This document shows positions 1 through 64,000 of a stretch of 64,000 nucleotides of DNA, in pieces. Position numbers and translations under genes: made by a program. The notes beneath the pieces are model-generated. The model saw only the letters and a program-made list of their open reading frames with translations. It was not told where the DNA came from and ran no database searches. The stretch is from positions 1,240,001-1,304,000 of the forward strand of contig NZ_CP049861.1 in the NCBI RefSeq assembly GCF_011299615.1. Direction: 5' to 3'. The stretch is from Erysipelothrix sp. HDW6C. GTDB lineage: Bacteria; Bacillota_I; Bacilli_A; Erysipelotrichales; Erysipelotrichaceae. Position 1 is the first letter of the stretch. Every line of letters begins with the position of its first letter.

Positions 1-1
1 G

Positions 2-259
2 ACATTTCACAAAATCTATTTACAGCGAATTGACAACGTCCTGACACAAATTGTTGAACAAGGTCAAAAAGATGGATACTTTGAACTACAGTATCCGAAG
101 ATGATGATTATTATGACCCTCGAAGGTATATTTGGATTAAGTCGTTACCGTCAGATTACACGTGATCAAGTCGTGGAAATGATTGAGCAATCGTTAAACC
201 TCCCCCGTCACTCATTAAAGGAAAAGGGTGCGTCACTCCTAACTCATTTTGTAAATTGA
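2..259 (+). CDS. TetR-like transcriptional regulator, C-terminal part (truncated by window start)
   Basis: Open reading frame entering from the left edge and ending at TGA 257-259; 85 residues are visible. The visible part is all helical in character (FHKIYLQRIDNVLTQIVEQG, later EGIFGLSRYR and QVVEMIEQSLNLP), which resembles the ligand-binding C-terminal half of TetR/AcrR regulators. The N-terminal helix-turn-helix that would prove this lies outside the window. It ends only 15 bases before the first ATPase gene on the same strand, so it is probably co-transcribed with, and may regulate, the V-ATPase operon. The family call is by general appearance only. Confidence 0.5.
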   Translation, partial: TFHKIYLQRIDNVLTQIVEQGQKDGYFELQYPKMMIIMTLEGIFGLSRYRQITRDQVVEMIEQSLNLPRHSLKEKGASLLTHFVN

Positions 260-274
260 GAGAGGTGATGAATA

Positions 275-581
275 TTGCGCGACAAGCTAGATAAAATAAC
301 AGCTTTAGAGCAAAAATTTATTGATGAACGTGATAGTTTATCAATACAGGAAGATTCTATAATGGGAGAATACCGTGCCAAGGCGCAGCAAAAGATTGCG
401 AAATTATATCGTGAGTCTGAGGCAGCACATGAGCATGAAGTTCAATTAATTATGGAAAAAACCAATCAAGAAAAAGAAACTATCGAAAAGCAACGGGATG
501 AAGACTTAGAGTACGTTGCAAAACTTTATAGTGAAAATGCGAATAAGGTTCTGAAACATCTCGTAGAGGAGGTTTTAGAAC

Positions 582-595
<14 letters not shown>
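275..595 (+). CDS. ntpF: V-type ATPase peripheral stalk subunit G/H (NtpF-like)
   Basis: 106 residues, almost entirely charged heptad-like coiled coil rich in Glu, Lys, Gln and Ala, as expected for the G/H subunit that pairs with subunit E in the peripheral stalk. Start is TTG at 275, preceded by GAGAGGTGA. A nearby ATG at 268 is out of frame and stops after eight codons. It is the first gene of the ATPase operon, the position of ntpF in Enterococcus hirae, and overlaps ntpI by 14 bases. Low-complexity coiled coils carry little family signal, so the call rests on position plus composition. Confidence 0.75.
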
Positions 596-2987
<2,392 letters not shown>

Positions 2988-2988
<1 letters not shown>

Positions 2989-3560
2989 TGTCTGCAGGAA
3001 GTATTGATCGCATCATTACTTCAATCGAAAACGATGTCGACATGCAACGACAAGCGTACCTACAAACTGCGCATGATGCTGGAAAGCATCGTTACGATGA
3101 GATGATTGCGGATGCAAAAAAGAAACTAAAAAATGATGAAAAAAATCATAATGAAGAACTACGTCAACTCTACCGCCGCGAAACAACCGCAAATCGCAAA
3201 GAAGCACAAAAAGCAATTGATGCCTTGAAGAATACCTTGGCACAAGAACTCATCAGTGCAACAGATGCAGTATTGAAGCAACTCGATTCTCATGAGTTTG
3301 CAGCACTTCTAGATCGGATACTTGAAAAAGAAAATGGATCACAAAGACCCCGAATCCGTGTCGATTCGAGACATTTTTCGGATATCATGAGTTCCCATGG
3401 GAGTCAATATCAAGTCATTGAAGATGAAGCAATATCGGCTGGATTTGTTTTGCACTATGCTGACTATGATATTGACTATGAGTTTAGCCATGTTCTTCGT
3501 TATAACAATGATGACTTCACAAAGATTGCGCTTCACCAACTCTTTGGAGATAACCAATGA
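2988..3560 (+). CDS. ntpE: V-type ATP synthase subunit E (peripheral stalk)
   Basis: 190 residues, the normal length for subunit E. The N-terminal ~90 residues are a long charged coiled coil that would pair with the G/H subunit. The C-terminal part is a mixed alpha/beta domain (SAGFVLHYADYDIDYEFSHV) that binds the top of the A/B hexamer. Gene order between the c-ring and C-subunit genes matches other bacterial V-ATPase operons. Start ATG 2988 overlaps the ntpK stop, and its end overlaps ntpC by four bases, indicating translational coupling. Confidence 0.88.
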
Positions 3561-4186
3561 GTGTAAGTTATGGTCGGTTAAATATTGAGTTGATGCAATT
3601 GCTTGATGGCTTGGACCACTTGGGAATGAGTGATGCTGTCGATGAAACAATTCTTGAGAAACAAGAATTTCTCGCTCGGAAACTTTTACAAGAAGGTGTT
3701 CCACCTCACTTGATGAAACTTATTTTTCATGAGTCCTATTTGTATCAAGGAAATCCCAATGATTCAGAAATAATGAACTTTTTAGGTCAAGATATGGGAA
3801 GTGATGTTGCCAATACCTACGCAAAGATGTTGATTGATTTTTATGTTATCGAATCGAGACTGCGATTTGATCGTAAACCAATGTTGGATAGCTATGGAAC
3901 CATACCTTCGACTGTTGTGAATCAATCACACACAGTTCGCGATTTGATCTACACATCCATGTATTTTCGCGACTTTGAAAACATCAACCGTAAAAACTAT
4001 CCCAAACTCATGGATGAATTTACACATAAAACATTCAAGTCGCATGCCTATGAGGCGATGAGTTTAAATGGTGTTATCGCAAAGTCAATCTTATATTGTT
4101 TAAAACTCAACAATTACCGCATTATTCAAAAAGGAAGAATGTTGGGCTTGGATGTTGATGAGGTGGTACGAAATTATGGAAACTAA
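3557..4186 (+). CDS. ntpC: V-type ATP synthase subunit C (d-like), unusually short
   Basis: 209 residues in the place where subunit C (eukaryotic d) is expected, between E and F. The C-terminus (SILYCLKLNNYRIIQKGRML) matches the end of the d family, where a helix with an Arg-Ile-Ile segment is conserved. Family members usually have about 320-350 residues arranged as three similar helical lobes, so this one is roughly two-thirds length. No frameshift is evident: the frame opens right at the ntpE stop and runs cleanly into ntpG. Function would be to link the rotor ring to the central stalk. Confidence 0.8.
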   Translation: MSVSYGRLNIELMQLLDGLDHLGMSDAVDETILEKQEFLARKLLQEGVPPHLMKLIFHESYLYQGNPNDSEIMNFLGQDMGSDVANTYAKMLIDFYVIESRLRFDRKPMLDSYGTIPSTVVNQSHTVRDLIYTSMYFRDFENINRKNYPKLMDEFTHKTFKSHAYEAMSLNGVIAKSILYCLKLNNYRIIQKGRMLGLDVDEVVRNYGN

Positions 4187-4484
4187 TATCGTATATTTAA
4201 CATACAGAGATGTTGAACCCTTGATGGCAAGTTTTGGTATGCAAATTGTAACACTCTCACAAACAGCACCATTGCGGCATACATTACGGGAACTTGTGAA
4301 TCAAAATACAACAATAATCTATGTAAGTAATGAAGTATATAAAAACAACCAAGACCTCATTGATGGTTACAACGCAGATACATTAACACTTATTGTATTT
4401 GACACACATGAGTCGTTGCGTCCACAAGGTGTGCGACGTATGCGCCATTTATTGGAATCATCAATAGGCATTAAAACACGTTAG
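4176..4484 (+). CDS. ntpG: V-type ATP synthase subunit F (NtpG, central stalk)
   Basis: 102-residue protein of the usual F-subunit size; a Rossmann-like start and a C-terminal helix would insert against subunit D. I chose ATG 4176 because GAGGTGG at 4160-4166 sits nine bases upstream and the protein then begins [21 protein letters not shown], close to other F subunits. The in-frame ATG at 4152 lacks an SD. It overlaps the end of ntpC by 11 bases. Product sits with NtpD in the rotating central shaft. Confidence 0.88.
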
Positions 4485-4495
4485 GAGGCTCGTTG

Positions 4496-6253
4496 ATGGA
4501 TTATGGAATAATATCAAAAGTATCGGGTCCGTTAGTAGTTGCTGATAATATACCCAAAGCACGCCTATTTGATACAGTTTATGTATCTGATAAAAAGCTG
4601 TTAGGTGAAATTATTGAAATTCGCGGACCCAAAGCATCAATTCAGGTTTATGAAGAAACATCAGGAATAAAGGTAGGGGAGAAAGTTGTCTCTACAAATC
4701 ATCCCTTAAGTGTTCTCTTAGGACCTGGAATCCTGTCACAAATAATTGATGGGGTCGGACGTAATCTTAAAGATTATGCCGACAAGTCAGGAGATTATCT
4801 TACAACGGGATTGCATTTTGAATCCCTTGATTTAGAAAAAAAATGGGAATTTACACCGCTTGTTAAAGTGGGGGACTTTGTAAACCCAGGTGATCCATTA
4901 GGTTATGTTTATGAATACCATCTGAAGCACTTTATCATGGTTCCTCATACGGTATCGGGGACACTTACCCATATTGAAGCAGGATTGTTCACGGTTCAGG
5001 AAACTGTTGCAACAATTGCAACGGACACACAGAAACACGATGTAGTGATGGCAACACGTTGGCCAATTCGAAAAGAGCGTCCTTTTAAAGCGAAGCACTT
5101 ACCGAGTGAGCCACTCATCACAGGCCAACGCGTCATTGATACATTCTTTCCGATTGCTAAAGGAGGTACTGCATGTGTTCCTGGTCCTTTTGGTTCAGGA
5201 AAAACTGTAGTACAACATCAAATTGCAAAATGGTCGGATGCTGATGTTGTCATCTATGTCGGATGTGGAGAACGTGGGAATGAAATCACGGATGTACTCA
5301 ATGAATTTCCGGAAATTGAAGACCCTCGCACACAAAGACCACTCATGGAGAAAACGGTCTTAATTGCCAATACTTCAAATATGCCAGTTGCCGCTCGCGA
5401 AGCGTCAATCTATACTGGAATAACCATTGCTGAGTATTTCCGTGACATGGGATACGACGTATCGATGATGGCGGATTCAACATCACGTTGGGCAGAAGCA
5501 CTTCGCGAAATGAGTGGTCGACTTGAGGAGATGCCAGGCGATGAAGGGTATCCTGCTTATTTGAGTTCACGACTCGCACAAGTCTATGAGCGTGCTGGCG
5601 TTGTAACACCATTGGGCAATGGACTTGAGGATGGCTCAGTAACTATGATTGGTGCTGTATCACCAGCAGGTGGGGATTTATCCGAACCTGTAACCCAAGC
5701 AACATTACGTATTGTTAAAGTATTTTGGGCATTGGATGCACAACTTGCTTATACACGCCATTTCCCAGCAATTCATTGGTTGGAAAGTTATTCTCTATAT
5801 CAAGGGTCGATGGATCGCTATATGAAGAAGAATGGCTATCGCAATTTCAGCCGTTACCACCAACAAGCCGTCGTGTTGTTAAAAGAAGAACACCGTCTTC
5901 AAGAAATCGTACAACTTGTGGGCCGCGACACACTTTCGGATCACGATGTATTAAAACTTGAAGTGGCACGTATGATTCGAGAAGACTTTCTACAGCAGAA
6001 TGCATTCCAGGATGAGGATACGTTTACTTCGTATCACAAACAAACCGTGATGCTGGCGACAATCATGGAATTCTATTCGCATGCAAAACGTTACCTAAGC
6101 CACGATCACATCTATTTAGCGGATATTGTGAATATGGAAGCGATGTATCAAATTTCAAGAATGAAGTATGAACCAAGACTTGAGAAACTCGAAGCACTTG
6201 TGGCAATAATTCAGACCGAATTCGAATCATTGAAGGAAGGAGACCAATACTAA
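4496..6253 (+). CDS. ntpA: V-type ATP synthase catalytic subunit A
   Basis: 585 residues, the normal length. It has an N-terminal beta barrel, the A-type non-homologous insert (about residues 110-190), and the catalytic P-loop GPFGSGKT at about 230-237. Other hallmarks are [45 protein letters not shown] and the arginine-rich C-terminal helical domain. I chose ATG 4496 rather than TTG 4493 because AGGAGG (4483-4488) is seven bases upstream of the ATG. It hydrolyses or makes ATP in alternation with NtpB. Overlaps ntpB by one base. Confidence 0.98.
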
Positions 6254-7626
6254 TGAGAAGTTACAAAACAATTCGTGAAGTGGTTGGACCGCTCCTTATC
6301 GTTGATAATGTTGAAGATGTCGCATTTGATGAACTCGTAGAAATTTACATCGAAAATAATGAACGTCGCATTGGTCGTGTTCTTGAGGTTGATGGATCGG
6401 CAGCGGTGATTCAGTTGTATGAATCGAGTATGGGAATACAACCAGATGAGACTCGCGTTCGTTTTATGGGAAAACCGATGACACTACAAGTTTCGGAAGG
6501 GATGATTGGCCGCAATTTTGATGGTAAAGGAATTTTACGCGATGAAGGTTCAACGCTTGTTTCCTTTGATGAACGAGACATTAATGGTGCTGTCATGAAT
6601 CCACTTCATCGGGATTATCCCAACGAATTTATTCAAACAGGGATATCATCGATTGATGTACTCAATACACTCGTTGTAGGTCAGAAACTCCCAATTTTTT
6701 CTGGGGCAGGTTTGCCGCATAATGAGTTGGCAGCACAAATTGCTCGCCAAGCAAAAGTTTTGGATGATGATATTGAATTTGCAGTGGTGTTCTGTGCAAT
6801 GGGGATTTCATATGAAGAAGCACGCTTCTTTGAGGATGAATTTCAAAGAACAGGCGCCATTGATCGAACAGTTATGTTCACCAATCTTGCAAATGATCCA
6901 GCAATTGAGCGAATTATCGCACCAAGAATGGCCATTACGGCTGCTGAATATCTTGCCTTTGAAAAAGATATGCATGTGATTTTAATCATGAGCGACATGA
7001 GTTATTATGCGGAATCATTACGCGAGATATCCGCATCTCGTAAAGAGATTCCCGGTCGTCGTGGTTACCCAGGATACATGTATACCGATTTGGCAACACT
7101 TTATGAGCGCGCAGGTCGATTGAAAGGGAAAGTCGGTTCGTTAACAATGTTACCCATTTTGACGATGCCCGAAAATGACAAGACCCATCCAATCCCTGAC
7201 TTAACAGGGTATATTACTGAGGGTCAACTTATTCTAGATAATGATTTGCACCGTGTTAATATTGCCCCACCACTTGATGTGCTACCGAGTTTGAGTCGAT
7301 TGAAAGACAAAGGAATTGGCGAGGGAAAAACAAGAAGTGACCACTCTGATTTAATGAATCAACTCTTTGCATCATATGCACATGGTAAAAAGACAAAAGA
7401 GATGGCGAGTATCTTAGGTGAAGGTTCACTTACAGACCTCGACCGTCGCTATGTGAGGTTTACTGAGGCATTTGAAGAGCGTTTCTTACACCAAGGATTC
7501 TATACCAACCGAAGCATTGAAACCTCTCTGGATTTGGGATGGGAGCTCTTGTCGATGTTGCCGAAATCGGAACTAAAACGTGTTCGCGATGTTTACATTG
7601 ATACATATTATAAGGAAGTCCTATGA
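6253..7626 (+). CDS. ntpB: V-type ATP synthase subunit B (regulatory, non-catalytic)
   Basis: 457 residues. It shares the A/B fold but has [18 protein letters not shown] near residues 150-167 where the catalytic subunit has its P-loop, so the Walker lysine is missing, as in all B subunits. Further family signatures are [55 protein letters not shown] and the conserved [12 protein letters not shown] segment. It overlaps ntpA (TAATG) and ntpD (ATGA), so A, B and D are translationally coupled. Confidence 0.98.
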
Positions 7627-8237
7627 CACGGCTTCATGTAAATCCAACGAGGATGGTGATGAATGAGTTGCATCAAAAACTTTCCATTGCTCGCCAAGGT
7701 CATAAGCTACTCAAGGAGAAGCAAGACTCAATGATTCGCGAATTCATAGAATACTATGATCAGGCAAATGTTTTGCGTAAGCAACTTGAGATTGATATAT
7801 CAAAGATGAATCGAAATTACAATTTGGCAACACTTGAAAGTGATGAAGCATACGTACTTCAGGCACTCCAAGCATCGGCGGAGGGAATGCATGTGACTGA
7901 ACGCCGTGATAGCGTTATGGGAACGACGATTCCAAAATATAAACTTACGGGTGAAACTCGCCAACAGTATCACCCTGTCGTGATGTCGTCTCACTATCGC
8001 ATTGATAAAGTAGCCGACATGCATCCGACAGTGAAAATGCTTCTTGTTGAATTGGCAGAAGTTGAAAAGACGTGTTTCATTCTCGGTGCAGAGATTAAAG
8101 CGACCCGACGCCGTGTGAATGCACTGGAACACAAGACAATTCCTGATATTGAGGAAACGATAACCTACATCAAGTTGCGACTGGACGATCAAGTACGAAG
8201 TCAACAGGCTCGCATCATGAAAGTGACAAAGAAGTAG
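7623..8237 (+). CDS. ntpD: V-type ATP synthase subunit D (central rotor shaft)
   Basis: 204 residues. Two long terminal helices form the antiparallel coiled-coil shaft, with the family start [19 protein letters not shown] and the C-terminal [18 protein letters not shown] block, both highly typical. The rotor transmits torque between the A3B3 head and the c ring. It is the last ATPase gene; an intrinsic terminator overlaps its stop codon. No ntpJ-type K+ transporter follows, unlike E. hirae. Confidence 0.96.
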
Positions 8238-8257
8238 TATACTACTTCTTTTCTTTT
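8229..8257 (+). terminator. Intrinsic terminator of the V-ATPase operon
   Basis: Ten-base stem AAAGAAGTAG / CTACTTCTTT around a TATA loop, followed by a T-rich run. The stem includes the last codons and the stop of ntpD. Confidence 0.85.
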
Positions 8258-8340
8258 TACTTTGTAGGTAAATATTTTGATAGATATTTACCGTTATTGA
8301 AGTAAATTAGGTATAATAACACTAAGAAGGTGGTGTTTTT

Positions 8341-8787
8341 ATGATTGAGGCAATTGATGTTTATCATTATGATTTAAACAAGCTTCTTGATATTTGGGAA
8401 CGTTCGGTTATTGAAACGCATAATTTCATCTCAAAAGAAATGATTGAAAGTATGCGCCCAGAAGTTTTACGTGGTTTTGCAAGTATGGACAAAGTCTTAA
8501 TCTACACACGAAACGATGCTGTAACAGGGTTTATGGGAATTCTCAATAAAAAGATCGAGATGTTGTTCTTGGATCCCTACTATCGCGGAATGGGAATTGG
8601 TGCAATACTCGTTAATGCAGCTCTTAATGATTATGATGTGCGCTTTGTAGATGTTAATGAACAGAATTTTCAAGCTGTTGGATTCTACAATTCGATGGGG
8701 TTTGTTACGGTGAGTCGCTCCGATTTTGATGATGCTGGACGCCCATTTCCAATCCTTCATTTGGAGTATCAACGTAAAAATGTATAA
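8341..8787 (+). CDS. GNAT-family N-acetyltransferase (YjaB-like)
   Basis: 148 residues. The GNAT acetyl-CoA loop is MLFLDPYYRGMGIGAILVN (R/Q-x-x-G-x-G/A pattern as YRGMGIG), followed by FVDVNEQNFQAVGFYNSMGF, the usual NxxAxxFYxxxGF motif. The WERSVIETHNFIS start and the DDAGRPFPILHLE end resemble Escherichia coli YjaB. A TATAAT box lies near 8312 and a good SD precedes ATG. It stands alone between the ATPase terminator and the phosphate transporter. The acceptor substrate cannot be told from sequence. Confidence 0.85.
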   Translation: MIEAIDVYHYDLNKLLDIWERSVIETHNFISKEMIESMRPEVLRGFASMDKVLIYTRNDAVTGFMGILNKKIEMLFLDPYYRGMGIGAILVNAALNDYDVRFVDVNEQNFQAVGFYNSMGFVTVSRSDFDDAGRPFPILHLEYQRKNV

Positions 8788-8830
8788 TTGTTAAAATTTT
8801 TTCATGATTTATTGTAAATATAATGCTATT

Positions 8831-9020
8831 ATTAGTTTAATCTGTCTATTTTGCTGGCAGAACAAAATGGGGTCTACCATTTTGTTGTAATACCAATGTG
8901 TATAGAAAAGGTCTAGTGTATCAAAGTGTGGCGACGCCAATTGACGAAACCATGAGGGGCTTTGATACTTTTAATATATACGATGTAGACATACAATTAA
9001 ATTGATGGAGGAAAGAAACT
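8831..9020 (+). promoter_or_regulatory. Structured leader RNA upstream of the Na+/phosphate symporter
   Basis: A TATAAT at 8819-8824 suggests a ~190-base untranslated leader. It contains three ordered elements: ATTTTG (8848-8853), AACAAAATGG (8861-8870) and CCATTTTGTT (8877-8886). The middle one can pair with either neighbour, so two exclusive hairpins are possible. A second domain is enclosed by the perfect nine-base stem GTATCAAAG (8918-8926) / CTTTGATAC (8960-8968), followed by TTTTAATAT. It does not match a riboswitch class I know. A regulatory role is inferred from the structure and length. Confidence 0.5.
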
Positions 9021-10688
9021 ATGATGAGTGTGGCTATCCAGCAAACGACTCTTGGTGATATCAAATTTAATGTTATTTTAGGTGGATTTGGATTGTTCCT
9101 ATTGGGAATTAAATTTTTAGGTGATGGATTTAAAGAGGCTGCAGGCCCAAAGATTCGTGACTATATTGAAAAGTATACAGGAAATATTTTTTCGGCTATT
9201 CTCGTCGGTACTGTTATCACTGCAATTATGCAGTCAAGTACTGCTGCAACGGTTATTTCAATCAGTCTTGTACGCGCTGGTTTGATGCGCTTGGAACAAG
9301 CCATTGGAATTTCTGTCGGGGCAAACTTAGGGACAACTGTTACCGCCTTGATGATTGGTTTAAATATTGAAGAATTCGGCTATTATTTTGCATTTATTGG
9401 TGCAATGATGCTGATGTTTGTGAAACGTAGTTTCTGGAAAAATATTGGACAGATATTATTTGGTTTTGGTATTGTCTTTATCGGATTGCAATTAATGAGT
9501 GACCAACTCATTCTACTTTCTGATTTACCACAATTCGAGCAATTCATGCTCTATATGTCACAAAACCCATGGCTTGCATTGATAGCGGGTACTGTTGCTA
9601 CAGCAGTGATTAACTCTTCCATGGCGGTTATTGCGCTTGTACAAACGATTTATGGAGCTGGTGGAATGACAATGGTCGCCGCTTCTGCATTCGTATTCGG
9701 ATCCAATGTTGGTACGACTTTGACTGCAGTCCTTGCTTCTGTGGGTGGCTCTGTCTCAACACGCCGTGCTGGGTGGTTCCATGCCCTCTACAACATCCTT
9801 GGGGCATTGGTGATGATGATAGTTATCAAACCGTATTCTGACTTGATACTTGTGATTAATGGATGGCTTGGTGGTGGGCCAGAAATGGCTGTTGGTATTA
9901 ACCACTTTGTGTTCAACTTAATCTGGGTTGTGGGAATTATTCCATTCATTCCATTGTGTATTCGCATGTTGAAAATTCTTATTCCTGGAGAAGATAGAAT
10001 TAAGGAACGTGAGAAAATTAAACCTTTGGATTATGGATTGATTCAAAGTTATCCCGAAGGGGCTATGCAACTTGCGAAACAAGGTATTGATAAGATGTCT
10101 GACTTAGTTGTTGAATCACTTGAAACATCACGCAACTATTTGAAAACAAAAGATGAAGAAGACTTTGATGTTATTATGCAAGTCGAAGAAATGATTAATG
10201 ACTTGGACAAACAACTTACAAAATATCTTCTTGAAATCGCCAAACACTCCAACTCAATGGATGGTGTGGCAGAATACTATTCAACCAGTCTAGAGATTGT
10301 TAAGAACTTAGAGCGAATTGCCGACTTAACAACCAATACTGCAGAATACTATCAAACAATTTATGATAACCGCGAGTCATTCACAACCGAAGCGCTCGAG
10401 GACCTCGATACGATGTATAGTTTGGTAATTGACATGGTTTCACGCGCAATTGGTATGTTTGAAAAAGATGATGCATCTGGTCATGCAACGCTGACTAAGG
10501 ACGAGGAATACCTTGACCTTATTGATGCGAAGTATCGTGAGAAACACTTCCGCCGTATGGCAGAAGGAATCTGCGATACACAATTTGCAAGTTCATTGTA
10601 CATTGACTTGCTAAGTATCCTTGAACGAATTGGTGATCATGCTATTAATATCGCTGACTACGTTAAAGGTGGTTTATTACGCGAATAA
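9021..10688 (+). CDS. Na+/phosphate cotransporter, NptA/PNaS family with PhoU-like tail
   Basis: 555 residues. It has about eight to nine membrane segments in two inverted repeats, marked by IMQSSTAATVISISLVRAG and INSSMAVIALVQTIYG, the duplicated QSS-type motif of Na/Pi cotransporters. After about residue 340 it is soluble and helical (SDLVVESLETSRNYLK, ERIADLTTNTAEYY, LERIGDHAINIADY), a PhoU-like regulatory domain. It probably imports or exports phosphate with Na+. SD GGAGG nine bases before ATG 9021. Monocistronic with its own terminator. Lying next to a likely Na+-pumping ATPase is suggestive but not proof of a link. Confidence 0.93.
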   Translation: MMSVAIQQTTLGDIKFNVILGGFGLFLLGIKFLGDGFKEAAGPKIRDYIEKYTGNIFSAILVGTVITAIMQSSTAATVISISLVRAGLMRLEQAIGISVGANLGTTVTALMIGLNIEEFGYYFAFIGAMMLMFVKRSFWKNIGQILFGFGIVFIGLQLMSDQLILLSDLPQFEQFMLYMSQNPWLALIAGTVATAVINSSMAVIALVQTIYGAGGMTMVAASAFVFGSNVGTTLTAVLASVGGSVSTRRAGWFHALYNILGALVMMIVIKPYSDLILVINGWLGGGPEMAVGINHFVFNLIWVVGIIPFIPLCIRMLKILIPGEDRIKEREKIKPLDYGLIQSYPEGAMQLAKQGIDKMSDLVVESLETSRNYLKTKDEEDFDVIMQVEEMINDLDKQLTKYLLEIAKHSNSMDGVAEYYSTSLEIVKNLERIADLTTNTAEYYQTIYDNRESFTTEALEDLDTMYSLVIDMVSRAIGMFEKDDASGHATLTKDEEYLDLIDAKYREKHFRRMAEGICDTQFASSLYIDLLSILERIGDHAINIADYVKGGLLRE

Positions 10689-10692
10689 TGGA

Positions 10693-10716
10693 GGTGCACA
10701 TATGTGCGCCTTTTCT
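10693..10716 (+). terminator. Intrinsic terminator after the Na+/phosphate symporter
   Basis: Stem GGTGCAC / GTGCGCC with an ATAT loop and a TTTTCTT tail. Confidence 0.75.
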
Positions 10717-10776
10717 TATGCGTGACTTTAGGGAAGAAGTTGGTTAAAATGATAAGAGAGACATGGAGGAATTTAG

Positions 10777-11256
10777 ATGAAGAAACTATATTTTGCAAGT
10801 CCGCTTTTCTCAAATATGGAGTATCGGTACAATGCATCAGTTGTCGCTGACATTCGTAAGGCATATCCTGACTTGGCGGTCTATTTGCCGCAAGAACAAG
10901 GCGATATTAATGATAAAAATAGTTATGCCGATTCAATGATGATAGCGAAACTGGATACAGAGGCTTTATTGGCTTCAGATGTATTGGTTGCAGTCATTGA
11001 TGGAATTACCATTGATGCAGGTGTTGCTTCCGAGATTGGGGTTGCTTACCAAGCGGGAATTCCTGTTATTGGGCTTTATACTGATTCGCGCCAACAAGGG
11101 TTCAATAACCAAAAGAAACACGATGCGCTCGCTCAACTTGGGGAGTCACAATTCTCATATGTAAACCTTTATACGGTTGGGCTTATTAAATTGAATGGTG
11201 TCCTTGTGGACCGTGAAGATCTGATGATTGCTGAAATTGCCGATTTCATTAAGTAA
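10777..11256 (+). CDS. Nucleoside 2-deoxyribosyltransferase family protein
   Basis: 159 residues. It begins KKLYFASPLFSNMEYRYN, the family's typical start with a Rossmann-like beta strand. IDGITIDAGVASEIGVAYQAG matches the active-site region; E86 is the likely catalytic glutamate. GIPVIGLYTDSRQQG follows. Such enzymes exchange the base of 2'-deoxynucleosides in purine/pyrimidine salvage, though many relatives only hydrolyse or bind nucleosides. SD GGAGG before ATG. Followed after 12 bases by the PPC-domain gene, so the two form an operon. Confidence 0.88.
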   Translation: MKKLYFASPLFSNMEYRYNASVVADIRKAYPDLAVYLPQEQGDINDKNSYADSMMIAKLDTEALLASDVLVAVIDGITIDAGVASEIGVAYQAGIPVIGLYTDSRQQGFNNQKKHDALAQLGESQFSYVNLYTVGLIKLNGVLVDREDLMIAEIADFIK

Positions 11257-11268
11257 GGAAGTAGAATA

Positions 11269-11682
11269 ATGAAAGAACACGTACTAAAACTTATGCCAGG
11301 CCAAGATCTGGTTACTGCATTGGATGGTTATTGCAAGAAACATGAAATTGAAGCTGCGTATATTGGTACAATGGTCGGAAGCCTTGCTAAGGTTGCCTTC
11401 CGCAAAGGATTCGAACGAACTCTCTTTGTTATGGATGGACCTTTTGAAATTGTATCGTGTGTAGGCACGCTCTCACGCCAAGGAATGCACATTCATGCGT
11501 CAGTGAGTGATCGTGAATTCAAAGTATACGGAGGACATATCGTCATGGGATGTCATGTCCAGTCAACTGCTGAAATTGTGATTATCGAACTCGAAAATCA
11601 TCAATTATCCCGAACCAAGGGAGAACTTACTGATTTTAAAGAATTACGAATTGTTGAAGCTTCTCAGTGCAAAGAATCATAA
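11269..11682 (+). CDS. PPC/DUF296 domain protein
   Basis: 137 residues, a single PPC (plant and prokaryote conserved) domain. It has the early GQDLVTALDGYCKKHEIEAAYIGTM-type block (read in parts) and later GMHIHASVSDREFKVYGGH, with histidines in the positions conserved in this family. Bacterial members form trimers and several are predicted metal-binding enzymes or DNA-associated proteins; the actual role is unknown. It shares a transcript with the upstream deoxyribosyltransferase and ends at an intrinsic terminator. Confidence 0.85.
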   Translation: MKEHVLKLMPGQDLVTALDGYCKKHEIEAAYIGTMVGSLAKVAFRKGFERTLFVMDGPFEIVSCVGTLSRQGMHIHASVSDREFKVYGGHIVMGCHVQSTAEIVIIELENHQLSRTKGELTDFKELRIVEASQCKES

Positions 11683-11704
11683 AGCCCTTTGGGGCTTTTT
11701 TCTT
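11681..11704 (+). terminator. Intrinsic terminator after the PPC gene
   Basis: Stem AAAGCCC / GGGCTTT, followed by TTTT and more pyrimidines. It overlaps the TAA stop. Confidence 0.85.
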
Positions 11705-11711
11705 TTTCATA

Positions 11712-11740
11712 TTGAAATTTGTAAACCAAAGCGCTACAAT
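11712..11740 (+). promoter_or_regulatory. Promoter of tRNA-Thr
   Basis: TTGAAA (11712-11717), a 17-base spacer and TACAAT (11735-11740), ten bases before the tRNA. Confidence 0.7.
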
Positions 11741-11749
11741 ATATTCATT

Positions 11750-11825
11750 GCCGACTTAGCTCAATTGGTAGAGCAACTGAATCGTAATCAGTAGGTTGGG
11801 GGTTCAAGTCCTCTAGTCGGCACCA
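11750..11825 (+). tRNA. tRNA-Thr (CGT anticodon)
   Basis: 76 bases including encoded CCA. Acceptor GCCGACT pairs with AGTCGGC, anticodon stem ACTGA / TCAGT encloses loop ATCGTAA giving anticodon CGT, and the T arm has GGTTCAAGTCC. A single-gene transcript with its own promoter and terminator. Confidence 0.97.
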
Positions 11826-11841
11826 TTTAACAAATAGACAT

Positions 11842-11861
11842 GACTCTTCGGAGTCTTTTTT
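11842..11861 (+). terminator. Intrinsic terminator after tRNA-Thr
   Basis: GACTC-TTCG-GAGTC tetraloop hairpin followed by six T. Confidence 0.9.
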
Positions 11862-11937
11862 ATTGCAAAAACGCAATCCTGTCATGTGTATGTCATTAAT
11901 GAGAATTGATGAATGTGTTAATCTTTGTAAGAGACTA

Positions 11938-11951
11938 GGAAAGCGTTTCCG
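11938..11951 (+). promoter_or_regulatory. cre-like operator at the PTS IIA promoter
   Basis: GGAAAGCGTTTCCG is a near-perfect palindrome matching 11 of 14 positions of the CcpA cre consensus TGWAANCGNTNWCA. It lies just upstream of TATAAT (11959-11964), over the expected -35 region. Either catabolite control or a LacI-type sugar repressor would fit. Confidence 0.55.
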
Positions 11952-11988
11952 ATTTTGTTATAATGAATGAGTAAAAAAGGAGAGTATC

Positions 11989-12297
11989 ATGGAAGGACTA
12001 GAACTACTAAGTTTTCAAATGATTTCATTTAACGGATCAGCACGTTCATGCTTTGTTGAAGCAATTACTGCTGCTAAAGAAGGCGACTTTGAGCGCGCAG
12101 AACAATTAATGGCTGAAGGTGAAGAACAATTCATTGAAGGACACCGTGTTCATGCGCAATTGATCCAACAAGAAGCTCAAGAAGGAAGCACAGCTGTTAA
12201 CCTATTGTTAATTCATGCTGAAGACCAAATGATGAGCGCAGAAGTATTGAAAATTATTGCTGCAGAACTAATTGACATTCATAAACGAATTCAATAA
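11989..12297 (+). CDS. PTS lactose/cellobiose-type IIA component
   Basis: 102 residues, all helical, the usual size for the trimeric lactose/cellobiose IIA. The phosphorylated histidine is H76 in NLLLIHAEDQMMSAE, which matches the family signature. It accepts phosphate from HPr-P and passes it to a IIB, presumably the one at 14415. It is monocistronic with its own cre-like site and terminator. No IIC permease or beta-glucosidase is next to it, so the sugar is unknown. Confidence 0.95.
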   Translation: MEGLELLSFQMISFNGSARSCFVEAITAAKEGDFERAEQLMAEGEEQFIEGHRVHAQLIQQEAQEGSTAVNLLLIHAEDQMMSAEVLKIIAAELIDIHKRIQ

Positions 12298-12318
12298 GAG
12301 CTGCGGCTCTTTTTTTTA
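12297..12318 (+). terminator. Intrinsic terminator after PTS IIA
   Basis: AAGAGC-TGCG-GCTCTT hairpin overlapping the stop codon, followed by a run of T. Confidence 0.9.
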
Positions 12319-12363
12319 TGGGGTTAGCATGGTACAATTTGAGAAAAGCGAGGGATTTATAAA

Positions 12364-12822
12364 ATGAATATGAGTGTCATTGTAGTAATAATTGCAAAAT
12401 TAGTAATTGCGGTACTTTATGGTTTTGAATTCATGCGATACAATCGTGCCAAAAGATTGGACAACACGATTAAAGTGAAATTTGATATCCGATCATGGAT
12501 TGAAGTTATTGTTGTCGGGGGTCTAAATATCGGTCTGATGGTTTACCCAAATGTGGAACAAAATGTTGTTTTTCTTACGTTTTATGCATTTGTTATGCTA
12601 GCTGTTACGTTCTTCCACACACGCCGCCTTGTAGTGATTGGAAAGAAAGTGATTTTTATTTTGGAACATTCATTCAAGTTGACAGATTTGTCACGTGTGA
12701 CCTATGAAAAAGGTGTCATGAAATTTCTCATCAAAGGACAAGCATTTAAACTCCGTCTTCCGCTCGGTGATATGGAATACGTGATGCAACGCTTATCGGG
12801 CAAGTACTACAAAAAGGGGTAA
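12364..12822 (+). CDS. Membrane protein of unknown function, partner of the HerA-like ATPase
   Basis: 152 residues; I do not recognise a family. There are an N-terminal membrane helix (about 3-22), two more near 48-85 (VIVVGGLNIGLMVYP and VVFLTFYAFVMLAVTFF), and a C-terminal ~65-residue soluble part of short beta strands ending in the basic tail KYYKKG. The tail region is reminiscent of a small PH-like membrane domain but this is only an impression. It ends three bases before the HerA-like ATPase, so the two are co-expressed. Confidence 0.8.
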   Translation: MNMSVIVVIIAKLVIAVLYGFEFMRYNRAKRLDNTIKVKFDIRSWIEVIVVGGLNIGLMVYPNVEQNVVFLTFYAFVMLAVTFFHTRRLVVIGKKVIFILEHSFKLTDLSRVTYEKGVMKFLIKGQAFKLRLPLGDMEYVMQRLSGKYYKKG

Positions 12823-12825
12823 AAC

Positions 12826-14331
12826 ATGATTAAAGATGGTAAAATCTGGATTGCACAAAATGATGATTCAGTCTACTTATTTCCGAAACAACTGAATCGT
12901 CATGGATTAATTACAGGAGCTACAGGAACGGGTAAAACAGTTACTTTAAAGGTTCTTGTTGAAGCATTGAGTGAACTGGGAGTTCCAACATTTCTTGCAG
13001 ATATAAAGGGAGATGTTTCTGGACTTGCTGCCATTGGTGTAAGTAATGAAAATGTTGACAAGCGCGTCGAAAAATTTGCAATCAATGATTTTTCACACAA
13101 GGCATTTCCGGTTGTGTTTTGGGACATTTTTGGCGAATCTGGAATTCCAATTCGAACAACAATATCCGATATGGGCCCAATCATGCTTTCAAAACTCTTG
13201 GAATTAAATGAAACACAAGCAAGTATACTAACACTTCTATTTAAAATTGCGGATGAACAGGGACTGCTTCTATTGGATTTCAAAGACTTAAAAGCAGCAC
13301 TTGATTTTGTATCAAAAAATGCCAAGGAACTTGAATCTCAATACGGTTATATGTCTTCACAGTCAATCGGTGCGGTTATTCGAAAACTCATTTATCTTGA
13401 AGAGCAGGGTGCGGATATTTTCTTTGGTGAACCTGCACTTGATATCTTTGATTGGATTGCCCATGACAGTTCGGGAAAGGGAATCATTAACATACTCCAT
13501 GCAGTAAAACTCTTCCACACCCCAGTACTCTACGCAACCTTCTTGTTATGGATGCTATCTGAATTATTTGAGATGCTTCCAGAGGTTGGTGATCTTGAAA
13601 AGCCCAAAATTGTATTCTTCTTTGACGAAGCACATCTGCTTTTTAAAGATATGCCAAAGAGTCTTATTGATCGCATTGAGTTGGTCGTTAAATTAATCCG
13701 TTCAAAAGGTGTCGGAGTCTTTTTTATAACACAAAATCCCGCAGATATTCCAGATATCGTGCTAAGCCAGCTCGGAAACCGTGTCCAACATGCTCTTCGA
13801 GCCTATACTCCAGGAGAGCAAAAACAAGTCAAAGCCGCTGCCAATGCATTTCGGGTTAATCCTGCGTTCGATACTGCAACTGTTATTACAGAACTTGCGA
13901 CCGGTGAGGCGCTGGTATCTTCACTTGATGAAAATGGCATCCCCACGGTTGTTGAACGTGCATTCATACTTCCACCGCAAAGTTTTATGGGTGAGATAGA
14001 TTCTGCACACCGTACTCAGCTCATCGCAATGAGTCCTTTGAATGCAAAATATCGTGAAGCGATTGATCGCGAATCCGCATTTGAACTTCTCTCTGCAAAA
14101 CAACTTGAAGCAGAGGAAATGGCACAGCAAGCTGAAAAACAAGCACAGGTAGCGAAACAATTGGCAGATGAGGCAAAAGAAAACGAGAAAGCAAAACGGC
14201 AAGCAAAACAAAGCCAAAAAAACAACCCACTCACGAAAGGTTTCAATTCTGCAGTGACTTCAATGGGCCGTGAAATAGGACGTTCAATTGTCAGAGGGAT
14301 TCTTGGGACCTTTGGTGGAAAGAAACGATAA
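12826..14331 (+). CDS. HerA/FtsK-superfamily ATPase, DUF853 (YjgR) family
   Basis: 501 residues. Walker A is GATGTGKTV (31-39). Walker B is KIVFFFDEAHLLF, near residues 262-274, followed by the sensor FFITQNPADIPDIVLSQLG. The LVTGLADIKGDVSGLA-type region after Walker A and the GGKKR-ending basic tail, preceded by a Glu/Ala/Lys-rich coiled coil (about 420-475), match YjgR-like proteins. These are predicted DNA or membrane-translocating hexameric motors of unknown function. It follows a membrane-protein gene and precedes an independent PTS IIB. Confidence 0.9.
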   Translation: MIKDGKIWIAQNDDSVYLFPKQLNRHGLITGATGTGKTVTLKVLVEALSELGVPTFLADIKGDVSGLAAIGVSNENVDKRVEKFAINDFSHKAFPVVFWDIFGESGIPIRTTISDMGPIMLSKLLELNETQASILTLLFKIADEQGLLLLDFKDLKAALDFVSKNAKELESQYGYMSSQSIGAVIRKLIYLEEQGADIFFGEPALDIFDWIAHDSSGKGIINILHAVKLFHTPVLYATFLLWMLSELFEMLPEVGDLEKPKIVFFFDEAHLLFKDMPKSLIDRIELVVKLIRSKGVGVFFITQNPADIPDIVLSQLGNRVQHALRAYTPGEQKQVKAAANAFRVNPAFDTATVITELATGEALVSSLDENGIPTVVERAFILPPQSFMGEIDSAHRTQLIAMSPLNAKYREAIDRESAFELLSAKQLEAEEMAQQAEKQAQVAKQLADEAKENEKAKRQAKQSQKNNPLTKGFNSAVTSMGREIGRSIVRGILGTFGGKKR

Positions 14332-14343
14332 CAAGAAAACGAT

Positions 14344-14357
14344 TGTTAACGCTTTCT
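14344..14357 (+). promoter_or_regulatory. cre-like operator at the PTS IIB promoter
   Basis: TGTTAACGCTTTCT matches 12 of 14 positions of the cre consensus. It sits about 26 bases upstream of TATAAT (14383-14388). Together with the site at 11938 it suggests IIA and IIB answer to the same regulator although they are separate transcripts. Confidence 0.55.
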
Positions 14358-14414
14358 TATAGACTCACGTGAATTTAATTGTTATAATGTTGTTGTAGTA
14401 TCAAGGAGGGTTTT

Positions 14415-14717
14415 ATGAGAAAAATCATTTTACTTTGTTCAGCAGGAATGTCAACAAGTATCTTAGTAACTAAGATGCAAGAAGCAGCTGCAGCACAAAA
14501 CTACGACGTTGAAATTTCAGCGCATTCAGTTAGCGAAGCATCACGCGTTGGTGCAGATGCAGATATCATTTTGTTAGGACCACAAGTTCGTTTTAACTTG
14601 AGCACAGTCCAAAAACAACTTCCTGAGAAACCAATCGAAGTTATCGATATGCGTGCATACGGTACCATGAACGGTGAAGCTGTTATTGCCGAAGTTAAAA
14701 AAGTATTAGGTGACTAG
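14415..14717 (+). CDS. PTS lactose/cellobiose-type IIB component
   Basis: 100 residues with the P-loop-like cysteine motif RKIILLCSAGMSTSILVTKM; C8 is the phosphorylated cysteine. It has the low-molecular-weight phosphatase-like IIB fold. SD AAGGAGGG upstream. It probably works with IIA at 11989 and a IIC encoded elsewhere. It is monocistronic between a cre-like promoter and a terminator. Confidence 0.95.
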   Translation: MRKIILLCSAGMSTSILVTKMQEAAAAQNYDVEISAHSVSEASRVGADADIILLGPQVRFNLSTVQKQLPEKPIEVIDMRAYGTMNGEAVIAEVKKVLGD

Positions 14718-14721
14718 TCAT

Positions 14722-14752
14722 AAAAAAATGTTAGGCAACTAACATTTTTTTT
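14722..14752 (+). terminator. Intrinsic terminator after PTS IIB
   Basis: AAAAATGTTAG-GCAA-CTAACATTTTT hairpin with a long T run. Confidence 0.92.
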
Positions 14753-14772
14753 AATTTAAAAGGAGTATAGAA

Positions 14773-15189
14773 ATGAAACCAACAATTATTTATTGGACAG
14801 GGTCTGGGAATACTCAGATTATTGCGGATGCGATTCAGGAATCCGTTGAAGCGCTCGGTTACGAATGTCCAAGTAATTATGTCAGTGATGTCCAAGCATC
14901 AGATGTTGCGGATGCTGATTTGTTCTTTTTAGGATGCCCAGCAATGTCGGGTGAAGATGTCGAAGAATATGAATTCCGTCCATTCCTAGATGACTTAAAG
15001 CCATTGATCACTGGAAAGAAAGTCGTCTTATTTGGATCCTATGATTGGGGTGACGGGGAATGGATGATCAATTGGAATCAAGAGATGGTCGATGCAAACA
15101 TTACAGTTGCTGAGAAAATTCAAGTGCAATGGGAACCAACAGAAGAACAGATAGAAACCATAAAAGCAACTGTAACAAGTCTATTCTAA
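14773..15189 (+). CDS. Flavodoxin
   Basis: 138 residues with the FMN phosphate loop TIIYWTGSGNTQIIADAI, the second loop FFLGCPAMSGEDVEEYEF and the 90s-loop FGSYDWGDGEWM. All are placed as in short-chain flavodoxins. It would carry electrons at low potential. SD AAAGGAGTA before ATG. It has a TGSGNT loop preceded by Trp in place of the more usual Ser/Tyr, which is within the family's range. Monocistronic. Confidence 0.93.
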   Translation: MKPTIIYWTGSGNTQIIADAIQESVEALGYECPSNYVSDVQASDVADADLFFLGCPAMSGEDVEEYEFRPFLDDLKPLITGKKVVLFGSYDWGDGEWMINWNQEMVDANITVAEKIQVQWEPTEEQIETIKATVTSLF

Positions 15190-15252
15190 ATGAAAATTCT
15201 TTCAAGAATGAAAGAACGGTGTAAATATTTGTAACAAATGATGTAAATTCTG

Positions 15253-15280
15253 TTGACACATCACTTTTTAAGTGTATAAT
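15253..15280 (+). promoter_or_regulatory. Strong sigma-A promoter of the candidate small RNA
   Basis: Perfect TTGACA (15253-15258), 16-base spacer and perfect TATAAT (15275-15280). No protein-coding gene starts within 180 bases, and a terminator lies in between. Confidence 0.85.
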
Positions 15281-15286
15281 GTACTT

Positions 15287-15437
15287 ATAGATAGCAAAAC
15301 TATCTTAATAATACTTGTCCTCAAACGGTGATTCGTTCAACTCTATTTCCTCAATTATGAAACCTAAATTTCCTCCATAAATGTAGAAACGAATCGTCTC
15401 CTAATAAAACACACCACAGGGTGTGTTTTATTATGTT
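15287..15437 (+). ncRNA. Candidate trans-acting small RNA with four anti-Shine-Dalgarno motifs
   Basis: About 150 bases between a consensus promoter and a strong intrinsic terminator (AAAACACACC-ACAG-GGTGTGTTTT, 15406-15429, then a T-rich tail). It has no convincing ORF. Pyrimidine motifs complementary to the SD recur at 15318-15322 (TCCTC), 15346-15352 (TTTCCTC), 15368-15376 (ATTTCCTCC) and 15397-15402 (TCTCCT). Two lie in a large loop closed by GATTCGTT (15330-15337) and its complement AACGAATC (15388-15395). A small 5' hairpin TAGATAG-CAAAA-CTATCTT precedes them. This is the design of SD-blocking sRNAs such as streptococcal csRNAs. The identity is an inference. Confidence 0.65.
15406..15437 (+). 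terminator. Intrinsic terminator of the small RNA
   Basis: Ten-base perfect stem with an ACAG loop, followed by ATTATGTTTT. It separates the small RNA from coaD. Confidence 0.9.
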
Positions 15438-15469
15438 TTGTTGTATAATTGTTCAAGAGAGGTATCACT

Positions 15470-15946
15470 ATGAAAGTTATGTATCCTGGCTCCTTTGATC
15501 CAATCACAACCGGCCATCTTGATTTAATTGAGCGTTGTTCACGAATGTTTGATGAGGTAATTGTCGCAATAATGGTTAATGAAAGTAAAAGCGGTACGTT
15601 CTCAAGAGAAGAACGCTTAGAAATTGCTAACGAATGTGTTGCCCACCTTGATAATGTTACCGTCGAAATTGGAAATGGGCTTACCGCTGATTTTGCCGTT
15701 AAACGCAATTGCAACGTTCTTGTCCGCGGTATTCGTGCTGTCATGGATTATGAGTATGAGCTTCAACAAGCAACCGCCAACCGTGTCCTTATTAAAGATC
15801 TGGAAACATTGTTTCTGGTTGCAGATCCAAAGTACTCACACATCTCATCATCGGTTGCGCGAGAAGTAGCACGCTATGGTGGTAATTTGGAGGGGTTTGT
15901 ACCCGCAAATGTTGCTACAAGACTCTACAAATATTATAAGGAATAA
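15470..15946 (+). CDS. coaD: Phosphopantetheine adenylyltransferase
   Basis: 158 residues. It carries out the fourth step of coenzyme A synthesis, transferring AMP to 4'-phosphopantetheine. The nucleotidyltransferase motif is MYPGSFDPITTGHLDLIERC, with TTGH the HxGH-type ATP site. RGIRAVMDYEYELQQATANR and the C-terminal ISSSVAREVARYGG are strongly conserved. I chose ATG 15470 because GAGAGG lies about 11 bases upstream and the family starts here; the upstream TTG at 15449 overlaps a TATAAT. A hairpin follows before tRNA-Arg. Confidence 0.97.
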   Translation: MKVMYPGSFDPITTGHLDLIERCSRMFDEVIVAIMVNESKSGTFSREERLEIANECVAHLDNVTVEIGNGLTADFAVKRNCNVLVRGIRAVMDYEYELQQATANRVLIKDLETLFLVADPKYSHISSSVAREVARYGGNLEGFVPANVATRLYKYYKE

Positions 15947-15950
15947 ACAA

Positions 15951-15972
15951 AAAGAGTATCTTAGATACTCTA
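15951..15972 (+). terminator. Weak intrinsic terminator after coaD
   Basis: GAGTATC-TTA-GATACTC hairpin followed only by ATATTTG, so termination may be partial and read into tRNA-Arg. Confidence 0.5.
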
Positions 15973-15977
15973 TATTT

Positions 15978-16052
15978 GTCCTCGTAGTAAAACGGATATT
16001 ACAAGACCCTCCTAAGGTTTAGTTCTAGGTTCGATTCCTAGCGGGGACGCCA
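15978..16052 (+). tRNA. tRNA-Arg (CCT anticodon)
   Basis: 75 bases with CCA encoded. Acceptor GTCCTCG pairs with CGGGGAC, anticodon stem AGACC / GGTTT encloses CTCCTAA giving CCT, and the T stem CTAGG / CCTAG encloses TTCGATT. It reads AGG codons. Confidence 0.95.
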
Positions 16053-16062
16053 AAAAACCGTT

Positions 16063-16087
16063 AAACGACTCATTATGAGTCGTTTTT
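16063..16087 (+). terminator. Intrinsic terminator after tRNA-Arg (CCT)
   Basis: AAACGACTC-ATTAT-GAGTCGTTTTT hairpin and T tail. Confidence 0.9.
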
Positions 16088-16146
16088 ACTTGAATTCTCA
16101 CTAAGGTGTTATAAAATTAGTATACAAATAGGAAGGTGAGTCCTGT

Positions 16147-16665
16147 ATGAGAAAATATCTTCTTGAAACGAAACGCATTGGATTTTCAACGTGGCATCAG
16201 GATGATTTATATCTTGCGCAATCGCTGTGGGGAAATCCAGGTGTAACACAGTTTATTGTTGCTAACGGTATTATGGATGAAGCGGCAATTCACAAGCGTC
16301 TTTATGATGAGATTACGATGTTTATGAATTTTGGAATTCAATATTATCCAATCTTTGAGTTGGACAGCGGCATGTTTATAGGATGCTGTGGAGTACGTCC
16401 ATACGCAGATAAACAAAATACTTTTGAAGTGGGTGTTCATCTTTGTGAATCCAGTTGGGGCCAAGGATTCGCTCGTGAAGCCGTTACAGGCATAATTGAC
16501 TATGCGACAGAAACCCTAGGGATTGCAAATATCGTTGCCGGTCACCATCCAAATAATATGGGTTCACAGACGCTACTTAAGTCAGTTGGATTTGTATATC
16601 AGACTGAAGTCTTGTATCCTCCTACTGGGTTGTATCATCCGCTGTACTCGCTAGAGATAAAGTAA
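16147..16665 (+). CDS. GNAT-family N-acetyltransferase (RimJ/RimL type)
   Basis: 172 residues. It starts LLETKRIGFSTWHQDDLYLA, like the LxTxRLxLRxxxxxD start of RimJ/RimL-type enzymes. The acetyl-CoA loop is CESSWGQGFAREAVTGIIDY, and the C-terminal IVAGHHPNNMGSQTLLKSVGF is the usual N-x-x-S-x-x-x-L-x-x-x-G-F block. It would acetylate a protein N-terminus or a small amine; the substrate is unknown. It is monocistronic, with SD GGAAGGTG about ten bases before ATG. Confidence 0.9.
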   Translation: MRKYLLETKRIGFSTWHQDDLYLAQSLWGNPGVTQFIVANGIMDEAAIHKRLYDEITMFMNFGIQYYPIFELDSGMFIGCCGVRPYADKQNTFEVGVHLCESSWGQGFAREAVTGIIDYATETLGIANIVAGHHPNNMGSQTLLKSVGFVYQTEVLYPPTGLYHPLYSLEIK

Positions 16666-16669
16666 ACGG

Positions 16670-16702
16670 AAGGCAAGATTATTGTGCAATCTTGCCTTTT
16701 TT
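16670..16702 (+). terminator. Intrinsic terminator between convergent genes
   Basis: AAGGCAAGATT / AATCTTGCCTT stem with a T tail on the + side. It is A-rich on the other side, so it may serve both converging transcripts. Confidence 0.85.
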
Positions 16703-16718
16703 ATATTCAGTTGAACTT

Positions 16719-17462
16719 TTAATCAATGGTGCTTGAAATATCTTGTATTCCGCTGTTATGCTCGAAAATGCTTCCTTTAGCAATGGTGATATAAGTATTA
16801 CAAACCGATGCAGCAGCAGTTATTGATGTTGTTGTGAGAATAATGGTTATCTTGAGTTTTTGAATTACGAACAAGAGTTTCTTCAGTGCAAGTGTATCGT
16901 TTGGAAAGGCATCGATATCTATGAATAAAAGAGTGGGACGTTGTAGTACAGCACAAATGATAGCGAACCCAAGTTGTTGTGAGTATGAAAGTGAGCTTAC
17001 AGATTGAGATGTGTCTTCGAGCTGTATCGAATCAAGAAGAATTAGGATTGAGTGTGGATCAAGCGATTGTTCGGTGGTAATGTTTGCCAAGACTTGTGCA
17101 ATCGAGAGTTTAGAATTAATATGAATAGAGTCCATCAGAATTCCGATTTTTTCATGAAGTGAAGCATCCCATAGATCAATGGGCTTTCCAAGAATTGAAA
17201 TAATACCGCTTGTTGCCACGAGTTGTCCAGTTAGCAATTTAATGATTGTTGTTTTTCCTGCCTTAGCTGGACCGACAATTCCGAAAATCTCACCCCTCAA
17301 TACCTTAAAGGTGAGGTTGTTAATTGCAAAGGAATCAGAAAGTGGGCGAGTAAGATGGTGGGAGGACAAGATTGGTCTTGCCATAGTGTTACGTACAACG
17401 GGTTTTTCGGGCATATAGATATTTATCATTGAAATCATCAAATCTTTAAATACCATCTTCAC
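16719..17462 (-). CDS. ABC-type ATPase-like protein with degenerate catalytic motifs
   Basis: 247 residues with the fold of an ABC nucleotide-binding subunit but eroded chemistry. Walker A is kept (GPAKAGKTT, 64-72). The signature LSGGQ is LSYSQ (158-162). After the Walker B aspartate (LLFID, 178-182) the catalytic Glu is replaced by Ile183. The switch histidine is Thr in IILTTTS (208-214). It probably binds but does not efficiently hydrolyse ATP. No permease gene adjoins it. Start is GTG 17462 or ATG 17456. It is transcribed away from the Rgg-type regulator, and may be regulatory rather than a transporter part. Confidence 0.75.
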   Translation of the reverse strand: MKMVFKDLMISMINIYMPEKPVVRNTMARPILSSHHLTRPLSDSFAINNLTFKVLRGEIFGIVGPAKAGKTTIIKLLTGQLVATSGIISILGKPIDLWDASLHEKIGILMDSIHINSKLSIAQVLANITTEQSLDPHSILILLDSIQLEDTSQSVSSLSYSQQLGFAIICAVLQRPTLLFIDIDAFPNDTLALKKLLFVIQKLKITIILTTTSITAAASVCNTYITIAKGSIFEHNSGIQDISSTID

Positions 17463-17628
17463 AGCACCTCTTTCGCTAAATGTCTTTTAGATATCGTATC
17501 AAATTCACAAGGTTAGTGGTTGTAGCATAAATTATACTTGTTTTTGAAAGAAATAATCATCAAAATAGTTGAAACCATAAAGAATACTTAACGTTACATG
17601 TTAAAATAAAAGATATTTGGAGGTAAAC

Positions 17629-18504
17629 ATGAGCGCATTCGGTCTAACATTTAAAGAAATACGTCAAGAAAAGAACTATAACTTAAAAGAGGTCGCTGCT
17701 GATATTGTTTCAGTAACGACGCTTTCGACGTTTGAAAACGGTCATACAGATATTAAACTTTCTAATTTTATGCGCTTACTCAATCGCATTAACTGTACCT
17801 TCGATGAGTTTTCATTTCGATTCAAGGGCGAGGCAATCTTTGATATCAATCGTCTTATAAAGGAGTTTATTGACGTGGGCGGCAATCGCAATGATAATGG
17901 CGCCAAACTTCGCAAGAGTCGGCATTATGCGAAATTATACGATGAATTTGGTATTGATACATTTAATCATATGGCCATTCTCTTCGAATTTTACGGATCG
18001 AAGGCAGCCTTAAATGATTTTGAAAAAGTCGATGTAATTAAGAACTATCTTAAGCGCGTTGAGTCCTGGGATAAATATGAAATTTTCTTATTTCATTGCA
18101 TGTCCTTTACATTCACACCGGATGAACTCATTGATTTTAACCGTTACTTTCTACGCGTTACAAAGAACTATAAAGTATCTCCCAGCGTTGATGTTGGTGA
18201 AATTATATTGAATCAGAGTCTTACGTTTGTTCGTAATGAATCGTTTGAACATGCACAAAGGATGCTTGATTACTTTCATGAGGTTGTCCCTGATTTTGAT
18301 TTTACAAATCATGGTCTCATGCTTTTATCATCTTTCATAAAGGGCTTAATTATGATTTCAACGGGTGACGCTTCGGGAAAGGTTCTTTGCGATCAGTATG
18401 TAGATGTTTTAAATTTGGATTCGAGTCTTACAGAAACGAGCAATCAGATGTTGTTTTGGCTTGATCGTGCACAATTATATGCACAAGAGAATGCCATTTC
18501 TTAG
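17629..18504 (+). CDS. Rgg/GadR/MutR-type transcriptional regulator
   Basis: 291 residues. The N-terminal helix-turn-helix (about residues 3-60: FKEIRQEKNYNLKEVAAD, then TTLSTFENGHTDIKLSNF) is followed by about 220 helical residues of TPR-like repeats, the layout of Rgg-type peptide-responsive regulators. I chose ATG 17629 with GGAGG at 17619-17623 upstream; the TTG at 17617 overlaps that SD. It is divergent from the degenerate ABC ATPase across 166 bases. I found no convincing signalling-peptide gene nearby, so the ligand is open. Confidence 0.82.
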   Translation: MSAFGLTFKEIRQEKNYNLKEVAADIVSVTTLSTFENGHTDIKLSNFMRLLNRINCTFDEFSFRFKGEAIFDINRLIKEFIDVGGNRNDNGAKLRKSRHYAKLYDEFGIDTFNHMAILFEFYGSKAALNDFEKVDVIKNYLKRVESWDKYEIFLFHCMSFTFTPDELIDFNRYFLRVTKNYKVSPSVDVGEIILNQSLTFVRNESFEHAQRMLDYFHEVVPDFDFTNHGLMLLSSFIKGLIMISTGDASGKVLCDQYVDVLNLDSSLTETSNQMLFWLDRAQLYAQENAIS

Positions 18505-18594
18505 TTTGAAAGTCTTTCCCCCTTGAATGCTTCATAGATAAATCATCCAATTTTCTGTATAATATGAAAGTAATACCCCTTTAGGAGGAACATA

Positions 18595-19011
18595 ATGAAA
18601 AAAATATTACCAATTTTAGCAACGCTATTGGTTTTGGTTGGATGTAGTAGTGGTTCAAAAGGAACGACAACTGTTTGTACAGCAGATGAGAAAGTTGATT
18701 TCATGCCTCATGAATACACATTTATACATGACGAAGACTTGTTGAAGCAAATGAATGTTAAGATTAACATTGTTGCGCCATCAAAGGATGAAGCAGATGC
18801 GTTTGTGAAGGAACTTGAAGGTGAGACTGAGGATTATGGTTTTACAGTTGAGCGTCTATCTGATTTAGAATTCCAAATGCTTTACACCTTAGATGCAGAA
18901 AAAGATGCTCAAGATATTGCCAGTATGATTAGTGATGGAAGAGATATCAAAGATATAAAAATCAGTGAGACTATTGCAGACTTTGAAGCAAATAACTTTA
19001 CGTGTAAGTAA
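18595..19011 (+). CDS. Small lipoprotein, possibly YehR/DUF1307-like
   Basis: 138 residues. The signal peptide KKILPILATLLVLVGCSSG has lipobox LVGC, with lipidation at C17. The mature part is acidic, with an early VCTADEKVDFM and a late FEANNFTCK containing a second cysteine pair. It is a surface-anchored protein of unknown function; similarity to YehR-type lipoproteins is an impression. SD AGGAGG and TATAAT near 18559. Monocistronic with its own terminator. Confidence 0.8.
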   Translation: MKKILPILATLLVLVGCSSGSKGTTTVCTADEKVDFMPHEYTFIHDEDLLKQMNVKINIVAPSKDEADAFVKELEGETEDYGFTVERLSDLEFQMLYTLDAEKDAQDIASMISDGRDIKDIKISETIADFEANNFTCK

Positions 19012-19040
19012 CAAAGCATGCTAAGATGTAAATAATTTAG

Positions 19041-19070
19041 GCTATTACTTGTATAGAGTGATAGCTTTTC
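19041..19070 (+). terminator. Intrinsic terminator after the small lipoprotein
   Basis: GCTATTAC / GTGATAGC stem (one G-T pair) followed by TTTTC. Confidence 0.7.
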
Positions 19071-19106
19071 TGTACTACTAATCATTAATTTAAGGAAAGA
19101 ATCACG

Positions 19107-20100
19107 ATTGAATCAATGAAGGCATGTGTTTTTGGATGGCAATAGGAGATGCAATGGGATATGCCTTTGCATTTGATCGTTTGATAGACCTGCAATCAAT
19201 TAATGATGGGGAGAGGCTCTCTTTTAGGTATATACGAAGGATGGGGGATTTTGTTGTGTCGGATGATACTCAAATGTCACTCTTTACATTCTCGGGGATT
19301 ATGGATCATCCCGAATCGCCCTTTGCTTCAATTTATCAATCCTATCTTGATTGGGATTGGACACTGCTGAAAGTTATTAACACGCGAACACAAATAACGC
19401 ATAACAATAAATCGTGGTTGCTTGAAGAATCAAGAATGATTGTGAGCAGGGCTCCGGGCATTACATGCATGAATGCTTTGGGGTCAGGAGTCATGGGGAC
19501 TATTGAAAATCGAATCAATGATAGCAAAGGGTGTGGTTGTGTGATGAGGATTGCGCCCATAGCCCTCTACTATTCCCATGATACAACCTATAGTATTCAC
19601 GAGATAAGTACACTTTGTGTTTGTGCTTCAGCAATCACGCATGGTCATGATTTGAGCATGCTTGCTTCCTATCATCTAGGATCACTTCTTGCACGTATGG
19701 TTCGTGTGCCATAGAAAGAGCTCGCACTCGTTGTTCAAGAAGCTGTGGATGCTACTGAAAATGGTTTTGAGAGTGCGTCGTGGTTAGAATATAGAGATTT
19801 ACTGCGCAATGCTATTGCTGCATCGGGAAACCAAGAAGATGATATTATTAATAAATCGAAACTGGGAGAGGGTGGGTTGCCGAAGAAGCAATCGCAATCT
19901 ATGTTGCACTGCGGTATCAAGACGATATTATCTCAGCCTATGAAGTGGCGATTTATCATGATGAAGACGGTGATTCTACAGGTTCCATTTTGGGCAATAT
20001 CCTTGGAACTTATTTATCGTTTGAAGCACTCCCGAAGGCAATGGTTGCAGCATTGGATATTGGGGACATCACCGAGCGTCTCATTAATGATGCACCCTAA
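19107..20100 (+). pseudogene. ADP-ribosylglycohydrolase (DraG-like) pseudogene
   Basis: Remnants of one gene in three reading segments. MKACVFG (from ATG 19116) must shift by one base at about 19135 to continue as MAIGDAMGYAF, the family's metal-site start. The frame then runs through GDFVVSDDTQMSLFT to an in-frame TAG at 19712. It continues in the same frame to GEG at 19865-19872, where a one-base deletion displaces WVAEEAIAIYVALRYQDD and the conserved DGDSTGSILGNILGTYL. Sequence after each lesion is well kept, so decay is recent. Functional members remove ADP-ribose from proteins or metabolites. A sequencing error in all three places is unlikely. Confidence 0.85.
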
Positions 20101-20102
20101 GA

Positions 20103-20140
20103 AAAAGAGACACCCGCTACTTATAGAGTGTCGCTTTTCT
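20103..20140. terminator. Bidirectional terminator between pseudogene and vanZ-like gene
   Basis: GACACCC / GAGTGTC stem flanked by AAAAAGA on one side and GCTTTTC on the other, so T runs occur on both transcripts. Confidence 0.75.
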
Positions 20141-20147
20141 GTTTCAG

Positions 20148-21188
20148 TTAAGGTTTTGGTATAAATTCAATGCGACCGCGACCTATTTTCACAAAACGTG
20201 AATTGTTGGTTTCAGTCACAAAGTAATACCGTGAGCTGGCATGCCGTGTTTTCCACGATACGCTAAAATCACAGGAATTACCGCTTTCTTGACCAGGCTC
20301 GAGAATCAATTGACAGGTTGGTATTTTTCCATAAGAAATATCAAAAACCAGATACTTCTCAAATAATGAAATTGTAGGTGTTGTTGCTGTGACCTCAGAG
20401 AGTTCAGTTCGTTTTTGAGAATCAAACGTCCCACTCAATGTGACGGTGCCAGCCTCAAAAGACTGAAACCTCCCGAAATCCTTACCCGATGTACGCAAAC
20501 CGCGCTGTTTTAGGTTGTAATCATAGTCATCGGCGAACACATTTGCAAAGCTTGCGATAAAGACGAATGCAGAAATAAAAGAGAGACAAAGGACGACGAT
20601 GCGTCGCTTGAAGAGTTCATGGCGATCTGTGAAGCGAAAGAGTCTTTGTACAACAATTATAAATAGACTGTAGCCAACCATGCCGCCGAGCGTATTCGTG
20701 ATAATGTCGGTTACATCGAAATAACGAATGATGGCACCAGTACTCAACGAGAGAAGCAGTTGAAGGCATTCAATTGTGGCTGAAAATATAAAAGAGGCAA
20801 TCGTTGTTCGTTTAAAGTTGAATCGATTTGAGATAGCTGGGAGAAAGATTCCAAAAGGGGCCATCATCAAAATATTAAGCAAAGGTTCCTTCAAGTCTTT
20901 TAAAGCGGTAATGTTAGAAAATGGAACAAGATTTATTGGCTGTAAATAAGGATTATCGATGGGGAAATTGACTTTGATATCCAATAAAGCGATAGGATTT
21001 AGCGGCAAAGGGAAAAATGTTAAATCGATGATTTTAAAAGTGTATACAGCAAATAGTAATATCAATAGTCTGCGTTTAAAATCGATTTTTCGAGTAAAGA
21101 AGAGTAAAATAAGCATAAATAAAATGTAGAGAAAGAAACCTGAGTTTAAGAATACTGCATATTGGTTGTCTAGAATTGTTTGTAACAT
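20148..21188 (-). CDS. VanZ-like family membrane protein
   Basis: 346 residues. Five or six membrane segments lie in the first ~210 residues, with VanZ hallmarks INLVPFSNI, LNILMMAPFGIFLP, SATIECLQLLLS and RYFDVTDIITNTLGGMVGYS. The last ~130 residues are an extracytoplasmic beta-rich extension (TSGKDFGRFQSFEAGTVTLSG) after another membrane helix, which most VanZ proteins lack. VanZ confers low teicoplanin resistance in enterococci; chromosomal relatives have unknown envelope roles. Start ATG 21188 has an AGGTGG SD. Divergent from the RpiR regulator. Confidence 0.88.
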   Translation of the reverse strand: MLQTILDNQYAVFLNSGFFLYILFMLILLFFTRKIDFKRRLLILLFAVYTFKIIDLTFFPLPLNPIALLDIKVNFPIDNPYLQPINLVPFSNITALKDLKEPLLNILMMAPFGIFLPAISNRFNFKRTTIASFIFSATIECLQLLLSLSTGAIIRYFDVTDIITNTLGGMVGYSLFIIVVQRLFRFTDRHELFKRRIVVLCLSFISAFVFIASFANVFADDYDYNLKQRGLRTSGKDFGRFQSFEAGTVTLSGTFDSQKRTELSEVTATTPTISLFEKYLVFDISYGKIPTCQLILEPGQESGNSCDFSVSWKTRHASSRYYFVTETNNSRFVKIGRGRIEFIPKP

Positions 21189-21297
21189 AGTGCCACCTCT
21201 TAAGGAAAGTATATATGATGATTGAATTATTGCAAATTGTAAATCGAAAAATATAATGATACTATGATAGAAAGAAATCCCTAAGATGAGGTAAACA

Positions 21298-22128
21298 ATG
21301 AGAAAACAAATGCGTGTATTGGATGCTCTTGAGAATTATCGTGATGAGTATACAATGACAGAAATTAAACTTGTAGATTTTATCATTAAAAACCCACAAA
21401 AAGTAGTGGGAATGTCAATACAATCACTGGCAGAGCAGGCAGATTCTAGTCCATCTGCTGTGAGTCGTCTTTGCAAGAAGATTGGAGTAGAAAGTTTTCA
21501 AACCTTCAAAGTGATGTTGTCGAGTGAACTTGCGAAACATAGTTATAAGTCGGCGGATGAACTCCTTGACATATCGAAGCCGCAAGAAGCAAAAAATGAA
21601 CTATTGCGTTCAGCATTTATGGCGATGAATCAAACTACGCAAGATTTGGAACAAAATGAACTGGATGCTCTTGCAGTTGTGATTCATAAATCGAAAGTAG
21701 TTTTCGTATGTGGTGATGGATTCTCATCATTAGCCGCTGATAATATAGTGCAGAAGTGGGCACGTCTTGGGAAAGTAGTGTTTACGGTGCATGATCATGG
21801 TGTTGACCGTGTTAATATGTACTCTCATCGAGAGGATGCCATTTTCATTGCGGTTTCAAATTCAGGAAATTCTTCTAAAATTTTGGAACTCTTACTTTTT
21901 GCTAAGAGCATTGGATTTAAAACAATGGGTATTACACGTCGTGGTGAAAGTCGTATTGCGCGAAATAGTGATTATAACTTGTACACCGCTCCGGTTAGTG
22001 TTGAGCCTACGGCGTTAACCAACTCTGTCTATGCACAATTTATGGCGATTGACTTATTATACAGTACGTACGTAACTAAATATAATCTACTTGATCATCT
22101 CGTTCTTTCTGATCGTTATCAAAAGTAA
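21298..22128 (+). CDS. MurR/RpiR-family transcriptional regulator
   Basis: 276 residues. The N-terminal HTH_6 domain (about 10-85: FIIKNPQKVVGMSIQSLAEQ, then SPSAVSRLCKKIGVESFQTFK) is followed by a SIS sugar-phosphate isomerase domain (about 115-250), with FVCGDGFSSLAADNIVQKW and the sugar-phosphate loop FIAVSNSGNSSKILELL. It likely senses an amino-sugar phosphate. The target genes are not adjacent; the amino-sugar-acid operon at 34508 or the PTS genes would be plausible but unproven. Monocistronic. Confidence 0.92.
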   Translation: MRKQMRVLDALENYRDEYTMTEIKLVDFIIKNPQKVVGMSIQSLAEQADSSPSAVSRLCKKIGVESFQTFKVMLSSELAKHSYKSADELLDISKPQEAKNELLRSAFMAMNQTTQDLEQNELDALAVVIHKSKVVFVCGDGFSSLAADNIVQKWARLGKVVFTVHDHGVDRVNMYSHREDAIFIAVSNSGNSSKILELLLFAKSIGFKTMGITRRGESRIARNSDYNLYTAPVSVEPTALTNSVYAQFMAIDLLYSTYVTKYNLLDHLVLSDRYQK

Positions 22129-22160
22129 CACCAAACATAAGGTTCGGTGTTACTTTTTTA
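22121..22160. terminator. Bidirectional terminator between rpiR-like and yegP-like genes
   Basis: AAAGTAACACC / GGTGTTACTTT stem with TTTTTT on the + side. The complement has ACTTTTGAT, so it may stop both transcripts. Confidence 0.85.
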
Positions 22161-22346
22161 GTCTTCGTCTGTAAGGTCTTGAACTTCAGTTTCAGGGCTT
22201 AATCCAGCCTTGATTGACTCTATTGTTTTCTTTGCTGATGCTTTTGTTGTGTACATCTGACTTTGCGCAACCACCTCGTGGTTTCCTGCCTTTAAAACAA
22301 AATAATATGTACCTGCTTTTGCACTTTGCTTTACTTGAAAATACAT
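22158..22346 (-). CDS. YegP-like DUF1508 protein
   Basis: 62 residues, one DUF1508 repeat: MYFQVKQSAKAGTYYFVLKA, then HEVVAQSQMYTTKASAKKTI. This resembles the FxxxKxxxGxYxFxLKAxNxEVIAxSxxYxxKxxAxxGI pattern of YegP. I chose ATG 22346 because AAAGGGG lies nine bases upstream; the ATG at 22355 touches that SD. The function of the family is unknown (often stress-related by annotation). It ends inside the shared terminator. Confidence 0.88.
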   Translation of the reverse strand: MYFQVKQSAKAGTYYFVLKAGNHEVVAQSQMYTTKASAKKTIESIKAGLSPETEVQDLTDED

Positions 22347-22421
22347 ATGTTCCATCCCCTTTCGTTGATATTATTATACCAACTAAAATAGAGTGGGGAA
22401 ACACATATACACTAAGATAAA

Positions 22422-22446
22422 TAAAAAACCGGAAATTAATCCGGTC
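22422..22446 (-). terminator. Intrinsic terminator after tRNA-Leu
   Basis: On the minus strand, ACCGG-ATTAATTT-CCGGT with TTTTTTAT following. Confidence 0.82.
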
Positions 22447-22458
22447 TAAATTTACAAT

Positions 22459-22543
22459 TGGTGCACCAAATAAGATTTGAACTTACACGGGTTGCCCCAC
22501 ACGCCCCTCAAGCGTGCGCGTCTACCGATTCCGCCACTGGTGC
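22459..22543 (-). tRNA. tRNA-Leu (GAG anticodon)
   Basis: 85 bases with encoded CCA and the long variable arm of class II tRNAs. Acceptor GCACCAG pairs with TTGGTGC (one G-T pair); anticodon stem CACGC / GCGTG encloses TTGAGGG, giving GAG. Upstream on the minus strand TTGTAT, 17 bases and TATAAT form a promoter near 22555-22585. Confidence 0.95.
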
Positions 22544-22673
22544 AATTGCTTATGTATTATATCATCACACATGGCGAGATACAAGCCAAAATTTACGTTT
22601 TGTGATATCGAAGTGTGTAAACATTGTTGCGAAATCGTGGAGTGTGATATTATAGGTTTAGTGAGGTGGGTTT

Positions 22674-23201
22674 ATGAGAAAACTATATCTGGTTGTTGAT
22701 GTGCAAAATGATTTTGTTACAGGAAGCCTGGGTTTTAAGAAAGCGGAACGTGTTGTTGCTGCGATAGAGAAAAAACTATTGAATCTAAGGGCGGACGATG
22801 CTTTGATTTTTACTCGAGATACCCATCACGAAGATTATCTACAAACTCAAGAAGGTCTACATTTGCCTGTTGAACATTGTATTAAAGGAACAAAAGGGTG
22901 GGAAATCGTGGATGCATTGCAACCCTATGTGTCGCGTGCAGAACAAATATTCGATAAACCAACATTTGGGTCACACGAACTTGGAGTTTATCTCCATAAC
23001 AATTCGTTTGATGAAATTGAAATAATGGGGCTTGTGTCAAATATTTGTGTTATCTCCAATGCTGTTATCGCAAAGGCAGCACTCCCGGAAGCGCGTATTG
23101 TCGTCGATCGCATGTGTACATCCAGTGCCGATGAAAAACTGGATGCTGAAACAATGAATGTAATGGAAGGATTCCAAGTGGAAATTATTGGGAATATATA
23201 A
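22674..23201 (+). CDS. Isochorismatase-family cysteine hydrolase (nicotinamidase-like)
   Basis: 175 residues. The Asp-Lys-Cys triad is visible as D9 (LVVDVQNDFVTGSLG), K95 (FDKPTFGS) and C125 (GLVSNICVISNAV). DTHHEDY near residue 49 supplies the metal-site Asp and His seen in nicotinamidases. It probably hydrolyses nicotinamide or a related amide. Strong SD GAGGTGGG. It overlaps the following hydrolase gene by one base, so they form an operon. Confidence 0.9.
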   Translation: MRKLYLVVDVQNDFVTGSLGFKKAERVVAAIEKKLLNLRADDALIFTRDTHHEDYLQTQEGLHLPVEHCIKGTKGWEIVDALQPYVSRAEQIFDKPTFGSHELGVYLHNNSFDEIEIMGLVSNICVISNAVIAKAALPEARIVVDRMCTSSADEKLDAETMNVMEGFQVEIIGNI

Positions 23202-24199
23202 TGAAAAAAATTCTGAAAGTTATTGGTATATTTCTTTTGGCGATTGTTGTGTTGATCACGTCATTGGGGATTTTTGCTTATTTTAGTGCCTATCCGACAT
23301 CAATGCTCATTCGAAAATTATTTGAAGGCGGTATTGCAGTTGAACCAACGAATTATGCAGAAATTGTTGAAAAAGTCGATATTACGCTTGATTTAAGCTA
23401 TGACTCAACTGAAAAATCAAACACGTTTGATTTAATCAAACCCAAGAATGCTACAGGGAAAGAACCGTTGATCATTTGGGTTCATGGTGGTGCTTTTGTT
23501 GGGGGTGATAAGCAAGATGTTCTTGAGTATGCAGTGCAAATTGCAGCTGAAGGTTTCGCAGTGGCGAGTATGAATTATCGCTTGGCTCCAGAAGCAACGT
23601 TTCCCTCGCCGCTGAATCAATTGGGTGAGATGTATCAATATATTATTGGTAATGAAAAAACGTTGGGTGTCAGTGCTGATACATTAATTCTTGCTGGCGA
23701 TTCTGCCGGAGCGCACATTGTGTCCCAATTTGTTATGGTTCAAAATGATCCAGCTTATGCAAATCAGCTCAATCTGTCACCGGTTATGGAAAAAGGTAAC
23801 GTTGCGGGAATGGTGTTGTTATGTGGTCCTTATGATTTACAAGGCCTTGCAACCATGATGGGCGATTCGTGGATTATGAATTTCTTTGCAGAACGTCTTG
23901 CGTGGGCATACCTTGGCGATAAGACATGGCGTACCAATGGTATGCTGGATAAAATGTCTATCATACCCCACGTAACAAAAGATTTTCCAACCAGTTTCAT
24001 TTCCGATGGAAATAAAGGAACCTTTACAGAGGATGGTATGGCACTTCGGGATCGCTTACGCGAGTTGGGAGTACCTGTGACGGATGCATTCTATGATATT
24101 AGTGTTGAAGAGTTGCAACATGAGTATCAATTCAAGATGGATTTGGAATCATCACAAAAGACAATGACGAAGTTAATTGCATTTCTGAAAGGGATATAG
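23201..24199 (+). CDS. Membrane-anchored alpha/beta hydrolase (esterase, HSL-like)
   Basis: 332 residues. An N-terminal membrane helix (about 4-27) tethers the enzyme with its catalytic domain outside. The oxyanion motif IWVHGGAFVGGDKQD and the nucleophile elbow LILAGDSAGAHIVSQF place it with hormone-sensitive-lipase-type esterases. The late acid is probably the Asp in the FISDGNKG segment and the His in EELQHEYQF. It is co-transcribed with the isochorismatase-like gene and ends at an intrinsic terminator. Substrate unknown. Confidence 0.88.
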   Translation: MKKILKVIGIFLLAIVVLITSLGIFAYFSAYPTSMLIRKLFEGGIAVEPTNYAEIVEKVDITLDLSYDSTEKSNTFDLIKPKNATGKEPLIIWVHGGAFVGGDKQDVLEYAVQIAAEGFAVASMNYRLAPEATFPSPLNQLGEMYQYIIGNEKTLGVSADTLILAGDSAGAHIVSQFVMVQNDPAYANQLNLSPVMEKGNVAGMVLLCGPYDLQGLATMMGDSWIMNFFAERLAWAYLGDKTWRTNGMLDKMSIIPHVTKDFPTSFISDGNKGTFTEDGMALRDRLRELGVPVTDAFYDISVEELQHEYQFKMDLESSQKTMTKLIAFLKGI

Positions 24200-24220
24200 T
24201 ACGATACTATGTCCTTTTTT
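24192..24220 (+). terminator. Intrinsic terminator after the alpha/beta hydrolase
   Basis: GGATATAGT-ACGAT-ACTATGTCC hairpin (one G-T pair) with TTTTTT. Confidence 0.88.
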
Positions 24221-24269
24221 AATGCATGAGTGGTGATGTCATGCTATAATAAGACAAAGCGAGGATTTT

Positions 24270-24746
24270 ATGAAAAAGTTATTAAGCATATTGAGTTTAG
24301 CTGTCATCGCAGTAGATTTATGGTCAAAAAGTTGGATTGAAAGTACATTGAACTTGGGTGAATCGATGACGATAATCCCTGGTTTTTTTAAGTTACATTA
24401 TATTAGAAACTTTGGAGGAGGTTGGAGTATTCTCGAAGGACATCAATGGATTTTCTTGGTGCTTACACCACTTGTATGTTTGGGATTAATTTACTATTTC
24501 TTTTTCAAAGAGAACGACCCTTTGCATTTGCTGGCAATTGCCGCAATATTTGCTGGGGCAGCGGGTAACTTGTTTGACCGATTGGTCTTTGGTTATGTCC
24601 GTGATATGTTTTCATTCAATATTTTTGGGTATGATTTCCCCGTTTTCAACGTCGCCGATATGGCAGTAGTATTTGGCGTGATGATCGTAATATTTATACT
24701 GATACGCGAAGAAGTGAGGGCGAAACATGAAAAAATTAATGATTGA
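24270..24746 (+). CDS. lspA: Lipoprotein signal peptidase II
   Basis: 158 residues, four membrane helices. The aspartic protease pair is D112 (GYVRDMFSFNIF) and D130 (FNVADMAVVFG), together with GAAGNLFDRL and RNFGGGWSIL, all diagnostic. It removes signal peptides from prolipoproteins, such as those predicted at 18595 and 48766. First gene of lspA-rluD-rhomboid-dCMP deaminase; it overlaps rluD by 20 bases. Confidence 0.97.
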   Translation: MKKLLSILSLAVIAVDLWSKSWIESTLNLGESMTIIPGFFKLHYIRNFGGGWSILEGHQWIFLVLTPLVCLGLIYYFFFKENDPLHLLAIAAIFAGAAGNLFDRLVFGYVRDMFSFNIFGYDFPVFNVADMAVVFGVMIVIFILIREEVRAKHEKIND

Positions 24747-25635
24747 TGAACAATTTGAGGGCATGAGACTGGATCAGTACATGGCGTTGGTATTAGAAGA
24801 CTATTCACGAAACGTTATTCAAACGTGGATTGAAGATGGAAAAATAACGGTAAATGATAAAACTGTCAAACGGAATCATCGACTTAAAGAAGAAGATGTC
24901 ATTGCATATGTAATTACTGAGGCAGACACTACCATAACTCCAGTGGCAATGGATTTGGATATTGTTTATGAGGATGATCATATTATGGTTGTCAACAAAC
25001 CAAAAGGTTTGATTGTCCACCCATCGCCATCAACATTGAACCAGCCAACGTTGGTTCATGGCTTGCTAGCACACACAACACAGTTGAGTGATTGTAATGG
25101 AGAATTGCGCCCAGGGATTGTGCATCGAATTGACAAGGATACTTCAGGTCTTCTTGTGGTCGCAAAGACTAATGAAGCACACGAGATTCTTGTGGAAGAT
25201 TTAAAACAACGTAAAATATCAAGAGAATACTTAGCAGTTGTCCACCATCCGTTTCCACATCAAAGTGCGACAGTAGATGCGCCCATTGGTCGTGATCCAC
25301 GCAGTCGTCAACGCATGGCTGTAACGGATAAAAATAGTAAGGAAGCCATTACGCACCTGTTCCTCGTTGAAAAATTCAACGACTACAGTATCTTACGTGC
25401 AAAACTGGATACGGGACGAACACATCAAATTCGTGTTCACTGTAGTTACATCAAGCATCCAATTGTTGGTGATCAAACGTATAGTTATAAGAATACAATG
25501 GACACACAAGGGCAATGCTTGCATGCGTTTAAGCTAAAGCTTAACCATCCAATTACGAAAGAAGTATTGGAGTTTGAATGTGAAATGCCTCAGGTCATGA
25601 AAGATGCGATTGAGGAGATTAGGAGGCTGGATTAG
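24727..25635 (+). CDS. rluD: Ribosomal large-subunit pseudouridine synthase, RluD family
   Basis: 302 residues. An N-terminal S4-like RNA-binding domain (about 10-70: MRLDQYMALVLEDYSRNVIQ) is followed by the synthase domain with the catalytic aspartate D136 in RPGIVHRIDKDTSGLLVVAK. GRTHQIRVHCSYIKHPIVGD is the second conserved block. It isomerises uridines in helix 69 of 23S rRNA in better-studied relatives. Coupled to lspA by a 20-base overlap and to the next gene by TAGTG. Confidence 0.96.
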   Translation: MKKLMIDEQFEGMRLDQYMALVLEDYSRNVIQTWIEDGKITVNDKTVKRNHRLKEEDVIAYVITEADTTITPVAMDLDIVYEDDHIMVVNKPKGLIVHPSPSTLNQPTLVHGLLAHTTQLSDCNGELRPGIVHRIDKDTSGLLVVAKTNEAHEILVEDLKQRKISREYLAVVHHPFPHQSATVDAPIGRDPRSRQRMAVTDKNSKEAITHLFLVEKFNDYSILRAKLDTGRTHQIRVHCSYIKHPIVGDQTYSYKNTMDTQGQCLHAFKLKLNHPITKEVLEFECEMPQVMKDAIEEIRRLD

Positions 25636-26828
25636 TGGATAACAAACAGTACGGAGCTTGGATTATTGAGCTCTCTAATTACTTTATTAAAAATTATGGC
25701 TATCAATTAATAACAATGTCAAAAAATAATGATGAAATATGGATTGTGAATGCAGAAAATAAAACAACGCCAATTATTATGATAACGACCCAACCGACAC
25801 AAAACCTCCAAAGAGATGTTGTCGGAAAGCATCGTGAGTCATTGGCAATTGTATTCAAAACGCAACCAATAGGTCTCAACATATCGGTTAATGCAGAAAG
25901 CCTTTTAATGGATGAGTACAACGTTCTTGTGAGTGAGGGTGTGAAGTCAGACTCTTTAACGCTTTCTCAATTTACGGGCATTTCCAGTGTCTTAAAAAAC
26001 ACAGGAAATCCTGAACGCTCTTTAACACGCGCTGTAATGGACTTGCGAAAGACGATGAATCGCTCGCAAAAGAAAGCACGTTTAAAATTCTTCCCAGGAT
26101 CAACAGCGATTTCTATTGTTGCAGTTGCGATGTTTACGGTTATCTCATTGCTTGCACTTAACGGTATTGAGTATGACTTTGCGGCAATCATGATGGGTGG
26201 CTTCTACAAACGCTTTGTTGTGGATGCTTTTGAGATTTGGAGATTTATAACGTCAGCGTTTGTTCATGTTGATTTATTCCATCTTTTACTCAGTCTCATG
26301 GCATTGCGTAATATGGCTGCGATTTTAGAACCAACGCTCGGATGGAAGAAGTTTGTGACAATATTCTTTAGTGGAATTTTTGTTGGGAATATCTTTCTCT
26401 TTATTGCCGAAGATACCTTGATTGGTATCGGAATGGGCGGCGGATTGTTTGCGCTTTTAGGCGCATTACTTGTCTATCTTTATGAAACACAAGGGTATCG
26501 CAATCCGCGGATTTTGAGTCAGATGACCTCAGTATTCTTTGTAAATATATTCCTAACACTTATTCCCGGTGTTAGTGGCATGTCACTGTTAGGTGGGCTC
26601 TTTATTGGAGTGCTCTTTGGGTTTATGTTTTCACGTCGTAATGACTGGTTGTTATTGCGAAAAGGGTTGCGTATTATGGTTCCAGTATTTGTAATTGCAC
26701 TTGTTGCAGTTATGCTTACACGACGTGTTCCAGCAGTTGAGTCAGCCATTGATAAAGGTGTTATTGCGTCATGGCGCGACCTAGGATTCACGTGGTACAG
26801 TGATCATTTATCAAATCTATTAAAATAG
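25635..26828 (+). CDS. Rhomboid-like membrane protein lacking catalytic residues
   Basis: 397 residues, GTG start overlapping the rluD stop. A soluble N-terminal domain of about 165 residues precedes six or seven membrane helices in rhomboid arrangement, as in Bacillus GluP/YqgP. The scaffold motif HVDLFHLLLS (211-220) is present but the oxyanion Asn is S220. The GxSG serine is Gly268 (GIGMGGGLFALLGA). The catalytic His in xHLGG is Leu318 (SLLGGLFIG). All three active-site positions are changed, so it is predicted to be a non-proteolytic rhomboid that may bind and route membrane clients. Confidence 0.88.
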   Translation: MDNKQYGAWIIELSNYFIKNYGYQLITMSKNNDEIWIVNAENKTTPIIMITTQPTQNLQRDVVGKHRESLAIVFKTQPIGLNISVNAESLLMDEYNVLVSEGVKSDSLTLSQFTGISSVLKNTGNPERSLTRAVMDLRKTMNRSQKKARLKFFPGSTAISIVAVAMFTVISLLALNGIEYDFAAIMMGGFYKRFVVDAFEIWRFITSAFVHVDLFHLLLSLMALRNMAAILEPTLGWKKFVTIFFSGIFVGNIFLFIAEDTLIGIGMGGGLFALLGALLVYLYETQGYRNPRILSQMTSVFFVNIFLTLIPGVSGMSLLGGLFIGVLFGFMFSRRNDWLLLRKGLRIMVPVFVIALVAVMLTRRVPAVESAIDKGVIASWRDLGFTWYSDHLSNLLK

Positions 26829-26838
26829 GAGGCATATG

Positions 26839-27318
26839 ATGTCAAAACGTAAAGATGTAATTTCATGGGATGAGTATTTTATGGGACTCGCACATTTATC
26901 GGCAAAACGATCTAAAGATCCATCAACACAAGTGGGTGCTGCGATTGTTGACAATCGCAATAAAATTGTTGGAATTGGGTACAATGGCTTTCCCACAGGT
27001 GTGAGTGATGATGAATTCCCTTGGGAACGTGAAGGTGATTCATTGGAAACAAAATATCTGTATGTCGTTCATGCAGAACTCAATGCAATATTAAATGCAA
27101 CCACATCACTGCATGGTTGCACTATTTACGTATCATTATTCCCTTGCAATGAATGTGCAAAGGCGATTGTTCAAAGTGGTATTCGCGAAATTGTCTATGA
27201 AGATGACAAGTATGCCCACACTGACTCAGTGATTGCTTCAAAACGCATGCTTGATCAAGCTGGAGTCAAACTCAGACAACTCGCACAACCAATTACAGTT
27301 GAGGTTATTCGTCCTTAA
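26839..27318 (+). CDS. comEB: dCMP deaminase (ComEB-like)
   Basis: 159 residues from the second ATG, which is better spaced from AGGAGG than ATG 26836. Zinc-site motifs are VVHAELNAILNAT (HAE) and LFPCNECAKAIVQSG (PCxxC), and RSKDPSTQVGAAIVDN is typical of deoxycytidylate deaminases. It makes dUMP for thymidylate synthesis. Last gene of the lspA operon. Its end overlaps the convergent rnhC gene by 14 bases. Confidence 0.93.
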   Translation: MSKRKDVISWDEYFMGLAHLSAKRSKDPSTQVGAAIVDNRNKIVGIGYNGFPTGVSDDEFPWEREGDSLETKYLYVVHAELNAILNATTSLHGCTIYVSLFPCNECAKAIVQSGIREIVYEDDKYAHTDSVIASKRMLDQAGVKLRQLAQPITVEVIRP

Positions 27319-28201
27319 GGATGCGTTCTGTATTTACAAAGTGAACCTTGGCAACGTCATCAAGCAATGCTGCACCGTGTTGGGCAACAAAATCACGTCC
27401 TGCCTGATCAACATGTGGTCCAGCACCTTTTGGAAAGACAAAATTGAATTTCTCACTGAGCTTATCGAAGTAATCTAAAAAGGCATAGCGCGCTATGATG
27501 GCGCCACAAGCAACAGCAATGAATTTATTCTCAGCTTTTGTCTCAAAACGTAATTGTCGAAAGACTTCGGATTCATTCTTCAGTGCTTTGTAGTAACTCG
27601 CTTCAGGCATGAACTGATCAATCACACATAAGTCAGGCAGTGTATATTTCTTGGCGAGATTGAGGTACGCTTGATTGTGTAGTTTTGCCTTGATAACATT
27701 CATATTCATCGTTTGATGAATGTGATTGTATTTACGGTTATCGAGAACAAGCAAGCTATAATCGAGAACGTCCATGAGAATTGGCGCCAGTGTTCGAACT
27801 TTATCATCTGTCAATTGTTTACTGTCTACGATATCTTTCACAGGTATTTGTTGGTAGTTCTCAACCGATACTATGGCAGCACATACGGTAACGGGTCCAA
27901 AGTAATCTCCAGTTCCGACTTCGTCAGACCCTGCCATGGCAATCTGACCTTGAGGAATGTCATGTGGTGTAGACACTGCTTTCGATGGAGCTGAAACAGA
28001 ATCTGTGTAATTCATAGCGTGAAATTCGGCAGCTTCGCCTTGAAAAACAACTTTACCACTGGTATAAGCTGTTATGGATACATCCGTTCCTTTGATTTGA
28101 AACTCAGTATACTGAATGTCATAACGAATTGGATACTTTTGGTATCGCTTCTTTAATTCAGCGATTTGATTTTTGGTTAATTTTACGGTTATAGTTGTCA
28201 T
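27305..28201 (-). CDS. rnhC: Ribonuclease HIII
   Basis: 298 residues. An N-terminal ~85-residue substrate-binding domain of TBP-like fold, typical of RNase HIII, is followed by the type 2 RNase H domain with MAGSDEVGTGDYFGPVTVCA (the DE of the active site) and KDIVDSKQLTD. It removes RNA from RNA/DNA hybrids. Transcribed toward comEB with a 14-base tail overlap and divergent from cvpA. Confidence 0.96.
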   Translation of the reverse strand: MTTITVKLTKNQIAELKKRYQKYPIRYDIQYTEFQIKGTDVSITAYTSGKVVFQGEAAEFHAMNYTDSVSAPSKAVSTPHDIPQGQIAMAGSDEVGTGDYFGPVTVCAAIVSVENYQQIPVKDIVDSKQLTDDKVRTLAPILMDVLDYSLLVLDNRKYNHIHQTMNMNVIKAKLHNQAYLNLAKKYTLPDLCVIDQFMPEASYYKALKNESEVFRQLRFETKAENKFIAVACGAIIARYAFLDYFDKLSEKFNFVFPKGAGPHVDQAGRDFVAQHGAALLDDVAKVHFVNTERILKDE

Positions 28202-28273
28202 ACTATTAATATAGACTATTTAAAGTTGAATAACAATTTTTTTTACATTATGATATTTAAAAGGAGTGATACT

Positions 28274-28939
28274 ATGTTTAAATTTCCTGTTGAGTGGATG
28301 CTCTACGTCAATATAATTATTGCGCTATGGTTCCTTGTTGATCTTTACCGAGGCTATAAGCGTGGTCTCTTACTACAACTTGTGGACATTGTTGGAACCT
28401 TTGTTTCACTCTTCGCAGCATGGATATTATCACCGATATTTGTGAAAGTCTACGCATTTGTTCAGATTGAAGGCAATGGCTTTATATCGATCAATCAACT
28501 TGTAGGACATCAAATAAATCGTTTGATCTGGTTTGCGATTCTCTTTGTGGTGATTCGCGTAGCCTTGCTAATCGTGACGCCGTTGGCATCATTTGTTTCG
28601 AAAATGCCACTTATAAAACAAGTGAATTCCGCAGTTGGTGGTGTTTTCTCAGTTGTCTTCTTCCTTGTGAAGATGATGTTGGTTATTGTCTTTCTATCGA
28701 CACCTGTTGTTAAAAATGGTCAAGAGATTGTTGAAAACTCATGGCTCAAACATGTCGATTCATTTACACGACCAATTATGGCGACGGTTGATGATTTCAT
28801 GATTCGCAATGAAGCGATTCAAACAATAATTCTCGAACAAAAACTCCCTAAAGAACAAGAAAAAGCATTAACGGAGTGGTTGTTCAAAAATGGTTTTACT
28901 GAAAAAGAAATAAAGGAGTTCTTAAATAAATATGAATAA
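28274..28939 (+). CDS. CvpA family membrane protein
   Basis: 221 residues from ATG 28274, which has AAGGAGTGAT upstream; the longer frame back to 28226 lacks an SD. Four membrane helices, with the family block VDLYRGYKRGLLLQLVDIVG near the start. CvpA proteins in Bacillota commonly precede mutS2, as here, and have an unclear role in envelope or stress physiology. It overlaps mutS2 by eight bases. Confidence 0.9.
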   Translation: MFKFPVEWMLYVNIIIALWFLVDLYRGYKRGLLLQLVDIVGTFVSLFAAWILSPIFVKVYAFVQIEGNGFISINQLVGHQINRLIWFAILFVVIRVALLIVTPLASFVSKMPLIKQVNSAVGGVFSVVFFLVKMMLVIVFLSTPVVKNGQEIVENSWLKHVDSFTRPIMATVDDFMIRNEAIQTIILEQKLPKEQEKALTEWLFKNGFTEKEIKEFLNKYE

Positions 28940-31217
28940 TATATCGTCTCGACTCGAGTTCGATAAAGTCTTGGAAAGGATTGCATTTCATGCATCCTTT
29001 TCGTTGGGTAAGGAGAGGGTACTCGAAACAGAGCCTTCTTTTTCTGCTTTAATTGTACGCCGAGATCTCGCCCGTGCTAAAGATGCACTGCAATTGGTTA
29101 TCACAAATGGTGGTGTTTCATTTGCGGGAATTACTGATGTAAGCTATCCGCTTGGATTTGCTGGCAAAGGTGGCGTACTTGGTGTTGATGAAATCGTTGA
29201 TGTGGGAAGATTCCTACAAGGCATTGAACGATTGAAGAAACAATTTAAAACAGTAGAAGGCAGTTATCCAGCCTTAGAAGACCTTTTCGAAAGTCTTGTC
29301 ATTAATGAATCATTGCTTAAGCATATCGAACATGCATTTGGTGAGCAAGGCGAAGTCTTAGATCGTGCGAGTTCTGAATTGAGTTCAATCCGACGTTCTA
29401 TTTCATCGCTGGAAGCCAATATTGAAAAACAAACTCAGGATTTCCTTGTTAAAAACAAAGCGATGTTAAGTGAAGCTGTTGTTTCACTCCAACATGGTCG
29501 CAAAACATTCTTGATCAAGCCTTCTGAGAAAAATAAAATGGATGGAACAATTTATGGTGAATCGGCCAGTGGTCAATCAATCTATTTTGAACCGGCCTTT
29601 TTATCGCGTTTACAAAATGAGTTGCAAAGCCTTCGCCATCGTGAAGCGGATGAAATTGAACGTATCTGTCGCGAAGCATCGATGCGAATTGCCGAAGATG
29701 CGGACCAACTTGAAGCTGACTTGGAAACCGTTGCAATACTTGATGCTATTTTTGCCAAGGCAGAATGGGGGAAACGCAATGATGCAGTTGTAGCGACTTT
29801 AACCACCGATACACTAAAACTTGTTAAAGCACGCCACCCTTTGATTGATCCCAAAACAGTCGTAGCGAATACATACGAATTGTCACCACCCCATAAAATG
29901 ATTTTAATCAGTGGGCCTAATACAGGTGGAAAGTCAGTCTCTCTTAAGACTATTGGTCTTTCATTGATGCTGGCCCTTTCAGGGTGTCCAATTTGTGCAG
30001 AAGAAGCACAAGTGATGCTGGTCGATCAAATTTTTGTTGATATCGGAGATCAGCAGTCTATTGAAAAGTCGCTGTCATCATTCTCAGCACATATGCAAAC
30101 CATGACAACGGTAAGTGAGCGTGCTACGGCGAAGTCTATCGTCTTGCTTGATGAACTTGGCTCACAAACAGATCCTCTTGAAGGCGAAAGTCTTTCAATG
30201 GCGATTCTTGATCACTTCCGCGAGGTTGGATGCTGGGTTGTTGCAACAACACACTTTTCACGATTGAAGAAGTATGGAACCCAACATGATAATATTCTGA
30301 TTGCAAGTGTGGAATTTGACTTGCAAAACCTGAAGCCAACATACCGCTACCGTGAGAACATCATGGGAGAGTCCAATGCATTCGCAATTGCAAAACGTTT
30401 GGGTCTTAATGGTGATATCATTGATCAAGCCTTTAAGTACAAACAAGAAGGGCAATATGAAGCGGATCATCTTTTAGAAATTCTTGAAACGAAAATTAAA
30501 GAACAAGATGACCTTAAAGAAGCACTGAATCGACGTGAGCAAGAAATTGCTGACATGAGAGAATCAGTGGAGGTTGAACGTGTACAGTTGGAACGTGAGT
30601 TTGTGCAGAAGCGTGAACAAATGATTGAAGAGAATGAGCAATACCTCGAAACAATGCTTCAAGAGGCTGAGAAGCAATTGGAAGTTCTCAATAAGACAAA
30701 CCGTCCCGATGTCCGTCAAAAAGCAGTTAAAGAAATTCAATCAATGCAACGGGAAATTGTTGATGAAACCATTAAAGTAGGGGATCGTGTTCAATTGAAA
30801 TCAACCAATCAAGTCGGAGTGGTTGACAGTATTGAGAAGAAAACAGCCTATGTTACCATTGGTTCACTTAAGGTCAGTGTTGATTTGAATAAGTTAACTC
30901 GCGTTGCAGGACCTGCAAAGAAAGTAAAACCGAAACCACAACGTTCCCATTCAGTCAGCGCTCACTCATCATTTAAGACAGAGTTGAATTTGATTGGAAT
31001 GCGGGTGGCAGAAGCAATTCCGCAAATCGATAAGTTTATCGATGATGCAATTGTAAACAAAGTGTATCAATTTAGAATCATTCACGGACACGGGACTGGC
31101 CAACTGCGAAATGCAGTCCATGACCGTTTACGCCGCAATAAAAGTGTTGCATCCTTTGAGTTAGGCTCATTGGGTGAAGGTGGAACAGGAGCTACAGTTG
31201 TAAAACTCAAACAATAA
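28932..31217 (+). CDS. mutS2: Endonuclease MutS2
   Basis: 761 residues, normal length. Lever and clamp helices are followed by the ABC-type ATPase with Walker A GPNTGGKSV (328-336), STHFSxLK-type ATTHFSRLKKYG, a KOW-like segment near IKVGDRVQLKSTNQVG, and the C-terminal Smr nuclease domain (LNLIGMRVAEAIPQI, then FRIIHGHGTGQLRNAV). It acts on branched DNA and, in Bacillus, on collided ribosomes. It lies in a repair-rich operon with uvrC, overlapping it by one base. Confidence 0.97.
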   Translation: MNNISSRLEFDKVLERIAFHASFSLGKERVLETEPSFSALIVRRDLARAKDALQLVITNGGVSFAGITDVSYPLGFAGKGGVLGVDEIVDVGRFLQGIERLKKQFKTVEGSYPALEDLFESLVINESLLKHIEHAFGEQGEVLDRASSELSSIRRSISSLEANIEKQTQDFLVKNKAMLSEAVVSLQHGRKTFLIKPSEKNKMDGTIYGESASGQSIYFEPAFLSRLQNELQSLRHREADEIERICREASMRIAEDADQLEADLETVAILDAIFAKAEWGKRNDAVVATLTTDTLKLVKARHPLIDPKTVVANTYELSPPHKMILISGPNTGGKSVSLKTIGLSLMLALSGCPICAEEAQVMLVDQIFVDIGDQQSIEKSLSSFSAHMQTMTTVSERATAKSIVLLDELGSQTDPLEGESLSMAILDHFREVGCWVVATTHFSRLKKYGTQHDNILIASVEFDLQNLKPTYRYRENIMGESNAFAIAKRLGLNGDIIDQAFKYKQEGQYEADHLLEILETKIKEQDDLKEALNRREQEIADMRESVEVERVQLEREFVQKREQMIEENEQYLETMLQEAEKQLEVLNKTNRPDVRQKAVKEIQSMQREIVDETIKVGDRVQLKSTNQVGVVDSIEKKTAYVTIGSLKVSVDLNKLTRVAGPAKKVKPKPQRSHSVSAHSSFKTELNLIGMRVAEAIPQIDKFIDDAIVNKVYQFRIIHGHGTGQLRNAVHDRLRRNKSVASFELGSLGEGGTGATVVKLKQ

Positions 31218-32992
31218 TGAAAAGTAAAACAGTTGAAGAAAAATTAGCGCTCTTACCAACAGAACCTGGGTGCTACATGATGAAGGACAAAAATGGGGAA
31301 ATCATTTATGTCGGTAAAGCCAAAAAGCTTAAAAACCGCGTGAGTTCCTATTTTGTGGGTGCTCATGATTATAAGACTACAAAAATGGTTGCTCAGATTG
31401 CTGATTTTGACATCATCATTACTTCAACTGAGAAAGAATCACTCATTCTAGAAATTAATTTAATTAAAGAACACAGGCCGCGTTTCAACATTCTCTTTAT
31501 GGATGATAAATCATATCCCTATTTGAAAGTTAGCCGAACAGGGAAACCTGAGGTCATTGTATCCCGTGATAAGAAACATTCACCGAAATTTGTTTATTTT
31601 GGACCCTATCCTGATGCAACTGCTGCACGTGAGATGGCCAGTGTGCTCAATGATTCAATTCCAAGTGATGATGGGACTCTTTTGCCCAATACTCAGGCCA
31701 TATATGCGAGTTTTAATCGTACGCAAAAGAAATATACCGAAGCAGAACTTAATGATTGGCGTCAAAATGTCATCAGTATCTTAAATGGAAATTCGAAGGC
31801 TTTTTTTGATGAACTTGAGCGTAAAATGCATGAAGCGAGTCATGACATGAATTTTGAACTTGCCCAAAACTACAAAGATAAGTTGCAAGCAATTGAGTAT
31901 ATTAGTGATCGTCAACAAGTGCAGTTCAGTCGCAACGAACACTTTGATATGTTTCATTATGCATATTATCAAGGGTACATTGCGATTGTCGGATTATTCG
32001 TGCGTGCGGGGCGTCTTTTGGAACGAAGTATGGCAGTTGAAGCAAGTCTGGAAGAGCCAGAGGATGCATTTGTATCTTTTATTGCTCAGTACTACCAGCA
32101 TCAACCGAAATCAAAGCAGATATACGTTCCCGAGTCGATAAATAATGAAGACGTTTCGATGGTCATCGGTGCACCCGTTAGTTATGCTCAACGCGGAAAA
32201 AAACGAGCCCTCCTCGAAATTGCTGCCAAAAATGCCCAGCAACAATTGGATGATCAATTCCAGTTACTGCGGGCTCGTCAACAATTTAAAGATGAAGCAT
32301 TGGTTCGTTTGAGTTCTGTTCTTGGATTCACAGAAACAATTCACCGTATTGAAGTATTTGATAACTCACACATATCGGGAACCTTTGCTGTTTCAGCATG
32401 CGTTGTATTTGATGATGGTGAACCCAATAAGTCTCAATACCGCCGTTATCGCTTGAATCAAGGAAATGATGATGTTGCATCCATGAAGGAAGTCTTATAC
32501 CGTCGCTATTTTAGAATCTTAAAAGAAGGTGGAATCTTCCCAGATTTAATTCTTGTTGATGGTGGAAAACCACAACTGAATGCTGCCTTAGAAATCATGG
32601 ACATGCTGGACTTAGATATTACTGTCGCAGGTCTTGTTAAAGATGACAGACACCGCACCCATGCTCTTTTGCGAAGCGATGGTAAAGAGATCGACATTGA
32701 TAAGAGTTCGTCGCTATTCGCGCTTATGACACACATGCAAGACGAGGTGCATCGTTATGTTATTGGATACCACCGTCTGCTCCGTAAAAAGGCAATGACA
32801 AAATCAATTCTTGATGAGGTACCCGGTCTGGGACCCAAGCGACAAAAACAACTCTACAAAGAGTTTGGATCATTACGAGGGATTCGCAATGCAAGTAAAG
32901 AAACTTTAAAAACAATCCTTCCAAGTGAAGTTGCCGAAGAACTTTATGATATAATTCATATAGATTGGGATGATTACAATGAAAAAAATTGA
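31217..32992 (+). CDS. uvrC: Excinuclease ABC subunit C
   Basis: 591 residues. The N-terminal GIY-YIG nuclease (EPGCYMMKDKNGEIIYVGKA) is followed by a UVR motif (about 195-235, NFELAQNYKDKLQAIEYI), the RNase H-like second nuclease (IEVFDNSHISGTFAVSACVV) and helix-hairpin-helix repeats (LDEVPGLGPKRQKQLYKEFG). It makes both incisions in nucleotide excision repair. No uvrA or uvrB in the window. It overlaps murI by 14 bases. Confidence 0.98.
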   Translation: MKSKTVEEKLALLPTEPGCYMMKDKNGEIIYVGKAKKLKNRVSSYFVGAHDYKTTKMVAQIADFDIIITSTEKESLILEINLIKEHRPRFNILFMDDKSYPYLKVSRTGKPEVIVSRDKKHSPKFVYFGPYPDATAAREMASVLNDSIPSDDGTLLPNTQAIYASFNRTQKKYTEAELNDWRQNVISILNGNSKAFFDELERKMHEASHDMNFELAQNYKDKLQAIEYISDRQQVQFSRNEHFDMFHYAYYQGYIAIVGLFVRAGRLLERSMAVEASLEEPEDAFVSFIAQYYQHQPKSKQIYVPESINNEDVSMVIGAPVSYAQRGKKRALLEIAAKNAQQQLDDQFQLLRARQQFKDEALVRLSSVLGFTETIHRIEVFDNSHISGTFAVSACVVFDDGEPNKSQYRRYRLNQGNDDVASMKEVLYRRYFRILKEGGIFPDLILVDGGKPQLNAALEIMDMLDLDITVAGLVKDDRHRTHALLRSDGKEIDIDKSSSLFALMTHMQDEVHRYVIGYHRLLRKKAMTKSILDEVPGLGPKRQKQLYKEFGSLRGIRNASKETLKTILPSEVAEELYDIIHIDWDDYNEKN

Positions 32993-33719
32993 GACTCTGG
33001 GTGTGTTTGATTCCGGATTGGGTGGGTATAGTGTTTATCAGGATTTGCGCCACGCTTTTCCGAAATTAAACATGGTACTCTATGCAGACCAAAAAAATGC
33101 ACCGTATGGCAATCGAAGCCATGAAGCCATTACCGAACTTGCTCGCCAAGCAATGCAGTGGTTCTTAGGAAAAGGAATCGAAGATGTGCTCATTGCATGT
33201 AATACTGTATCTGCTGTTGCTTTAGATACACTGCGTCACGATTTCCCGACACTCAATATTTATGGGATTATTGAATTAACGGTCTCACAAATTGTGCCGA
33301 GCGATGATGGTGTAGTTGGTGTTGTATCGACGAAAGCAACATACGATTCCAAAGCGTATGAGCGTAATTTGAAATCTATTGGGCAACAGCATGTTCAATC
33401 AATGTCGCTTGATCAATTGGTGCCGATTATTGAAGGCATGGAATCTGCCGATGCGTATCTGGAAGTAATGTTACCGAAACTGGGAAATATCACACACCTG
33501 ATTCTTGCGTGTACTCACTATCCGTTGGTTACAGACGCGTTCCAAAAATATACCACTGCAATAATTTTAGACTCCCAACAACCGATACGCGATATGTTAC
33601 GTCCTGTTATCAATGAAACACAAGGTATGTGTGAAATTTATACAACTGGGGATCCCCAAGCGATGAAAAAACAACTGTTCAAGCTCTTTAACTCAAAAGA
33701 AAGTGTGCGAGGTATTTAG
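32979..33719 (+). CDS. murI: Glutamate racemase
   Basis: 246 residues from ATG 32979 (the ATG at 32970 adds three residues). LGVFDSGLGGYSVYQDL, YADQKNAPYGNRS, the first catalytic cysteine in VLIACNTVSAVAL and the second in LILACTHYPLVTDAF are all diagnostic. It supplies D-glutamate for peptidoglycan. Slightly shorter than usual (about 265). It sits between uvrC and a phosphodiesterase gene in one operon; murI next to a YsnB-type phosphodiesterase is common in Bacillota. Confidence 0.96.
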   Translation: MKKIETLGVFDSGLGGYSVYQDLRHAFPKLNMVLYADQKNAPYGNRSHEAITELARQAMQWFLGKGIEDVLIACNTVSAVALDTLRHDFPTLNIYGIIELTVSQIVPSDDGVVGVVSTKATYDSKAYERNLKSIGQQHVQSMSLDQLVPIIEGMESADAYLEVMLPKLGNITHLILACTHYPLVTDAFQKYTTAIILDSQQPIRDMLRPVINETQGMCEIYTTGDPQAMKKQLFKLFNSKESVRGI

Positions 33720-34187
33720 ATGGAATTTATAGTCGTAAGTGATAATCATGGAAAGACAGCTGAACTTGAAGCAATCCTAGCGCTATACCCAAATGCTGCA
33801 GGATTTATTCATTGTGGAGATAGTGAGATGAATCCCAAAGATCTTACAAGTTTTCATGTGGTAACAGGTAACAACGATTACTACTACACATTTCCAGATG
33901 AACTTGTTGTTGATTTTGAAGGGGTGCGTATCTATTTTACGCACAGCCACAAATTAAGATTTGGGAAAACAATCGAAGATTTGGTTGCCCGTGCTAAAGC
34001 GAAAAATTGCACGATTGCCTGCTATGGGCATACACACCGTTTTGATGATAGTGTTGTAGATGGGATTCAAATCATCAACCCAGGATCACTTTATTACAAT
34101 CGCGATGGCAGCCAACCAAGTTATGCTCGCGTTGTCGTTGATGCGGGTAAAATAACCGTAGAAAAACTATTTGCAAGAGATTTGTAA
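33720..34187 (+). CDS. YfcE/MJ0936-type metallophosphodiesterase
   Basis: 155 residues, calcineurin-like fold. All metal-site motifs are in order: EFIVVSDNHGKT, GFIHCGDSEM, VVTGNNDYYY, IYFTHSHKL and CYGHTHRFDD, followed by NPGSLYYNRDGSQPSYA. Such small enzymes are Mn2+-dependent phosphodiesterases of uncertain physiological substrate (YsnB in Bacillus). It begins on the base after the murI stop and is the last gene of the operon. Confidence 0.93.
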   Translation: MEFIVVSDNHGKTAELEAILALYPNAAGFIHCGDSEMNPKDLTSFHVVTGNNDYYYTFPDELVVDFEGVRIYFTHSHKLRFGKTIEDLVARAKAKNCTIACYGHTHRFDDSVVDGIQIINPGSLYYNRDGSQPSYARVVVDAGKITVEKLFARDL

Positions 34188-34237
34188 AAGAGATTGTAAT
34201 ACCAACGACTATTTGTTATTATAATAGACGTTGTTAT

Positions 34238-34312
34238 GTCTTCGTAGCTCAGTGGATAGAGCACGCGCCTTCTAAGCGTGTGGCCGGGGTTCAAATCCCT
34301 CCGAGGACGCCA
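34238..34312 (+). tRNA. tRNA-Arg (TCT anticodon)
   Basis: 75 bases with CCA. GTCTTCG pairs with CGAGGAC, D arm GCTC / GAGC, anticodon stem CGCGC / GCGTG with loop CTTCTAA giving TCT, and T loop TTCAAAT. A TATAAT lies near 34220. Confidence 0.97.
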
Positions 34313-34324
34313 ATTATAAGAATA

Positions 34325-34349
34325 AGCCTACTTTAAAGTAGGTTTTTTT
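34325..34349 (+). terminator. Intrinsic terminator after tRNA-Arg (TCT)
   Basis: Palindromic CCTACTTTAAAGTAGG followed by seven T. Confidence 0.88.
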
Positions 34350-34507
34350 ATGCTTCAATACCAGCGGTTGGGATTGCTTCATAGTAAAAACAGACACATA
34401 ATTTACTTTTGTAAGTTCTAAAAGAAGTTAACAAATCAAGCGCTAAAAACTATAAAAAGGAGACCGACTGTGGTATTATTATAATGTTATAAGTTAGGAG
34501 TGATACG

Positions 34508-35599
34508 ATGCTTCACTTAATAAATGGACAAACCTTAAACAACGAACCAATCGAGGTTCTCGTTGACAATGAAACCATTGTTGCCATAGCACCCAAAATT
34601 GAAGGTGACTACGAAGAAGTTTATGATTTACAAGGACGCTTTATTTCTGCTGGTTGGATTGATATGCATACCCATTGTTATGAACGATTTGATTTGTACT
34701 ACGACGATGCAGATGAGGTAGGATATAAAACAGGTGTAACGAGTGTTGTTGATGCTGGAACGACTGGTGCTGATGATATTGATCAATTCTATCAAGATTC
34801 ACAAAGTAAGATTACCCGAGTATTTGCACTTTTGAATATTTCAAAGCTTGGAATCAAGCAGCAGGATGAATTATCGGACATGCATAACATTGATGACGCA
34901 CGTGTTGCGGATGTATTAAAACGTTATCCTCATTTTGTGATTGGACTTAAGGCAAGAATGAGTGCCTCGGTCATTGGAAATAATGGGATTAAACCACTCG
35001 ATCGTGCAAAGACAATGAATCGTTTGCATCAAGTCCCACTTATGGTTCACATTGGTTCAAATCCCCCGCTCTTAGTTGAAATTCTTGAGCGATTGGAGGC
35101 TGGAGACATTGTAACCCATATTTTCAATGGGAAGGACAATGGCATTCTTAATGAATTTGGAAAAGTTCGTCACGAGGTAATCGATGCACACAATCGGGGT
35201 GTAATCTTTGATATCGGTCACGGACGAGACAGTTTTGATTTTGATGTCGCACAACAAGCATTTAAAGAATGTGTGTTTTGCGATACAATAAGTAGTGACA
35301 TATATCATGAGAATCGAAAAAGAGGACCGGTATACGATCTTGCCACAACCATGAACAAAATGTTAACCATTGGATACAGTCCAATTGATGTAATCTCTAT
35401 GGTAACCTCAGTGCCAGCACGTGTGATGCATTTGAATCACTTGGGTTTGCTTGAAAAAGGAAAGACTGCGGATATTACCATATTTACGTTGGACACACTG
35501 AACCAGCAATTGGTTGATTCAAATGGATCCACACGAGAGACAACCCATGGGTTCAAACCAGTTGGAGTTGTCGTGAAAGGGAAGGTGTACGAGTTATGA
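34508..35599 (+). CDS. Amidohydrolase/deacetylase family metalloenzyme
   Basis: 363 residues, amidohydrolase superfamily. Metal ligands are suggested by DMHTHCYERFD (HxH), the lysine in VIGLKARMSAS, HIGSNPP, THIFNG and the final Asp region around FDIGHGRDSFDF. The C-terminal beta sandwich ends with GLLEKGKTADITIFTL, usual in this superfamily. In other Bacillota this subtype is next to DgaE/DgaF genes, as here, where it may deacylate an N-acyl amino-sugar acid. It overlaps the next gene by four bases. Confidence 0.85.
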   Translation: MLHLINGQTLNNEPIEVLVDNETIVAIAPKIEGDYEEVYDLQGRFISAGWIDMHTHCYERFDLYYDDADEVGYKTGVTSVVDAGTTGADDIDQFYQDSQSKITRVFALLNISKLGIKQQDELSDMHNIDDARVADVLKRYPHFVIGLKARMSASVIGNNGIKPLDRAKTMNRLHQVPLMVHIGSNPPLLVEILERLEAGDIVTHIFNGKDNGILNEFGKVRHEVIDAHNRGVIFDIGHGRDSFDFDVAQQAFKECVFCDTISSDIYHENRKRGPVYDLATTMNKMLTIGYSPIDVISMVTSVPARVMHLNHLGLLEKGKTADITIFTLDTLNQQLVDSNGSTRETTHGFKPVGVVVKGKVYEL

Positions 35600-36699
35600 G
35601 TCAAACACTACGTGAGAAGTTAAAACTCAATCAAGTTATTAATGCATCTGGGAAAATGACAATTTTGGGCGGTTCAAAACTCCAAAAACACGTATTAGAT
35701 GCGATGAATGATGGTGCTGGAAACTTTTATGTTATTGCAGATTTAATGGATGCTGCCAATACATATTTGAGTGACCTTTACGGATTGCCAAATGCATGGA
35801 TTGTTTCCTCAGCATCTTCTGGTATTGCACAAAGTGTGGGTGCAGCAATTGCGAAAGACAATTACAATGCAATTATGAATCCCTACTTAAGCACACTCAC
35901 AAAACGAGAAATTGTGATTGCGAAGGGTCATATCGTTGACTACGGAACCTCAATTGAAGTTCCAATCCGTATGGGTGGTGGTGCTATTGTTGAAGTGGGA
36001 TATGCAAATGCATGTACGCTTGAACAATTTGCAGCGGGAATCAATGAAAATACGGCAGCATTGCTGTATGTGAAATCTCACCATGCCGTTCAAAAAGGAA
36101 TGCCATCAGTGTCTCAAATTGTTGCATTGGGAAATGAGCGCAAGATCCCTGTGATTGTTGATGCGGCTGCAGAAGGCGATCTCAAACATTATATTGATTT
36201 GGGAGCAGATGCCGTTATTTACAGCGGTACCAAAACATTTGAAGGCCCAACATCGGGTGTTGTCGTTGTTAAGGACACATTCCTTCCTTATCTCAAATTA
36301 CAAGGAAAAGGAATTGGACGGGTAATGAAGGTTGGTAAGGAAGGTGTGTTTGGATTGCTGGGTGCTTTGGAAGCTTATGCACATGCAAAGCCAGAATCCA
36401 TTGCGTCTCAAATTGAACGTATGACTCCGTTCATCGATGCAGTAAATAAAATTGAGGGCATTCATGCGAAACCAATTCAAGATGGGGCAGGGCGCCCAAT
36501 TATGCGCATCGAAATTGCGTTTGATTTGCCTTTGGACGCTGTATCGATTCGCGAACACTTAAAATCGGGCAATCCGCAAATATACACGCGTGATTATCGC
36601 GCCAATGAAGGATTTTTGGAAATTGATATCCGCGATGTTACCGGAGATGACTTAAATACAATTGAGCAACGATTGCGTACAATTACAAAAGGAGAATGA
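35596..36699 (+). CDS. dgaE: DgaE-family PLP-dependent ammonia lyase / dehydratase
   Basis: 367 residues, selenocysteine-synthase-like fold type I PLP enzyme. The early NASGKMTILGGSK and the PLP-lysine region ADAVIYSGTKTFEGPTSGVV, where the Lys of GTK binds PLP, mark it. Related DgaE converts D-glucosaminate 6-phosphate to 2-keto-3-deoxygluconate 6-phosphate and ammonia. Its neighbours are an amidohydrolase, a KDPG-type aldolase and a sugar kinase, which fits. Substrate specificity is inferred from the operon. Confidence 0.85.
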   Translation: MSQTLREKLKLNQVINASGKMTILGGSKLQKHVLDAMNDGAGNFYVIADLMDAANTYLSDLYGLPNAWIVSSASSGIAQSVGAAIAKDNYNAIMNPYLSTLTKREIVIAKGHIVDYGTSIEVPIRMGGGAIVEVGYANACTLEQFAAGINENTAALLYVKSHHAVQKGMPSVSQIVALGNERKIPVIVDAAAEGDLKHYIDLGADAVIYSGTKTFEGPTSGVVVVKDTFLPYLKLQGKGIGRVMKVGKEGVFGLLGALEAYAHAKPESIASQIERMTPFIDAVNKIEGIHAKPIQDGAGRPIMRIEIAFDLPLDAVSIREHLKSGNPQIYTRDYRANEGFLEIDIRDVTGDDLNTIEQRLRTITKGE

Positions 36700-36701
36700 A
36701 T

Positions 36702-37439
36702 ATGAACTTAAAAGCAAAATACTTTAATGACCGCGTTTGCCTGAACGTACTGACAAATTCAGTTGAGAATGCAAAAGCAATTTACGATGCATCAGAAGGG
36801 CACGTACTTGTTGGAATTTTATCGAAGAACTATCCATCGGTCGATGAGGCTGTTACAGATATGAAACGTTACCAAGATGTTATTGATAATGCAATTTCAG
36901 TTGGTTTGGGTGCAGGGGATCCTGGGCAATGGAAAATGGTCGCTGAGATATCTCAAATAATTCAACCACAACACATCAACCAAGCTTGTACGGCAACGGG
37001 ATATACCCGAGCACTTGTTGGACAAGAAGAGACAATAATTAACAGTATGATTTCGCCATCAGGACGTGTAGGCTACGTAAACATGGCAACAGGAATTCTA
37101 AGTCGAGAACAAACCCCGACTGAAGTCCCGGTTCGTACAGCCATCCAAATGATTAAAGAAATGGGTGCAAACTCCATTAAGTTCTTTCCTATGAAAGGAC
37201 TAAGTACACGTGATGAATATGTGGAAGTTTGTAAAGCTGTTGCGGAACTTGACTTTATGATGGAACCAACGGGAGGGATCGATTTGGATAATTTCGAAGA
37301 AATTGTTCAAATTGCGCTTGATGCTGGTGTAAAGCGTGTTATTCCTCATGTTTACTCATCAATCATTGATGCAGAAACCGGTGCGACACGCATTGAGGAT
37401 GTCGAAGCTTTGTACGAAATTATTAAGAAGATTGCATAA
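36702..37439 (+). CDS. dgaF: DgaF-type 2-keto-3-deoxy-6-phosphogluconate aldolase
   Basis: 245 residues from ATG 36702, seven bases after GGAG at 36691-36694; the ATG at 36696 is too close to that SD. Protein has a TIM-barrel pattern with DPGQWKMVAEISQIIQPQHI, GYVNMATGILSREQTPTEVP and SIKFFPMKGLSTRDEYVEVC, the last containing the expected Schiff-base lysine. It would split KDPG into pyruvate and glyceraldehyde 3-phosphate. One-base overlap with the kinase gene. Confidence 0.88.
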   Translation: MNLKAKYFNDRVCLNVLTNSVENAKAIYDASEGHVLVGILSKNYPSVDEAVTDMKRYQDVIDNAISVGLGAGDPGQWKMVAEISQIIQPQHINQACTATGYTRALVGQEETIINSMISPSGRVGYVNMATGILSREQTPTEVPVRTAIQMIKEMGANSIKFFPMKGLSTRDEYVEVCKAVAELDFMMEPTGGIDLDNFEEIVQIALDAGVKRVIPHVYSSIIDAETGATRIEDVEALYEIIKKIA

Positions 37440-38419
37440 TGACAAAGATCGTTGCTTTCGGTGAGGTGATGTTGCGACTGATGCCAGAAGGTCATAAAGA
37501 ACTCACTCAGACTCACCATTTAAATGCGATGTATACCGGAACGGGTGTCAACATACTTGCGGGTTTGTATCAATTAGGGTATCAGGCTGCGCTTTTGACG
37601 TGTTTGCCAGATAACCGTGTCGGCTTTGCTGCTGCAAGCAGTTTACGTGCCTTAGGAATTCATGATGACCTTGTGTTCTACGAAGGAAATCATTTAGGAG
37701 CTTATTTCTTGGAGATGGGTTTTGGTTCTCGTTCTTCAAAAGTAACGTATATGAATCGAACTCACAGTTCTTTTGCACTGGCAGATTACAGTAATTTAGA
37801 TTATGATTCGATCTTGAACGGAATTGATGCATTGCATGTTTGTGGCATTGCTTTCATTAATGATACGACATTTGATGCTGCACTAAATCTTGCGCTTGAA
37901 GCAAGACGCCGGAGTATTGAGGTTATCTTTGATTGCAATTTTAGACCCTCATTATGGGATGATCGCAAACTTGCTGACTCGCAAGCTATGTACGATGCAA
38001 TGTTAGCACAAGCTACGATTGTCTTTGCAGGAATTCAAGATGCTACCAAGCTGACATCCATAAAGGAAATAAAGAGTAATGCTGAAGCGCTTAGCCATTT
38101 CCGCAATCATTATGGAATCAAAACCCTCTTTGGTACCAATCGCAGCGATAATCGATTGCAAGGATTTATGATCAATGACAATGGTTATACTGAAAGCAAA
38201 TGGTACACACTGGATGTATTAGATCGTATTGGGGCTGGAGATGGTTTTGCGACCGGTGCAATTTACACACAATTCGAGACGTACTCTGATAAAGATGCAG
38301 TTGAATTTGCATGTGCAGCGGGCGTGCTTGCACATACAATTCATGGTGATAGCTTTATATTATCAAAAAGCGATATTGAAAATGTTGTCAACAACACAAT
38401 ACCAGATGTAATTAGATAG
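37439..38419 (+). CDS. kdgK: PfkB-family sugar kinase (2-keto-3-deoxygluconate kinase-like)
   Basis: 326 residues, ribokinase/PfkB fold. Start TKIVAFGEVMLRLMPEGHKE is typical of KDG kinases. The C-terminal PfkB signature is VLDRIGAGDGFATGAIYTQF, with the catalytic Asp in GAGD. It likely phosphorylates KDG at C6 to feed the aldolase. Symbol by context. The operon ends here at a terminator. Confidence 0.88.
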   Translation: MTKIVAFGEVMLRLMPEGHKELTQTHHLNAMYTGTGVNILAGLYQLGYQAALLTCLPDNRVGFAAASSLRALGIHDDLVFYEGNHLGAYFLEMGFGSRSSKVTYMNRTHSSFALADYSNLDYDSILNGIDALHVCGIAFINDTTFDAALNLALEARRRSIEVIFDCNFRPSLWDDRKLADSQAMYDAMLAQATIVFAGIQDATKLTSIKEIKSNAEALSHFRNHYGIKTLFGTNRSDNRLQGFMINDNGYTESKWYTLDVLDRIGAGDGFATGAIYTQFETYSDKDAVEFACAAGVLAHTIHGDSFILSKSDIENVVNNTIPDVIR

Positions 38420-38437
38420 CTTTGGCTATCTTTTTTC
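38414..38437 (+). terminator. Intrinsic terminator after the amino-sugar-acid operon
   Basis: AGATAGC-TTTG-GCTATCT hairpin overlapping the stop, then TTTTT. Confidence 0.9.
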
Positions 38438-38538
38438 TTGGGCATTTTTAAGCACTTCTTTGTGTGAAAATGCTATTATGAAAATACGCCGTTCCATGTT
38501 TTAACTGTGATATATAATATACAGGAGGAACATGATTC

Positions 38539-39396
38539 ATGACAAAGAGAACCCTATGGATTTGTATTATAACGATCATGGTGTTAACTTTAGATTTTAC
38601 TGTATCCGGTTCAGTGAAGGGTAATGTGGATAAACCAAATACAGTTCAAGCATTGGAACGCGATGGAACTGAGGATGTGTCATCTAAGAAAAGTGATAAA
38701 GCCAATGTTCCGGTCAAAAATGAATCAGGGACGCCTGCAGTCTCCCACGTAAAGCATGCAGTCGAAAAGCGTGTTGAAGAGAAACTGATTCAAGAGACAT
38801 TTGCCTATGAAACAGAATATCGTGATGATGAAACACTTGCTAAAGGTGAAACCCGTATTGTACAAGCAGGTGTAGCAGGTATCGTGGATGTAAGATACCG
38901 TGACTATTACGAAAATAATGTTTTTGTGGGTACAGAGGTAGTGTCACGCGAGATTTCTGAAGAAGCAATTCCAGAAATATTACTCGTAGGAACCAAAGAA
39001 GGTGTGGTTGAGCCTGCACCAACAACGGGTGAATTGGATTTAACGCTTGCACAAAACATGTTTGCACAAATGAATACAGAGCGTCGCAATGCTGGTTTGC
39101 AAGAACTTCAATGGTCATCGACATTGTATGAATATGCAATAATTCGTGCACGCGAGATTGCCATTAAATTTGCCCATGAGCGCCCAGATGGAAGTTCGTG
39201 GGATAGCATAAATCCTGATTTGATTTATGCAGAGAATCTTGCAACGCGTGCATTCAGTGTTGATGCTGCAATGCAAGGATTCATGGAGTCCCCAACACAC
39301 CATGCTAATGTTTTATCGCCGTTTCCGATGGGCGCTGTTGCTGTTTTTAAACACAGTAATGGTGAGTGGTTTTGGGTCCAATTGTATGGATACTAA
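38539..39396 (+). CDS. Secreted G5-domain and CAP-domain protein
   Basis: 285 residues. N-terminal signal peptide (TLWICIITIMVLTLDFTVSG), a polar linker, a G5 domain at about 85-155 (QETFAYETEYRDDETLAKGE, then RYRDYYENNVFVGTEVVS), and a C-terminal CAP/SCP domain at about 172-285 (NTERRNAGLQELQWSSTLYE, ENLATRAFSVDAAMQGFMES, HHANVLSPFPMGAVAVF). No LPXTG or lipobox, so it should be released or held through G5 binding to wall glycans. The role of bacterial CAP proteins is unclear. SD CAGGAGG; monocistronic. Confidence 0.88.
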   Translation: MTKRTLWICIITIMVLTLDFTVSGSVKGNVDKPNTVQALERDGTEDVSSKKSDKANVPVKNESGTPAVSHVKHAVEKRVEEKLIQETFAYETEYRDDETLAKGETRIVQAGVAGIVDVRYRDYYENNVFVGTEVVSREISEEAIPEILLVGTKEGVVEPAPTTGELDLTLAQNMFAQMNTERRNAGLQELQWSSTLYEYAIIRAREIAIKFAHERPDGSSWDSINPDLIYAENLATRAFSVDAAMQGFMESPTHHANVLSPFPMGAVAVFKHSNGEWFWVQLYGY

Positions 39397-39424
39397 AAAA
39401 GAACGACCCAATTGTCGTTCTTTT
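39397..39424 (+). terminator. Intrinsic terminator after the G5-CAP gene
   Basis: AAAAGAACGAC-CCAATT-GTCGTTCTTTT hairpin. The ~230 bases up to the next gene hold only a likely promoter and nothing else I can name. Confidence 0.88.
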
Positions 39425-39656
39425 GTTTGTGTGATTGTTTTTCATGTGAAGGAGAGACACCCTCTAAGATACACAATACACGCTTGCTAGCTACTCAATT
39501 AAACCACTGTAAGCGCATAATGTCAACATTTTACAGAAATAAATTTCAAAAACAAGTCTATATATTGAAAATTAATTTCAAAGGAAAGATAAACAGGTGA
39601 AAACCGTTTAATTGTGCTGGAATTATGTTAAAATGATTGGGTATGAAAGGATACGT

Positions 39657-40292
39657 ATGGATAACTATTATGAAACATGTTTGACCTCCATCCAAATGCT
39701 GATAGAGGAGCGCAACGAAGTGAAAGCGTTAGAACTACTGGATCAAGAATTATCAATGCCGTATGTGCCAGAACCTTACTTTAGTAACTTCAAGGCATTG
39801 CGTGACACGTTGCGATTGGATAATGCACCCAATGCAAAGTATTTTGATGATATGGACCAAATTTCTGATGCCCTCCTTGGGAATGATAATTTAAAGCATA
39901 AAGCTTTAATATCATTAGAGCGAATGAATTTAAGAGCTGTGATTGATGATTTACAGTCTATTCTTATGGATAAACGCATTGATGACTGGCTTAAGAAGCA
40001 AATTGTGTTTTATTTGATGGATCAATCCATTGACGCGACATTGACCATTCATTTGAAAAGTGGCATTCACGAGCTTGATATACTCAAACTTGAGAATCCT
40101 ATCGGAAGTAAGGTATATTTGAATTGTCTGGATGACTTGGTATCAACACTGGAGTCGGACAATCCAAGCTTGCTTATGTTATGCATTGCCGAGCTGGATC
40201 AGCAGGTTCTGGAATACTTTCCACAACACTTTGATTCGATTGCATCAAATGATGTTTTAAAACGTGTTAAAGGATATTTAGATCGCGGATAA
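39657..40292 (+). CDS. Conserved helical protein of unknown function
   Basis: 211 residues from ATG 39657 with AAAGGA upstream; the frame extends back to 39612 without a better SD. Purely helical, acidic, starting MDNYYETCLTSIQMLIEERN, with TPR- or HEAT-like repeats (KALELLDQELSMPYVPEPYF). I do not recognise it firmly; DUF3196, seen in Mollicutes and Erysipelotrichia, is a possible match from memory. It lies directly upstream of the trigger factor promoter but in a separate transcript. Confidence 0.75.
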   Translation: MDNYYETCLTSIQMLIEERNEVKALELLDQELSMPYVPEPYFSNFKALRDTLRLDNAPNAKYFDDMDQISDALLGNDNLKHKALISLERMNLRAVIDDLQSILMDKRIDDWLKKQIVFYLMDQSIDATLTIHLKSGIHELDILKLENPIGSKVYLNCLDDLVSTLESDNPSLLMLCIAELDQQVLEYFPQHFDSIASNDVLKRVKGYLDRG

Positions 40293-40299
40293 AACAGTT

Positions 40300-40341
40300 T
40301 TAGCACTCATCTGTTGACTGTGCTAAAAGTTGTGTTATAAT
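40300..40341 (+). promoter_or_regulatory. CIRCE-like HrcA operator and promoter of tig
   Basis: TTAGCACTC (40300-40308), nine bases, then CTGTGCTAA (40318-40326). The left arm is a perfect CIRCE half and the right arm matches GAGTGCTAA at seven of nine. The element overlaps the -35 TTGACT (40314-40319), which is followed by a 16-base spacer and TATAAT (40336-40341). HrcA repression of trigger factor is inferred. Confidence 0.65.
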
Positions 40342-40364
40342 AGAATACGTACTAGGAGGAAAAA

Positions 40365-41639
40365 ATGAAATCTACATGGACATTAAATGAGAACTCAACA
40401 GGTCTATTGACAGTTGAGGTCAACCAAGACGCTTGGAAGAAAGCGCAAGAGAAGGCAATTGATACTTTAACAAAAGATGTTGAAATACAAGGGTTCCGCA
40501 AGGGACAAGCTCCTAAAGCATTGGCACGTAAACAATTAAATGATAGCTCAATCTTAATGGAAGCAATGAATGCAATTGCAAATGAAGCATTTGTAGCTGG
40601 TATGGTAGAACATAAGTTAGAGCCAGTTGCTACTCCTGAGTTAGATGTTAAAGAAATGACATTTGATGAACTAACACTTACATTCAATGTAACAGTAAAA
40701 CCTGAAGTTGAATTGGGTGAATATAAAGGAATTAAAGTTGAAGCAGAAGCAATCGAAGTCACAGACGAAGATGTTGCTGCAGAATTAAACAAATTACAAG
40801 AAGAACAAGCTGAACTTGTTATCAAAGAAGAAGGTGTCGTTGCCGATGGTGATACAACTGTAATCGACTTTGAAGGATTTAAAGACGGTGTTGCATTCGA
40901 AGGTGGAAGTGGAGAGAACTATACATTAGTAATCGGTTCAAACTCATTCATTCCAGGATTTGAAGAAGCACTTATTGGTATGAAAACAGGCGATACAAAA
41001 GACTTAGATATCACATTCCCTGATACATACCATGTTGAAGACTTAAAAGGTCAACCTGTAGTATTTAAAGTTACACTTCACGAAGTAAAAACGAAAGTAT
41101 TACCAGAACTTAACGACGAATTTGTTGAATTATTAGATGACGAAAAAATCACTACTTTAGATGCATTAAAAGCGTCTATCAAAGAAAACCTCGAACACAG
41201 CCGCAAACATGCTGAAGAAGATCGTGTTAACGATATCTTAGTACAAACAGTTTCATCAAACGCAAAAATTGATGTGCCTGAGGCAATGATTCAAGAGGAA
41301 TTGAACCAAATGTTCAATGAGTTTACACAACGTTTATCACAACAAGGAATGAACTTTGAATTGTATTCACAAATCTTAGGACAATCTGAAGAAGACGTTC
41401 GTGAACAAATGAAAGAAGATGCTGACAAACGTGTTCGCACACGTTTAACTTTAGAGAAAATTGCTGAAGTTGAAGGTCTTAAAGTAGAAGATGAAGAAGT
41501 CGAAAAAGAATTTAACACAATTTCTGAAGCTTATGGAATCGAATTAGATCAAGTTAAAAACTTAGTTTCTATCGATGCTGTAAACTACGATATCTTACTT
41601 CGTAAAGCCATTGAGTTAATTCAAGAAACTCGTGCTTAG
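40365..41639 (+). CDS. tig: Trigger factor, ribosome-bound chaperone
   Basis: 424 residues. N-terminal ribosome-binding domain (1-~110) with signature GFRKGQAP (43-50), a FKBP-type prolyl isomerase domain (about 150-240: DGDTTVIDFEGFKDGVAFEG), and the C-terminal helical chaperone arms. It folds nascent proteins and has prolyl isomerase activity. Own promoter with CIRCE-like operator and own terminator, immediately upstream of lon. Confidence 0.98.
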   Translation: MKSTWTLNENSTGLLTVEVNQDAWKKAQEKAIDTLTKDVEIQGFRKGQAPKALARKQLNDSSILMEAMNAIANEAFVAGMVEHKLEPVATPELDVKEMTFDELTLTFNVTVKPEVELGEYKGIKVEAEAIEVTDEDVAAELNKLQEEQAELVIKEEGVVADGDTTVIDFEGFKDGVAFEGGSGENYTLVIGSNSFIPGFEEALIGMKTGDTKDLDITFPDTYHVEDLKGQPVVFKVTLHEVKTKVLPELNDEFVELLDDEKITTLDALKASIKENLEHSRKHAEEDRVNDILVQTVSSNAKIDVPEAMIQEELNQMFNEFTQRLSQQGMNFELYSQILGQSEEDVREQMKEDADKRVRTRLTLEKIAEVEGLKVEDEEVEKEFNTISEAYGIELDQVKNLVSIDAVNYDILLRKAIELIQETRA

Positions 41640-41641
41640 AT

Positions 41642-41665
41642 AAAAGACGCTTAGCGTCTTTTTTA
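41642..41665 (+). terminator. Intrinsic terminator between tig and lon
   Basis: AAAAGACGC-TTA-GCGTCTTTTTT hairpin. No clear new promoter is visible between it and lon, so partial read-through may supply lon. Confidence 0.85.
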
Positions 41666-41684
41666 TCCTAAAGGAGGGATTGCT

Positions 41685-43997
41685 ATGAGCGAAAATAAAA
41701 CTATGAATGTCCCTGTCGTTGCAACACGCGGGGTGATTGTATTTCCTGAACAAGAAATTATGATTGAAGTCGGACGTCACAAGAGTATGAATGCGATTGA
41801 TGAAGCAGAAAAGTTCTTCAACGGACACGTTGTGCTTGTCAGTCAAAAAGATATTCTCATTGATGATCCAGGAAAAGATGAGCTCTTTACAGTAGGTTCA
41901 TTGGTTCATATTAAATCTGTAAAAAGAAAACAAGGGTTTCTGCGTGTAACGTTCTCAGGTCTTCAACGTGTCCGTATTGATCAACTCGTTGATGATGGCA
42001 AGATGCTATTTGGTACGATTGATCTCTTGGAAGATGTTACAGGTTCTGAAAATGAAGAAATGGCATTGATTCGTCGAATTACTGCTGAGATTGAAAAAGT
42101 CTCTGCTGCGAATATCACAATACCTGCCGAACTTATTAATCAGTTAACTTTGGGTGTTTCAGCAGCGCAATTGAGTGATCAATTTGCTCAGTATTTCCCA
42201 TTACAAGTTGAACGTAAACAAGCCCTTCTCGAAGAGTTGGATGTTAACGAACGTTTGATGATGATTATCGAAGAAATCCAACGTGAACAAACACTCGCAA
42301 CCATCGAAAACACAATCAACGAAAAAGTTAAAGATCGTGTTGAAGAAAATCAACGTGAGTACTACTTGCGTGAAAAAATGCGTGCAATTCGTGAAGAGTT
42401 GGGTGATGCGACCGATGTTGGTGAAGACTCCGATGAGTTCCGTCAACTTTTAGAAAATAATCCTTACCCTGATCATGTTCGTGAAAAAGCGATTGAAGAA
42501 ATTCGTCGTTACGAAATGTTGCCGCAAGCTTCTGGTGAGTCCGGAGTTGTCCGCTCTTATCTTGATTGGTTATTAAAAACACCATGGTGGCAAACAACGG
42601 ATGACATTGAAGATCTCAATGCCGTTCGAGCACAACTGGATGCCGATCACTTTGGCTTGGATAAAGTTAAAGATCGTATTATGGAGTATCTTGCTGTAAA
42701 ACAAATGACGGGTTCCTTAAATGCGCCAATCCTTGCTTTAGTTGGGCCTCCTGGAGTTGGTAAAACATCTCTCGCAAAATCAATCGCAAGTTCACTGAAC
42801 CGTGAATTCGTAAAGGCTTCACTTGGTGGGGTACGTGACGAAGCGGAAATTCGTGGTCACCGTCGTACCTACTTGGGATCGTTACCAGGACGTATTATTC
42901 AAGGCATGAAGAAAGCAGGTGTTGTAAACCCTGTGTTCTTACTTGATGAGATTGATAAGATGGCGTCTGACTATAAAGGGGATCCAACCAGTGCGATGTT
43001 AGAAGTTCTTGACCCTGAACAAAACAAACTCTTCTCAGACAACTATCTCGAAGAGCCGTATGACTTATCACAAGTTATGTTCGTAGCTACTGCTAACTAC
43101 TTAGGAGATATTCCTGAGGCATTGCGTGATCGTCTTGAAATTATCAACCTCAGTTCTTATACTGAAGAAGAAAAATTAAACATAGCGAAAGCACACTTGA
43201 TTCCAAAACAATTAAAAGCAAATGGTCTCAAGAAATCCCAATTCAAACTAAGTGATGCTTCCTTACGTTACCTCATTCGCCACTATACTCGCGAAGCCGG
43301 TGTCCGTCAGTTAGAGCGCACAATATCTTCTCTTGCACGTAAAACAGTACTCGCAATTCTTAAAGATGGTGAGAAATCCGTTACAATCACCAAGGAACTA
43401 ATTTCCGAGTGGTTGGGGCAAATTATCTTTGAATACGGCCAAAAAGAGAAAAAGGACCAAGTTGGAGTTGTTACCGGACTTGCATTTACGCAGTTTGGAG
43501 GCGATGTGCTTCCAATTGAAGTCACAACATTTGATGGTAAAGGTCGTTTGATCGTTACAGGTCAATTGGGTGATGTTATGAAGGAATCTGCTGAGATTGC
43601 CTTTGGTTACGTTAAGAGTCATGCGAAAGAACTCAAGATCTCACCAGACTTCTTTGAAAAACATGACGTTCAAGTTCACGTTCCTGAAGGAGCGGTTCCA
43701 AAAGATGGCCCATCTGCAGGGGTAACATTCACGACTGCATTGATTTCAGCACTTACAAACCGTAAAGTCACTGCAAATATTGCGATGACTGGAGAAATTA
43801 CACTTCGTGGTAATGTATTGCCAATTGGTGGTCTCAAGGAAAAATCTCTTGCTGCGCACCGCGTGGGTATTAGCCGTATTGTAATTCCAAAACTTAATGA
43901 AAAAGATCTTGTTGATATTCCAGCCGTTGTTAGGGAAAGCGTAGAGTTCATTCCAGTTGAAACCATTGACCAAGTCCTCAAAGAGGCCTTGATTTAA
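41685..43997 (+). CDS. lon: ATP-dependent protease Lon
   Basis: 770 residues. Substrate-binding LAN domain (1-~200), coiled coil, AAA+ ATPase with GPPGVGKTS and VFLLDEIDKM, and a C-terminal protease with the Ser-Lys dyad S677 (KDGPSAGVTF) and K720 (GGLKEKSLAAHRVG). It degrades damaged and regulatory proteins. SD AAAGGAGGG. One-base overlap with engB (TAATG). Confidence 0.98.
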   Translation: MSENKTMNVPVVATRGVIVFPEQEIMIEVGRHKSMNAIDEAEKFFNGHVVLVSQKDILIDDPGKDELFTVGSLVHIKSVKRKQGFLRVTFSGLQRVRIDQLVDDGKMLFGTIDLLEDVTGSENEEMALIRRITAEIEKVSAANITIPAELINQLTLGVSAAQLSDQFAQYFPLQVERKQALLEELDVNERLMMIIEEIQREQTLATIENTINEKVKDRVEENQREYYLREKMRAIREELGDATDVGEDSDEFRQLLENNPYPDHVREKAIEEIRRYEMLPQASGESGVVRSYLDWLLKTPWWQTTDDIEDLNAVRAQLDADHFGLDKVKDRIMEYLAVKQMTGSLNAPILALVGPPGVGKTSLAKSIASSLNREFVKASLGGVRDEAEIRGHRRTYLGSLPGRIIQGMKKAGVVNPVFLLDEIDKMASDYKGDPTSAMLEVLDPEQNKLFSDNYLEEPYDLSQVMFVATANYLGDIPEALRDRLEIINLSSYTEEEKLNIAKAHLIPKQLKANGLKKSQFKLSDASLRYLIRHYTREAGVRQLERTISSLARKTVLAILKDGEKSVTITKELISEWLGQIIFEYGQKEKKDQVGVVTGLAFTQFGGDVLPIEVTTFDGKGRLIVTGQLGDVMKESAEIAFGYVKSHAKELKISPDFFEKHDVQVHVPEGAVPKDGPSAGVTFTTALISALTNRKVTANIAMTGEITLRGNVLPIGGLKEKSLAAHRVGISRIVIPKLNEKDLVDIPAVVRESVEFIPVETIDQVLKEALI

Positions 43998-44575
43998 TGA
44001 ACTTGAATGCACAAGAAGCACATCTGATTATCTCGTGTGCTTCTTCCACGCAATTTCCTGAAACAGGTCAAAAAGAGATTGTGATGGTTGGAAAATCCAA
44101 TGTGGGTAAATCTTCATTGATTAACGCAATCACCAATCGCAAACGCCTTGCTTATGTAGGACAGCGACCTGGGAAAACACGTTTAATTAACTTCTATCAT
44201 ATTAATGATGATGTTATTCTTACAGACGTTCCAGGATATGGTTTCGCAAACCGTTCAAAGCAAGAACAAATTCACTATGGAAAATTGATGGACAGTTATT
44301 TTGAACTGCGTCATCCAGAAATGATGCTTATTCTTGTTGATGTCCGCCGTGGCATTGGTAAAGATGACATTATGATGTTGGAGTTTGCACAACACTTCGG
44401 TCTTGCGCATGCAATCGTACTTACAAAAACTGATAAACTATCCCGCAATAAAATTGCGAATATTAAGCGTGAAGTGTTCAAGGATCATGTTGACACGACA
44501 ATCTTAGAATTCTCAAGTTTGGACTACGATACTCGTGAGCCAATCATTGCTTTCATAGAGAAAAATATCAATTAG
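43997..44575 (+). CDS. engB: Ribosome biogenesis GTPase EngB (YsxC)
   Basis: 192 residues. G1 VGKSNVGKSSLINAI, G2/G3 region RPGKTRLINFYHI and TDVPGYGFA, G4 VLTKTDKLSRNK. It helps assemble the 50S subunit. The lon-engB order with overlapping stop and start is common in Bacillota. Ends at an intrinsic terminator. Confidence 0.97.
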   Translation: MNLNAQEAHLIISCASSTQFPETGQKEIVMVGKSNVGKSSLINAITNRKRLAYVGQRPGKTRLINFYHINDDVILTDVPGYGFANRSKQEQIHYGKLMDSYFELRHPEMMLILVDVRRGIGKDDIMMLEFAQHFGLAHAIVLTKTDKLSRNKIANIKREVFKDHVDTTILEFSSLDYDTREPIIAFIEKNIN

Positions 44576-44604
44576 AAAGAGGCAAAAATATTGCCTCTTT
44601 TTTA
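44576..44604 (+). terminator. Intrinsic terminator after engB
   Basis: AAAGAGGCAA-AAATA-TTGCCTCTTT with a following T run. Confidence 0.92.
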
Positions 44605-44629
44605 TCTCTCACAATGCACTTTCGTTTCC

Positions 44630-44658
44630 TTGACACTGCTTAGAATTATCTATATTAT
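44630..44658 (+). promoter_or_regulatory. Promoter of the first ATP-grasp gene
   Basis: TTGACA (44630-44635), 17-base spacer and TATTAT (44653-44658). Confidence 0.75.
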
Positions 44659-44686
44659 TAATAGGTATAGACGAAGGGATAATGTA

Positions 44687-45715
44687 ATGAAAAAATTTAT
44701 ATGGCGTATTAAATACTACTTCAAACGTTTGTTTGCAATGGATCGTCAAGGGTTTAAAGATGCAATCCAATATGCACACGATCACAGTGGTAAAAGTAAA
44801 ATTGTAATCTTCTTCGACATGATTTGGTGTTCATTTCGATACACCGCGGGTTATGTTGATTATAATGAGTTTGAGTACTATCTCTTAAATGGAGAACAAC
44901 GAAAAACATTCATCACTTTAGGTCAATCGGATAAAGCAGTTCGTGCCTACAATGATCGCGAATATGTAAACATTTTTGATGATAAATCAATCTTCGTAAA
45001 ACGATTCAGCAAATTTGTTCATCGTGATCATTTGGATCTTCTTGAAACAGATGCAGCTGGGCTTAAAGCGTTTGTTGAAAAACATGGTAAAGTAATGGCG
45101 AAACGTACCAATGACTATGTTGGTCGTGGAATTGATAAAATCGATATTAATGAAAATCCTGATATTGATTTCGACCAACTTTATAAAGATTTGGTAGCCA
45201 ATCGACAATATCTAATCGAAGAGTTCTTTAAACAACATCCTAAGATGAGTGAACTCTCACCAACTTCAGTGAACACCATGCGTATTATTACGTTCTTAGA
45301 TGATACACAAACACCGCGTGTTCTTGTTACAGCACTAAAGTCGGGTCTTGGCGGACATGTTGATAACATTGGTCAAGGTGGTATGTATACCATTCTTGAT
45401 GAGTCAGGAACAGTTGTCTATCCATTCATAGATAAACATGGCGACCATCATACAAATCATCCACTGACTGGCGAAAACTTAATGGGATTCCAAATTCCTA
45501 ATTTCGATCGTTTAATCGAGCAAGTTAAAGAGGCATGCCTAGTCGTACCTCAAGTTCGTTATATTGGTTGGGATGTTGCTGTTGCTGAGTCTGGTGATGC
45601 AGAATTAATTGAAGGTAACAGTTCTTCAGGACCGTTCCAAGTCATACCATCCTTATCAAAAGATAAGATGGGCGTTCTACCAATCTACAAGAAATACATG
45701 AATATCAAGTTTTAA
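44687..45715 (+). CDS. Sugar-transfer-associated ATP-grasp-like protein, paralogue 1
   Basis: 342 residues from ATG 44687, inside a longer frame. MAKRTNDYVGRGIDKIDINE, LIEEFFKQHPKMSEL, TSVNTMRIITF and LIEGNSSSGPFQVIP match the ATP-grasp type found near polysaccharide genes (alanine or amino-acid ligation to sugars is suspected). It has a basic membrane-proximal start (KKFIWRIKYYFKRLFAM). It is clearly homologous to the convergent gene at 45793-46809 (shared GYVDYxxFExY, SVNTxRxxT, YIGWDVAV). Probably modifies a surface glycan; the actual reaction is not known. Confidence 0.82.
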   Translation: MKKFIWRIKYYFKRLFAMDRQGFKDAIQYAHDHSGKSKIVIFFDMIWCSFRYTAGYVDYNEFEYYLLNGEQRKTFITLGQSDKAVRAYNDREYVNIFDDKSIFVKRFSKFVHRDHLDLLETDAAGLKAFVEKHGKVMAKRTNDYVGRGIDKIDINENPDIDFDQLYKDLVANRQYLIEEFFKQHPKMSELSPTSVNTMRIITFLDDTQTPRVLVTALKSGLGGHVDNIGQGGMYTILDESGTVVYPFIDKHGDHHTNHPLTGENLMGFQIPNFDRLIEQVKEACLVVPQVRYIGWDVAVAESGDAELIEGNSSSGPFQVIPSLSKDKMGVLPIYKKYMNIKF

Positions 45716-45717
45716 TG

Positions 45718-45751
45718 AAAAGTGTTCCACTAATAATGGAACACTTTTTTA
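45718..45751 (+). terminator. Intrinsic terminator of ATP-grasp gene 1
   Basis: AAAAGTGTTCCA / TGGAACACTTTT stem followed by further T. Confidence 0.9.
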
Positions 45752-45753
45752 TG

Positions 45754-45784
45754 AAAAAAACACATATCGTAGTGATATGTGTTT
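45754..45784 (-). terminator. Intrinsic terminator of ATP-grasp gene 2
   Basis: On the minus strand AAACACATATC-ACTAC-GATATGTGTTT followed by TTTT. Confidence 0.88.
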
Positions 45785-45792
45785 CGTAATAA

Positions 45793-46809
45793 TTAAGCTT
45801 CAAGTTCTTTGATTAATTTATCAAAGAGCGGTTTTACGCCAATTTGTTCGGGTCCCAAGAAAGCAGGTGACTGATAGATATCATGACCTGGGAATTGGTT
45901 TCCTTCAACAATAACAGGACGATCTTCAAGAATCGCAATATCCCAACCTACAATCCCTAATTCAGGAATGTGAAGTGCGGCGGTTTTCGCAAGTTCAATA
46001 ACTTGGTCAAACATTGGGATTTTAAAACCTTCAAACTTAACACCAGTAATAGGATGTGTTTCAGCAACGCGGTTGTATTTACCAACGCCTGGAGTTTCTA
46101 CAATACCTGTTTCAATATTAACGCGGGCTGCAAATCCACCGCTGTTAAGGTTATCAACGCTTTTACCATTCCCTACACGGATACAGACAAAGGGGATACG
46201 GATGTTGCCATCTTTTTGTATGGTCACAACACGGATTGTATTGACTGACATTGGGTGAAGTACCGATACGTCTTTGTTTTGGATTAAGTATTCCTCTGCC
46301 AGATACTGTTGGTTCGCCATCAGCGTGTCAAACACCTTGCGGGTGTCCATACCTTCTTCGTAGTCATAAAAGTCAATACCATGCCCGCAAATGCCGTCTA
46401 CTGGCTTTGCGGCAATGCGTTTGTATTTTTTAAGGAAGGCATCAAAGTCTTCGTAAGTAGAAGCCTCCAAATCCATCCAACCACGGCCGTGATAGCCATC
46501 GAAGAATTTCAAAAAGTTTACCTTGTTATCCAAAGTGTCCCATTTTTCTTTACTGTTGAATTTTGCAACGTAGGCATTATTGACACCGCGTGTAACAAAC
46601 GTTCCGCGTTTACTTTCAGGTACGTTGTACAATTCAAAGTCGAGGTAGTCAACATATCCGGCTTGATACTTGAGTCCTGTTTTGATGATATCGATGAGGA
46701 CAAGAAGTGTATTCTTACCGGTTCTCTTATGAACTTCTTTTGCGGTTTCCCACATGCGACCGTAATCCATTTTTAAGATGCGTTGCATCATGTATTTTAA
46801 CTTTTTCAT
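45793..46809 (-). CDS. Sugar-transfer-associated ATP-grasp-like protein, paralogue 2
   Basis: 338 residues, homologous to the convergent gene at 44687. IAAKPVDGICGHGIDFYDYE is the nucleotide-binding lysine and glycine-rich loop. LAEEYLIQNKDVSVLHPMSV, IVGWDIAILEDRPVIVEGNQ and a C-terminal FPGHDIYQSP complete the family pattern. The N-terminus is basic and hydrophobic (KKLKYMMQRILKMDYGRMW). Its own promoter, TTGTAA, 17 bases, TATAAT (46842-46870 on the minus strand), precedes ATG 46809. Confidence 0.82.
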   Translation of the reverse strand: MKKLKYMMQRILKMDYGRMWETAKEVHKRTGKNTLLVLIDIIKTGLKYQAGYVDYLDFELYNVPESKRGTFVTRGVNNAYVAKFNSKEKWDTLDNKVNFLKFFDGYHGRGWMDLEASTYEDFDAFLKKYKRIAAKPVDGICGHGIDFYDYEEGMDTRKVFDTLMANQQYLAEEYLIQNKDVSVLHPMSVNTIRVVTIQKDGNIRIPFVCIRVGNGKSVDNLNSGGFAARVNIETGIVETPGVGKYNRVAETHPITGVKFEGFKIPMFDQVIELAKTAALHIPELGIVGWDIAILEDRPVIVEGNQFPGHDIYQSPAFLGPEQIGVKPLFDKLIKELEA

Positions 46810-46841
46810 TTGTTACCTTCACCATCTCTTTTTCTTCATCT

Positions 46842-46870
46842 ATTATACATCATGGAAGAACGGCTTACAA
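46842..46870 (-). promoter_or_regulatory. Promoter of ATP-grasp gene 2
   Basis: Minus-strand TTGTAA (46865-46870), 17-base spacer, TATAAT (46842-46847). It makes this gene independent of the upstream gene pair. Confidence 0.72.
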
Positions 46871-46877
46871 TGAAAGG

Positions 46878-48209
46878 TCATTCATTCCACTCAGTGTGAA
46901 TTGAACGAAATCCTTTTGCAATTGCAACACGATTACGAAACATTTCAGCATTGAGGTGTACGATGTATCTTTGGAAAGTATGTTGCCAAGGGGAAAGGAC
47001 GGTGTCGTCGCGACGAAAATCTGTTTTTGTAGGTGTTTGATTGAATACAAACATTGTCGGCCAAATTAGATACACCATGTAGCCAATAACATGAGGATCT
47101 AAATGATGAAAACAATCATAAAGGACACCATCAGAAAAGAACACGTCATGATCTAAAACATCCATGAGGTCACGAAGCGAAAGGGAACTGCGAAACAGTA
47201 AATCAATTTGCTGTTGTGGGGATGAGCACTGTTGGAGTTGGCTGATGAGATTTTTGAATTCATCATCACTGAGTGCCTTCTTATCGTGGAATGTGAAGGA
47301 CTCACTCTCTGAAGGTGTTGATATATACAAGTCATGAAAAGAATTGTTCTTGATGGCAATTTTAATACGTGCCCATAGAAATGGTTGAATACGGTGAAAG
47401 TAATCCCCATACACTCGTGTTAGTTGAATCAGTTCGCTCTCAAGGATTCTCTGTGGATTAGATGATTCAACCAAACTATCGAAATCTGCTGAATTCAGTG
47501 TTTCTAATAAATTGGCGGGTCTTGAAAATTGCATTGTATTAAGTATCATTTGTGTCAAAAGAATATCAACGTAGTTGAGTCCCAGATAAATTGTAGCGAT
47601 TCCTTTTGCCTGTTCGTAAGTGTGAATAAAGAAATTCAATTCTTTTTCATTTTGATGCAATAGAAAATCATACTCAATTAAATATCGCTTTGCATATTCG
47701 AGCACCAAATCGCTTCCGGTTAAATCATACATGTTGTGGTCCATTGGAATACCATCAATCAGTGGATAGTCAAGGTCGTACTCGCAAAAGATTGCACCAA
47801 AACGGACATCGTAGGCCTCAAGAAATCCGGGAAGTTGTTCTGCGATAATGTTGTTGAATCGTTCGTTATCAAGTGGGAGAGGATGTTGATGCAAGTATGA
47901 GAGTATGTTTGAGATTTCTCTAAGATCTTCGTGAATGATGTCCCATCCTTGAGAGTAAATCTGCCGGCAAATATTGACTGTATTAAGATGAATCGCATCG
48001 TAGTTTCTGAACCCATGATCAAGAACGTAGTAGACTGATTCTTTAAATTCGAAATAGAGTTGTCTTGAAATAACCGTACTGAGGTTGTGATTGTATTGGC
48101 GAATCATTGCCTCAATGATCTCTTGAAATTCAAACATGAGTTGTTTTTGTAATGGCGGGTGCGTTTCAAAGAAAGACTGGAATGTATAGAATCTTCGAAT
48201 TGAAGTCAT
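46878..48209 (-). CDS. Unrecognised cytoplasmic protein, second of a gene pair
   Basis: 443 residues, helical, no signal peptide or membrane helix that I can see, no obvious catalytic motif. N-terminus FYTFQSFFETHPPLQKQLMF. A central stretch LNFFIHTYEQAKGIATIYLG and late VLDHDVFFSDGVLYDCFHHL are the best landmarks. The start overlaps the stop of the 138-residue gene by four bases, so the two are translationally coupled. From memory the pair could be the DUF6323/DUF6179 neighbours of Bacillota, but I cannot confirm it. Confidence 0.65.
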   Translation of the reverse strand: MTSIRRFYTFQSFFETHPPLQKQLMFEFQEIIEAMIRQYNHNLSTVISRQLYFEFKESVYYVLDHGFRNYDAIHLNTVNICRQIYSQGWDIIHEDLREISNILSYLHQHPLPLDNERFNNIIAEQLPGFLEAYDVRFGAIFCEYDLDYPLIDGIPMDHNMYDLTGSDLVLEYAKRYLIEYDFLLHQNEKELNFFIHTYEQAKGIATIYLGLNYVDILLTQMILNTMQFSRPANLLETLNSADFDSLVESSNPQRILESELIQLTRVYGDYFHRIQPFLWARIKIAIKNNSFHDLYISTPSESESFTFHDKKALSDDEFKNLISQLQQCSSPQQQIDLLFRSSLSLRDLMDVLDHDVFFSDGVLYDCFHHLDPHVIGYMVYLIWPTMFVFNQTPTKTDFRRDDTVLSPWQHTFQRYIVHLNAEMFRNRVAIAKGFRSIHTEWNE

Positions 48210-48622
48210 TCACTCACCGCCTTAGATAATGTTTTTAGTATTGATGTATGGAAAGACCTATCGAAGATTCCAAAATTTTGCATGTAACAGGTATACATTA
48301 GTTCAACCAATGAGGGATCATCGAGTCGCAGTTTCGAGTGTGCTCTTGTGTAATAAAAGGCATCTACAAAATGGGCGGTTGCCTTAACAAATGTTTGTTG
48401 ATTTAAGTAAGGAGCGTTCATCAGTTTAGCGATTGCATCGTCAAGAATCGCTAAACTGAAGTCAACAAGTTCGTACCGATCGAGAGAGCGACTACGCTCA
48501 TGTTCAAGGTACACTAAGTCTTCATCAGAAATTCGAAAACCATAGGGTCTCAGTTCCGTATTTATCGAGTCGAGATCCAAAGCGCTAAAACGTGTAATGT
48601 CCAAGATGTTGTGTTTTTCCAT
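48206..48622 (-). CDS. Unrecognised small helical protein, first of a gene pair
   Basis: 138 residues, entirely helical and acidic, beginning MEKHNILDITRFSALDLDSI. ISDEDLVYLEHERSRSLDRY and FVDAFYYTRAHSKLRLDDPS are noticeable conserved-looking segments. No known catalytic motif. SD GTGAGGT precedes ATG 48622, and the gene overlaps the larger partner by four bases. The strict coupling suggests the products act together, possibly as a complex. Confidence 0.65.
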   Translation of the reverse strand: MEKHNILDITRFSALDLDSINTELRPYGFRISDEDLVYLEHERSRSLDRYELVDFSLAILDDAIAKLMNAPYLNQQTFVKATAHFVDAFYYTRAHSKLRLDDPSLVELMYTCYMQNFGIFDRSFHTSILKTLSKAVSE

Positions 48623-48715
48623 GTATTTACCTCACTGTACATAAGTTATACACCAGTTTGATAGGAAAAATCAGTCTTGAAAAATTGACAAAAATATGAT
48701 AATATAACAGTAGTT

Positions 48716-48740
48716 AAGACGCTTCTATGTGTCTTTTTTT
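48716..48740 (+). terminator. Promoter-proximal terminator-like hairpin before the lipoprotein gene
   Basis: AAGACGC-TTCTAT-GTGTCTT followed by a T run. It begins only a few bases after the start predicted from TTGAAA (48677-48682), 17 bases, TAATAT (48700-48705). It could act as an attenuator or simply as a 5' stabilising hairpin. Confidence 0.6.
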
Positions 48741-48765
48741 ATTTCTTCTTGTGGAGGCAGGTTGC

Positions 48766-49923
48766 ATGAAAAAATCGCGTTCTCTCAAATTAATAGTGAT
48801 TCTCTTAAGTGTTGTGTTACTTGGAACTGCGTGTACGGATGGTCGTGTCTATCCAGCAAATGTTAATGAAATAGAAATTAATGCGAAGTTTAGTAGAGCG
48901 CATGACTATACTGAGGCGCTTCAGCAGATGTTTGGTAATGATGTCTACTATTACACAATCAAAGCAATTGATGGCGATACGCTTTATCTGACCCAACAAC
49001 AATGGCAGCTTGGGTCAGAGTATGAATTGCTTACCGTAAATATACTTGCAATTGATCTCCAATCACATGAAATCCGTATTCTGAAATCATTGAATGATGG
49101 CAGTCGCGTAGGGGATTATCTTGTCTTGGATAAGGACATCATTATGCAAGTTTATCTGCCAATCAATGATTTGGATGAAAATCAAGTACCCTTTGAAATT
49201 CGCTATGTAAAAGAGAGTGGCGAGACTGTGATTCTTGAAAAAGGATTCTCTCAAACATTCGCAGATACAAATGTGTTTTCGAAGCAGGGGGATCGTATTT
49301 ATTATACGTTCGAGTCGTTGGAGAACGTTGTAGATGGGGATGCTCAATTTCCAAAACATTTCGTACGAAGTTTTCACACACTTGATTTTATTGAAAATGT
49401 TTATGAGACCCAAGACGAGCGTGAAGAAGTCCGCAGTCCAAGTTTTTCCCAATTTGGATCTCCCATTTCGTTTGTTACCTCAAGATGGGGACAAAACTAC
49501 ACAACATTGCATTATATTGCTGAAAATAAACACCAAACACTGGAATTGAAGGATGTCTATAATTACGATTTTGTTGGAGAAAAAGGTGTTTTCTTTGACC
49601 GAAACGATGGATCAGATCCCTATGGGAACTACTATATTTACAATTTTAAGCATGGTAAGATGTTGAAACTTGAACGCCGTCCGATAGCATTGGGCAATCA
49701 AATGCGTATCGATGAAAATTCATTGATTCAAGTATCCAATGTGAACGAGTTAACCATGTCGACACTTACGGATGATGGCGTTGAAAATACGCGGATTCAA
49801 TTTGATGATCGCACCCCACATTCATTTGATTATCTAACGAAGGATGAGAGCCAACTTATTGAAGTGCGGGGTGGGATTGAAGTAATCATACTTACCTATG
49901 ATTTACATCAAGAGACACACTAA
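48766..49923 (+). CDS. Large lipoprotein of unknown function
   Basis: 385 residues from ATG 48766 with GGAGG upstream. Signal peptide LKLIVILLSVVLLGTACTDG with lipobox GTAC. The mature protein is beta-rich with repeated IYYTFESLENV- and HFVRSFHTLDFI-like strands, suggesting a beta-propeller-like surface domain. No enzymatic motif seen. It stands alone between the divergent unknown gene pair and the valine T-box. Confidence 0.82.
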   Translation: MKKSRSLKLIVILLSVVLLGTACTDGRVYPANVNEIEINAKFSRAHDYTEALQQMFGNDVYYYTIKAIDGDTLYLTQQQWQLGSEYELLTVNILAIDLQSHEIRILKSLNDGSRVGDYLVLDKDIIMQVYLPINDLDENQVPFEIRYVKESGETVILEKGFSQTFADTNVFSKQGDRIYYTFESLENVVDGDAQFPKHFVRSFHTLDFIENVYETQDEREEVRSPSFSQFGSPISFVTSRWGQNYTTLHYIAENKHQTLELKDVYNYDFVGEKGVFFDRNDGSDPYGNYYIYNFKHGKMLKLERRPIALGNQMRIDENSLIQVSNVNELTMSTLTDDGVENTRIQFDDRTPHSFDYLTKDESQLIEVRGGIEVIILTYDLHQETH

Positions 49924-49930
49924 GTTGTGA

Positions 49931-49959
49931 TTGACTATCAGAGACGGTATTGTTATAAT
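49931..49959 (+). promoter_or_regulatory. Promoter of the valine T-box operon
   Basis: TTGACT (49931-49936), 17-base spacer and TATAAT (49954-49959). Confidence 0.85.
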
Positions 49960-49965
49960 GAAAAA

Positions 49966-50187
49966 AATCGATGACCATGAATAGTATCTTGGATTAATGC
50001 AAAGAGAGTTGCTGGGTGGTGTGAAGCAATCATTACAAAAGAGAATGTCACATGGAAGATAATTATCTGAAACACGAAGTAAGATAGTTCGTAATCTGGC
50101 GTTAACAGAATCTAGAGGTTTCTCAATTGAGAAATAAACTAAGGTGGTACCACGATTAACATCGTCCTTTATGGATGATGTTTTTTT
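49966..50187 (+). promoter_or_regulatory. T-box leader, valine-specific
   Basis: A canonical T-box sequence AAGGTGGTACCACG lies at 50141-50154 and a terminator (CATCGTCC / GGATGATG, 50160-50187, with seven T) follows. The Stem I apical part reads GAGAGTTGCTGGGTGGTG near 50005. The specifier is probably GTC at 50047-50049 in GAATGTCAC, a valine codon followed by the usual purine. Uncharged tRNA-Val would stabilise the antiterminator and switch on the acetyltransferase gene and valS. Confidence 0.92.
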
Positions 50188-50213
50188 ATTTTTTAGAAGA
50201 AGGAGGCAAACTT

Positions 50214-50762
50214 ATGTCACGTTATCATATACCAGAAATTGAAACAAATCGACTCTTATTGCGAGCACTCAATCCTAGCGATGCAGCCGACATGTATGAA
50301 TATGCTTCAGATGCTGAGACAACATACTATCTCTCGTTTGATGCTCACCAAAGTATTCAGGACAGTGAGTATGCAATACGCGAGATATTTATGAAACGTC
50401 CCGAAAACGAAAGCCCTGAATCATTTGCCATTGTACTTAAGGACAGCGGCAAAATGATTGGAACCTGTGATTTTTGGAAGGTTGCCGGCGATGAAACCTA
50501 TGAGATGGGTTATATTCTCAACAAATCATATTGGGGCAAAGGGATAATGTCGGAGGCGGCTCGCGCTGTCTTAAAGTTTGCGTTCAACGATTTTGGTGTG
50601 AGACGCATGGTGCTTCGCCATCACGCAGATAATGTGGGCTCTCGAAAAGTCGCGATTAAACAAGGGTTTGTTTATGAAGGCACAACCCGACGCGTCACAA
50701 AATTAGAGAATCGCTATGTTGATTTATTAATTTATAGTATTTTAGATGAAGAGTTTAAATAG
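50214..50762 (+). CDS. GNAT-family N-acetyltransferase inside the valine T-box operon
   Basis: 182 residues from ATG 50214 (SD AAGGAGG). RimJ/RimL-type start IETNRLLLRALNPSDAADMY, acetyl-CoA loop LNKSYWGKGIMSEAARAVLK, and the late RHHADNVGSRKVAIKQGFVY block. It is the first gene after the valine T-box and ends nine bases before valS, so it is induced by valine starvation. Substrate is unknown; a role in tRNA, ribosome or amino-acid metabolism is only suggested by location. Confidence 0.9.
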   Translation: MSRYHIPEIETNRLLLRALNPSDAADMYEYASDAETTYYLSFDAHQSIQDSEYAIREIFMKRPENESPESFAIVLKDSGKMIGTCDFWKVAGDETYEMGYILNKSYWGKGIMSEAARAVLKFAFNDFGVRRMVLRHHADNVGSRKVAIKQGFVYEGTTRRVTKLENRYVDLLIYSILDEEFK

Positions 50763-50771
50763 GAGAACATT

Positions 50772-53357
50772 ATGACAAAAGAACTAGCACAAAAATACAA
50801 CCATCTTGAGGTTGAAAAAGATAAATATCAAAAGTGGGTTGAAAAAGGGTATTTTACAGCAGGGGATAAAAACAAACAGCCTTATTCAATTGTAATCCCA
50901 CCTCCCAATGTTACAGGTAAACTTCACTTAGGTCATGCTTGGGATAATACCTTACAAGATATTGCGATACGTTACCAACGTCTTTTAGGAAAAGATGCCT
51001 TGTATCTACCGGGGATGGATCATGCTGGAATCGCAACGCAAGCCAAAGTTGATGAACGTTTACGTGAACAGGGAATTTCGCGCTATGATTTAGGACGTGA
51101 TGGGTTCCTTGAAAAGTCATGGGAATGGAAAGAAGAATATGCTGGACATATTCGCGATCAATGGGAAAAAATTGGAATTTCAGTGGATTACAGTCGTGAA
51201 CGATTCACATTGGATCAAGGGCTCAATGATGCCGTCAATAAAGTATTTGTTGATCTTTACAATGAAGGCTTAATCTACCGTGGTTACCGTATCATCAACT
51301 GGGATGTACAAGCACAAACTGCTTTATCAAATATTGAGGTTGATCATCTTGAGATTGAAGGAAACTTCTATACATTTGAGTATACTGTGGAAGAGACAGG
51401 TGAGAAGCTTGCGGTAGCAACAACACGTCCGGAAACGATGTTCGGTGATGTTTGCATTGTTGTCCATCCCGACGACACACGCTATCAACATCTCATTGGA
51501 AAACATGCAATTAATCCAGCAAATGGGGAAGCATTACCAATTATTGCCGATGACTATATTGACATAGAGTTTGGAACTGGGGTAATGAAATGTACACCTG
51601 CTCATGATCCCAATGACTATGAAATTGGAAAACGCCATAATCTTGAAATGCCAATTTGTATGAATCCGGATGGAACGATGAATGCTCTTGCCCATAAATT
51701 TGAAGGTATGGAGCGTTTTGAAGCACGTAAGGCGCTAGTTGAATATATTCGCGAGCAAGGTAAACTCATATCTATTGAAAAACATGTTCACTCCGTAGGA
51801 CACTCCGAACGTACGGGTGTTATTGTTGAACCCTATTTGTCAGAACAATGGTTTGTTAAGATGAAACCCCTCGCTGCGGATGTTCTTGAGGCTCAAAAAG
51901 GGGATGATGCAATCGTATTCTACCCAGAACGCTTCAACCACACATTTACACAATGGCTAGAAAAAATTGAAGATTGGACTATTTCACGTCAGTTATGGTG
52001 GGGACATCGTATTCCTGCATGGTTCCATAAGGAAACAGGGCAGACTTATGTTGGTCTTGAAGCCCCGGTCGATAGTGAGAATTGGCAACAAGACGAGGAT
52101 GTTCTCGATACATGGTTCTCATCAGCTCTATGGCCATTTTCAACATTAGGATGGCCAGAGGAAACCGAAGATTTTGAACGATACTATCCAAACAGTCTCA
52201 TGGTTACAGGTTATGATATTATTTTCTTCTGGGTTGCACGTATGGCATTTCAAGGTCGTCATTTCACAGGAAAGAGCCCATTTAAACATGTGTTAATGCA
52301 TGGCCTTATTCGTGATGAAAATGGTTTGAAAATGAGTAAGTCATTGGGTAATGGTGTTGATCCAATGGACGTTATTGAAGAATACGGTGTGGATGCGCTG
52401 CGTTTCTTTCTGACTACCAATTCGACACCGGGTCAAGATATGCGCTATATTCCTGAAAAAGTTGAGGCATCTTGGAATTTTATCAACAAGATTTGGAATG
52501 CATCACGATTTGTTAAAATGCACATTGGTGATGATCACTTTGATATTAACAACGCATCACTATCGCAAGTTGACCGTCATATTATTCATAAGTTCAACCA
52601 AACACTTGAAGAAGTAAATCGTAATATGGATAAATATGAATACGCGCTTGTTGGGAATACTTTAACGCGATTTGTTTGGGATGACTTCTGTAACTGGTAT
52701 ATTGAGTTAAGCAAGTCAGGACTTCAAAGTGAGGATGAAACGGTTGTGTATGCTACAAAGGCGACATTGCACTACATTCTCAAGAATATTGTGATTACAC
52801 TCCATCCATTTATGCCATTTGTAACTGAAGAAATCTATCTCAGTCTACCCGATTCAATTGAAACCATTAATAAAGAGTCGTGGCCAATTGAGTTTGCAGT
52901 GGATACTGAAGGACTTGAGCAAGTTGACTTCATGATTGCAGCAATTCTTGCTGTTCGTGAAACACGCGTAAGTTACGATGTGAAACCATCGAAACCATTA
53001 CGCGCACAACTAATTGACGCGCACAATCAAACGTACGCCATGAGTGATGTGTTAGCGAAGATGTTTGAGACAATGGCAAAAGTAACGTTGAGCGAACTTA
53101 GTGCGGATGCGCTCATTCAACCAATCAAAGGGGGATCCATCCGTTTGGTTAAGGAAGAATTAGTGGATAAAGCAGCACTAATTGAGAAATTATCCTCAGA
53201 GAAAACACGTCTAGAAAACGAGATTAATCGTGCTGAGAAAATGCTAAGCAATCAAAACTTTATTGTAAAGGCACCAGCTGCGAAAGTTGATGAAGAAAAA
53301 GCAAAACTTGATGAATACAAACGTCAATTAAAAGTTGTGTTAGAACAACTCGACTAA
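50772..53357 (+). CDS. valS: Valyl-tRNA synthetase
   Basis: 861 residues. HIGH-type motif in PPPNVTGKLHLGHAWDNTL, editing domain with TTRPETMFGDVCIVV, KMSKS in GLKMSKSLGNGVDPMDVIE, anticodon-binding domain and the C-terminal coiled coil (about 800-861) typical of ValRS. It charges tRNA-Val. Regulated by the T-box upstream of the preceding gene. Confidence 0.98.
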   Translation: MTKELAQKYNHLEVEKDKYQKWVEKGYFTAGDKNKQPYSIVIPPPNVTGKLHLGHAWDNTLQDIAIRYQRLLGKDALYLPGMDHAGIATQAKVDERLREQGISRYDLGRDGFLEKSWEWKEEYAGHIRDQWEKIGISVDYSRERFTLDQGLNDAVNKVFVDLYNEGLIYRGYRIINWDVQAQTALSNIEVDHLEIEGNFYTFEYTVEETGEKLAVATTRPETMFGDVCIVVHPDDTRYQHLIGKHAINPANGEALPIIADDYIDIEFGTGVMKCTPAHDPNDYEIGKRHNLEMPICMNPDGTMNALAHKFEGMERFEARKALVEYIREQGKLISIEKHVHSVGHSERTGVIVEPYLSEQWFVKMKPLAADVLEAQKGDDAIVFYPERFNHTFTQWLEKIEDWTISRQLWWGHRIPAWFHKETGQTYVGLEAPVDSENWQQDEDVLDTWFSSALWPFSTLGWPEETEDFERYYPNSLMVTGYDIIFFWVARMAFQGRHFTGKSPFKHVLMHGLIRDENGLKMSKSLGNGVDPMDVIEEYGVDALRFFLTTNSTPGQDMRYIPEKVEASWNFINKIWNASRFVKMHIGDDHFDINNASLSQVDRHIIHKFNQTLEEVNRNMDKYEYALVGNTLTRFVWDDFCNWYIELSKSGLQSEDETVVYATKATLHYILKNIVITLHPFMPFVTEEIYLSLPDSIETINKESWPIEFAVDTEGLEQVDFMIAAILAVRETRVSYDVKPSKPLRAQLIDAHNQTYAMSDVLAKMFETMAKVTLSELSADALIQPIKGGSIRLVKEELVDKAALIEKLSSEKTRLENEINRAEKMLSNQNFIVKAPAAKVDEEKAKLDEYKRQLKVVLEQLD

Positions 53358-53368
53358 AAGGGGAAACC

Positions 53369-53533
53369 ATGGAACAAATACTGAATCGATTGGTTATTGG
53401 AATTTCAATTCTTTTCCGATTTGATTATGAAAATGATCCGCGCGGATCACGAAAGAAAAGCCTTATTATCTTGTTAGCATTCATTTTATTCCTGAATGCT
53501 TTGGCCGTTTGGACGATCCTTCAGCCACGCTAG
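53369..53533 (+). CDS. Small single-pass membrane protein downstream of valS
   Basis: 54 residues, ATG 53369 with AAGGGGA seven bases upstream, TAG 53531-53533. An amphipathic start (EQILNRLVIGISILFRF), an acidic-basic middle (DYENDPRGSRKK) and one hydrophobic helix SLIILLAFILFLNALAVWTI. It starts 11 bases after the valS stop and ends just before a terminator, so it is in the T-box operon. I do not recognise a family. Confidence 0.7.
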   Translation: MEQILNRLVIGISILFRFDYENDPRGSRKKSLIILLAFILFLNALAVWTILQPR

Positions 53534-53538
53534 ATTAG

Positions 53539-53568
53539 AAAGAGAACCCCATAAAGGTTCTCTTTTTT
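53539..53568 (+). terminator. Intrinsic terminator of the valine T-box operon
   Basis: AAAGAGAACC / GGTTCTCTTT stem with a T tail. Confidence 0.92.
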
Positions 53569-53574
53569 GTGCAA

Positions 53575-53604
53575 GATAAAAGGGGAACCGTAATGGTTCC
53601 CCTT
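53575..53604 (-). terminator. Intrinsic terminator after mgtA
   Basis: Minus-strand AAGGGGAACC-ATTAC-GGTTCCCCTT followed by TTATC. Confidence 0.88.
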
Positions 53605-53609
53605 GCTAC

Positions 53610-56198
53610 TTAGTCTAACGGTGTATATACAAATTTCTTCACAATTGTGGTTGTCATTAAGTACATGGCAATGATTCCAAATACCCATGCAATATGTACA
53701 GGTTGTAACATTTGCAATTCGATTGAAGCAGCCATCGGTGTAAGTACAAACAGTAATGTAATTGCAATAGCGACTACAGTTACTAATACCAATGTGAATG
53801 ATGGTGGATTCTTTCGTGAGAGTGGTTTTTTGGAACGGATCACAAAGATGATTAATGCTTGTGACATAATACCAAATGCGAACCAGAATGTATGGAATAA
53901 TGTTTGTTGTTCTACAGTACGTACATTGAATACAAAGTAGAGTACAAGGAAACAGGCAATATCAAATATGGAACTTAAGGGTCCAAATATTGACATGAAT
54001 CGAACCAGTGACTTCGTTTCGAGCTTACGTGGTTTTTCGAGTTCTTCAGGTGTACAGTTATCAAATGGAATACCGGTTTGAGCCAGGTCACTCAAGAGAT
54101 TCTGTACCAAGATATGAACAGGAAGCAGTGGTAAGAAGGGTAAGAAGATACTTGCGACAATAACAGAAATCATATTACCGACGTTGCCACTTACCGCCAT
54201 CTCAAGGTACTTAACCATGTTGACGATTGTCTTACGTCCTTCGAGGACACCTTCTTCAAGAACACTTAAGTCTTTCTTCAAGAGAATGATATCAGCAGAC
54301 TCTTTAGCGATATCAACCGCTGTATCTACGGAAATTCCAACATCTGCTTGTTTGAGAGCAAGGGCATCATTGATACCATCGCCCATGAAACCTACGGTAT
54401 GGTGATTATCTTGGAATGCTTTAACAATTCGTTGCTTTTGACTTGGTGATATTTTTGCAAAGAGATGGCAGTGTTTGACTGCTTCACCAAGTTCTTTATC
54501 AGTCATGGCCTCAATATCATCACCCATATAGGTAACTTCAGTATCAATGCCAACCTTACTACAGACTTTCTTGGCTACACCAAGGCTATCTCCTGTAATA
54601 ACGACAACGTCAACGCCATGGCGGTTGAGGCTTTCAATGGTTGGTTTTGCACTTTCTTTAGGTGGGTCAAGGAATCCAATAAATCCGATAAGAACGAGGT
54701 CCTTTTCATCTTCAACGCTAAACTCATGATCTGTAGGAACATCATTTTTTTGTGCAACAGCAATCATACGGAGTCCGTCATGATTGTGTTGTGAGTAAAC
54801 ATCCATCGCTTCAGCGCGGATTTCATCGGTTAGTAAGATTGCTTCGCCATCACGATCAATATACTTACAAAGACTCATGATTTCTTCGACAGCACCTTTG
54901 GTAATTAATTGGCGTTTGTCATTGGAGTCTTCAAGAATAACACTCATACGTCGTCGTGCAAAGTCGAACGGAATTTCATCTACAACTGTGTAGTAGTGAA
55001 TTAAGTCACCCATGTTATACATGTTTGCGCGTTCAATAATTGCAAGATCAATAAGATTCTTGAGCCCACTTTGGAATTGTGAATTTAAGAAAGCATGGCG
55101 TAATACGCGCATGTCATCTTCACCGGTAACGTTCATGTAGCGCTCAAGAATGATATCATCTTGAGTAATGGTTCCGGTTTTGTCTGTACAAAGGACATCC
55201 ATTTCTCCAAACGAAGAAATTGAACTTTGTGACTTAACAATAGTTTGATGTTTCGCCATGTTGATTGCACCCCGTGCAAGCCCACTGCTTAATACAACAG
55301 GGAGCATCTCAGGTGTTAAACCAACAGCGACCGTTAATGCAAAGAGTAGTGCATCAATGAAGTCTTTTTTAAATAGTCCATTAATGACAATAATGATTGG
55401 AAGCATGATAATCATCAATCTCATTAAGAGTCTACTGATTGTTGAAATGCTATTTTCAAAACTATTTGGGCGACGTGTTTCCTTTAAGCTTGTGCTCATC
55501 TTACCGAGGTAAGTGTCATCACCAGTACGAATAACGACCGCACGTGCTGTTCCAGATACTACGTTTGTCCCCATTAGACAAAGGTTAGAATAATCGGCTT
55601 CATTGGATGTCTCTTCATCATTGAAGCTGACAAATTTTTCAATAGGTTGGGATTCTCCTGTGAGAGTTGCTTGCGATAAGAATAAATCCTTTGCTGAAAT
55701 AACGCGCATATCAGCAGGAACAATATCACCTGCAGATAATCGAACGATATCACCGACAACTAATTGATCAATCGGGATTTCAATAAAAGCACCATCACGC
55801 AAGGCTGCAGTTGTATTCGATACCATGTGCAGCAGTTTCTCACTTGCGGCACTCGAACGCTCATCTTGAATGAATGATATAAGTGTTGAAATAATAACAA
55901 TAACGGACAATATTGTAATTGTGAGATAGTCACGTTGTTGTGTGAGTAGAATGTCAGTTACAAAAGTGATTGCAATAACCACCATGAGTACTAAGTTAAA
56001 TGGATTGATTAAAACATTAACAAATCCGATAATCGGATGACGCTTCTTACTTGGTGAAATTTGATTTGGACCAAACTCCTCCAATTTTTCTTCTGCAATT
56101 GCTTGAGTATAACCTGTTTCCACAGTGTTAAGACTTTCAAAGAGCTCATCTTGTGGTAATTGCAGTGTTTTTAATAATTCGTTTTTTGTGTTAGCCAT
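53610..56198 (-). CDS. mgtA: Magnesium-translocating P-type ATPase (MgtA-like)
   Basis: 862 residues, P3B-type P-ATPase. Actuator LTGESQP, phosphorylation site D339 in CTDKTGTITQDD, hinge GDGINDALALKQADVGISVD, and about ten membrane helices. Cytoplasmic N-terminal helix as in MgtA. It imports Mg2+ when the ion is scarce. SD AAAGGAG. The leader upstream holds a 30-codon ORF and a palindrome next to the SD (see separate entries), which suggest translational or attenuation control. Convergent with the valS operon across two terminators. Confidence 0.96.
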   Translation of the reverse strand: MANTKNELLKTLQLPQDELFESLNTVETGYTQAIAEEKLEEFGPNQISPSKKRHPIIGFVNVLINPFNLVLMVVIAITFVTDILLTQQRDYLTITILSVIVIISTLISFIQDERSSAASEKLLHMVSNTTAALRDGAFIEIPIDQLVVGDIVRLSAGDIVPADMRVISAKDLFLSQATLTGESQPIEKFVSFNDEETSNEADYSNLCLMGTNVVSGTARAVVIRTGDDTYLGKMSTSLKETRRPNSFENSISTISRLLMRLMIIMLPIIIVINGLFKKDFIDALLFALTVAVGLTPEMLPVVLSSGLARGAINMAKHQTIVKSQSSISSFGEMDVLCTDKTGTITQDDIILERYMNVTGEDDMRVLRHAFLNSQFQSGLKNLIDLAIIERANMYNMGDLIHYYTVVDEIPFDFARRRMSVILEDSNDKRQLITKGAVEEIMSLCKYIDRDGEAILLTDEIRAEAMDVYSQHNHDGLRMIAVAQKNDVPTDHEFSVEDEKDLVLIGFIGFLDPPKESAKPTIESLNRHGVDVVVITGDSLGVAKKVCSKVGIDTEVTYMGDDIEAMTDKELGEAVKHCHLFAKISPSQKQRIVKAFQDNHHTVGFMGDGINDALALKQADVGISVDTAVDIAKESADIILLKKDLSVLEEGVLEGRKTIVNMVKYLEMAVSGNVGNMISVIVASIFLPFLPLLPVHILVQNLLSDLAQTGIPFDNCTPEELEKPRKLETKSLVRFMSIFGPLSSIFDIACFLVLYFVFNVRTVEQQTLFHTFWFAFGIMSQALIIFVIRSKKPLSRKNPPSFTLVLVTVVAIAITLLFVLTPMAASIELQMLQPVHIAWVFGIIAMYLMTTTIVKKFVYTPLD

Positions 56199-56210
56199 AA
56201 CCTAACTCCT

Positions 56211-56229
56211 TTCATACTTAAAGTATGAA
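56211..56229 (-). promoter_or_regulatory. Perfect palindrome abutting the mgtA Shine-Dalgarno sequence
   Basis: TTCATACTT-A-AAGTATGAA on the + strand is a perfect nine-base inverted repeat. It lies between the leader ORF stop and the mgtA SD, sharing its last bases with AAAGGAG. It may fold as a small hairpin that hinders the SD, or be a protein operator. Confidence 0.6.
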
Positions 56230-56234
56230 CGAAT

Positions 56235-56327
56235 TTAAGATACGATTGCCTCGGTTGTGGTCCCCAAGGGATCGTCATCAATTGATCGCTCACTATTCTC
56301 TGTAAAACTGCAACTTTGAACTTCCAT
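56235..56327 (-). CDS. Putative 30-residue leader peptide of mgtA
   Basis: Minus-strand ATG 56327 to TAA 56235. A strong SD GAGGTGG ends four bases before ATG. The peptide starts MEVQSCSFTENSER and then has SIDDDPLG, an Asp-Asp-Asp-Pro run at residues 17-20. It ends six bases before the palindrome at the mgtA SD. The ORF fills most of the short leader defined by the promoter at 56351-56379. Acidic and proline-rich leader peptides sense Mg2+ in enterobacteria (MgtL) by destabilising the ribosome. Function here is inference. Confidence 0.65.
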   Translation of the reverse strand: MEVQSCSFTENSERSIDDDPLGTTTEAIVS

Positions 56328-56350
56328 GGTACCACCTCGCTTTCTTATCG

Positions 56351-56379
56351 ATTATAACAAAGATATCGCAAAAGGGCAA
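56351..56379 (-). promoter_or_regulatory. Promoter of the mgtA leader
   Basis: Minus-strand TTGCCC (56374-56379), 17-base spacer and perfect TATAAT (56351-56356). The expected start, near 56344, is just before the leader peptide SD. Confidence 0.8.
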
Positions 56380-56458
56380 TTAGACAGGCGTTGTTTGAAC
56401 AGAAGTTTTAACCCGCATTCACATGTGTTATACTTTTTATCAGTGGGAGGTTTTATAT

Positions 56459-57166
56459 ATGAAAAAAACTATTTTATTTGATTTAGACGGCACACTATTA
56501 CCGTTGGATAACAAGGAATTTGAAACGAGTTATATTACGTCAATTACATCTTTTGTAAAAGACATTTTAGAACCACGTAAAATGGCAGAAAGTCTATGGC
56601 AAGCCTCGGCGGTTATGGTTCAAAGTAATGATGATACAAAAACAAATGAAGAAGTGTTCTATGGCGAGTTTGATAAACTTGTTGGAAAAGAAACATCAGA
56701 TAAACTGTTAGCAGTCTTGGATGATTATTACAGTACGGGCTTTGATGTTGTTAAAGATATTACATTTATTGATGATAATGTTGTTGAAGCCGTTCGTTAT
56801 TTGAAAGAAAAGGGACACAAAGTTATTCTTGCAACAAACCCAATGTTCCCTAAAATGGCTACTGATAAACGTATTCTATGGGCTGGCTTTACACCTGAAG
56901 ATTTTGACTATGTGACGCGTTTTGAAGTTGATCACTTTTGCAAGCCCAATCCAAGCTACTATCAAGAAATCATGCGCATCAACAATCTTGATCCAAAAGA
57001 ATGTGTCATGATTGGAAATGATGTTCAAGAAGATATGATGGCAAAATCTTTAGGTATGGATGCGTGGTTGATTGATGATAATTTAATTCACCGTGGAGGA
57101 GAAATGACATTTGACTGGCGCGGAAGTCGACAAGACTTGCTGGCTCATATCAAGGAGGTCTTCTAA
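56459..57166 (+). CDS. HAD-family phosphatase
   Basis: 235 residues from ATG 56459 (SD GGGAGG). Motif I FDLDGTLLPLD with nucleophile D8 and acid D10, motif II LATNPMFP, motif III lysine in HFCKPNPSYY, and motif IV VMIGNDVQEDMMAKSLG. It is a C1-cap HAD hydrolase (PGP/YjjG-like); substrate unknown. It overlaps ald by one base. Its promoter (TATACT near 56430) faces away from that of mgtA. Confidence 0.93.
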   Translation: MKKTILFDLDGTLLPLDNKEFETSYITSITSFVKDILEPRKMAESLWQASAVMVQSNDDTKTNEEVFYGEFDKLVGKETSDKLLAVLDDYYSTGFDVVKDITFIDDNVVEAVRYLKEKGHKVILATNPMFPKMATDKRILWAGFTPEDFDYVTRFEVDHFCKPNPSYYQEIMRINNLDPKECVMIGNDVQEDMMAKSLGMDAWLIDDNLIHRGGEMTFDWRGSRQDLLAHIKEVF

Positions 57167-58293
57167 TGATAATTGGATGCGTAAAAGAAGTTAAGAACGC
57201 TGAGAATCGTGTTGGCTTGATGCCTTCACACGTCTTTGAATATGTAAATGCGGGTCACAGTGTTTTTGTTGAACGTGACTTAGGAATCGGAAGTGGATTC
57301 AATAATCAAGAATATCGCGATGCTGGAGCGACAGTGTTGGATGATGCGAAAGCGGTGTGGGATTTGGCCGAAATGATGATAAAGGTCAAGGAACCAATGG
57401 CATCTGAATACGATTTGATGAAACCGGATTCGATTATTTTCACCTATTTCCATCTTGCAGATAACAAACCATTGGCATCAGTCTTGTTAGAAAAACGCAT
57501 CAGTGCAGTTGCCTATGAAACCGTAACAGATGCAAACGGACGCTTGCCCTTGCTACGTCCCATGTCTGAAGTTGCCGGACGCTTATCAATTCAAGAAGGC
57601 GAGAAATACCTTGAAGGCCACTATGGTGGAAAAGGAATTCTGCTATCAGGAGTCCCCGGGGTTCGTGGCGGTCATGTTGTCATCATCGGAGCAGGTGTTG
57701 TTGGGACAAGTGCTGTTAAAACTGCACTTGGAACAGGAGCGACTGTAAGCGTCTTGGATCGTGATCTCAATAGACTTGCTTATCTTGAAGATGTATTCAA
57801 TGGACAAATTTCAACAATCTATAGTGATGAAACAAATCTTAGAGCGGAACTAATGCGCGCAGATATTGTTGTTGGGAGTGTTTTGATTCCCGGAGATAAA
57901 GCACCCAAGATTGTTCGCCGTGAGCATCTTGCCCTCATGGGTAAAGGTACTGTTTTAATCGATGTTGCCATTGATCAGGGAGGATGCTTCGAAACAAGTC
58001 GTCCGACATCACATGTTGATCCGATTTTTATCGAAGAAGGAATTGTGCATTACTGCGTTACGAACATGCCAGGGGCTGTTCCAAAAACATCAACATACGC
58101 ATTAGGTAATGCAACGTTACCGTATGGCTTAAAAATTGCCAACCTTGGTTTGCATGATGCCATTATGTCAGATGTCCACTTAAAAGACGGTTTAAATACC
58201 TTCGGAGCACAAGTCACAAATAGAGCAGTTGCCAAAGCGCTGAATCTTGAATTTGTTGATTATGAAAAGTGCGTTAAATACGTGAAGTCTTAA
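57166..58293 (+). CDS. ald: Alanine dehydrogenase
   Basis: 375 residues. Start IIGCVKEVKNAENRVGLMPS, NAD-binding loop VVIIGAGVVGTSAVKTALG, and LIDVAIDQGGCFETSRPTSH contain the conserved residues of the enzyme, including the Lys and His of the active site (NRVGLMP and YFHLADNK). It interconverts alanine with pyruvate and ammonia using NAD. Translationally coupled to the HAD gene. Confidence 0.97.
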   Translation: MIIGCVKEVKNAENRVGLMPSHVFEYVNAGHSVFVERDLGIGSGFNNQEYRDAGATVLDDAKAVWDLAEMMIKVKEPMASEYDLMKPDSIIFTYFHLADNKPLASVLLEKRISAVAYETVTDANGRLPLLRPMSEVAGRLSIQEGEKYLEGHYGGKGILLSGVPGVRGGHVVIIGAGVVGTSAVKTALGTGATVSVLDRDLNRLAYLEDVFNGQISTIYSDETNLRAELMRADIVVGSVLIPGDKAPKIVRREHLALMGKGTVLIDVAIDQGGCFETSRPTSHVDPIFIEEGIVHYCVTNMPGAVPKTSTYALGNATLPYGLKIANLGLHDAIMSDVHLKDGLNTFGAQVTNRAVAKALNLEFVDYEKCVKYVKS

Positions 58294-58322
58294 GCGTAAT
58301 TTGTTACAATATGTTAAAGGAG

Positions 58323-59306
58323 GTGGCCGTCATACCAAATGTCATAACACATGGACTGATGGCTCTCGATGTTTATAATAAACTTGAGATGTCAGCGGTT
58401 CAAAAAGCGATTGAGAAACATCCGAAAGCGTACTTGCTTGGGAGTAATGGACCGGACATTTTGTTCTACTACAAAGTTCTGCCTTGGCAAGACCAAAAGC
58501 TGAATAAACACGTCGCTGGCTACGGAAATGCGGTGCACGAAACTCACATCAATGACTTCTTTAGGGAAGCGGTGAGATTTGTAGGGGATATGAAAGACCC
58601 AGAACGCCAAGATATTTTGATTTCTTATCTTGCGGGTCATTTCTTACACTGGTCACTTGATTCATTAGCACACCCTTTTATCTTCTATAGAAGTGGTGAA
58701 ATTGCTGGAGCTACAAAGTTTTGGCACTATCGTTACGAATCAATGATAGACGCACTTATGATTACCTATGTTAAGAAACGCGATATGAACAGTTTGAAGG
58801 CTATACGCTTCGTGGATGTATCTGCGAGTGAACGCCGTGTTATTGCATCGTTTTATCAAATGATGTTGGCTCGTGTATTTCACATTGATACCGAACCAGA
58901 AGTTATTGATGAAGCAATTGCTTCATTCAAAAAAGCATTAGGATTTCTGTATGATCCCCATAACGTCAAGACATCGGCAATTAAAGCCTACGAAAATAAG
59001 TTCTTGGAGCCTTGGGCATTATCAAGTCATATCGTCAATGCAAACATTGACGCAGAATACGATGTTTTGAACTTAAAACACGATGTATGGTCAAATCCAA
59101 CAGACATCAACGACACATCAACACTATCGTTTGTTGACTTGTATGATTATTCCATTAAATTGGGGTTACTCTTACTCGATCGATTCGATGATGCCTTGCT
59201 GGGCGATGCCGTTAACTTTGACGAAATCTTAAATGATTGTCAGTACGATACAGGGCGACCTGTTGGCATCAAAATGAAGTTTTACAATTCAATTTACAAC
59301 AAATAA
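58323..59306 (+). CDS. Zinc-dependent phospholipase C-like protein
   Basis: About 325 residues, intracellular zinc-dependent phospholipase C fold. PNVITHGLMALDVYNKL, YLLGSNGPDILFYY, HETHINDFF and YLAGHFLHWSLDSLAHPFIFYR give the His and Asp metal ligands. No signal peptide. The start is uncertain: AAAGGAGG (58316-58323) is followed by GTG 58323 (overlapping it) and by an in-frame ATA at 58332 at ideal distance, where the family would naturally begin (IPNVITHG). The ATG 58311 is upstream of the SD. Function in the cell unknown. Confidence 0.82.
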   Translation: MAVIPNVITHGLMALDVYNKLEMSAVQKAIEKHPKAYLLGSNGPDILFYYKVLPWQDQKLNKHVAGYGNAVHETHINDFFREAVRFVGDMKDPERQDILISYLAGHFLHWSLDSLAHPFIFYRSGEIAGATKFWHYRYESMIDALMITYVKKRDMNSLKAIRFVDVSASERRVIASFYQMMLARVFHIDTEPEVIDEAIASFKKALGFLYDPHNVKTSAIKAYENKFLEPWALSSHIVNANIDAEYDVLNLKHDVWSNPTDINDTSTLSFVDLYDYSIKLGLLLLDRFDDALLGDAVNFDEILNDCQYDTGRPVGIKMKFYNSIYNK

Positions 59307-59322
59307 TAGGGAGGGTTTTATT

Positions 59323-59877
59323 ATGTTAATCAATATCCATGGAAAAAATGTAGAAATTACAGACGCAATGCATGCAGCAGTTGAAGACAAACTTGAGTTC
59401 TTACACAAGTATTTCGAAATTGATGATTCATGGCGTGCAAATGTTGTCGTTAATACATATCCAGCTGGAGCCAAAGTAGAAGTTACGATTACTTCGAAAT
59501 TTAGCCCACTACGTGCAGAAGTGATGAACGAAGATTTCTATGCAGCTTTGGATAAAGTTGTTCATAAACTTGAAGATCAAATTCGTCGTCACAAAACACG
59601 TCTCTCAAAACGTAACCGCGAAGGTTTATCACAAGCATTCGTATCGATGATTGATGATTACGAAGCAAAACCGGAAGCAGCTGATGAAGCACAATTGGTT
59701 CGTACAAAGACAGTTGTCGCAGAATCAATGAACCTTAATGACGCAGTATTAGACATGGAAATGTTGGGACACACATTCTTTATTTATACCGATGATGAAA
59801 CCAACGAAATTGCAGTTGTTTACAAGCGTCTTGACGGTGATTATGGGTTACTTGAAGTTGAAAGAGAAAATGATTAA
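59323..59877 (+). CDS. hpf: Ribosome hibernation-promoting factor, long form
   Basis: 184 residues. N-terminal S30AE/YfiA domain (about 1-100, MLINIHGKNVEITDAMHAAV) and C-terminal dimerisation domain (about 122-180, SMNLNDAVLDMEMLGHTFFI). It pairs 70S ribosomes into 100S dimers during stress or stationary phase. SD GGGAGGG. Own transcript, followed by the sepF promoter. Confidence 0.97.
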   Translation: MLINIHGKNVEITDAMHAAVEDKLEFLHKYFEIDDSWRANVVVNTYPAGAKVEVTITSKFSPLRAEVMNEDFYAALDKVVHKLEDQIRRHKTRLSKRNREGLSQAFVSMIDDYEAKPEAADEAQLVRTKTVVAESMNLNDAVLDMEMLGHTFFIYTDDETNEIAVVYKRLDGDYGLLEVEREND

Positions 59878-59921
59878 TTCCCACTTATTTGTGGTATAAT
59901 AATCAAAACGGAGGTTTAGGC

Positions 59922-60323
59922 ATGAGCTTTAAAGACAAATTAAAAAATATTTTAACACCAGTAGAAGATGAGTATCTTGAGTTCTCCGACGAGGAGGCAG
60001 AAAGTTTGAGTGATTATGAAACATCAGGTTCCAAATCAGCATCCAAGCTTCCAACCGATACAAAGATGGTACTTTTTGAGCCTCGCTCATTTGAGGAATC
60101 GGAAGAAGTTGCACGTTATCTAAAAGAAAAACGTGCTGCAGTTGTTAATCTTCACCGTTTACAACGTGATTATGCACAACGCACCATTGATTTCCTTACT
60201 GGGGTAGTGTTTGCGCTAGATGGCACAATCCAAAAGATTGGACATAACGTCATTCTCTGTACACCACGTACAATTGGGGTACAAGGGGAAATTAGCATGA
60301 ACCTGGAAGACCTTGATTCCTAA
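59922..60323 (+). CDS. sepF: Cell division protein SepF
   Basis: 133 residues from ATG 59922 (SD GGAGG). An amphipathic N-terminal membrane-binding helix (SFKDKLKNILTP), an acidic linker, and the SepF core with VVNLHRLQRDYAQRTIDFLT and GVVFALDGTIQKIGHNVILC. It anchors FtsZ to the membrane. The next gene is divIVA, the usual pairing in Bacillota although ylmG and ylmH are missing between them. Confidence 0.94.
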   Translation: MSFKDKLKNILTPVEDEYLEFSDEEAESLSDYETSGSKSASKLPTDTKMVLFEPRSFEESEEVARYLKEKRAAVVNLHRLQRDYAQRTIDFLTGVVFALDGTIQKIGHNVILCTPRTIGVQGEISMNLEDLDS

Positions 60324-60335
60324 TAAGGAGAAATG

Positions 60336-60815
60336 ATGTCAAACAAACACGAATTTCGTATTATGCGTCAGGGCTATGATCGCTTTGAAGTGGATCAAGT
60401 CGTTAATGATTTAGAGCATGAGAATAAAGTGATGCAAAAACAAATGCAAATCTTTAAGAAACAAGTCGAGACACTTCAAGAACAACGTGATATAATCAAG
60501 AAACGCTACCAGCAATTGGTAGGTGAAATAGCAGTTCGAGAACGAGCAGCTGAAGAAATGTCACGATTGGCACTTCGCGAAGCAAACTCAATCATTGATA
60601 ATGCCCGCTCAAACGCTGATATGATTGTCCGTGAAGCAATGTCGACTTCGCGTCAGGTTCTTGTAGAAATTGCACGAATCTCAAACGAGTCAAATGAGCT
60701 CCGAGATGAATTGAAATTTAGAATTAAAGATTTAGAGGAAGCAATCGACGGTCTAGAATTGCCGGATGCTCCAAATTTGAACTTATATAGCGATGACCAA
60801 GACACATCAAAATAG
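60336..60815 (+). CDS. divIVA: DivIVA-family cell-pole protein
   Basis: 159 residues from the second ATG (60336), better spaced from AAGGAG than ATG 60333. N-terminal lipid-binding motif FRIMRQGYDRFEVDQVVNDL followed by long coiled coils (about 30-145). It recruits division and growth proteins to curved membrane. It ends just before the isoleucine T-box. Confidence 0.95.
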   Translation: MSNKHEFRIMRQGYDRFEVDQVVNDLEHENKVMQKQMQIFKKQVETLQEQRDIIKKRYQQLVGEIAVRERAAEEMSRLALREANSIIDNARSNADMIVREAMSTSRQVLVEIARISNESNELRDELKFRIKDLEEAIDGLELPDAPNLNLYSDDQDTSK

Positions 60816-60819
60816 CAAT

Positions 60820-61003
60820 CCATTCTAGAGACTTCATGGTTGGTGAAAATGAAGAGGGACCTGTATTGATATCACTTGTGAGCTTGTTTTTGAATCGAGT
60901 AGAAAACACGTGGGCGGCGTTAACGCATTTAAGTGCACATACACTGTATGTGAATTAAGGTGGTACCACGTTTAAGACGTCCTTATTAGGACGTCTTTTT
61001 ATT
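60820..61003 (+). promoter_or_regulatory. T-box leader, isoleucine-specific
   Basis: T-box core AAGGTGGTACCACG at 60957-60970 and terminator AAGACGTCCT / AGGACGTCTT with T tail (60974-61003). The Stem I apical part is AGAGACTTCATGGTTGGTG near 60828. The specifier is probably ATC at 60871-60873 in GATATCAC, an isoleucine codon. No clear promoter is visible between divIVA and the leader, so transcription may come from sepF-divIVA or a weak internal start. Confidence 0.92.
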
Positions 61004-61019
61004 ATTTAGGAGGAAAGAT

Positions 61020-63746
61020 ATGGATTACAAAGATACACTATTATTACCCAAAACAGATTTTGAAATGCGCGGGAATCTTAATAAAAAAGAACCCCTGATC
61101 CAACAACAATGGGATGAAGAAAATCTCTATGAAGCAATGCTAAAGGTTCGTGAGGAAGAAGGCGCACCCCTTTTTGTGTTGCACGATGGTCCTCCCTATG
61201 CAAATGGTAACATCCATTTGGGACATGCGTTGAATGGAATTCAAAAAGATTTATTGGTACGTACAAAACACATGGCAGGATTTAGAACGCCATTCCGTCC
61301 GGGATGGGATACACATGGCTTGCCAATCGAAACGGCAATTCAAAAATTAGGTGTTGATCGCAAGTCAATCCCGTTGCATGAGTTCCGTGCTTTATGTGAG
61401 AAGTATGCACGCGAGCAAGTTGCAATTCAAATGAAAGATTTTAAATCATTGGGTAAAATTGGTGACTATAAAAATCCATACATCACCTTAAATAAAGACT
61501 ATGAAGCAACTCAAATTCGTGTTTTTGCGCAAATGGCTCTCAAAGGTATGATCTATAAGGGACTAAAACCAGTCTATTGGTCACCATCCAGCGAAACTGC
61601 ATTGGCAGAAGCTGAAATTGAATACTATGATCGTAAAGACCCCGCTATCTTTATTGCATTTGATGTTGTAGATGGCAAAGGGGTTCTTGATGCTGGTGAC
61701 CGTTTGGTCATTTGGACAACGACACCATGGACAATTCCTGCAAACTTAGCAATCTCAGTGAATGCGAATATGGAATATGTTCTTGTTAAGACCGCTAAGG
61801 GGAATCTTGTTTTAATGAAGTCCCTTATGGAGAATGCACTCAAAGAACTTGAACTTGAAAACGAAGGCATCCTGAAATCGTTTATGGGTTCGGAAATTGA
61901 ATATGTTACCTACAAACACCCGTTGTATGATCGTGTATCTCCTGTTTTAAATGGTGATCACGTTACGGATGAAGCGGGTACAGGGTGTGTCCATACGGCA
62001 CCTGACCATGGAGCGGAAGACTTTGATGTTTGCGCAAAATACGGAATCAAACCAATTGGACCGGTTGATGCACAAGGTCATTTAAACGAGAAAACCGGTG
62101 AATTTGCGGGAATGTTCTTTGAAAAGGCGAATAAAGAAGTTACACTTCGTTTGGAAGAAGAACAAGCACTCTTAAAGATGGGTTGGATTACGCATAGTTA
62201 TGCTCATGACTGGCGCACTAAGAAACCAATTATTTATCGTGCAACCACACAATGGTTTGCATCGATTGATGGCATTCGTCAACAAATTCTTGATGAAATT
62301 GCAAGTGTCACATGGTACCCTGCATGGGGTGAAAAGCGCATGCACAACATGATCGCTGATCGTGGTGATTGGACCATTTCACGCCAACGTGCGTGGGGTG
62401 TGCCGATTCCAATTTTCTATGCTGAAGATGGAACACCAATCATTGATGCGAAAGTGTTTGATCATGTAGCAGATCTTTTTGATGAATTTGGTTCAAACAT
62501 TTGGTTTGAAAAAGAAGCCAAAGACCTCCTTCCAGACGGCTATACACATCCGAATTCACCAAATGGTGAATTTACCAAGGAAAAAGATATCATGGATGTA
62601 TGGTTTGATTCCGGGTCATCACACACAGCAGCATTAAACCACAAGGAAACACCACTTCCGGTGGATGCATATGCAGAGGGGGCTGACCAATATCGCGGAT
62701 GGTTTAACTCATCACTTATCATTTCAGTTGCGCTCTACGGTATTGCGCCGTATAAAAACGTTATTACACACGGCTTCATCAAATTAGATGGTGGCGAGAA
62801 AATGAGTAAGTCAAAATCAAATGGACTCAGTCCTAATGAAATCACAAGCACACTTGGTGCGGATATTCTTCGTCTGTGGGTTGCGAGTGTAGACTATCAC
62901 TCAGACATTACGATGTCTCAAGATCTCTTGAAACAAGTCAGCGAATCCTACCGAAAAATTCGAAACACATTCCGATTTATGCATGGAAACTTGGCAGATT
63001 TTGATATTGAACGTGATGGTATTGCGATTGAAGAACTTTCACTCCTCAACCGATATGTCCTTAACGATGCAGTGCGCATCAATGCTGAAGCACAAAAATC
63101 ATACGCACAATACGACTATCAAAAAGCAACAACTGCAGTCTTGAATTCCCTTATTAATACAATGTCATCGTACTATCTCGATTATACGAAAGACATCCTT
63201 TATATTGAGAAATCAGATGCACGCAGTCGTCGCGAGATTCAAACGGTTATCTATCATACTTTAGATATCTTCCTCAAACTCTTGTCACCAATCTTGGTTC
63301 ATACAAGCGAGGAAATGTACGCAATCTTCAAACCAAACCAAGGCAGCATCCATCTGACAAAATTTGTGGCACCTCAGGATGAGATTGTAAGTGTCCAAGA
63401 AAAAGCAGACATGAACGAACTCTTCAAATTGCGTGAATCTGTGTTTAAAGCATTGGAAGAAAAACGTGCTGAGAAAACAATTGGAAAATCGTTGGAGGCT
63501 GAAGTTCATTTAAACCTCGAATCTGGCTTTGGTGATAAAGTTCAAGCAATTCTTGGTGAACATCTTGCCCAATGGTTTATTGTTTCTGATGTTAAATTCA
63601 CAAACGAAGACCTTCCTGAAGTTTCAGGATATAGAGTGGGTGTCCAAAAGACAGAAGGTCACACATGTTCGCGTTGCTGGAATGTTGTAACGACTGTAAA
63701 TACAGACGGCCTATGTCCACGTTGTGAATCGGTTTTAAAGGGATAA
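61020..63746 (+). CDS. ileS: Isoleucyl-tRNA synthetase
   Basis: 908 residues. HIGH motif in GPPYANGNIHLGHALNGIQ, editing domain with WTTTPWTIPANLAIS, KMSKS in GGEKMSKSKSNGLSPNEI, and a C-terminal zinc finger CSRCWN / LCPRCESVL typical of bacterial-type IleRS. It charges tRNA-Ile. SD AGGAGG. Regulated by the T-box immediately upstream. Confidence 0.98.
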   Translation: MDYKDTLLLPKTDFEMRGNLNKKEPLIQQQWDEENLYEAMLKVREEEGAPLFVLHDGPPYANGNIHLGHALNGIQKDLLVRTKHMAGFRTPFRPGWDTHGLPIETAIQKLGVDRKSIPLHEFRALCEKYAREQVAIQMKDFKSLGKIGDYKNPYITLNKDYEATQIRVFAQMALKGMIYKGLKPVYWSPSSETALAEAEIEYYDRKDPAIFIAFDVVDGKGVLDAGDRLVIWTTTPWTIPANLAISVNANMEYVLVKTAKGNLVLMKSLMENALKELELENEGILKSFMGSEIEYVTYKHPLYDRVSPVLNGDHVTDEAGTGCVHTAPDHGAEDFDVCAKYGIKPIGPVDAQGHLNEKTGEFAGMFFEKANKEVTLRLEEEQALLKMGWITHSYAHDWRTKKPIIYRATTQWFASIDGIRQQILDEIASVTWYPAWGEKRMHNMIADRGDWTISRQRAWGVPIPIFYAEDGTPIIDAKVFDHVADLFDEFGSNIWFEKEAKDLLPDGYTHPNSPNGEFTKEKDIMDVWFDSGSSHTAALNHKETPLPVDAYAEGADQYRGWFNSSLIISVALYGIAPYKNVITHGFIKLDGGEKMSKSKSNGLSPNEITSTLGADILRLWVASVDYHSDITMSQDLLKQVSESYRKIRNTFRFMHGNLADFDIERDGIAIEELSLLNRYVLNDAVRINAEAQKSYAQYDYQKATTAVLNSLINTMSSYYLDYTKDILYIEKSDARSRREIQTVIYHTLDIFLKLLSPILVHTSEEMYAIFKPNQGSIHLTKFVAPQDEIVSVQEKADMNELFKLRESVFKALEEKRAEKTIGKSLEAEVHLNLESGFGDKVQAILGEHLAQWFIVSDVKFTNEDLPEVSGYRVGVQKTEGHTCSRCWNVVTTVNTDGLCPRCESVLKG

Positions 63747-63748
63747 GT

Positions 63749-64000
63749 ATGAGAATAACATCGCTACAAAACGATACAATTAAGATGCTTGTAAAACTGG
63801 GCTCAAAAAAGAATCGCGATGCCAGTGGTATGTTTCTTGTTGAAGGAGAACACCTTCTGCAAGAAGCAAAAGCATCGGGACTTCTTGAAAAGAGTATTGG
63901 TATCGGGACGGATTATGATTTTGAAATTACCGAACATATTGCTGAAAAGCTCTCAACAACAAAGTCTGGTTCAACTGTTTTCGGATTGGTACGAAAACCA
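63749..64000 (+). CDS. SpoU/TrmH-family RNA 2'-O-methyltransferase, N-terminal part (cut by window end)
   Basis: 84 codons visible to the right edge. RITSLQNDTIKMLVKLGSKK, NRDASGMFLVEGEHLLQEA and GSTVFGLVRKP match the N-terminal substrate-binding domain of SpoU-type methyltransferases; the catalytic knot lies beyond the window. ATG 63749 has AAAGGGATAA upstream and begins three bases after the ileS stop. Confidence 0.85.
   Translation, partial: MRITSLQNDTIKMLVKLGSKKNRDASGMFLVEGEHLLQEAKASGLLEKSIGIGTDYDFEITEHIAEKLSTTKSGSTVFGLVRKP

Follow-up and report, generated by a model that had tools for sequence, protein, structure and literature searches.

The locus and its transcript unit

The DNA analysed here, referred to as the window, is a stretch of 64,000 nucleotides from Erysipelothrix sp. 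HDW6C, whose genome is a single contig of 2.36 Mb. At the locus of interest the gene order is PTS IIB, flavodoxin (Pfam Flavodoxin_1, 1.5e-10), a predicted small RNA gene and coaD. All the features described below for the RNA gene and its promoter lie on the forward strand.

The promoter (15253-15280) consists of a -35 element TTGACA (15253-15258), a 16-bp spacer and a -10 element TATAAT (15275-15280). It had been described as perfect, and indeed it is the sole 12/12 match between positions 14000 and 17000; the nine weaker promoter-like matches in that interval are an ordinary number (7.7 +/- 3.0 in shuffles). TTGAC and TATAAT are also present in relatives. From the promoter spacing and the first conserved block, AUAGAU, we place the start of the RNA at 15287, giving a predicted non-coding transcript unit of about 147 nt (15287-15433). 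It ends in an intrinsic terminator (15402-15433) of 14 pairs followed by TGTTTTGTTG, which is strong, as previously described, and whose stem is kept in relatives while its bases change.

Two further structured RNAs, both T-box leaders, lie elsewhere in the window, at 49962-50172 (143.9 bits) and 60784-60987 (118 bits).

Conservation across the genus and beyond

We searched 13 Erysipelothrix genomes and found a coaD match in 12 of them, all with the RNA gene upstream of coaD; the thirteenth, an 88%-complete assembly (G001), yielded neither coaD nor the RNA gene. The gene is intact at 11 of these 12 loci and is interrupted by an insertion sequence in the terminator loop in G006. This element is about 1.3 kb long (about 1651-2918 of locus L012), has the ends GGAACTGACC...GGTCAGTTCC, is flanked by an apparent 3-bp CTC duplication and leaves the RNA without a terminator of its own. 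A DNA-level comparison with 40 relatives gave matches of 80% identity in two species; several others matched more weakly, and many of the weak matches listed are chance.

A covariance model, the check proposed in the preliminary description, matched 12 of the 13 genus genomes strongly, once in each (78.7-149.3 bits). Eleven of these twelve were training sequences, so that their recovery is by construction, and the twelfth, from G003, has the same RNA sequence as G007 and is thus not independent of the training set. The informative outcomes are the gap to the next-best match inside the genus, at 37.6 bits, and the single copy per genome. Nothing comparable was found in the 182 other genomes of the family (195 were drawn, including the 13 of the genus), where the top score was 36.4 bits, or outside the genus in an order-level draw of 294 genomes, where the top value was likewise 36.4 bits; both searches ran with stricter filters, by which weak matches can be lost. 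Inspected by eye, 15 weak matches proved to be terminators or the antisense of ribosome-binding sites, with no two-motif arrangement of the kind described below. A distant blastn search of a phage collection gave no match to the RNA.

Among the coaD loci listed from outside the genus, other genes lie upstream and the RNA gene is present in none. The arrangement of coaD adjoining flavodoxin (14415-15946 in the window) is the one found in Erysipelothrix; at many readable loci outside the genus, coaD follows an apparent rRNA methyltransferase gene, as judged by eye.

Anti-SD motifs

The preliminary description counted four regularly spaced UCCUC-type motifs complementary to Shine-Dalgarno (SD) sequences. 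Three sites of this type stand, while the fourth is UCUCC and occurs in some species only. Equivalence of the four is not supported: the conserved core consists of two loop motifs, UUUCCUC(C). The spacing of the four is regular only approximately.

Motif 1, UCCUC (TCCTC in the DNA, 15318-15322), lies in a single-stranded linker and is partly conserved, reading UUGUCC or UGUCC in most relatives and being absent in G005. Motif 2, UUUCCUC (TTTCCTC, 15346-15352), lies in a loop and has the same sequence in most lineages, with UUUCCUU in G008 and G011 and a changed form in G010. Motif 3, UUUCCUCC (TTTCCTCC in the DNA, 15369-15376), is in the same way a loop motif and is the most conserved: UUCCUCC is found everywhere except in G005 (UUUCCUUCC), and its columns are among the invariant columns of the alignment, while the sequence of the closing helix described below is not conserved. 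Motif 4, UCUCCU (TCTCCT, 15397-15402), is lineage-specific, lies partly in that helix and touches the terminator stem. Motifs 2 and 3 are predicted to be mostly unpaired in 11 sequences (0.59-1.0), with mean unpaired probabilities of 0.70 and 0.82, respectively, in the window. Conservation is hence not limited to promoter and terminator, the outcome that the preliminary description had named as counting against it: motifs 2 and 3 form a conserved pair.

Predicted fold and a drifting closing helix

The RNA (15287-15437) has a predicted folding energy of -34 kcal/mol against -17.9 +/- 3.3 in 200 shuffles, none of which was as good (z -4.9). A 5' hairpin, P1 (15289-15305), pairs AGAUAG (15289-15294) with CUAUCU (15300-15305); it is kept in relatives and begins at, or adjoins, the presumed first base of the RNA. 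A long-range closing helix, P2, is supported by the fold, by arm pairing and by arm swapping. Its 5' arm (arm A, 15327-15337) lies between motifs 1 and 2, and its 3' arm (arm B, 15388-15398) between motif 3 and the terminator.

In ten distinct sequences, the pairing energy of arm A with arm B lies between -11.3 and -16.3 kcal/mol, and the own value was reached, depending on the species, by 0 to 43 of 2000 shuffles; the weakest cases are G012 (43) and G000 (32). The arm sequences are almost wholly different among six lineages. When arms were exchanged among these six, the natural assignment had the lowest total energy of all 720 (a mean of -12.6 for own arms and of -6.2 for swapped ones), with the exception that one swapped pair, G011 with G005 (-15.3), is stronger than its own. 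Taken together, the divergence of the arms and the rank of the natural assignment indicate that pairing, not sequence, has been kept. RNAalifold on a MAFFT alignment recovered the terminator only, the drifting helix being left unaligned; the arm pairing and arm swap tests were used in its place. By these tests, the predicted P2 fold is real.

Sequence comparison and predicted structure thus agree on an independent transcript unit whose anti-SD motifs are conserved and stay unpaired. The proposal of an independent RNA with anti-SD motifs is strongly supported by the conserved promoter and terminator, the covarying closing helix, the position of the motifs in a predicted unpaired loop, the lack of a conserved open reading frame and the variable distance to coaD. 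On this comparative evidence, we conclude that the locus encodes a member of a real small RNA family of Erysipelothrix, conserved in the genus and structured.

An operator-like array upstream of the promoter

Directly upstream of the -35 element lies an array of TGWAA/TTWCA half-sites (15195-15252), which includes TGTAAA-N4-TGTAAC-N6-TGTAAA. In eight genomes, the 58 bases before the -35 element hold 38 half-sites, compared with 9.5 +/- 2.7 for dinucleotide shuffles, forming seven inverted pairs (0.14 expected) and five direct pairs (0.18 expected). None of these counts was reached in 1000 shuffles, a significance that is overstated because the motif was picked after viewing the same sequences. 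The window's genome contains a single TGTAA-N5-7-TGTAA-N5-7-TGTAA, which lies in this array.

Operators of WalR/VicR have the form TGTWAH-N5-TGTWAH, as given in the part of PMC4168254 used here. Like them, G007 and G003 carry TGTAAA-N5-TGTAAA before the -35 element, whereas the half-sites of the other species are looser in spacing or inverted. Judged by its half-sites, the array resembles OmpR-type (WalR/VicR-like) operators.

One pstS match in G008 raised the question of membership of the Pho regulon. PhoP promoters are characterized by the Pho box, a consensus of TTAACA-type direct repeats. Such repeats are found in most of 12 pstS upstream regions and are absent from the small RNA promoters (both by eye); we rejected Pho membership, most pst promoters carrying TTAACA repeats instead. 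In most of these pstS upstream loci (L200-L211) the repeats take a TTAACA-N5-TTAACA-type form, again by eye, and the pstS match of G004 (L208) contains one in-frame TGA. G004 also has TGTAAA-N5-TGTAAA-N5-TGAAAG about 70 bases upstream of a gene for a subtilase (around 1495-1530 of L191/L221), similar to the array of the G007 small RNA promoter. A triple TGTWA repeat is likewise found near genes for exported-looking proteins in G011; together with the G004 subtilase case, this is suggestive only.

Search for targets

We examined complementarity to the motifs in the 20 bases before the chosen start of 60 non-overlapping window genes of at least 110 codons; the starts had been chosen by their best SD match, which favours hits. 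Motif 3 is complementary over at least 7 contiguous nt in 6 of the 60 genes and over at least 8 in 3, compared with 0 of 60 for control windows inside genes. For motif 2, complementarity of at least 7 nt was seen in three genes, compared with one in the control. In 13 genomes, the pattern GAGGAAATA-N0-7-ATG occurs at 121 sites, while its reversed form, used as a control, occurs at 70, an excess that ordinary SD usage would explain; three of the 121 are the antisense of the RNA itself.

This pattern-based search of the 13 genus genomes revealed no regulon and no target with conserved extended pairing. The genes at the pattern matches are diverse, and none was common to the lineages as far as examined. 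The best-looking target in G000, sodA, was set aside as a conserved target, its extended complementarity not being kept in relatives (13 genomes). By complementarity, a selected set of roughly one gene in ten could be within reach of the RNA, and the repression of many mRNAs that the preliminary description had envisaged is plausible.

Proposed function and alternatives

We favour, with some confidence, a trans-acting small RNA, probably under two-component control, that would block ribosome-binding sites containing GGAGGAA. Sequence comparison shows the RNA's own promoter, 5' hairpin, drifting helix, loop motifs and terminator; SD blocking is the most likely mechanism. In a subset of mRNAs, the two loop motifs would base-pair with GGAGGAA-type SD sequences and so keep ribosomes from entering; helix P2 would serve only for presenting the two motifs. 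More tentatively, an OmpR-type two-component regulator might bind the TGWAA/TTWCA array and switch transcription, in which case the RNA might turn a signal from the environment or the envelope into repression.

The best of the alternatives, which we nevertheless hold to be unlikely, is a protein-binding RNA in which the UUUCCUC pair in the loop titrates a pyrimidine-binding protein of the cold-shock, KH or a similar type. In CsrB, GGA loops titrate CsrA, and the logic here would be like that of CsrB with the opposite base preference. Near-identical motifs at variable spacing on a helix of free sequence suit such a role, as do the lack of a conserved anti-start codon and of a conserved target in our searches. 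However, only two sites are strongly conserved, they are complementary to ordinary SD sequences, and no candidate protein was identified. The fuller form of this idea, in which the RNA is a protein sponge and not mainly an mRNA antisense, its drifting scaffold presenting the paired UUUCCUC to a pyrimidine-binding regulator under the control of an OmpR-type switch, is by a shade less likely again.

It is improbable that the RNA acts in cis on coaD as a leader or attenuator, or that it arises by 3' processing of the flavodoxin mRNA. The synteny with coaD is constant in the genus, but the RNA has its own consensus promoter, a TATAAT-like sequence belonging to coaD follows the terminator, and the distance from the RNA to coaD ranges between 38 and 181 nt and is broken by the insertion sequence in G006; the predicted folds, moreover, contain no alternative antiterminator helix. 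As for processing, the flavodoxin stop codon precedes the RNA start by 69-97 nt at 10 of the 11 intact loci, yet in G008 it is 420 nt away. A short peptide gene or toxin-antitoxin component is highly improbable: G000 does contain short readable frames, but no open reading frame is conserved on either strand, frames of at least 12 codons vary from lineage to lineage in both sequence and position, and G010, G008 and G012 have none of that length on the forward strand.

Comparison with known small RNAs

C-rich small RNAs that block SD sequences, such as RsaE/RoxS and FsrA, are known from low-GC Gram-positive bacteria. The trans-acting RNA favoured here follows the same logic as the named C-rich families (csRNA, LhrC, RsaE/RoxS and FsrA), with an unpaired anti-SD motif, a strong promoter with regulator-like sites and a terminator. 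That it is a member of one of them is nevertheless very doubtful. Rfam gave no credible match to the RNA at gathering or permissive thresholds; the csRNA model (RF02379) reached 16.7 bits (E 7.7) against a gathering score of 57. The CiaR repeat and a conserved CAU are absent: among 12 promoters inspected by eye there is no NTTAAG-N5-TTTAAG, with a single TTTAAG in G000 and G004, and the antisense of GAGGAAATA-N0-7-ATG lies inside the RNA in only 3 of 12 genomes (G003, G007 and G005).

The csRNAs of the Streptococcus CiaRH regulon have two stem-loops, with an anti-SD sequence and an anti-start CAU in 53 of 61, are preceded by NTTAAG-N5-TTTAAG and occur in several copies, according to the portion of PMC3091779 drawn on here. 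The Erysipelothrix RNA is like them in being a small RNA with a strong, probably regulator-linked promoter, an anti-SD sequence in an unpaired region and a terminator. It differs in being single-copy, in its drifting long-range helix around two motifs, in an anti-start sequence that is not conserved and in the different operator-like array that precedes it.

Listeria LhrC exists in five copies, with UCCC motifs in loops and a linker, and RsaE and FsrA are likewise UCCC small RNAs, in the account taken from part of PMC4132741. Like LhrC, the Erysipelothrix RNA carries several C-rich anti-SD sites that are redundant with one another, and two-component control is known for LhrC and suspected here. 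Unlike LhrC, it carries UUUCCUC inside one helix-closed loop and has one copy per genome, not several, which speaks against LhrC membership. From RsaE/RoxS and FsrA it is set apart by the absence of an Rfam match at the locus.

We found no description of this RNA, or of trans-acting small RNAs of Erysipelothrix, in the literature covered, which largely excludes subscription papers and supplements; the RNA is not described in the parts consulted of the E. rhusiopathiae papers PMC4105556 and PMC4968806 and of PMC6429828. The Erysipelothrix RNA is not in the public RNA family library, while its functional kind is already known. As a single-copy, genus-wide RNA with a two-motif loop and a promoter bearing strong operator-like repeats, it offers an entry to post-transcriptional control in Erysipelotrichia, and it illustrates cleanly how an RNA can hold two contact motifs constant and let the helix that presents them vary freely.

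Follow-up and report, generated by a model that had tools for sequence, protein, structure and literature searches.

Mg2+ sensing through the instability of ribosomes on acidic-proline nascent chains is already known from enterobacteria. Specifically, acidic residues within the first 30 amino acids make E. coli ribosomes pause or drop off, an effect through which MgtL raises mgtA at low Mg2+ (PMC11282234), its CC[C/U] codons being TrmD dependent (PMC6335274). Another leader, mgtQ, combines acidic codons with an RNA switch, in which helices 1:2 and 3:4 stand against helix 2:3, and L31 counteracts ribosome drop-off (PMC8092293). In Gram-positive bacteria, Mg2+ control of transporter genes is exerted by the M-box riboswitch.

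The window analyzed here, a 64,000-nucleotide stretch of the genome of Erysipelothrix sp. HDW6C, carries a short open reading frame (ORF) before a gene for an Mg2+-importing ATPase, mgtA. In the literature searched, with subscription papers outside its coverage, no such leader is described for this lineage, and a preliminary description of this DNA had likewise known of none. The reading that we prefer, and to which we give somewhat better than an even chance, is that the ORF serves mgtA as a translated regulatory leader, sensing Mg2+ by ribosome destabilization at an Asp-Asp-Asp-Pro (DDDP) run.

Architecture of the mgtA leader region

The preliminary description had placed a 30-codon ORF with its own strong Shine-Dalgarno (SD) element between a good promoter and mgtA, with DDDP at residues 17 to 20, and each of these features could be read directly on the minus strand (Table 1). 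The promoter, which has an extended -10, matches the consensus at 10 of 12 positions and is the top-scoring candidate in a 1-kb scan. The range originally given for the element, 56235-56356, extends from the leader stop up to where the -10 box begins and leaves out the -35 box. The mRNA leader is short (about 130 nt), the gap between leader ORF and mgtA is 36 nt, and no intrinsic terminator was found on the minus strand between the two. Both L31 and TrmD are encoded in the window's own genome.

Table 1. Coordinates of the mgtA leader region within the window
Feature	Position	Strand	Details
Sigma-A type promoter	56351..56379	-	-35 TTGCCC 56379..56374; 17-nt spacer; extended TG; -10 TATAAT 56356..56351
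Leader SD GAGGTGG	56332..56338	-	Read directly; kept across the genus
Leader ORF, 30 codons, MEVQSCSFTENSERSIDDDPLGTTTEAIVS	56235..56327	-	ATG 56327; stop TAA 56235
Acidic-Pro core Asp17-Asp18-Asp19-Pro20, codons GAT GAC GAT CCC	56268..56279	-	
Hairpin TTCATACTT-T-AAGTATGAA	56211..56229	-	Directly 5' of the mgtA SD; 5' arm starts right behind the leader stop
mgtA SD AAGGAG	56206..56211	-	Read directly
mgtA, Mg2+-importing P-type (IIIB) ATPase, 862 aa	53610..56198	-	TIGR01524, 987 bits (cut-off 611)

Elsewhere in the window, ordinary T-box leaders precede valS and ileS (49962-50172 and 60784-60987). The T-box-like GGTGGTACC had no RF00230 match and was rejected as a T-box.

Conservation and selection within Erysipelothrix

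Conservation of the ORF in relatives had been named beforehand as a refuting test, which both the ORF and its frame withstand. A leader ORF stands upstream of the orthologous mgtA (73-81% identity to the window gene within the genus) in 12 of 13 Erysipelothrix genomes (loci L001-L008, L010-L012, and L075; absent in L009), and 11 of the 12 loci that were located via mgtA and oriented have it in the same place. The L075 leader lies on a short contig, just before sequence starting ATGTCTAAT, in a genome without a detectable full mgtA match. The promoter, with TG before the -10, is kept in all eight lineages compared, its -10 ending 22-29 nt ahead of the leader start, and a transcript start upstream of the ORF is thus predicted; it is this promoter prediction alone that upholds the earlier requirement for a start neither inside nor downstream of the ORF. 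The leader SD has been kept together with the ORF, as has the start codon (TTG replaces ATG in L012), and leader stop and mgtA start are 23-45 nt apart throughout. By comparison, an SD-led ORF of this kind (ATG, 15-40 codons, strong SD, within 200 nt) occurs before 2 of 68 other genes with room upstream in the same genome, the window gene itself being the third positive among the 69 scored.

Two loci depart from the general pattern in ways of their own. In L009 (genome G005), the promoter is retained and the leader ORF is lost, with a short GGGATT/AATCCC hairpin before mgtA in its place. In L011 (G006), the leader is intact and the mgtA orthologue falls into two overlapping frames near residue 650, through either a frameshift or a sequencing error.

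Conservation at the codon level, which had been proposed as a check, is concentrated in the acidic-Pro run. Among the eight lineages, all 57 pairwise differences within the DDDP codons affect the third position, with 0 at the first and 0 at the second; 45 of these comparisons are synonymous and 12 exchange Asp for Glu, and the core always reads D-[DE]-D-P. The third-position changes require at least five separate events (p at most about 0.004, if positions are hit equally). This split by codon position indicates that the acidic-Pro core of the peptide is under protein-level selection. An ORF that overlies a conserved RNA or DNA element by chance, for which the likewise conserved CC[CT]TTGG behind the core and its ability to pair with the start region might speak, would explain neither that split nor the retention of an ORF with SD and start codon in 12 genomes, and we find it scarcely credible. 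On the sequence evidence, mgtA has a true leader ORF that is conserved in the genus.

Around the core, conservation is looser. Variation is free at residues 7-15, as it is in the C-terminal tail, while residues 1-6 and the Leu-Gly behind the core are kept in most lineages. These two conserved blocks (residues 1-6 and 17-22) could belong to a sequence-specific arrest peptide, in which MExQSC and DDDPLG would jointly arrest the ribosome in the exit tunnel upon some signal, and the spacing of the blocks is compatible with peptides that act in the tunnel. However, in L010 and L012 the first block is largely lost, and the Leu-Gly with it, while the acidic-Pro core stays, and we regard arrest of this type as very unlikely. 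Alternatively, the peptide could itself act on the MgtA protein as a small regulator, in the manner of MgtR or MgtS, as would befit a conserved ORF that adjoins mgtA; yet it is hydrophilic, has no membrane span, and leaves most of its residues unconserved, and the leaders of other genera share its position and not its sequence, all of which make this role highly improbable.

A profile hidden Markov model of the leader, run against 273 family genomes, gave matches confined to the genus, the next having E values of 0.015 or worse, which we took as chance. Weak second matches in G003 and G007 were judged not to be leaders.

RNA folding of the Erysipelothrix leader

In most lineages of the genus, a hairpin reaches up to or into the mgtA SD, and in most the stretch behind DDDP is able to pair with the leader SD and start. 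The latter pairing finds weak support in shuffles (codon-order p 0.012, synonymous p 0.48), while complementarity of segments 2 and 3 reaches p of about 0.05 or less in seven of the eight genus leaders (mononucleotide shuffles). The consensus fold of the genus leaders (-0.85 kcal/mol) contains no covariation (0 compensatory pairs), the minimum free energies show no excess overall structure relative to synonymous and codon-order shuffles, and occlusion of the mgtA SD is not unusual relative to other genes of the genome.

In a single-ribosome folding model, the mgtA SD opens with the ribosome at the end of the ORF in six of eight Erysipelothrix sequences; opening with the ribosome at DDDP was not seen in these models, and for the window's own sequence the ribosome had little effect on the mgtA SD. 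Combined with a simple drop-off sensor, opening at the ORF end would lower mgtA at low Mg2+ rather than raise it. A drop-off model is still workable provided that, with a new ribosome on the start, the freed Asp codons pair with sequence downstream, an arrangement that the modeled ensembles do not favor. The same folding results bear on a translational coupler without Mg2+ sensing, in which ribosomes finishing the leader would open the hairpin before the mgtA SD and promote initiation at mgtA, leader translation setting no more than a basal level. This would fit both the spacing of leader stop and mgtA start and the opening of the SD that is predicted in L003, L004, L005, L007, L010, and L012 once a ribosome reaches the last codons or the stop. 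But the opening is not seen in L001 or L002, and a coupler accounts neither for a conserved acidic-Pro core beside a free C-terminal end nor for the recurrence of early acidic-Pro motifs in the leaders of other genera. We consider a pure coupler unlikely.

Leaders before mgtA in other genera and in Mollicutes

Of the other 66 mgtA loci of the family, a set that excludes the Erysipelothrix orthologues of the window gene, 41 have an SD-led leader ORF by the same criterion, against the 2 of 68 control genes (Fisher p about 1e-14, where family loci that share a genus are related and all controls were drawn from ten 20-kb stretches and the window of one 2.36-Mb genome). The peptides differ by genus, for example MEAAEVPLSC, MEDPLSRKN, MEDSPRRLN, MDEGPKPEQ, and MSTGDPKP, with a further DYHSR group (e.g., MSHPDDYHSKR and MTHTDDYHSRN). 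Across 19 leader types, positions 2-9 hold 33 acidic residues against 19.8 expected (p 0.0004), and 10 types have acidic-Pro motifs against 3.9 expected (p 0.0006), these p values from residue shuffles being optimistic because the types and the motif were picked after inspection.

In Mollicutes of family f5 (L189-L201), an SD-led leader ORF precedes mgtA in 13 of 13 genomes; most of these leaders start MSIPS and one has EPEPGE. Read with code 4, the set includes MSPLSSFNDEVPI, MTNAITPEPEPGE, and MSIPS, and the Mycoplasma-type MSIPS leaders have an early Pro and no early acidic run. In three loci of other genera (L105, L147, and L154), the leaders MEDSPRRLN, MQSEGSK, and MEDSQSR are followed by intrinsic-terminator-like hairpins before mgtA, which suggests transcription attenuation of mgtA in those lineages.

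The clearest candidate for an RNA switch lies in genus g3 (L106-L122 and relatives), where leaders follow the pattern MExxE(V/I/N)PLSC, the CCTTTATCG codons are invariant, and a four-segment RNA ends in the mgtA SD. In an alignment of eleven leaders, all have AAGCCGCC immediately ahead of the mgtA SD element GGAGGCTTTTTATATG, and GGCGGCT, or a close variant of it, toward the end of the leader. AAGCCGCC is able to pair with either GGCGGCT or the SD element; GGCGGCT, AAGCCGCC, and GGAGGCTT define mutually exclusive helices, and these are nearly invariant across the leaders. GGCGGCT occurs in differing frames (TCG GGC GGC TTT in L111, AGG CGG CTC in L106, and CTG GCG GCT in L115) and in L118 straddles or follows the leader stop, which argues that it is kept as an RNA element. 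Placing a ribosome on the acidic-Pro codons is predicted to leave the mgtA SD more open in L107, L109, L115, L116, and L118, while no clear opening was predicted in L106, L110, L111, L112, L121, and L122. As modeled, the g3 arrangement matches the published mgtQ-mgtB logic.

The proline codon deserves separate consideration. Pro20 is CCC in every Erysipelothrix locus read except one (CCT), although CCC and CCT make up 15% and 25% of the proline codons of the window's own genome and CCA is the commonest (45%), and all aligned g3 leaders have CCT. These codons could be sensors in their own right if, as proposed for Salmonella mgtL, CCC/CCT were slow when m1G37 tRNA (a product of the Mg2+-dependent TrmD) or Pro-tRNA ran short. 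Such a scheme would draw on the TrmD dependence of the MgtL codons (PMC6335274) and the presence of trmD in the genome, and would accommodate the Mycoplasma-type leaders, with their early Pro free of acidic residues. It would not explain why conservation is as strict for the three acidic residues as for the Pro, why the leader of the paralogue mgtA2 described below has DDDD and no Pro, or why some other leaders use CCG, and the preference for CCC could equally reflect RNA pairing. We consider Pro-codon sensing quite unlikely as the main mechanism.

M-box elements and the paralogue mgtA2

Neither an M-box (RF00380) nor another relevant Rfam Mg2+ element was matched in the window leader, even at a relaxed threshold. 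Seven genomes of the genus have one M-box each, and where mapped (in all but G001) it lies at or near a paralogue, mgtA2: directly before it in five genomes and, in the window's own genome, about 0.8 kb upstream with a small gene between. Since the M-box, where mapped, is found in the genus only at or near the paralogue, the window mgtA plausibly needs another Mg2+ input. All six genus genomes without an M-box have a DDDP or DEDP leader. Beyond the genus, M-boxes precede mgtA in several family members.

The mgtA2 loci of other Erysipelothrix (L032, L033, L034, L036, and L037) follow the order M-box, terminator-like hairpin, separate short ORF, mgtA2. In G003 and G007, whose loci L036 and L037 are near-identical, the M-box before mgtA2 is followed by a leader ORF that contains DDDD, so that two Mg2+ inputs in series are possible there. 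The set thus points to mRNAs on which an M-box and then a leader peptide would read Mg2+ in turn.

A proposed mechanism and its reach

We infer Mg2+ as the signal, ribosome destabilization as the sensor, and translational control as the output. Under this Mg2+-sensing reading, the mgtA mRNA would start at the promoter at 56351-56379, and ribosomes would enter at the leader SD. At low cytosolic Mg2+, those synthesizing Asp-Asp-Asp-Pro near the N terminus would be destabilized and would drop off or pause, while with ample Mg2+ they would read through to the leader stop. Ribosome traffic on the leader would then choose among pairings of leader and mgtA ribosome-binding site, and hence set how often mgtA is translated. 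The conservation of the leader in the genus, together with similar short leaders in the family, suggests a ribosome-sensing gate on the pump, as in Salmonella.

More tentatively, and at slightly less than an even chance, we propose that Erysipelotrichaceae and Mollicutes hold a large, fast-diverging set of Mg2+-sensing mgtA leaders, independent of enterobacterial MgtL, that act mainly by translational attenuation and are sometimes stacked behind an M-box on the same mRNA. If so, the recurrence of such a motif in unrelated leaders ahead of mgtA in Gram-positives would suggest that ribosome instability is a general readout of Mg2+ that arose more than once. Further, the leaders offer natural sequences for testing which nascent chains destabilize ribosomes other than those of E. 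coli.

Comparison with MgtL and MgtQ

MgtL of Salmonella and E. coli (MEPDP; PMC11282234, PMC6335274) shares with the window leader a short SD-led ORF in the mgtA mRNA leader, acidic and Pro codons within the first 30 residues, and a CC[C/U] Pro codon. The two differ in the position of the acidic/Pro motif (residues 2-5 in MgtL, 17-20 here) and in its makeup, an EPDP alternation in the first five codons against DDDP with one Pro; the peptides have nothing in common by eye, and the window leader is short, sits in a Gram-positive host, and gives no evidence of a Rho site. MgtQ, an 8-codon ORF before mgtB in Salmonella (PMC8092293), likewise places acidic codons upstream of an Mg2+ ATPase gene, but has no sequence relation to the window leader, lies between genes inside an operon, and has Asp and Glu at positions 2 and 5. 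Its four-segment RNA, in which helix 3:4 holds the pump SD and 2:3 is the alternative, finds its closest match in the g3 leaders; in Erysipelothrix, covariation does not support such a switch. Membership of neither system is established, and the window leader probably works like MgtL or MgtQ.
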